Source of the DNA: a virus
DNA: 21,422 nucleotides
IMG/VR virus record: IMGVR_UViG_3300049893_000267
Location: 1 to 21,422 of that record
Direction: 5' to 3' (one strand)
The translations under genes were made by a program, and so were the position numbers. How positions within the stretch are numbered: position 1 is the stretch's first letter; each line of letters starts with the position of its first letter. Positions 1-21,422 of this stretch are shown one piece after another. The notes under the pieces are model-generated. The model saw nothing but the letters and a program-made list of their open reading frames with translations, searched no databases and was not told the DNA's origin.

Positions 1-387
1 TATAGGAGGCATTCCATCATCTCCTGAACTTTGTAAGTATCTGATGTTCAGTTTGTTAGCACTTGATAATTCTCTCAATGCGAGATTTCTACCAAGCATT
101 TCAAACTGAAAATGCAGTACTGCAAAATCTTGTTCAGGGTTTAAAAGTTGCAACTCTCTAGTCAGTGAAGATGCGATCAGCGTTTTACCAACACCTGGTC
201 TAGCAGCAATTACATAAAGTGATTGCCATTCTATACCATTTAAACCTATTGAATTGAAACCATTCCATTGAGTACGCAGTGATTTAATCTCTCCTTTGTG
301 TCTGGAATTGATATACTGCATGCCTTCTTGCATGATGGTAGTATACTTCTTCCAAGCTACTTTTGGAGTGGTTGATGTGGCTGTCAT
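1..387 (-). CDS. DnaB-like replicative helicase, N-terminal part (cut by window edge)
   Basis: This is the first 129 residues of a RecA-fold helicase of the DnaB family, which unwinds DNA 5'-3' at the replication fork. The P-loop ARPGVGKT lies at residues 62-69, matching the ARPxxGKT form typical of DnaB. It is followed by a hydrophobic strand and the segment FQFEM, like the DnaB stretch after Walker A. The P-loop sits close to the start, so the usual DnaB N-terminal primase-interacting domain is absent. Many phage DnaB-like helicases have only the RecA core. The ATG at 387-385 is the first start after the UDG stop, 67 bases upstream. The rest of the gene lies beyond the left edge. Family assignment is firm; exact role in this phage is inferred. 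Confidence 0.85.
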   Translation of the reverse strand, partial: MTATSTTPKVAWKKYTTIMQEGMQYINSRHKGEIKSLRTQWNGFNSIGLNGIEWQSLYVIAARPGVGKTLIASSLTRELQLLNPEQDFAVLHFQFEMLGRNLALRELSSANKLNIRYLQSSGDDGMPPI

Positions 388-454
388 AAAAATGGGATGG
401 GTCTGCTAAGATACGATTATTATTTTCAATTTCAATGGATGTTAATAACTAAAA

Positions 455-1186
455 TCACCAAATTATAGTTGGTTTATTTTGAGTCTCTAACGTCTCATTT
501 ACCTTGTTGAAAACATCATTGCAGTTCCATTTACTCTCTTTTTGATATGCTGCAGAAGCAGGATGAGAACAAAATAAATGATGATGTTTGCTTGAATCTA
601 TCAAATCTGATAGGTCTTCAGCTTTCTTACCCATGAATACCCAAATGGTAGATTCATGAGTGTTCAACATGTCAAATAGATAATTAATAAACGGTTTCCA
701 AATGTCATAATGTTTACCAACCTTACCAATTTCTGTGGTCAAAGCAGTGTTTAGCATAAGCACTCCTTGTTTAGACCATCTTGCTAAGTCAGTATCCATT
801 TTCTTTGGATCAACCTTACCTTTATATACAGTGTCACCTATAGCATTAAAGATATAACGCATAGATGCTTCTTGTTTTCCTGTATTACTACAAGAAAATG
901 CAACACCGTCAGCAACTCCCATTTGTGGATAAGGGTCTTGACCAACCATTACAACACTTAAGTCTGACAATGGACATTCAACAAATGCTCTAAACACTTG
1001 CTTTAGTGGTGGTGTAAATCGTTGACCTTCATCAACACATTCATTTAGTTTAATCAGGATATTCTTGAAATCTTCAGAGTATAAAAACCCTTTTAGAAGA
1101 TTATGCCAACCTGATGGTTTTAACATTTCAATTAATTTTTCTGCAACTTCTTCGTGGTTGACAGTGATTTTTTTGCTTTCACTCAT
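455..1186 (-). CDS. ung: Uracil-DNA glycosylase, family 1
   Basis: This enzyme removes uracil from DNA as the first step of base excision. The water-activating motif GQDPYP is at residues 82-87, with the conserved VADGVAFS following. A central LNTALT at 145-150 matches the uracil-binding LNT motif. The C-terminal leucine-loop motif reads HPASAA (208-213) where E. coli has HPSPLS. At 243 residues it is near the usual family length (about 220-230). It starts at the divergent intergenic region shared with the plus-strand gene at 1210 and stops (TGA) upstream of the DnaB-like helicase. It works with dUTPase and ThyX elsewhere in this window to limit uracil in DNA. The His usually following GQDPY is Pro here, as in some bacterial Ung proteins. 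Confidence 0.93.
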   Translation of the reverse strand: MSESKKITVNHEEVAEKLIEMLKPSGWHNLLKGFLYSEDFKNILIKLNECVDEGQRFTPPLKQVFRAFVECPLSDLSVVMVGQDPYPQMGVADGVAFSCSNTGKQEASMRYIFNAIGDTVYKGKVDPKKMDTDLARWSKQGVLMLNTALTTEIGKVGKHYDIWKPFINYLFDMLNTHESTIWVFMGKKAEDLSDLIDSSKHHHLFCSHPASAAYQKESKWNCNDVFNKVNETLETQNKPTIIW

Positions 1187-1201
1187 TATATTTGTACAAA
1201 T
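1187..1201. promoter_or_regulatory. Divergent promoter with 12-bp palindromic operator candidate
   Basis: The plus strand carries TATATTTG at 1187-1194, an exact match to the Bacteroidetes -7 box TAnnTTTG, 16 bases before the ATG at 1210. The perfect palindrome ATTTGTACAAAT occupies 1190-1201, inside this box. On the minus strand a one-mismatch box, TTAATTTG, overlaps the same palindrome just upstream of the UDG start. No convincing -33 TTTG at about 19-21 bases spacing is seen for the plus strand. A dimeric repressor bound here would block both directions; that is inference. Confidence 0.5.
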
Positions 1202-1209
1202 TAAAAATT

Positions 1210-1533
1210 ATGGAAGAACCAGAAAAAGATCCTTCAATGGATGGAATGCCTTCTTTTGAAATCATTAAACCTGATACAGTAATTGATATTGCTGTAGGAA
1301 CAGGTTATTACAAAAAAATTCAAGAAGCTACTGTGTTTATGACGCAAGATAAATCTGAAGAAGATATCAAAAGTGCATTATCACAAATTGAATCTCAAAA
1401 CATCACATCTGAATGGGTCAATCACTATCAAACTTTATTGATTTTTTGTAAAGAATTTGAAACTAAGGCAAGAGAACTGGGACATACACAGTCTGTTAGT
1501 GAAGAAGAATTTAATAAGATTGTTAATGAGTAG
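1210..1533 (+). CDS. Unknown acidic protein, the only plus-strand gene
   Basis: This 107-residue protein is not recognised. It is acidic and probably helical in its C-terminal half, with no membrane segment or catalytic motif seen. I chose the ATG at 1210 rather than the upstream in-frame TTG at 1192, because that TTG lies inside the predicted -7 box TATATTTG. The gene diverges from UDG across a palindrome and converges with the NinB-like gene, whose stop lies 5 bases past its own TAG. Being singly oriented against a solid minus-strand array, with its own promoter, suggests separate timing, as for a small regulator. That role is not shown by the sequence. Confidence 0.7.
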   Translation: MEEPEKDPSMDGMPSFEIIKPDTVIDIAVGTGYYKKIQEATVFMTQDKSEEDIKSALSQIESQNITSEWVNHYQTLLIFCKEFETKARELGHTQSVSEEEFNKIVNE

Positions 1534-1537
1534 TAGG

Positions 1538-1918
1538 TTACATATAGTAACCAACTTCATTACCTACTTGAATACAAATCTGGATTGCATCTGATAATTC
1601 ATCTTTTGTACACTCTGCAAAACTTTTAAATTCTTTTTCTTTACCATTGAGTTTGTAAAGACCTGCTTTTTCTTTAATAACCAGCTTTAGTTCTTCAGGT
1701 GTATAACCTAAAAAACTTGCTAGATCTTTAATACAAGCATGTATTTTTGCCAACTGACCTAAGGTTTTTGTAGCAGCTTCAATTTTAGTTAAATGAACCT
1801 CTACTTCATCACCTTCTAATAGTGCCATTTTGAAAAGTTTCAGCTTTCCCGCTTCTACTGAATTAGCGGGGATTAGCTGACCTTCTTGTTTCTTGTAAAT
1901 TATAGTTACTCCGTGCAT
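1538..1918 (-). CDS. Possible NinB-like recombination protein
   Basis: This 126-residue protein has a central pattern KTLGQLAKIHACIKDLAS followed by a C-terminal helix (ECTKDELSDAIQICIQVGNEVG). The layout resembles NinB (lambda Orf) proteins, which bind single-stranded DNA and help phage recombination. Those have an S/T-Q-N-x-x-x-H start of domain and end in a helix before a terminal Gly. The match is by eye and the family's usual Asn is Ala here, so I hold it loosely. Its ATG overlaps the stop of the SF2 helicase (TAATG), which implies translational coupling. A recombination or DNA-binding role fits the neighbouring helicase and HNH genes. Otherwise it is an unknown phage protein. Confidence 0.45.
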   Translation of the reverse strand: MHGVTIIYKKQEGQLIPANSVEAGKLKLFKMALLEGDEVEVHLTKIEAATKTLGQLAKIHACIKDLASFLGYTPEELKLVIKEKAGLYKLNGKEKEFKSFAECTKDELSDAIQICIQVGNEVGYYM

Positions 1919-3033
1919 TACATGTAAAATATTTTACTTTGATCTAAATCTTTTAATGCTTCTTGTACCCACTGTTCATCTACAGTTCCTTTATACATAA
2001 GTATATGGACTACAGATTTTTCATCAGGGTTTAAACGTAACAATCTACCAATACGCTGTTGACTTTTACGCTCATTAGAGTAAGCATGCATGATTATACC
2101 TTGCTTCAAATTTGGAATATTAATACCCTCATTGAGTTGTAATACACAACTTAACTTTGATATTGCTCCGCGTTGAAATCCTTCAAGGTCTAACTCACTG
2201 TCTGGAGATTTGCTATGGTAGCTATTTTTACAAAGTCTATCTGCTTGTTCAGTAGTATTACAGAATATAATACACTTGTCATCAATCATTGCTAAAAGAT
2301 CTTTAGCATAGTTTTCTTTAGACTTGTATTCCATCATAGCTTTCATACGCATGATTCTGAAAATTTGCTTTTGCTTCATATTTTCAGTACTATCAATGCG
2401 ATTTGTCCAGTATCTATAATGCTCTAGTTCACTTGTCATAAAGTGACGTCCATTCTTTAGATCTACCTTGTAGGTTTTAGCAGTGTTTAGTTCAACCTGG
2501 TGAATAATTACACTATAGTCATTAAGGATTTTGTCTTCTACAGCATCGTCAGTGATGTATGTATAAACTATTGGACAGTACTTTGCCATCATTTCACCCT
2601 TCTCAGAGTTTTTGTAACGTGGAGGTGTACCTGTTAATCCTAAAATTCTACCAGTATAGGTAGCTAAATAATAGTCATGTGAATTCAGCAAGCTGTGACA
2701 CTCGTCAAGATAAATGCAATCATAATCTCTACCCTGTTTGGGCAAAGAAATATACGTTACAAAGTTTATGTGATCAATCAAATGACTGAGTCCAAACTTT
2801 GCAGCATCTTCTTTCCAAGTGCTGAAGATTGATTTCTTAGGAGCAACAACTAAAAAGTTAATAGGTAGACCTTTATCCTTATGTTGTTTGTATAAAGCAT
2901 CCATGTGTTGAAGACCTATATAAGTCTTACCAACACCCATACTAATACCTAGACTTGCTCTGTATAAATCTTTACAAGCTTTTAAAGCTTCTTGCTGAAT
3001 TATCTCTCTTTTGGATAATTCATGTTCAATCAT
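1918..3033 (-). CDS. Superfamily 2 DNA/RNA helicase (DECH box)
   Basis: This 371-residue protein has the full SF2 motif set. Motif I GISMGVGKT is at residues 29-37, Ia LVVAPKKS at 61-68, motif II DECH at 110-113 and motif III TGTPPR at 134-139. A motif V-like segment, LNEGINIPNL, follows in the C-terminal RecA domain, with motif VI QRIGRLLRL at 326-334. A single compact two-domain helicase of this size is common in phages and is usually assigned to replication or recombination, like T4 UvsW. The ATG overlaps the stop of the upstream small gene (ATGA) and its own stop overlaps the NinB-like gene. All ATPase residues appear intact. The substrate cannot be read from sequence. Confidence 0.9.
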   Translation of the reverse strand: MIEHELSKREIIQQEALKACKDLYRASLGISMGVGKTYIGLQHMDALYKQHKDKGLPINFLVVAPKKSIFSTWKEDAAKFGLSHLIDHINFVTYISLPKQGRDYDCIYLDECHSLLNSHDYYLATYTGRILGLTGTPPRYKNSEKGEMMAKYCPIVYTYITDDAVEDKILNDYSVIIHQVELNTAKTYKVDLKNGRHFMTSELEHYRYWTNRIDSTENMKQKQIFRIMRMKAMMEYKSKENYAKDLLAMIDDKCIIFCNTTEQADRLCKNSYHSKSPDSELDLEGFQRGAISKLSCVLQLNEGINIPNLKQGIIMHAYSNERKSQQRIGRLLRLNPDEKSVVHILMYKGTVDEQWVQEALKDLDQSKIFYM

Positions 3034-3311
3034 TCTTTTCTTTTTGTACCTCTGCTAGGTTTTGGTGCAGAAGGTTGTTTTGCCCAACGTACTTTGTTAA
3101 GTACAACATCTGGGTTTTGTTCTGTCTTTTCTTGTTTACTATCAAATCTTTCTTTGTCAACCCAATAAATACCTAGTAAGAACTCATTTAAAATTCTTCT
3201 TAAAGCGTTTGGTTTAGTTTGACTCCAAAGCAATAGTCCTTTTTCATGTTGTGCGTCCTCTTTTGTGACTGCACCAATAATGTAGTATCCTACAAATTTT
3301 TTCATGGTCAT
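3030..3311 (-). CDS. Small unknown protein with basic C-terminus
   Basis: This 93-residue protein is not recognised. It has a short hydrophobic start (FVGYYIIGAV), a helical middle and a strongly basic, proline-containing tail (KQPSAPKPSRGTKRKE) that could contact nucleic acid. The ATG is embedded in the stop of the HNH gene (TAATG) and its TGA overlaps the helicase start (ATGA). The three proteins are therefore made from one coupled message. A helicase or nuclease accessory role is suggested by position only. Confidence 0.7.
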   Translation of the reverse strand: MTMKKFVGYYIIGAVTKEDAQHEKGLLLWSQTKPNALRRILNEFLLGIYWVDKERFDSKQEKTEQNPDVVLNKVRWAKQPSAPKPSRGTKRKE

Positions 3312-3724
3312 TAAATTCTATGTTGTGATAAATTCATTTCTTTGGCTTCTTCATGATGAGTCTCTACCCACTGATGGCATGACATACATAAAGCTATCCA
3401 GGTTTTTGTGTCAAGATAATACCTGCCTCTTCCTTTAGTATGGTGGACGGTAAGTTCTTCTTTAAATCCACCTTGGCAACAAGGTAGTTTTGCAAAACAA
3501 GTTGCATTTTCAGGTTTGTTTAGAAACTCTTTACGGAGTTTAGAATAGAGTACATCTAGTACATCTTTTTTGTCAGAAACAGGTTTAAGTGGTTTCTTGC
3601 TAGATGGTGTTTTAGGAACTTCTGCTCTGTACCAGCAATCTTTGCAGTACTTTTTACCTAAATGGTTTTTCCATATAGGTTTTAGTTCTTCACATCCTGC
3701 ACACTGTTTGGGTTTTGCTTGCAT
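3311..3724 (-). CDS. HNH-type zinc protein (NinG-like / HNH endonuclease)
   Basis: The protein has two cysteine-rich parts in 137 residues. An N-terminal ribbon has C8, C11, C27 and C30 as CxxC pairs. The C-terminal HNH-like fold has C82/C83, then VHHTKGRG (93-100), then CMSCHQWVETHH (113-124). The HH, the CxxCH and the following His match HNH/NinG proteins, which are metal-dependent nucleases acting on branched or double-stranded DNA. It probably serves recombination or DNA processing with the adjacent SF2 helicase. A homing-endonuclease function is less likely because the gene sits in a coupled operon rather than in an intron. Which nuclease subfamily it belongs to is uncertain. Confidence 0.75.
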   Translation of the reverse strand: MQAKPKQCAGCEELKPIWKNHLGKKYCKDCWYRAEVPKTPSSKKPLKPVSDKKDVLDVLYSKLRKEFLNKPENATCFAKLPCCQGGFKEELTVHHTKGRGRYYLDTKTWIALCMSCHQWVETHHEEAKEMNLSQHRI

Positions 3725-3755
3725 AATACTTTGTAAAAATACAACATATTAAGCG

Positions 3756-4049
3756 TTATTCCTCAATATTATCAAAATCTATGTAGTCAGGATCTGTAAG
3801 CTTTGCAGCTTCTTCTATGTCTGTAAGGTCTTCAATAGGAATCTCTTCAAAATCATCTATCTCTTCCCATTCATCCATTGAAGCGTCACCAAACTTAAGA
3901 ACACTAATAGCAAATGGATCTGATACTTCTTCTCCAGCGTTAAATGCTAACATGCTTTTCATTAGGGCGTTCAATTCCTCATCAGACATTGAAAGATACT
4001 GATCTGTTGATATTTCTACACACTTACCGTTGGGGAGTTGAAATAACAT
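3756..4049 (-). CDS. Very acidic small protein
   Basis: This 97-residue protein is not recognised. By hand count it has 28 Asp/Glu, only four Lys and no Arg, with almost all the acid in the second half (WEEIDDFEEIPIEDLTDIEE). The N-terminal third (LFQLPNGKCVEIS, then SDEELNALM) looks like a small folded domain with a strand and a helix. Such charge is seen in DNA-mimic inhibitors and in polymerase- or chaperone-binding phage proteins. Nothing here tells which applies. It has its own short leader on both sides rather than overlapping its neighbours. Confidence 0.75.
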   Translation of the reverse strand: MLFQLPNGKCVEISTDQYLSMSDEELNALMKSMLAFNAGEEVSDPFAISVLKFGDASMDEWEEIDDFEEIPIEDLTDIEEAAKLTDPDYIDFDNIEE

Positions 4050-4124
4050 CTTTTAAACTTTACACTAATGTAAGTGTTTTTGAATCATATCCTAATTCCT
4101 TTGAAAATATGCAACACTATATTG

Positions 4125-4496
4125 CTATGTAAAATCAGCAGATGAGGCGTAACTACTTAAAAAGCTGCTAAACGTAGACTTATAGTAAAAACCTTTGTCA
4201 GAAGAACTAGTAATTGTAATTGTCTGATCCTGAGTATCTAAGCTAATAAGCATATCTACATCTACATACAACTGCGTACCAATTCCAAACCCTTTGTCAT
4301 CTTTCCAGCATTCAACAGGAAGCATGTGACAGAAAACAATTTTAGCAAGATAATCAGCATCATCCCATCTTTTGCGGGTATTTAATGCTTCATATACATC
4401 ACTTACTAATGTTTTACCATGACTATGTGTATAAAGATATACTCTTCCAAATGAATCTATAATCTCAACTTGTCCACTGTTAGCATTTATTTCCAT
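4125..4496 (-). CDS. Unknown phage protein
   Basis: This 123-residue protein is not recognised. The first half is strand-rich with the segment YTHSHGKTLVSDVYEAL. The middle has a WDDADYLAKIVFCHMLP helix, and the end is Ser-rich. No catalytic motif or membrane span is evident. It lies directly downstream of the structured element at 4541-4616, whose 5' side follows the dUTPase stop. The element could therefore sit in this gene's leader. The ATG at 4496 is preceded by an A/T-rich stretch without a Shine-Dalgarno sequence. Confidence 0.65.
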   Translation of the reverse strand: MEINANSGQVEIIDSFGRVYLYTHSHGKTLVSDVYEALNTRKRWDDADYLAKIVFCHMLPVECWKDDKGFGIGTQLYVDVDMLISLDTQDQTITITSSSDKGFYYKSTFSSFLSSYASSADFT

Positions 4497-4540
4497 GGTG
4501 TATTGAATTTAAACATTACTTCAAGAACTAAAAGATGTAA

Positions 4541-4616
4541 TAACACCTTATAGCGGTAACGCTCTCTAAGGGGTTGCCTCTTGATGTAGAGACAAACCCC
4601 AAAGCGTGTTGTGTTA
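4541..4616 (-). ncRNA. Compact structured RNA element (leader, attenuator or terminator)
   Basis: In the gap between the dUTPase stop and the next gene, nested complementary segments enclose 76 bases. The outer helix pairs 4541-4546 with 4611-4616 (TAACAC/GTGTTA). The next pairs 4559-4563 with 4603-4607. A strong stem pairs 4570-4575 with 4595-4600 (GGGGTT/AACCCC), topped by 4578-4581 with 4588-4591. The segment 4560-4563 can instead pair with 4552-4555 as a short hairpin, so two folds compete. There is no run of U directly after the stem, which argues against a plain terminator. Confidence 0.5.
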
Positions 4617-4635
4617 AAACTAATTCCTGCTTTCA

Positions 4636-5154
4636 TCACTTTCCAGTTGAACCAAATCCACCTTCACTACGATCTGAAGAAGCAAGTTCGCTCACCTCTA
4701 CTAATTCTATACTAGGATAAGGCATGATGATTAATTGACCTACCTTCTCACCTACAGCGTAGATGTTGGCGTAATATTGCTTATCATCTATCACGTATTC
4801 TATGAAGTTAGACATCATGCGAGTAGGATGCTCCCAGTTTATCAAAGCATCAAATTGTTGTTCTAACTTATAGCGAAGTTTTATTTCTCCTCTGTAACCA
4901 GAATCAATTACACCAACAGCATTTGCTAAGAACAAATCTTTTTTACTTACTGAAGAACGTGGGAATATTAATCCAACATATCCTTCAGGAATTTCAATTG
5001 CTAGTCCTGTACCGTACTCAATGTACTCACCTTCAAGGTCATTACCTGTCTCTACTCTTTTAGAAATAGCTGTTAAATCTAAACCAGCGTCACCTTTTTT
5101 AGCATACGTTGGTACTACTGCATCAAGGTGCAGTTTTTTAATCTTCACTTTCAT
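4636..5154 (-). CDS. dut: Deoxyuridine triphosphatase (trimeric dUTPase)
   Basis: The enzyme hydrolyses dUTP to dUMP and pyrophosphate, which supplies ThyX and keeps uracil out of DNA. All five motifs are visible: DAGLDL (22-27), PRSS (65-68), GVIDSGYRGEI (81-91), EKVGQLIIMP (136-145) and RSEGGFGSTG (162-171). In motif 3 the catalytic Asp of ID is kept, while the second Asp is Gly, a variant also known elsewhere. The protein is 172 residues against about 150 for the family, because the segment between motifs 3 and 4 (about residues 95-135) is roughly 25 residues longer than in E. coli. The start overlaps the upstream gene by 17 bases. Confidence 0.95.
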   Translation of the reverse strand: MKVKIKKLHLDAVVPTYAKKGDAGLDLTAISKRVETGNDLEGEYIEYGTGLAIEIPEGYVGLIFPRSSVSKKDLFLANAVGVIDSGYRGEIKLRYKLEQQFDALINWEHPTRMMSNFIEYVIDDKQYYANIYAVGEKVGQLIIMPYPSIELVEVSELASSDRSEGGFGSTGK

Positions 5155-5482
5155 CTTTTTCTTCTTTGTAAATTAATTTTGCAAACATCTTTTTTTCTGA
5201 GAAGGGTAAGTAACTTTCTGCGGGTCTAATTTTAGAATACTTACCGTCAGGATTACTCCACATCTCAATGATTTCAGCTTTTATTTCCTCACCTGTATAT
5301 TCCATTTTGTGTGAGGCTTTTAGATCTTCAGCATGATATTGTACAACTTCCAAATCTGTAGGAGTTAAACTAGCATACTTTACTCTACGCAGTTCTCTAT
5401 CTGCGGTGGTAGATTTTACTTTGTAAACAAAAATCCACTCATTGTCACTTGTCTTTTTAATTTTACCTTTTACATATCTCAT
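5138..5482 (-). CDS. Unknown protein between ThyX and dUTPase
   Basis: This 114-residue protein is not recognised. It begins with a strand-rich basic segment (MRYVKGKIKKTSDNEWIFVYKVK) and ends in an acidic tail (YKEEKDESED). It is coupled at both ends: the ATG overlaps the ThyX stop (ATGA) and its last 17 bases overlap the dUTPase gene. This conserved-looking packing between two nucleotide-metabolism enzymes suggests co-expression with them, but no enzyme motif is visible. Confidence 0.7.
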   Translation of the reverse strand: MRYVKGKIKKTSDNEWIFVYKVKSTTADRELRRVKYASLTPTDLEVVQYHAEDLKASHKMEYTGEEIKAEIIEMWSNPDGKYSKIRPAESYLPFSEKKMFAKLIYKEEKDESED

Positions 5483-6114
5483 AATTTAAAAGCATTAATA
5501 GTGTGTTCAAAAGGATTACCTTCTATGTTCTTAACTAGATCTAGCATCAGTTGTGCTAACTCTCTAACTTCAACTTGAGCATGCTCACTGTTGCGTAGTT
5601 GTTGAAAGTGTGCAAAGCTTCTCCAGTTAAACATAACATCCATAGTAATCTGAGAGTTGAATGTCTTAAAGAACCTTGCTGATTCTTTAGCACGCTTACG
5701 TCCTAGTACAGGAGTAAGATCTTCTAAACAATCATGATACATTTTATTAGATTCTTCAGTCCATGTCTGTAATCTATGATACCATTTATTTGTTGTTGGA
5801 TGTTCATACCAATCTTTAGGCATGTACATTTTATCTTCTTTCAACTCTTTATACCTAGCTGACTCACCATTTATACTAACTCCAATACGGTGTTTTAATA
5901 AATGAATATGTGTAGCTTGATCTACAGTTACCAAGAAGTGCAGACTACTTTTCTCAAAAGGAGTGTGATGTCCTTCTGATGCAAGCATATCTAATAACTT
6001 AGGTATCCTATTTACTTTTTCTTCTGTCAAGTCTCTATTTGTACTTGTCCACGCTGACTGCGCATGTACCTGGTCATTACCATATACACCTATTAGTTCT
6101 ACTGTGTTTTTCAT
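5479..6114 (-). CDS. thyX: Flavin-dependent thymidylate synthase ThyX
   Basis: This enzyme makes dTMP from dUMP using methylenetetrahydrofolate, FAD and NADPH. The ThyX signature (RHRxxSxNxxSxRY) is present as KHRIGVSINGESARY at residues 74-88, with Lys for the first Arg. A C-terminal RSFAHFQQLRNSEHAQVEVR segment matches the family's second conserved region, where Arg and His contact dUMP and FAD. The length of 211 residues is normal for phage and bacterial ThyX. The ATG overlaps the stop of the small upstream gene. With dUTPase downstream it gives a complete dUTP-to-dTMP path. Having ThyX rather than ThyA frees the phage from host folate oxidation. Confidence 0.95.
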   Translation of the reverse strand: MKNTVELIGVYGNDQVHAQSAWTSTNRDLTEEKVNRIPKLLDMLASEGHHTPFEKSSLHFLVTVDQATHIHLLKHRIGVSINGESARYKELKEDKMYMPKDWYEHPTTNKWYHRLQTWTEESNKMYHDCLEDLTPVLGRKRAKESARFFKTFNSQITMDVMFNWRSFAHFQQLRNSEHAQVEVRELAQLMLDLVKNIEGNPFEHTINAFKL

Positions 6115-6350
6115 TTATACTTTCTTATTACTTCAAATGTCCTTTTAATTGCTGACCAATCAAGATGAGGTTCTTCACCATTCCTTACAGGATACCAAGC
6201 AAAGTTATATCCGTGGTTAGCATTGTAGTCCTCTGGGGATATTCTGTTACCATTAACGGTATGTAGATATATCCATGGTACATTACCCATAAGTTCTATG
6301 GTTATACCAATCTTCTTAAGACGGTTTACAAATACAGTTATCTCATTCAT
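6111..6350 (-). CDS. Small conserved-looking phage protein
   Basis: This 79-residue protein is of unknown function. Its N-terminal half, VNRLKKIGITIELMGNVPWIYL, looks like a helix followed by a beta-hairpin. The rest contains Trp/Tyr-rich segments (NFAWYP) and a final helix. The ATG is preceded by TAGGAGG five bases upstream, an unusually good Shine-Dalgarno for this region, sitting inside the end of the upstream gene. Its stop overlaps the ThyX start. I have the impression that short proteins of this pattern recur in Bacteroidetes phages, but no function is known to me. Confidence 0.7.
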   Translation of the reverse strand: MNEITVFVNRLKKIGITIELMGNVPWIYLHTVNGNRISPEDYNANHGYNFAWYPVRNGEEPHLDWSAIKRTFEVIRKYK

Positions 6351-6582
6351 CTTGACCTCCTAACTTTTCTATTTCTTGTTTCACTTCTTGCCAATAGAGA
6401 GAATTTTCAACTACATACTCTCTTGAATTATCTGCATACTTTATTATTTCCCATAATATCTCATCAACTGCTATTAAAGCGCATTGTTTGGCAACCATAT
6501 CTGATAATGTTGGTTGGCAGTTGTACATTATATGGTACATCATTTTATCAAATAACTCTTCTGCTTTTTCTTTTGGTGTCAT
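6343..6582 (-). CDS. Small helical phage protein
   Basis: This 79-residue, almost wholly helical protein begins KEKAEELFDKMMYH. Its central segment AKQCALIAVDEIL and ending YWQEVKQEIEKL are familiar from phages of Bacteroidetes, where function is unknown. Its ATG sits in the stop of the 47-residue gene upstream (ATGA). Its last codons supply the Shine-Dalgarno for the next gene. It is probably a small regulatory or host-interaction protein, but that is only a guess from size and place. Confidence 0.7.
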   Translation of the reverse strand: MTPKEKAEELFDKMMYHIMYNCQPTLSDMVAKQCALIAVDEILWEIIKYADNSREYVVENSLYWQEVKQEIEKLGGQDE

Positions 6583-6722
6583 TTCTTATGTTGTTTTGAT
6601 TCTTTGTTATTCCAATAAAATCTACTATAGTTTCTGTAGAACTTTATACCACATATAGTGTAGTTCCAAAATTCAACCCATCTATATTTAGATATTCTTA
6701 TAAATTCTGATAATCGTGTCAT
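6579..6722 (-). CDS. 47-residue basic protein
   Basis: This very small gene has good start and stop context. The ATG at 6722-6720 overlaps the TGA of the upstream gene. It has GGAGG six bases before it (read from the minus strand), and its own TGA overlaps the next ATG at 6582. The product is basic and aromatic-rich (RISKYRWVEFWNY, then YRNYSRFYWNNK), ending ESKQHKK. The pattern of coupling at both ends makes chance unlikely. No family is recognised; an amphipathic or nucleic-acid-binding peptide is possible. Confidence 0.65.
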   Translation of the reverse strand: MTRLSEFIRISKYRWVEFWNYTICGIKFYRNYSRFYWNNKESKQHKK

Positions 6723-6937
6723 TTGCTACCTCCGTATGTATTTTTATAGTAACTATTTGCTTCTCTTAATATACTTTCTCCATTGCCAACATGATTCATG
6801 TAACATTCTACATAAGCATCTTCAATCTCCTTTCGGTGCATTGCTTTGGCTTGCTCTAGTATCTCCATTGACACGTACCCGAGTTGTGCTGTTACGGATG
6901 CGAACCACTCAACACTACTTTGTTTTTTGTTACTCAT
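6719..6937 (-). CDS. Small phage protein of SSVEW type, unknown function
   Basis: This 72-residue protein starts MSNKKQSSVEWFA and continues with a long helix containing ILEQAKAMHRKEIEDAY. Short proteins with SSVEW near the start and an EQAKxM-type helix are, as far as I recall, common in phages of Bacteroidetes and have no assigned role. It is the first protein gene after the tRNA-like gene, about 44 bases away. It probably shares the message with the RNA or uses processing at the tRNA 3' end. Its stop overlaps the 47-residue gene. Confidence 0.75.
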   Translation of the reverse strand: MSNKKQSSVEWFASVTAQLGYVSMEILEQAKAMHRKEIEDAYVECYMNHVGNGESILREANSYYKNTYGGSK

Positions 6938-6980
6938 TTTTGTCTGTCTTTAGGGTTATAAAACATTACATATAATTTTG

Positions 6981-7069
6981 TAGTCAGGACAGGATTCGAA
7001 CCTGTATTCAGGGACTCAAAGTAAATTACCCCTCAGAGTTTGTATGGCTACCAATTTTGCCACCTGACT
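6981..7069 (-). tRNA. Class-II-length tRNA or tRNA-like gene with irregular anticodon arm
   Basis: The acceptor stem pairs AGTCAGG (7069-7063) with CCTGACT (6988-6982), seven of seven. The T arm ACAGG-TTCGAAT-CCTGT (7005-6989) is perfect. The D loop keeps ATTGGTA, and the length of 89 with 39 bases between D and T arms is that of a Leu/Ser-type tRNA. No five-pair anticodon stem around a seven-base loop can be built. Candidate loops read CTGAGGG (GAG, Leu), CTCTGAG (CTG, Gln) or CTTTGAG (TTG, Gln), none well stemmed. The D stem is also shifted (TGGC/GCCA). No CCA is encoded. It could be a degenerate tRNA or a tRNA-like processing signal for the large RNA upstream. Confidence 0.7.
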
Positions 7070-7070
7070 A

Positions 7071-7690
7071 TGTTACACCCGACTTTAGCTTGGTGTTGTG
7101 TGATAGCGTAGTCTCCTACCTAACACAGCTACTTGCAATAGTGGATATCACACCTGCAAGGGACTCCAGACTGGTGCGCTGATCTTATGGGTAGCGTTCT
7201 GGGTACAATCCTGTACATGGGTGACAACGGAACTTAGTGTTTGTTAATCAGTAGGGTAAACTGCCCTTCAAGCAGTGCACTTTGTTCTAGTCTGTGATCT
7301 CTGTAATTTAGTATTCACGTGGAGCCACGGGTTAATCACACCCGCTTGAAGATAGCTCAGACTATTGTTGTCATCCATGTATAAACCTGAGGAGATATTG
7401 TTGCAATCGCGTTAAGAGTACTGCGGATAAACCTCTCGGTACCATCTGGGTGATCATTTTCCTCTTGTTGGTCTTTTAACTCACTCCTTAATCTCATCTT
7501 TCATATTACGTTTTCTCAGATCAATCTCCTGCTTGTTCTACCCTGCGGCTGGGAAGGCACTTACTTAGGATTCGCAGATTCACTGGTACTAATAAGCAAA
7601 TACATTGAACTGTGGGAACCGCTCCCTCACATCTGATCTCTGTGTCAGCACACGCGGAGATTCGTTTGATACTATTGTAAATGAAAGAAT
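7071..7690 (-). ncRNA. Large ornate noncoding RNA candidate (GOLLD/ROOL-like in size and setting)
   Basis: No credible gene lies here. G+C is clearly higher than in genes: 32 of 60 at 7141-7200 against 19 of 60 at 7861-7920, counted by hand. Helices include 7636-7640/7657-7661 with 7642-7645/7650-7653 inside, 7612-7617/7623-7630, 7390-7396/7524-7530, 7288-7294/7358-7364, 7328-7332/7340-7344, 7260-7264/7272-7276, 7203-7207/7212-7216, 7132-7137/7155-7160 and 7075-7079/7092-7096. Two hairpins close GAGA (GNRA) loops only when read on the minus strand (7108-7119 and 7431-7440), fixing orientation. Two crossing pairings suggest pseudoknots. It abuts a tRNA-like gene. Phage GOLLD and ROOL RNAs are known to be this large and to lie near tRNAs; membership is not proven. 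The 5' end is approximate. Confidence 0.65.
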
Positions 7691-7699
7691 ATATGTCAA
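7669..7699 (-). promoter_or_regulatory. Weak promoter candidate for the large RNA
   Basis: On the minus strand, TTTGACA lies at 7700-7694 just after the cREC stop. TACAAT (7679-7674) and TAGTAT (7674-7669) follow downstream. The spacings (14 or 19) are not ideal and no exact TAnnTTTG box follows. The RNA may instead be read through from the cREC gene. Confidence 0.22.
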
Positions 7700-7704
7700 A
7701 GAAC

Positions 7705-8172
7705 TTAATTTTCTACTTGAGTCTCCATTTTAAATGGAGTAACCTTTAGATCAATATCCAAAGGACTATCAACCACTTTAGCAAAGTTATTGATATAGTG
7801 ATACATATTGCTGCAACCCACAGGGTTAGCACTATGAATCCTAACGATAGGGAATACAATAGGTTTTTGAGTTTCTTCATGCTTTTCAAACAAATAATCA
7901 CACAACCATTTTACACAGTCTAATCCTGTTTTTTCTTTGAATGTTTCATATTCAATAATATCAATACCGTTGTGTTGATTCTTGTAGAAATCCTTCATAT
8001 GTTCTAAACCTAAATCATGATCAAACGTGATAAAATCAGGAACATCGTTTTCTTGAATATAGTCAACAAATTCTTGGTAGTTTCTTACTACTACAAAAGG
8101 TTCATGCCCATCAAGGGTAATGATTGGAGTACGTATATCATCTAGATATAACGCTGTTTTTAATTTAGTCAT
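7705..8172 (-). CDS. Cyclic-phosphate-processing receiver-domain (cREC) protein
   Basis: This 155-residue protein has a receiver-like fold pattern. The acidic pair in YLDDIRTP is at residues 9-16, VVVRNYQEFVDYI follows, then FDHDLG at 50-55, GLDCVKWLCDYLF in the middle and HSANPVG at 113-119. This order matches the family annotated as cyclic-phosphate-processing receiver domain. That family was proposed from comparative genomics to act on cyclic phosphate ends in RNA repair or conflict systems and is frequent in phages. The acidic residues and the His are intact. It stands alone between a terminator (8219-8247) and the large RNA region. A one-mismatch -7 box (TAATATTG, 8195-8188) lies upstream of its ATG. 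Biochemical activity is inferred only from family. Confidence 0.75.
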   Translation of the reverse strand: MTKLKTALYLDDIRTPIITLDGHEPFVVVRNYQEFVDYIQENDVPDFITFDHDLGLEHMKDFYKNQHNGIDIIEYETFKEKTGLDCVKWLCDYLFEKHEETQKPIVFPIVRIHSANPVGCSNMYHYINNFAKVVDSPLDIDLKVTPFKMETQVEN

Positions 8173-8218
8173 TTGGTTTTCTGATTACAATATTACAAAA
8201 AGTTTAAACATGAAACAA

Positions 8219-8247
8219 CAAGAGTGTCCACTTTCTGAACACTCTTG
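8219..8247 (-). terminator. Hairpin terminator after the 8264 gene
   Basis: A nine-pair stem (CAAGAGTGT 8219-8227 with ACACTCTTG 8239-8247) and an eleven-base loop lie just past the stop at 8264. On the minus strand it is followed by the T-rich TTGTTTCAT. It probably ends the 11-8.3 kb operon before the cREC gene. Confidence 0.65.
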
Positions 8248-8263
8248 CGTAACATGTTGATTG

Positions 8264-8542
8264 TTAGTCAAATATATAACCAACAGTATTGTCAAATGGG
8301 TTAAATTCTAACTGAATTGTACGGGTATATACCCCTGGTTCTAACACAATAGGTGCATGTTCTGGATGAACAAGAATACACTTACTATCAAGTTTAAACT
8401 CAATGCTGTTAAATCCACGAACTTCAGTTTCAGTCCAATGAATGCATTCTTTACCATTCATGCTGGTAAGAATATGACCATTACCTGTTTTGCCAATAGA
8501 CAGTGTAAGTTTACTGTCTTTGTTTTCATATACTTTTTTCAT
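8264..8542 (-). CDS. Small beta-rich unknown protein
   Basis: This 92-residue protein is not recognised. It alternates short hydrophobic strands and turns (KLTLSIGK, GHILTSM, SIEFKL, CILVHPEHAPIVLEPGVY), suggesting a beta-sandwich or barrel. The PEHAPIVLEPGVY segment is its most distinctive part. It is the last gene before a terminator. Its ATG overlaps the end of the 245-residue gene upstream. No catalytic set is visible. Confidence 0.7.
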   Translation of the reverse strand: MKKVYENKDSKLTLSIGKTGNGHILTSMNGKECIHWTETEVRGFNSIEFKLDSKCILVHPEHAPIVLEPGVYTRTIQLEFNPFDNTVGYIFD

Positions 8543-9279
8543 TAGCTTTGTGCTTTAATCTTAGTTAAATAATCTTCTTTTGACATGTGGTAATTAGGTC
8601 TCCAACCTTGACTTTCTGCTTTACCTTTACCATGTTTGGAAATAATCACTTCACCTTGACGATATATCTCTTCAGTATATAATTCATTCTTTAGTGAGTA
8701 TGTCCATGCAATTGCTTCTAAAGCATCATTATTTTGTGCTGCTTCATTAGTTACATAAATCCAGTACTCACGTTCAGTTGAAGAATCTTTACACTTTACT
8801 ACAAAGATATCATTAGTTCTTCTCCATGATGGTAGTTTTGATACATCAAACAATTTACTAGTTTCTATCTTGTACAGCGTATATGTATCTTCAAAAGTTT
8901 CAGTTTTACTATTACCATCATAATCAAACACAAGATTGTTACGTGTAATAGCTTTTTTGTCAATTAACTCAGGATCAACACCTTTCATGATGTTTTCCAC
9001 ACCAATGATGTTAAACAAAGTACGACGTTGTTCAATGTTTTCTACACTAAATGCGTCGGTTACTTTTAATTTGTCATAATTGTCCCACTCTTCTTTTATA
9101 AAGTCTAAGAAATTTACAAAATCAGGACTATCGCTCAAATGAGGATACTCTGTTGCTATTTCTTTTTTAAACTCTTTGTGATCAGAATACTTTGTTTTCC
9201 AAATCATCATTGCTGAATCAAAAGAAAAGTTAGGAACACGATTGATGGTGTAACTAATGTCTTTATAATTAATTTTCAT
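8542..9279 (-). CDS. Unknown 245-residue phage protein
   Basis: The protein is not recognised. The first third is helical and rich in charged and aromatic residues (EFKKEIATEYPHL, FLDFIKEEWDNYDKL). The middle is strand-rich (TYTLYKIE, IFVVKCKDSS, REYWIYVTNEAA) and resembles a small alpha/beta domain that often handles a substrate or partner. No membrane segment, P-loop or zinc cluster is seen. The start overlaps the upstream gene by 11 bases and its end overlaps the next start, so it is part of a coupled series with genes at 8264 and 9269. Confidence 0.7.
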   Translation of the reverse strand: MKINYKDISYTINRVPNFSFDSAMMIWKTKYSDHKEFKKEIATEYPHLSDSPDFVNFLDFIKEEWDNYDKLKVTDAFSVENIEQRRTLFNIIGVENIMKGVDPELIDKKAITRNNLVFDYDGNSKTETFEDTYTLYKIETSKLFDVSKLPSWRRTNDIFVVKCKDSSTEREYWIYVTNEAAQNNDALEAIAWTYSLKNELYTEEIYRQGEVIISKHGKGKAESQGWRPNYHMSKEDYLTKIKAQS

Positions 9280-9964
9280 CTTCTAATAGTTGTTTAAGAT
9301 CAATTTCTACGTCTTTAGGGTTTGATAAGTGACAAGAAAAACCTAATTCTTTCATTGTATAAACTAGATTATTACCTACTTTTTTAAATTCACTAGCGTC
9401 AATGCTATAATTGTCATAATATGAAGAAAATTCTAAACCCTCTTCTCTAACATAGTCATTAATAGTTGTTTCAATTGGATTTTTAATATCCTCTGCTATT
9501 TTCTCTTCAATGCTATGTGTTTCAGGATGGGTAAACAAATTATCAACTTCTAGTGATACACCTACGTTTAATGAATCATAGTCTGATGTTTCAATTACTA
9601 AACGGTTAAAAGGTATATTCGCTGGAATAGTAATGACAACATCTGAATTGCAGGTATCTCTGTTTTCTTCAGAATAATAATCTGTTCCTTCAAACATTTT
9701 TGTTTTTGTATTGTATGCTGCTTCTCCATTTGCTGAAAATTCACCTGCCCATGATCCATAATCTAATGTGTCATACATTTCATTAATTAACCACTCTGCT
9801 TCAGGACAATCTATAGCGTGTCCATCTTCATCTTCCATGTGAACCCAACCTGAGTCACCACCACCTTCCCATTTAAGGATAGGATTTTTGCCTTCCGCAG
9901 ACATTTTATCACACCAGTCAATAAGTTCTTGAATGGTAAATTGTTTTTCTTCTTGATTACTCAT
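9269..9964 (-). CDS. Acidic unknown protein with GGGDSG motif
   Basis: This 231-residue acidic protein starts with a helix (TIQELIDWCDKM). It then shows KWEGGGDSGWVH at about residues 31-42 and WLINEMYDTLDYGSWAGEFSANGEAAYN, followed by strands (DVVITIP). The GGGDSG plus the later G-E-A/Y-N pattern recalls a family of phage and bacterial proteins of unknown function (possibly DUF6878). I am not sure of that match. The C-terminal third is a second, unrelated-looking domain with EEGLEFSSYYDNY. The ATG overlaps the DUF6915-like gene's stop (ATGA). Confidence 0.65.
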   Translation of the reverse strand: MSNQEEKQFTIQELIDWCDKMSAEGKNPILKWEGGGDSGWVHMEDEDGHAIDCPEAEWLINEMYDTLDYGSWAGEFSANGEAAYNTKTKMFEGTDYYSEENRDTCNSDVVITIPANIPFNRLVIETSDYDSLNVGVSLEVDNLFTHPETHSIEEKIAEDIKNPIETTINDYVREEGLEFSSYYDNYSIDASEFKKVGNNLVYTMKELGFSCHLSNPKDVEIDLKQLLEDEN

Positions 9965-10359
9965 GGTAATTCTACTTTTAAAGGTTTAACATAATCTAAT
10001 TTCTCTTCTGCAATTTCTTTAAGGACTTTTCTACCTTCTCCAGGTTTGTACATCCATCCTTTAGTTTCCATGCAGTCTAAATAGTCTTTAATTGTGGGTA
10101 TAAACCCGATGTCCTCTAGGACATGTTGTTCACCTACTGCACGCGTAGGGATCATTTTGCCATCTGAGTTGGTGATATACACACCAAACTGTTGTTCCAT
10201 CCAGAAGATTCCTTCTGAGTGGTGTCTTAATGCGCGGTGACGCATGTCAGGGTAATGAGCTTTTGTCTCATCAAACCAATTATGAATTGGTAAATAGTCA
10301 TCAATAGTTCCACCAAATTTTTTGACAGAACTAATACTGTGGTGTAAAGGGTGACTCAT
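9961..10359 (-). CDS. DUF6915-like phage protein
   Basis: This 132-residue protein has the sequence pattern I associate with DUF6915. HPLHHSISSVKKFGG is followed by DYLPIHNWFDETKAH, then MRHRALRHHSEGIF, then ITNSDGKMIPTRAVGEQHV and IPTIKDYLDC. The many conserved His, Arg and Asp residues look like a catalytic or metal-binding site, but no function has been established for this family as far as I know. It is found in phages and their hosts. It is coupled to neighbours at both ends. The C-terminal 25 residues are basic and probably variable. Confidence 0.75.
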   Translation of the reverse strand: MSHPLHHSISSVKKFGGTIDDYLPIHNWFDETKAHYPDMRHRALRHHSEGIFWMEQQFGVYITNSDGKMIPTRAVGEQHVLEDIGFIPTIKDYLDCMETKGWMYKPGEGRKVLKEIAEEKLDYVKPLKVELP

Positions 10360-10895
10360 GCTTCTATTTCTTCAAGTTCAAGATCTACAACAACTTCTAC
10401 TAAACCTTTAGCAATCAGAATCTCTTTGATCTGAGGGTGTTCTTCCAGACTGAAAACGCATAGATGCTCTAAATTCTTTTGGTGGAAGCATGTCTGGTTA
10501 GCATATTCCATTGCTTCTATCCAGGTTTCATGAGTCTTAGCACCCATGACCACAGAGTTAGTGAGACTGCTGTAATAAATGTTACGCAACTTTGGTGTCA
10601 GAGAGCTAGTAACTTTTACTGTTTCCACAGGTTTTACTTTATGGACAGCAATCATGTGCGTTATATTTTGAAGACTTTCAGTATCATCTATGACATAGTA
10701 TCCTTTTTTAGTCCAGGTGGCTTCTTCAGCACGACCTTCTGGTGATTTCATAATACCTTTAAGAGGGTAATCTACATCTGATTCTGTAGTTTCTATTATA
10801 AATACTACTTGGTCATTATCTGCTGTAAATAATAACCAGTTATCAGGCTCAGCAGCATATTTGTCATAATTAAAGGGTATTCTTGTTTCACTCAT
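10356..10895 (-). CDS. Unknown 179-residue phage protein
   Basis: The protein is not recognised. It has a strand-rich N-terminal half (NWLLFTADNDQVVFIIETTES, KKGYYVIDD) and a helical C-terminal half with WIEAMEYANQTCF, ending in an acidic run (VVVDLELEEIEA). I chose the ATG at 10895, giving MSETRIPF. An upstream in-frame TTG at 10910 would overlap the previous stop as TTGA and add five residues. Overlap with the next gene at its end follows the pattern of this block. Confidence 0.65.
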   Translation of the reverse strand: MSETRIPFNYDKYAAEPDNWLLFTADNDQVVFIIETTESDVDYPLKGIMKSPEGRAEEATWTKKGYYVIDDTESLQNITHMIAVHKVKPVETVKVTSSLTPKLRNIYYSSLTNSVVMGAKTHETWIEAMEYANQTCFHQKNLEHLCVFSLEEHPQIKEILIAKGLVEVVVDLELEEIEA

Positions 10896-10906
10896 GATAC
10901 TAGAAA

Positions 10907-11314
10907 TCAATAGTTAAACTTGATTAATCCCCAAAACAAAGAAAAACTTTTCTTCTTTGCTCTTGTCCTCGCAACAATAGGAGTAACCTGAGTTTCAGGT
11001 GCAAGATTTTTTGCAATTTCAATCTTTTCTAAATTGCGCTTTTTTGCCATCATACCATGATAGTTACAAGTTGATTTTCTAATCTTGTCACACATTCTAT
11101 CTGTTGGTGCATCACCAATCCAAATATACTTGTTACCATCTACTTTTTTAATGGATCCGTGTTTATACAAGAACATCATTACCATTGATGATACATTGTG
11201 TTCACGACATAAGTTAATTGCACCAACTGCTTTAGCGTTGTTTTTAGTTAACTCATAAAAGTTTTTAATAAACTTTCTGTAATTGTCAATTGACTTTTTA
11301 TCTGAAATTCTCAT
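10907..11314 (-). CDS. Basic protein, possible winged-helix DNA-binding
   Basis: This 135-residue, lysine/arginine-rich protein has a central part reading AKAVGAINLCREHNVSSMVMMFLYKHGSIKKVDGNKYIW. That suggests two helices followed by a beta-hairpin wing, as in winged helix-turn-helix regulators. This is a shape argument only. The tail is strongly basic (RTRAKKKSF). It is coupled to the zinc-protein gene upstream at 11314. It could be a transcription factor for the middle gene block, or a nucleic-acid-binding accessory protein. Confidence 0.6.
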   Translation of the reverse strand: MRISDKKSIDNYRKFIKNFYELTKNNAKAVGAINLCREHNVSSMVMMFLYKHGSIKKVDGNKYIWIGDAPTDRMCDKIRKSTCNYHGMMAKKRNLEKIEIAKNLAPETQVTPIVARTRAKKKSFSLFWGLIKFNY

Positions 11315-11718
11315 TACTCTGAAATTAAAATGTTATGTAATTTTCTAAACTCTATCTCTTGCTTAATTAGTTGTAGATGCCATTCAGCACCTCCATAATC
11401 TAGTATAGCTTGAAGATGATCATTTGTCAATTCTGCAATAGTTTTCCATTGCAATGGTTCAGTACCGTCTTTACCACGTGTACCTCTAGTGGCATGGTGT
11501 CTAACCTTTTCAAAAGGTTCATCTAAGTACACAGGAGTACTTACTACTTTTGTCATATCAACTCCACCATATCTTAGATATGATGTTCCTCCATCCACCA
11601 TTGATTTGTTATCACAACCGCAAGTTTTATAGTCATGACGGTGATGGGAGACAAGTATTTCTCCGCACCCTAAACAGAGTACGGAGTTATACACAATTTG
11701 TCTTTCTTTAGAAGGCAT
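11314..11718 (-). CDS. Small zinc-binding phage protein (CxxC-HD-CxC type)
   Basis: This 134-residue protein has an N-terminal metal site in the order CLGC, SHHRHDYKTCGC, then VDGGTSYLRYGG. The arrangement C-x2-C, H-x-H-D-x3-C-x-C with a following VDGG and Y-x-R is familiar from an uncharacterised phage family. The rest is helical with LNDH-like spacing (LTNDHLQAIL). I start it at the ATG at 11718 (MPSKERQ), which overlaps the AAA+ gene's last codons by 11 bases. A longer in-frame reading from 11823 would cover coding DNA of that gene and has no credible leader. The ATG at 11724 is an equal alternative. Confidence 0.7.
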   Translation of the reverse strand: MPSKERQIVYNSVLCLGCGEILVSHHRHDYKTCGCDNKSMVDGGTSYLRYGGVDMTKVVSTPVYLDEPFEKVRHHATRGTRGKDGTEPLQWKTIAELTNDHLQAILDYGGAEWHLQLIKQEIEFRKLHNILISE

Positions 11719-12844
11719 AAGCATTAAACATTGAATGTTGTTTTGTAATTGGTTCAAGGATAAACATGCGATCTGTATAATATTCAATACGTTCTTGAGA
11801 AGGTTGAACATCATCAGCCTCATCTAATAGCTGTTGTACAATAGATTCATGTTGATGAACTGTCTCTTCAACGCGTACTTCTACAATAAACTGATTTTCA
11901 CCAACTACTTGAGCAACTTCACCTTGATATCCTGATTGATGACCATCTGTAGGTCTACCACTTTCAATTCTAAAGTCATGACCTTCAATACCAGGTTTAA
12001 TTCCTCTAAGATTGATTACAGCTTTAGGTGTATGTAATACTTTTTCACCTTCTGCATTAATGTAATAGACATTGTACTCTTTACGTTCATCTTCGCCATT
12101 TACATTAAAGTAACTTCTAAATGTTTCAGGATTTTCATCATGGATATTTACCTCCTGAATTACACTTTTTACCAAGTCCATAGTAATGATAGGTAAAGTT
12201 GCAATCATAGCAATGGTATCTTTACGGTGGTGTTTGTGAATCAACATGTCATCTACAACCTCAATAATAGTCTCTAAAGGAAGATCACCATATTGCTTGA
12301 TATAACGTATACGACTAGGACGCTGCGTCATGTTCTGTTCTAACCATTGATTGTTGGAAGTAAGCAAGAACAACAAGCGTGAATTTGTCTTTAGCACACC
12401 ATCCATAACAGTAAGTAATGAGTTGCTGTACTTGTCAAAGATTTTGTCATACTCATCAATGAAAATGGTGCAGTCTTGCTGCAACTCATTCAAGAAGTTA
12501 GTCAATCCTTTGTAAGGAGTAGGGATAATGATGACAGGTTGATTCATATTGTTACAAATCAATTCTGCAGTAACTGTTTTACCAGTACCCTTGATACCAT
12601 TGAGCAAAATACCCATGTTACCATCAGTGTTATCCCAAGTCTTCTTCACACGAGTGACAAAATCAGTCTCTATATTATAAAGTTTATAAGAAAACTCAAA
12701 CTTCTCAGAAATACGAGTTAGATAAAATTTACCTACTAACTCATTATACTGAAGTTTGTATATAGCAACAGGTAATTTGTCAAGTTGTGAGGTGACTTCA
12801 TCAATAGAGAAGTTGCTACCTGATTGGAACCAAGCGTTTTTCAT
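11708..12844 (-). CDS. AAA+ ATPase, BCS1-like
   Basis: This 378-residue protein has a single AAA+ module. Walker A GIKGTGKT is at 83-90, Walker B CTIFIDE at 125-131, the sensor-1 segment LTSNN at 161-165, and an arginine-finger region TQRPSRIRY at 173-181 followed by a small lid helix domain. The N-terminal 75 residues and the C-terminal 150 residues are unlike standard AAA+ proteins. The NxxxxRPSRIR sequence is typical of the BCS1/CDC48-like branch. AAA+ proteins of this type remodel proteins or DNA using ATP. In phages they are often replication- or packaging-associated, but the target is not readable here. The gene begins four bases inside the end of a small upstream gene. Confidence 0.85.
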   Translation of the reverse strand: MKNAWFQSGSNFSIDEVTSQLDKLPVAIYKLQYNELVGKFYLTRISEKFEFSYKLYNIETDFVTRVKKTWDNTDGNMGILLNGIKGTGKTVTAELICNNMNQPVIIIPTPYKGLTNFLNELQQDCTIFIDEYDKIFDKYSNSLLTVMDGVLKTNSRLLFLLTSNNQWLEQNMTQRPSRIRYIKQYGDLPLETIIEVVDDMLIHKHHRKDTIAMIATLPIITMDLVKSVIQEVNIHDENPETFRSYFNVNGEDERKEYNVYYINAEGEKVLHTPKAVINLRGIKPGIEGHDFRIESGRPTDGHQSGYQGEVAQVVGENQFIVEVRVEETVHQHESIVQQLLDEADDVQPSQERIEYYTDRMFILEPITKQHSMFNAYAF

Positions 12845-13047
12845 AAAATAAATTTAATGTGATTGTTGTAAAACTCTGGAGATACCATTTCTTGAATGGT
12901 TGGTTGATACTCTAGATGTAAAACAATTTTATCTTGTTCTACCTTATAGACTATAGTTTTGTCATTGAACATGGTTATACCATATTCGTGTGGTCCTTGA
13001 AGTGCATGTTTAAAATGTTCTTCATGATTAATTGATTTGCCATTCAT
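12841..13047 (-). CDS. Small unknown protein
   Basis: This 68-residue protein is not recognised. It begins MNGKSINHEEHFKH and continues with strands (ITMFNDKTIVYKVEQDKIVLHLEY). I place the start at 13047 because AGGAGG lies 11 bases before this ATG and the overlap with the upstream gene is then only 20 bases. A longer in-frame start at 13092 (MYLIGKC) would overlap by 65 bases. Its stop overlaps the AAA+ start (ATGA), suggesting coupled translation. It could be a partner of the AAA+ protein. Confidence 0.6.
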   Translation of the reverse strand: MNGKSINHEEHFKHALQGPHEYGITMFNDKTIVYKVEQDKIVLHLEYQPTIQEMVSPEFYNNHIKFIL

Positions 13048-13405
13048 AATAATAGTGTCCTCCTCTTTTAGACATTTGCCAATAAGATACATGAAACCAA
13101 GTTTCTTTTAAATATCTCATTATCAATTCATTATTGTAATTACCACCAGTGTGTAAAGATAATGTTGTATCACCAGGTAAGAATATAAATCCCCAATCAG
13201 CATAAGTCCATATTTTCTTTACATAATTTAGTAAAGCATTAATACTTTCTTTTGTTGGTTCAAGAAATTCACCTTTAATAACTTGATCATCTTCTTTGTA
13301 GGTACTCCAGTTTCTAATATACTGCAAAGCATCTTGTGTGATGTTACCATCATCATCAAATAGAATCTTCGGTTGAGGAATCAATTTCTTTTTGCGACTC
13401 TTCAT
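13028..13405 (-). CDS. Unknown phage protein with aromatic C-terminus
   Basis: This 125-residue protein is not recognised. It has a basic start (MKSRKKKLIPQPK), a central helix with EPTKESINALLNYVKKIW, and a C-terminal aromatic segment that ends HVSYWQMSKRGGHYYYEWQIN. This last part looks like a folded beta-rich surface and is likely the conserved region. It overlaps the upstream gene by 50 bases if that one is read to its stop at 13356, and it overlaps the following gene by 20. Such nested starts are usual in this window. Confidence 0.65.
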   Translation of the reverse strand: MKSRKKKLIPQPKILFDDDGNITQDALQYIRNWSTYKEDDQVIKGEFLEPTKESINALLNYVKKIWTYADWGFIFLPGDTTLSLHTGGNYNNELIMRYLKETWFHVSYWQMSKRGGHYYYEWQIN

Positions 13406-13712
13406 TTCTTACTGTTTTAATAAGTTGAATAATATCAGGTAACATCCAGTAACCTGTACTTGCCATTTCTTTAGTAAACTCATCAAGATGTTGTGTGATA
13501 TTAGGCATTGTCACACCTTCAGTATCCCATAATGTATTAATTACAGGACCATGTTCTTTTTGAATTACATCAATCAGTCTTTTTAATAACTGTTTAGTTT
13601 GTCTATTGTAAAACCAACCAATGCTTTCACATTCATCGGACGCATATACACATGCTTGTAACCACATTAGCAGATTAAGAATTTTAATCTTGTCTAATTC
13701 ATCTTTTGTCAT
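13356..13712 (-). CDS. Unknown helical phage protein
   Basis: This 118-residue protein is not recognised. It is mainly helical, with hydrophobic helices LNLLMWLQACVYASDE and QTKQLLKRLIDVIQ, and a Ser/Glu-rich acidic tail. I chose the ATG at 13712 (MTKDELDKIK), 11 bases past the stop of the zincin-like gene. A TTG at 13745 in frame would require 23 bases of overlap and adds a lysine-rich leader. No catalytic motif or membrane segment is clear. Confidence 0.6.
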   Translation of the reverse strand: MTKDELDKIKILNLLMWLQACVYASDECESIGWFYNRQTKQLLKRLIDVIQKEHGPVINTLWDTEGVTMPNITQHLDEFTKEMASTGYWMLPDIIQLIKTVRNEESQKEIDSSTEDSI

Positions 13713-13722
13713 CTTCTTTATT

Positions 13723-14118
13723 TTACTTTTTTTGTGATTTGTCAAGCAATGGTTTTACTAACTCATATACTTTATAACTTTCTTCTTCAGCCCATGTAAT
13801 AATTTCTTCTTCATCAGTGTGCATATTAAATGACTGATGCATTAGTTCATGCATTATTAATCCAAATGTTTCTATATCTGTACCACATCTTGAAAGATTA
13901 ATAAATACATAAGTAGGGTCATTATTTTCATAAACACCATCTGCTTGTGGTACAAAGTTACTCCAGCCAGCAATATATGATTGTTCTGTGTTGTTTACGT
14001 GATTTTGACACTCTGCCATAGATAAACCATGCATAGACTCTACATTGTAGTATCTGAAAATATCACAGGGGTCATAAGATAAGAGAAGCACGTATCCTTT
14101 CATTAAAAATGTAATCAT
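13723..14118 (-). CDS. Zincin-like metallopeptidase domain protein
   Basis: This 131-residue protein contains LIMHELMHQSF with HExxH at residues 90-94. It is followed about ten residues on by EEEIITWAEE (103-112), where a Glu could be the third zinc ligand as in gluzincins. The hydrophobic helix before the HExxH and the small size suggest a minimal metalloprotease. Phage proteins of this form may cleave host or phage proteins, but specificity is unknown. The N-terminus is hydrophobic (MITFLMKGYVLLLSY) yet too short and polar-interrupted to be a clear signal peptide. It lies downstream of the photoproduct-lyase gene without overlap. Confidence 0.65.
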   Translation of the reverse strand: MITFLMKGYVLLLSYDPCDIFRYYNVESMHGLSMAECQNHVNNTEQSYIAGWSNFVPQADGVYENNDPTYVFINLSRCGTDIETFGLIMHELMHQSFNMHTDEEEIITWAEEESYKVYELVKPLLDKSQKK

Positions 14119-14138
14119 AACTAAACTCTTGCTTTAAG

Positions 14139-14999
14139 TTAAAAGATATAACGTATTGTGTTCCAAGGTATTACCTCATTATGCAAAGCAGTCCACTCTT
14201 TGATGTACTCTGCTTTGACATCGTGTTTATAGCGAATGTTGGTACCTCCATACTGAGATACTTTAGATTCTTGTACTTCAGGAGTCCATAGTAAATTTTC
14301 ACCAGGTAGATTCTGTTGCAAGTTATAGTAGTGCTTGTCTTCATTATGTGTCAAAAATATAACTTCAGCTTTTACTTGATCTTTATACTTCTTATCCACA
14401 AGTGCATCTACGCCTTCAAAAAGCATTCTATATTGTTTAATCCAATCTGGTGCAACAATGACAGGAGAAAAATTAATGTGAACATCATAACCTGCTTCTA
14501 TAAAATCATTAATTGCTCTTACTCTATCAATAATCTTTGATGTGTTAGGTTCAACTATAGTAGAATATGCTTGAGGCATAAGACTAAAACGTATTCTAAC
14601 TTTTTGATTAGGATTAAATGTAAGCAATTCAGGGTTTACATACTTAGTAGCAAATGAACCCATTGCAACATTATGATCTCTAAAGAACTCAAAGATTTTC
14701 TGCCACTCATGGTACTTAGCATGTAATGCAAAGTCCTCATTGCAGGAAATGTCATATGTAATTAAATAATCATGAGTCTGATTAGGTTTCTCTGCGTCAG
14801 CAAACCAAGAATGATGGTCAATAGCAGTCAGGATTTCTTCTGTGTTAGTAGCAACATCTAATCCTTCAGCTTTATGTCGCTTCATGTAGCAATAGGAGCA
14901 GTTGTATAAGCACCCATATCCAAATGAAGGACTTATGTAGTCAGTAGACCTACCAGAAGGTCTGATAAGCATTGATTTTCTAATAATCTTTTCAACCAT
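14139..14999 (-). CDS. Spore photoproduct lyase-like radical SAM protein
   Basis: This 286-residue protein has the radical SAM cluster motif CLYNCSYC, with C30, C34 and C37 (CxxxCxxC). Around it, SPSFGYGC and YMKRH match the spore photoproduct lyase branch. Later segments VRIRFSLMPQ, DRVRAINDFIEAGYDVHINFSPVIV and LFLTHN-type strands also match. The Bacillus enzyme (about 340 residues) repairs the spore thymine dimer; this one is shorter. The phage version may repair UV damage or act on another DNA lesion. The hydrogen-donor cysteine of the lyase cannot be placed confidently. The gene follows a hairpin terminator and precedes the zincin gene. Family assignment is good, substrate is inferred. 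Confidence 0.82.
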   Translation of the reverse strand: MVEKIIRKSMLIRPSGRSTDYISPSFGYGCLYNCSYCYMKRHKAEGLDVATNTEEILTAIDHHSWFADAEKPNQTHDYLITYDISCNEDFALHAKYHEWQKIFEFFRDHNVAMGSFATKYVNPELLTFNPNQKVRIRFSLMPQAYSTIVEPNTSKIIDRVRAINDFIEAGYDVHINFSPVIVAPDWIKQYRMLFEGVDALVDKKYKDQVKAEVIFLTHNEDKHYYNLQQNLPGENLLWTPEVQESKVSQYGGTNIRYKHDVKAEYIKEWTALHNEVIPWNTIRYIF

Positions 15000-15023
15000 A
15001 ATTTTAGGTTATTAAAGTAATAA

Positions 15024-15047
15024 ACCCCAGGCTATTACACCTGGGGT
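15024..15047 (-). terminator. Terminator between VWA and photoproduct-lyase genes
   Basis: An eight-pair stem ACCCCAGG/CCTGGGGT (15024-15031 with 15040-15047) has an eight-base loop. On the minus strand it is followed by TTATTACTTTAAT. It sits midway between the VWA stop and the radical SAM start. Partial termination would set different levels for the two products. Confidence 0.75.
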
Positions 15048-15071
15048 ATTACAGATACAAACAATAAACAA

Positions 15072-16976
15072 TTAAACAAACACGCTTTCTTTAATCATTG
15101 TGTCAACCTTTCTACTCATATATGCTACCATGTCTTTTGGAAGATTCTTTATATCAGTCATTGTGATATAATGGTTAAACATTTGAGCAGAAGGAACACA
15201 TGTATTAATAGCAATTTGAATTACTTGAAATCCCATAGCTTCTGCTTTTAGTACTTTCTTGCGAACATCCTCAATAGCAGAAGAACCATGGTATCCTCTA
15301 GCACATGGACCACCATCAGACAAAACAAACAAAATACCGTTGTTTTTTGTATATTGTCTAATGCGTTTAGCAGTTGCAAGTATTGCAGTACCATCTCTGT
15401 TTTCTGAACGAGCGCGAACACTACCTAAAGCATACATATCTGTTACTTTACCAGGTTCTTTGTACACGTTGATTTCTGTAGAACCAGTATGTCTAATGTC
15501 AGCACTGTGACCATAGATAAACAATTCAACATCACGCATCTTCTTAAATACTTCATTCAAGAATATTGCAGCTTGTCTTGCTTTATCTATTTCTTCACCA
15601 CCCATAGAACCTGATTCATCAATCAATACACCAACACAAATCTTATTGGTTTTTACTTGACCTATACGCTCATAGATAGTAGGTACATGCTGCTTTGCTT
15701 CTGCAAGTTTACCTGTATCCAATCTACCTGAACGCATACCTCTCATAGAAAACTCATAATCTTTGCTTTTGCGTTGAAACAGTCTAGCAAGAGTTTGTGC
15801 TTTTGCAAGATCAATCTTTTCACGATCTTTTACATATCTTGTTTTATTGCCACTAGCAATGTCAAAATATATCTTGCTTTCTCCATCAACAACACCTTCA
15901 TCTATTGACGTCCAATCACCTCTTGCTTCTGGTTCTTTGGTAGCATCTTCAAACTCATCAAATGCTTCCCTATCATCACTAGACAATGATTCTTCACTAT
16001 AATCTTCAGGATTTTCAAAGATTTGATCCATCATTTGATCTGCTAGTTGATCTACACCAGTTTTACCAGAAAACATAGGAGTTTTTGAAGGTTCTTTTGA
16101 AGAGTCTTCACCTGAAGAGTCTTCACCCTCACCTTCCCCTTCTCCTTCTCCTTCTCCTCCTTCAGATGGTGGTGGTTCTTCTTCTTTATACTCATAAATG
16201 ATTTTAGCAATACTTTGAGCAAAGCTTGCACATTCTTCATGAGTACCAGGAATACCACCTCTGCGTTTCAACATACGTTCAATAGACTCAATGGGTTTTG
16301 CAAACTCATCCATGTCTTCAGAACTAATGTGTGCAGGGTAACGAAGCATTTTGATAACCAAATCTAGCAATCTTGCTTGTTGAGAAGCATCTTCAGGTAG
16401 TTCTTGATAGTTTTCATCAAATGTATAATCTTTATACTTTTGAACAAACTTCAGATAACCTGGATATCTCTCACCAATCTTCTGATTGATACGCTCTCCA
16501 TTCAATACAGCAGTCAAAAGAGATTTTACATCTCTTTTATCTGTTTTAAGCATTGGAGACATTGATTGAGAATACTCTCTATCAGTTTGCATAGAAGCAT
16601 ATGCAGCATTCTGAATACAAGCACCGTAAAAAGCATCAATTGCTTTAGGATCAGATGAATAAGTTCCATCTTCACCTTTCAACATCTTGATAGGAATGTG
16701 AATTTTAGGTGCAGAAGTATTCATATGCGAAAGCACCTGCCTTGCATTAACCTCATTTTTAAATTTACTAGGTACGCCAAGTACTTTGAACATGGAACCT
16801 AAAAACTTACCTGCATCTTTAGCAGGATTCTTGTCATTGTAGAAATAAGAAGAATAACTCTTTCTTCCAGCATCCCAGTTAAAGAATCTTTTTGATTCAT
16901 CAACATACGTATATGCATCTTCTGCACGTCTGTTGAACCAGTCTCTTACAAATTTACCTTTTGTTGACTTACTCAT
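15072..16976 (-). CDS. VWA-domain protein partnering a MoxR ATPase (CobT-C/CbbO type)
   Basis: This 634-residue protein ends in a von Willebrand A domain with an intact metal-ion site. DESGS lies at 453-457, a conserved Thr at about 530 in DGTA, and LSDGGP with Asp at about 554. These residues bind Mg or Mn and a target. Residues 1-265 are helical and unrecognised. A flexible linker follows, with a Gly-Glu repeat (GEGEGEGEGEGE near residues 274-285) and an acidic stretch. VWA proteins next to MoxR or CbbQ ATPases (CbbQ/CbbO, CobS/CobT, RavA/ViaA) form ATP-driven remodelling or insertion complexes. Here the MoxR gene is immediately upstream. The client protein is unknown. No signal peptide. 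Confidence 0.88.
   Translation of the reverse strand: MSKSTKGKFVRDWFNRRAEDAYTYVDESKRFFNWDAGRKSYSSYFYNDKNPAKDAGKFLGSMFKVLGVPSKFKNEVNARQVLSHMNTSAPKIHIPIKMLKGEDGTYSSDPKAIDAFYGACIQNAAYASMQTDREYSQSMSPMLKTDKRDVKSLLTAVLNGERINQKIGERYPGYLKFVQKYKDYTFDENYQELPEDASQQARLLDLVIKMLRYPAHISSEDMDEFAKPIESIERMLKRRGGIPGTHEECASFAQSIAKIIYEYKEEEPPPSEGGEGEGEGEGEGEDSSGEDSSKEPSKTPMFSGKTGVDQLADQMMDQIFENPEDYSEESLSSDDREAFDEFEDATKEPEARGDWTSIDEGVVDGESKIYFDIASGNKTRYVKDREKIDLAKAQTLARLFQRKSKDYEFSMRGMRSGRLDTGKLAEAKQHVPTIYERIGQVKTNKICVGVLIDESGSMGGEEIDKARQAAIFLNEVFKKMRDVELFIYGHSADIRHTGSTEINVYKEPGKVTDMYALGSVRARSENRDGTAILATAKRIRQYTKNNGILFVLSDGGPCARGYHGSSAIEDVRKKVLKAEAMGFQVIQIAINTCVPSAQMFNHYITMTDIKNLPKDMVAYMSRKVDTMIKESVFV
16098..16160. 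repeat. Low-complexity coding repeat in VWA linker
   Basis: Two tandem copies of a 15-base unit TGAAGAGTCTTCACC (16098-16112 and 16113-16127) encode a GEDSS-type repeat. They are followed by a CCTTCT hexamer-like stretch (16126-16160) that encodes alternating Gly and Glu. All units are multiples of three, so slippage would alter linker length without changing frame. Confidence 0.8.
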
Positions 16977-17000
16977 AAGTGGGGTTTAAAAAATTAAAAA

Positions 17001-17025
17001 GGGGAGAGTTGTCATAACCCTCCCC
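17001..17025 (-). terminator. Strong terminator between MoxR and VWA genes
   Basis: A ten-pair stem lies at 17001-17010 with 17016-17025 (GGGGAG extended by four pairs on each side of loop GTCAT in the plus reading). On the minus strand the stem is followed at once by TTTTTAATTTTTT. This is a textbook rho-independent structure between two genes that are expected to work together. It would make the ATPase more abundant than the VWA protein. Confidence 0.85.
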
Positions 17026-17035
17026 ATAAAGACAA

Positions 17036-18319
17036 TTAGAACGCAGCCATGATGGACAAAACTTTAGAGCGTTCTGTCACACCAATACCATCTTCAAACA
17101 AAGGAAGAATTGTTTGTTCCAATGCTTTAGATCTGTCAAAACCATCTGCAATCAAACTAGCAGCTTGAAGAGTATGGCGAACAGAAACAGCATTAGACAA
17201 CTCTTGCTCTCTGTATTGCTTGCGAATCTCATTAGATACACGTACAATTGCAGTTGCAGATTTCTCATCTACACCTGTACGCATCATAAGAACACGCACC
17301 TCATCCTTGTCATTTGGATATGACAATTCAATAGGGAAGAAACGGTCAAGCAACGCTCTGTCAATCGCTTGAGTACCAGAGTATTCTGCACCCAAGTTAG
17401 CAGTAGCAAAGAATACAGTATTGCTTTCAACTGCAATCTTGCGATCACATCCTTCACAAGCAATGTCAATTGGCAAGTAACGACGTGAATCTAAGCATGG
17501 GAACAAGATATTGTTAGCAGCAAGAGGTGAACGATTCAACTCATCTAGCAATACAATGCCACCGCTTCTGATATGATCAACAAATGGTGCAAACTCAAAT
17601 GCTGAATGACCATCTTTGTTCAAACGGTGAACACCTTGCAATGCAGAAGAAGCATCTTGTACAGTACCCATATCTTGGATATATAACTCACGCTCCATAG
17701 CATGTGCTAAGTGTTTCATGATTTCTGTCTTACCACAACCAGTAGGGCCTATTAACAAAGTATTCTCACCACGTAGTACATTGCGCACCATCAAATACCA
17801 CTGATCAGGATTGACTTGGAAACCAATGTCTTCTACTTTAGGAACAGGATACTTAGCTGCAATACTTACACGCATTGAACCAGATGCTGTAGTTCCTGTA
17901 GTAGGAATTTCCATCTTCTTGTCAAAGTCAACAATGTAACCATAACCTGCAACTGCTTCAGCAAATTTCTTTGCAGTTTCAAGGTTAAAATCTTCATTGT
18001 TTACTTGAATCATATAGTCAACTACATAGTCAACCATAGTCTTCAAGTTCTCTTCAGAAATGCCTACAAGTGGATACACATTTTCTCCCATCAACAAAGG
18101 AATAGCAGCACCTGTAGGGATATGGATGTGATCTGCTTCTGGTTTCTCAATAGTATGAGAATAGAAGATAGTACCCAATGGGAACTTTGCAAATTCTGCA
18201 ATGTTTGATGTAATCTTTGTGTCCTCAAGCTTGCGCGTCAAGTCTTTCTCAAATGGTTGAGATGCTAAAGGACGAATTTGGTAGCTAGTACCCTCAATAA
18301 AAGATCTTAAAAGAATCAT
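17036..18319 (-). CDS. MoxR/CbbQ-type AAA+ ATPase
   Basis: This 427-residue protein has Walker A GPTGCGKT at 191-198, Walker B IVLLDE at 255-260 followed by LNRSP, sensor-1 FFATANLG at 304-310 and the arginine-finger helix AIDRALLDRF at 318-327. The order matches MoxR/CbbQ ATPases, which form hexameric rings. An N-terminal extension of about 165 residues is unrecognised. A CEGC pair (288-291) sits between motifs and might bind metal. MoxR proteins work with VWA partners, and one follows directly downstream behind a terminator. Phage MoxR/VWA pairs are not well described. It starts at the ATG at 18319, 17 bases after the previous gene's stop. Confidence 0.9.
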   Translation of the reverse strand: MILLRSFIEGTSYQIRPLASQPFEKDLTRKLEDTKITSNIAEFAKFPLGTIFYSHTIEKPEADHIHIPTGAAIPLLMGENVYPLVGISEENLKTMVDYVVDYMIQVNNEDFNLETAKKFAEAVAGYGYIVDFDKKMEIPTTGTTASGSMRVSIAAKYPVPKVEDIGFQVNPDQWYLMVRNVLRGENTLLIGPTGCGKTEIMKHLAHAMERELYIQDMGTVQDASSALQGVHRLNKDGHSAFEFAPFVDHIRSGGIVLLDELNRSPLAANNILFPCLDSRRYLPIDIACEGCDRKIAVESNTVFFATANLGAEYSGTQAIDRALLDRFFPIELSYPNDKDEVRVLMMRTGVDEKSATAIVRVSNEIRKQYREQELSNAVSVRHTLQAASLIADGFDRSKALEQTILPLFEDGIGVTERSKVLSIMAAF

Positions 18320-18335
18320 TTCTGTAAATTTTTAG

Positions 18336-18926
18336 TTATTGAATTAAAAAACCGTTGCAATTTTCAATGAAGTTTGCAAATACTTCTAAATCGTCAAGTG
18401 TACATGAATGTGCAGGTGCATATTCTATATTGTCAATTCTAATTGGTGAATAGATAATTCCATTTAAAGGAACTACACTATTCAATTCTGTTGTCATTTC
18501 TTCTGTAACACCAGGAAACTCTGAAAGTTTATTCCACACTCCTAAGTTGTAGTAAACAGTGTCATGTTTAATTAATGCAAAGAATATCATTAATTCTGAA
18601 AGCAATTCTTTAACCAGAACACATGTTTCTGCTGATACTTTAGAACCTTCATTCATGTCAAAAGAATCTTTCAACTCTTCTAGTTGATCTTTTGAAAAAG
18701 ATATTGTGGGTTCTGACAAGTTTAGGTTGGATTCAATTGCTATTGTAAGCAATCCACCTATAGCTCTCCATGTTTTAACAGGATAACATATAACAACGCC
18801 TGGAACTTCTGAATTTATTTTCAGTTCATATTCTTCTGCTGCTTTCAACAATTCAGGTGAAGCATCTTCAGGAATAGGAACAATAACTTTGTCTTTAGGA
18901 TTTAAACCAAATAGATAAATTGCCAT
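18336..18926 (-). CDS. Unknown 196-residue protein upstream of MoxR
   Basis: The protein is not recognised. It has a short start MAIYLFGLNPKDKVIV, a helical middle (ELLKAAEEYELKIN, KDQLEELKDSF) and a strand-rich C-terminus. I chose the ATG at 18926. A further in-frame ATG at 18959 would put the coding region across the hairpin terminator at 18935-18962 and make a hydrophobic leader that is the terminator sequence itself. The short spacing to the MoxR gene (16 bases) suggests co-transcription with it, so it may be a third component of the MoxR/VWA group. Confidence 0.65.
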   Translation of the reverse strand: MAIYLFGLNPKDKVIVPIPEDASPELLKAAEEYELKINSEVPGVVICYPVKTWRAIGGLLTIAIESNLNLSEPTISFSKDQLEELKDSFDMNEGSKVSAETCVLVKELLSELMIFFALIKHDTVYYNLGVWNKLSEFPGVTEEMTTELNSVVPLNGIIYSPIRIDNIEYAPAHSCTLDDLEVFANFIENCNGFLIQ

Positions 18927-18934
18927 AAAAATAA

Positions 18935-18962
18935 AAAGTGCTCCCACTGAGGAGAGCACTTT
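18935..18962 (-). terminator. Terminator at start of the MoxR group
   Basis: A nine-pair stem AAAGTGCTC/GAGCACTTT (18935-18943 with 18954-18962) is followed on the minus strand by TTATTTTTATGG, which runs into the ATG of the next gene. The stem is symmetric enough to stop either strand. It separates the 21.4-18.9 kb group from the MoxR group. Confidence 0.8.
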
Positions 18963-18977
18963 GTTAAAGGGTTAATA

Positions 18978-19493
18978 TTAAAGACCTCCCATAAGATCAG
19001 AGATGTCAATGTCACCATCAAATGGTTTCTTGTCATCACTGTTGTCATCAAATCCATCTTGCTGTTTTCTCAAGAAATCCATGATATCACCTCTGCTAGA
19101 CTGCAAAAGAATGTCTAATTCACTTTGAATTTTTTTCATTTCTTCTGTATTTTCTTCAGCAGCAGCTTTACGCATACGCTTTTCAAGATCACCAATCTTT
19201 TGACCTAAATCATTAGGTAAGTTAGCAACAAGTCTAGATAACTCATCAACCTTGTCAAGTTTTTCCATGAGTTCTTCTTTTGCTATCTCAAGTGAGCGAA
19301 TTGCAACATCAATCATACCCATCAATACAAAAGGACTTGCTTTTGTTTTGAAGATTTTTGATGAGGGTTTACCGAGATTGTCAGCTTCAACACCAAAGAT
19401 CAAGTGATCATTAGGTTCAAAACCTAAAGCTTCTATTGATCTTATTACATCAGTGACACGAGCAAGCAGCTCTATTGATTCTTTCTTTTTCAT
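18978..19493 (-). CDS. Unknown protein with central coiled coil
   Basis: This 171-residue protein is not recognised. It has an N-terminal helical part with SIEALGFEPNDHLIFG, then long charged helices (EIAKEELMEKLDKVDEL, DLGQKIGDLEKRMRKAAAEE) likely to form a coiled coil. An acidic, disordered-looking tail ends DISDLMGGL. The ATG overlaps the upstream stop (ATGA), linking it to the 103-residue gene. It is followed by the terminator at 18935. Such a layout fits a scaffold- or adaptor-like protein, unproven. Confidence 0.65.
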   Translation of the reverse strand: MKKKESIELLARVTDVIRSIEALGFEPNDHLIFGVEADNLGKPSSKIFKTKASPFVLMGMIDVAIRSLEIAKEELMEKLDKVDELSRLVANLPNDLGQKIGDLEKRMRKAAAEENTEEMKKIQSELDILLQSSRGDIMDFLRKQQDGFDDNSDDKKPFDGDIDISDLMGGL

Positions 19494-19801
19494 TTCTTTT
19501 GTAATTGATTTGCAAATGTTTTACAGGTTTCATCACACTCTTCGATGAGTTCAGCAACAGGTTTAAGCTTGTTAACAAGACTTGCTAAGCTTTGATATTG
19601 CTCGCTGTTTTTAAACTGTTCAACTTTCTCATCAGAGATTGTAATGTAGGCTACACCTTTACCTAATCTGGTGTCTACCACTTTTTGGACACGATTTTCA
19701 TTAAGATTGTGGTTCAATTCCTCAAGAAAAGAACTCATCTTGTAATAAATCACTAGGATTTCTTTGTTGTCAAGACCTTTGTAATTAGATTCTGTTGTCA
19801 T
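19490..19801 (-). CDS. Small unknown protein, mixed fold
   Basis: This 103-residue protein is not recognised. The first part is helical (KEILVIYYKMSSFLEELNHNLNEN), then a short strand-turn segment (VVDTRLGKGVAYITIS). It closes with a charged helix containing two Cys (EECDETC). Both ends overlap neighbouring genes by ATGA, so its translation is coupled to the 177-residue and 171-residue proteins. These three may form one complex. Confidence 0.65.
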   Translation of the reverse strand: MTTESNYKGLDNKEILVIYYKMSSFLEELNHNLNENRVQKVVDTRLGKGVAYITISDEKVEQFKNSEQYQSLASLVNKLKPVAELIEECDETCKTFANQLQKK

Positions 19802-20331
19802 AGCTTTGGAGATTCTAAGGTTATTTCATAATAGTTACGCGGAAGCAATTTACGACGAATAAATTCATCTATCACTTCTTTAGTAGAAATTCCTAATGAT
19901 CTTAGTGTAACCTCTTTTGGTAGAGGATCCAACCAGTCATAGTCTTTGTCACCAATCTTTACATGTCTAAAGATTTCATTGATAAGTTTAGTCTCAATAC
20001 GGAAGTATTGTTTTGCTTTCATAATGTGAATAGCACGCTTAGCTTTCTTGAAATCTTCAACAATTCTAGACAAAGCAGAGGGACTCATTGCAGCAATCTG
20101 CTCTGGTGAGTACTCTTTCAAACCATACATCAATCTGCGGAACATCTGTCTTTGCACCATATTTAGGTGAATAGACTCACGTTCTACAGCTTTAGCGGTT
20201 TGCTTCACTTTAGCGTTAGTGACAGTCTTATGTTGATAGATCTTGTCATAACGGGTAAATGTAGCTTTTCCATGGTCATCAATGGAAATAATTCCCTGCG
20301 CATTTGCAGTAACAATAGCAATTTTGCTCAT
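19798..20331 (-). CDS. Unknown basic protein
   Basis: This 177-residue protein is not recognised. Its N-terminus MSKIAIVTANAQGIISID looks like a strand-turn-strand unit and the rest is helical with many Lys and Arg. Two helices in the middle (EQIAAMSPSALSRIVEDFKKAKRAI) read like a helix-turn-helix, and a second helical pair lies near the end (VTLRSLGISTKEVIDEFIRRKLL). Nucleic-acid binding is plausible but not established. It is the first gene after a promoter-like box and an inverted repeat at 20359-20400, so it may head its own transcription unit. Confidence 0.65.
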   Translation of the reverse strand: MSKIAIVTANAQGIISIDDHGKATFTRYDKIYQHKTVTNAKVKQTAKAVERESIHLNMVQRQMFRRLMYGLKEYSPEQIAAMSPSALSRIVEDFKKAKRAIHIMKAKQYFRIETKLINEIFRHVKIGDKDYDWLDPLPKEVTLRSLGISTKEVIDEFIRRKLLPRNYYEITLESPKL

Positions 20332-20358
20332 GTTTGATAAATTTTAAGGGTTTACTGT

Positions 20359-20384
20359 ACAAAGTTCAGTCATTTAAACTTTGT
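20359..20384. promoter_or_regulatory. Inverted repeat in the leader of the 20331 gene
   Basis: Perfect eight-base arms ACAAAGTT (20359-20366) and AACTTTGT (20377-20384) are separated by ten bases. The repeat lies between the promoter-like TACATTTG box and the start codon. It could be a protein-binding operator or an mRNA hairpin. There is no following T-run, so it is not a typical terminator. Confidence 0.4.
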
Positions 20385-20391
20385 GGATTTG

Positions 20392-20646
20392 TCAAATGTA
20401 ACCTTTTGGTTCGTAAGATTGCAATACTTTAAGATTGTGTGCATCTGCAAGCAGATTCATTTGATCTCTATCAGTTGCTCTTACAATGATAATGTCATGA
20501 TTAGAATTAATACACACACCAAGCATTGGTGGTTCATTAGTTCTTAACGGTTCAAGTTTTGCTTGCCAGTATGCATCATCTAAATGTTTAGATTCAAGAT
20601 ACTCTTGTTCCTGCAATTCTTGTAGTTGCCAGTCTCTAAGCTTCAT
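20392..20646 (-). CDS. Small unknown protein
   Basis: This 84-residue protein is not recognised. It begins MKLRDWQLQELQEQEYLESKH, a helix, then continues with strand-like segments (MLGVCINSNHDIIIVRATD) and ends LQSYEPKGYI. I chose the ATG at 20646, which overlaps the upstream stop by 11 bases (ATGAAGCTTAG). An in-frame start at 20709 would add 21 residues encoded inside the upstream gene. No motif is visible. Confidence 0.6.
   Translation of the reverse strand: MKLRDWQLQELQEQEYLESKHLDDAYWQAKLEPLRTNEPPMLGVCINSNHDIIIVRATDRDQMNLLADAHNLKVLQSYEPKGYI
20393..20400 (-). promoter_or_regulatory. -7 box candidate (TACATTTG) for the 20331 gene
   Basis: The minus strand reads TACATTTG, matching TAnnTTTG. 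A weak ATTG lies 21 bases upstream in place of the -33 TTTG. The box sits at the end of the upstream gene, about 62 bases before the ATG at 20331. Confidence 0.4.
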
Positions 20647-20917
20647 ATGGACAGAATTTAAGATATTTATCTTTGTGGTCTCCATCTTTTCTGAATATGT
20701 AAAACTCATGATTGTACTGAGTTTTGCAATTAGGATAGATAGATGAGAAAGCTTGTTTAAGATCTGTAAAAGGAGTAACAGTAGAACTCTTGGTGATTTT
20801 ATTAAAGACTACCACCTCATAAGAAGCAGTAGTCTTTAGATTATCCCAAATGTGTTCACGGTTCAATCGATTCTGCAATCTCCTTAACTTTACTAACATA
20901 CGTTTTATCTTCAGCAT
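20636..20917 (-). CDS. Small unknown protein, uncertain start
   Basis: This product of up to 93 residues is not recognised. The credible core is SYEVVVFNKITKSSTVTPFTDLKQAF onward, ending FYIFRKDGDHKDKYLKFCPYEA, a mixed strand/helix small domain. The first 20 residues are very basic and lie inside the glucosaminidase gene's last codons, so they may be an artefact of the overlap. Starts at 20917 (ATG), 20899 (ATG) or a TTG near 20866 after AAGGAG are all possible. Confidence 0.55.
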   Translation of the reverse strand: MLKIKRMLVKLRRLQNRLNREHIWDNLKTTASYEVVVFNKITKSSTVTPFTDLKQAFSSIYPNCKTQYNHEFYIFRKDGDHKDKYLKFCPYEA

Positions 20918-21395
20918 AATGTTGAAATAAGTAGTTATAATACTGTTCAGGGGTCTTCAGATCAGATAGATAAGTTGATTGATATAAAGCATAATCTAAT
21001 ACAGATTCACGCCAGTGGTCATATACTGCATGATTAAGATTTGTACCATGATTTGTACTAACCCTTGATGTGGCTTCTTTCATACCAAACAAGTTCATGT
21101 TACTACGAAACAATTCACTTTGAAAGTTCCCTGTTTCAAGTACTGCTTGTGCATATACTATCTTGGGGAACTTAACATTTAATTCTGTTAAGTAATCCAT
21201 AAACTTTGCTTTTGTAAAAACATCTACTCGATCTATGAGAACTTTAAGTTCTTTCTCAGAAGGTTCTTGATGACGTTGTTTTTCTAGATAAGTACCTAAA
21301 GCTAACATAGCAATACCTATTAAAAGCATTATTAATCCATAGGTCAGCAAAACATTAGCATTATATACAGGATGACGAACTGATTTGTAGGTCAT
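20856..21395 (-). CDS. Membrane-anchored glucosaminidase (muramidase-like)
   Basis: This 179-residue protein has one transmembrane segment at about residues 15-35 (LLTYGLIMLLIGIAMLALG), with few preceding charges, then a linker. A glucosaminidase domain of the FlgJ/LytD type follows. Its core QAVLETGNFQSELF contains the catalytic Glu at residue 87, followed by NMNLFGMK (99-106). Such domains cut the bond after N-acetylglucosamine in peptidoglycan. The position at the start of a gene group and the membrane anchor suggest a lysis or cell-entry role; a prophage defence role is less likely. The second half (YLFQHYAEDKTYVSKVKEI) is the usual end of the domain. Confidence 0.8.
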   Translation of the reverse strand: MTYKSVRHPVYNANVLLTYGLIMLLIGIAMLALGTYLEKQRHQEPSEKELKVLIDRVDVFTKAKFMDYLTELNVKFPKIVYAQAVLETGNFQSELFRSNMNLFGMKEATSRVSTNHGTNLNHAVYDHWRESVLDYALYQSTYLSDLKTPEQYYNYLFQHYAEDKTYVSKVKEIAESIEP

Positions 21396-21406
21396 AGAAG
21401 TTTTAT

Positions 21407-21414
21407 CAAAGATA
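21407..21414 (-). promoter_or_regulatory. -7 box candidate for the glucosaminidase gene
   Basis: The minus strand reads TATCTTTG, an exact TAnnTTTG match, 11 bases before the ATG at 21395. The -33 element would lie beyond the window edge, so the promoter cannot be completed here. Confidence 0.45.
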
Positions 21415-21422
21415 TAGTACTT

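What the first reader, a model, noticed from the sequence alone, without database searches (positions are those of the whole stretch)
7071..7700. Large ornate noncoding RNA candidate, GOLLD/ROOL-like setting
About 620 bases with no credible gene stand out by higher G+C and many complementary arms, with GNRA loops only on the minus strand. The region lies directly 5' of a tRNA-like gene in a phage-like genome. GOLLD and ROOL, large RNAs that are structured and phage-associated, are known to lie near tRNAs. I cannot tell whether this is one of them or an unnamed class.
Basis: partly seen in the sequence, partly recalled or inferred. Interest (0 to 1): 0.88.

Follow-up and report, generated by a model that had tools for sequence, protein, structure and literature searches.

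The report
Unnamed large RNA of aquatic phages
A stretch of phage DNA with no gene encodes a folded RNA of about 470 letters that is better conserved than the matched gene DNA around it, followed by a second undescribed RNA and a tRNA-like piece without an anticodon arm; none of this is in the RNA catalogues, and what it does is unknown.

Summary
In detail: 7071-7700 is non-coding, G+C-rich (0.437 against 0.347) and belongs to a minus-strand RNA locus. It is three things, not one. (1) LR, 7704-7210: about 470-495 nt, starting at a boxA-like antitermination sequence directly after the upstream stop codon. In a syntenic 126-kb phage contig LR keeps 88.6% DNA identity, while alignable coding DNA across the window keeps 64-77%. 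In its 3' domain the proposed pairs all hold in both sequences, three with compensatory double changes. (2) R1, 7206-7075: a pseudoknotted ~130-nt RNA, one copy per contig where found, in about 50 phage contigs, with strong covariation (17 of 29 pairs change on both sides). (3) 7070-6981 is not an ordinary tRNA but a tRNA-Leu-like frame whose anticodon region is replaced by a hypervariable insert; such elements occur in arrays in more than 100 phage contigs. Rfam has none of them beyond a weak tRNA hit; GOLLD and ROOL were tested and do not match. The GOLLD/ROOL-like setting is right, membership is not. Most likely mechanism: a boxA-headed untranslated RNA operon, cut at tRNA-like elements, releasing stable structured RNAs that act in trans. 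The function is inferred, not shown.

The parts
7693..7704 (-). boxA-like antitermination sequence GTTCTTTGACAT, directly after the stop codon (7707-7705) of the upstream gene; 5' limit of the conserved LR unit
   Evidence: Homology to G100 starts here. The 12-mer occurs in 21 distinct contexts in the fetched loci against 0.47 for shuffled 12-mers; 12 of 16 non-edge cases lie within 800 nt upstream of a tRNA T-arm motif. E. coli-derived consensus GYTCTTTAANA (PMC5725501).
7210..7704 (-). LR: unnamed large structured ncRNA
   Evidence: 88.6% DNA identity over 499 nt to G100 45276-45770, against 64-77% for alignable coding DNA of the same syntenic block; no ORF; no Rfam match.
7560..7600 (-). 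LR 5'-domain hairpin that is exchanged as a unit between window and homologue
   Evidence: Only long dissimilar stretch of the LR alignment; flanks identical.
7431..7504 (-). purine-rich LR block, about 70 nt, identical in both lineages
   Evidence: Alignment A2.
7214..7381 (-). LR 3' domain: outer helix 7381-7367/7228-7214; helices 7364-7360/7292-7288, 7340-7335/7298-7293, 7287-7278/7239-7230; hairpin 7276-7260; proposed pseudoknot 7352-7346/7271-7265
   Evidence: 98 of 98 cells paired in two sequences; 3 pairs with double changes, 2 with one-sided G-U-type changes that fit the minus strand only.
7075..7206 (-). R1: pseudoknotted structured RNA (P1, P2 7160-7155/7137-7132, P3 7126-7098, P4 7096-7092/7080-7075, pseudoknot 7131-7127/7090-7086)
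   Evidence: 36-sequence alignment: 97.3% of cells paired, 17 of 29 pairs with double changes, 107 double-change cells against 27 shuffled and 2-12 in slid controls; window hit 103.5 bits (the window is one of the model's own sequences).
6981..7070 (-). tRNA-like element: acceptor AGUCAGG/CCUGACU, D-arm and T-arm kept, anticodon and variable arms replaced by a unique insert (about 7043-7008)
   Evidence: Rfam tRNA 32.5 bits with anticodon arm not aligned; a different insert in the otherwise near-identical contig L002; family of 160 unique elements.
7705..8172 (-). upstream gene (phrog_1479 family, unknown function), same strand
   Evidence: 50% aa identity to its syntenic counterpart in G100.

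Best explanation
The locus is an untranslated RNA operon of a large phage, probably one infecting Bacteroidota. Transcription continues from the upstream minus-strand genes, or from an unmapped promoter, into a boxA-like sequence at 7704-7693, which loads host antitermination factors so that a long untranslated RNA is made without Rho termination (inferred). The transcript carries LR (about 470 nt), R1 (about 130 nt) and a tRNA-like element. RNase P and 3' tRNA processing cut at the tRNA-like element and release LR-R1 with a defined 3' end (inferred). LR and R1 are then stable, trans-acting structured RNAs, LR being a multi-domain scaffold-type RNA comparable in setting to GOLLD and ROOL (inferred). 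Shown here: non-coding conservation above that of genes, compensatory changes, the R1 helices, the boxA-like start, array context, and the exchange of whole hairpins between close relatives.
For: LR is more conserved in DNA than any alignable gene of the 21-kb syntenic block. Pair counts: LR 3' domain, R1 (P1 stem variants). G-U changes fit the minus strand in the LR 3' domain; in R1 the balance is only slight, 9 G-U against 5 A-C cells. R1 lies 4-8 nt after stop codons and directly before tRNAs, tRNA-like elements or start codons, one copy per contig. In G100, LR follows tRNA-Trp and leads an array of tRNA-like elements and further RNA modules ending in tRNA-Leu. The boxA-like 12-mer is strongly enriched at heads of such arrays. 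BLAST finds no LR, R1 or tRNA-like element in INPHARED phages, which fits their being undescribed.
Against: No expression data. LR has only two lineages, so covariation is thin: 3 double changes, and 61 of 500 shuffles reach the score. The plus strand of 7207-7700 folds better than shuffles (z -3.6) and the minus strand does not (z -0.6). The boxA sequence differs at one position from the E. coli consensus, and no promoter was mapped. R1 also precedes protein genes by about 20 nt, so a cis role is possible for it. Processing and a trans function are not shown.
Confidence: 0.6

Rival explanations
1. LR, R1 and the neighbouring modules are cis-acting leaders or processing elements (for example undescribed self-cleaving ribozymes, antitermination or exonuclease-blocking elements) for the tRNAs and genes downstream, not trans-acting RNAs.
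For: R1 ends about 20 nt before start codons or directly before tRNAs and tRNA-like elements; self-cleaving theta ribozymes are known next to phage tRNAs (PMC10879173); a pseudoknot is typical of ribozymes and of exonuclease-resistant RNAs (general knowledge).
Against: One copy of R1 per contig in front of unrelated genes; R1 matches no ribozyme family, and the strand order does not fit the HDV fold; LR is much larger than a processing element would need to be.
Confidence: 0.25
2. LR is a highly diverged GOLLD or ROOL RNA that the Rfam models miss.
For: Phage-borne, several hundred nt, next to tRNAs, multi-domain with a proposed pseudoknot: the setting described for both (PMC12286853).
Against: No match for either model in the window (E up to 10) or the homologue (E up to 5), with permissive filters on short input.
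Confidence: 0.08
3. The functional RNA of 7207-7700 is on the plus strand, antisense to the R1/tRNA-like transcript.
For: Plus-strand folding z -3.6 against -0.6; 19-bp plus-strand helix with four G-U pairs.
Against: boxA start, R1 and the tRNA-like element all read on the minus strand; in the homologue a plus-strand G-U pair of the long helix becomes A-A, and two helix changes are U-A/U-G on minus, that is A-C on plus.
Confidence: 0.08
4. Ordinary intergenic debris: a decayed tRNA region whose similarity to G100 reflects recent transfer.
For: Downstream genes and the tRNA-like insert are swapped between close relatives, so exchange is active here.
Against: LR sits at the same syntenic place in both phages and shows helix-preserving substitutions; R1 covaries across 36 sequences.
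Confidence: 0.04

Closest known systems
GOLLD RNA
   Same: Phage-borne large structured RNA near tRNA islands, with conserved and less conserved regions (PMC12286853)
   Different: About 470 nt against often over 800; no Rfam match at E up to 10; quaternary structure untested
ROOL RNA
   Same: Phage and prophage RNA near tRNA islands with several pseudoknots (PMC12286853)
   Different: No Rfam match at E up to 10; starts at a boxA-like site in a Bacteroidota-type phage, and is rare (two lineages found)
Theta (HDV-like) ribozymes of phages
   Same: Small pseudoknotted RNAs touching phage tRNAs (PMC10879173)
   Different: R1 lies 5' of genes, tRNAs or tRNA-like elements, and its strand order is that of a simple H-type pseudoknot with an inserted hairpin, not the nested HDV fold; cleavage not testable here
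tRNA-Leu (class II tRNA) and tmRNA
   Same: The tRNA-like element keeps a tRNA-Leu-like D-arm, T-arm and 7-bp acceptor followed by A; tmRNA also lacks an anticodon arm
   Different: Insert hypervariable and unrelated between elements, up to about 140 nt; no tag ORF called; anticodon arms no more frequent than in shuffled inserts
rRNA boxA antitermination leaders
   Same: GTTCTTTGACA resembles GYTCTTTAANA (PMC5725501) and stands at the start of untranslated RNA
   Different: Phage RNA array instead of rRNA; one position differs; Nus dependence untested

Membership tests
GOLLD | Match to the GOLLD covariance model | tested here: not met
   cmscan against all Rfam 15 families: no hit in 6960-7720 at E up to 10 or in L357 at E up to 5
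GOLLD | Phage/prophage location near tRNA island | tested here: met
   tRNA-like element directly 3'; tRNA-Trp, tRNA-Leu and tRNA-like array in the homologue
GOLLD | Cage-forming multimer, expression rising at lysis | not testable with these tools
   needs cryo-EM and RNA-seq
ROOL | Match to the ROOL covariance model | tested here: not met
ROOL | Homo-octameric nanocage | not testable with these tools
   needs cryo-EM
tRNA (element 7070-6981) | Acceptor, D- and T-arms | tested here: met
   Rfam RF00005 32.5 bits, gathering 29
tRNA (element 7070-6981) | Anticodon arm with a 7-nt loop | tested here: not met
   ARAGORN finds none; cmscan leaves the arm unaligned; family-wide frequency 16% against 14% in shuffled inserts
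tmRNA | tmRNA call with tag ORF | tested here: not met
   ARAGORN on the window: 0 genes; no Rfam tmRNA hit
HDV-like/theta ribozyme (R1) | HDV nested double-pseudoknot order and an Rfam HDV-type match | tested here: not met
   No Rfam match; strand order a-b-a'-b' with the two strands of the closing helix only 11 nt apart
HDV-like/theta ribozyme (R1) | Self-cleavage | not testable with these tools
   needs in-vitro transcription
boxA antitermination site | Match to the boxA consensus at the head of untranslated RNA | tested here: inconclusive
   10 of 11 positions of GYTCTTTAANA; enriched upstream of tRNA motifs; NusB binding untested

The most novel reading that the evidence does not exclude
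These uncultured aquatic phages carry an undescribed kind of RNA locus: boxA-headed arrays of structured RNAs in which a constant tRNA-Leu-like frame without an anticodon arm presents a large, recombining repertoire of structured inserts (160 unique elements in 119 insert clusters here), accompanied by R1 and sometimes by a large RNA such as LR. The repertoire would act against variable host targets, for example defence systems, rather than in translation.
Probability: 0.35. Interest if true: 0.93.

Novelty: new variant of a known kind. Interest (0 to 1): 0.82.

Why it matters
Few large structured bacterial RNAs are known (GOLLD, ROOL, OLE), and their functions are open. LR adds another phage RNA outside those families, with higher DNA conservation than its neighbouring genes. 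R1 is a compact, well-supported structured RNA that can be made and tested at once. The anticodon-less tRNA-like arrays raise a directly testable question: why phages would keep many tRNA frames that seem unable to read codons, with hypervariable cargo. They also mean that tRNA counts in phage genomes may include elements that are not tRNAs.

Tried and rejected
Single-sequence folding as evidence for the minus strand: rejected, z near 0. GOLLD, ROOL and every other Rfam family: no match. Coding explanation: no open frame. First idea of a Bacteroidota promoter at 7700: the TTG/TAnnTTTG pattern does not fit well and is common by chance; boxA is the better reading. Three 43-48-nt LR-like hits (L359, L362, L365) are coding DNA. 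The G006 R1 hit (19 bits) is not convincing. Several R1 pattern hits are tRNA-type genes or coding and were excluded. R2 model (LR 3' domain) over 50 contigs and 99 sources: only the two known copies. Literature searches for hypervariable tRNA-like phage RNAs found nothing, in an open-access library only.

Full report
Observation. The stretch 7071-7700 has no ORF of 60 aa or more on either strand, 11-13 stops in every frame, and the highest G+C of any 630-nt stretch of the window, apart from shifts of the same region (0.437 against 0.347). A tRNA-like match (Rfam RF00005, 32.5 bits) lies directly downstream on the minus strand, 7069-6981, but ARAGORN calls no tRNA. Single-sequence folding does not favour the minus strand (z -0.82; plus z -2.34; for 7207-7700, -0.64 and -3.58).

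Three parts. Homologues split the region. In contig IMGVR_UViG_3300016467_000502 (G100, 125,760 bp), window 7704-7210 matches 45276-45770 at 88.6% over 499 nt, and the match stops there. The rest of the window is syntenic with G100 30.0-53.4 kb, and the alignable coding DNA is only 64-77% identical. A non-coding segment that outranks the surrounding genes in the same pair of genomes is the strongest evidence here. Downstream, G100 has other modules and tRNA-like elements where the window has R1 and its own tRNA-like element. LR is thus a unit of its own.

LR structure. RNAalifold on the two sequences gives 132 minus-strand pairs, 5 with double changes and none broken, but the plus strand gives a similar count (139 pairs, 4 double), so this does not settle the strand. 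For the 3' domain I named a structure: 49 pairs including a pseudoknot, 98 of 98 cells paired, 3 pairs with double changes, slid controls 30-40% paired. Two further changes are U-A against U-G on the minus strand, which would be mismatches on the plus strand. Only two sequences exist, the structure was derived from them, and 61 of 500 shuffles reach the score, so this is supportive and not conclusive. One 5' hairpin (about 7600-7560) is exchanged as a block between the two phages.

R1. A 40-nt and a 24-nt piece of the window RNA recur in L005/L006, with a whole hairpin missing between them. A scan for CCAAGCTAAAGTCGGG gave 70 stretches, most of them a structured element. In 36 aligned sequences, 97.3% of cells pair, 17 of 29 pairs show changes on both sides, and 107 cells have double changes against 27 after shuffling and 2-12 in slid controls. 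The P1 stem alone has many different complementary versions. A scan that did not ask for the conserved loop found further copies that keep AGCTA[A/G]AGTCG, so that conservation is not only a search artefact. The pseudoknot pairs themselves hardly vary and so are not proven by covariation. R1 occurs once per contig in 30 of 50 contigs searched, with strong scores, beginning mostly 4-8 nt after a stop codon and ending before a tRNA, a tRNA-like element or a start codon. No Rfam family matches it.

The tRNA-like element. The interior differs: 160 unique elements fall into 119 insert clusters, 92 of them singletons; one insert family of 170-nt elements has 10 of 47 pairs with double changes, so at least some inserts are structured. 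Canonical anticodon arms are no more frequent than in shuffled inserts (16% against 14%), and ARAGORN of 147 with scattered anticodons. In L002, otherwise nearly identical to the window, this insert, the R1 P3 hairpin tip and the genes just downstream differ. The D- and T-arms resemble those of a tRNA-Leu-like gene in the G100 array; that E. coli LeuRS does not read the anticodon is general knowledge, so charging is possible but untested.

boxA. LR begins with GTTCTTTGACAT directly after a stop codon. The 12-mer is about 45 times more frequent in the fetched loci than shuffled 12-mers, and 12 of 16 non-edge cases precede a tRNA T-arm motif within 800 nt. It fits 10 of 11 positions of the E. 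coli boxA consensus GYTCTTTAANA (PMC5725501). This suggests that these phages mark untranslated RNA arrays with an rRNA-type antitermination site.

Interpretation. The setting is that of GOLLD and ROOL (PMC12286853), but neither model matches, so LR is not filed under them. Whether it works like them cannot be tested here. The most likely course is transcription through boxA, processing at the tRNA-like element, and trans-acting structured RNAs. The main rivals are a cis role and a self-cleaving element.

Limits. All sequence is metagenomic; the host is inferred from relatives (Chitinophagaceae MAG contig, Flavobacterium and Cellulophaga phage hits) and is uncertain. The literature library holds open-access papers only.

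Noticed in passing
L006:1323-2640, L113, L177, L202, L111, L157 (layouts): Arrays of tRNA-like elements with constant tRNA-Leu-like ends and hypervariable inserts, not found in INPHARED phages and nearly absent from GTDB genomes.
   Followed up: partly
L221 after R1, L006:1390-1510, L007:215-318, L357 after the first tRNA-like element: Another recurrent structured module (GUUGUUCCCUUGAGAAAGG ... ACAACACAGAGGACUUCUCAUCCUCAA) directly 5' of tRNA-like elements, not in Rfam output.
   Followed up: no
L357 after LR (about 2775-2880); L232 upstream of R1: A further module beginning about GUAGUACAGAUAG and ending GUUCUGUACUAC, present in two different arrays.
   Followed up: no
L230, L234, L275, L328 downstream of R1: A recurrent element with GCGGUGC...UUAUUGGUUGAGUAAACCGAUUGAACCG next to R1.
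   Followed up: no
window 6148-6929: The genes directly downstream of the tRNA-like element are replaced by a different block in the near-identical contig L002, marking a recombination hot spot.
   Followed up: partly
window about 10923-11322: A second patch of raised divergence between window and L002 inside otherwise near-identical DNA.
   Followed up: no
window 7723-7739: 17-nt palindrome-like hairpin CTCCATTTTAAATGGAG near the 3' end of the gene upstream of LR; windows there fold with z about -3 on both strands.
   Followed up: no
L006:2050-2465: An HNH-endonuclease-like ORF (by eye, MERFFDKVDKTDTCWLWT...) lies inside the tRNA-like array, as a mobile element would.
   Followed up: no
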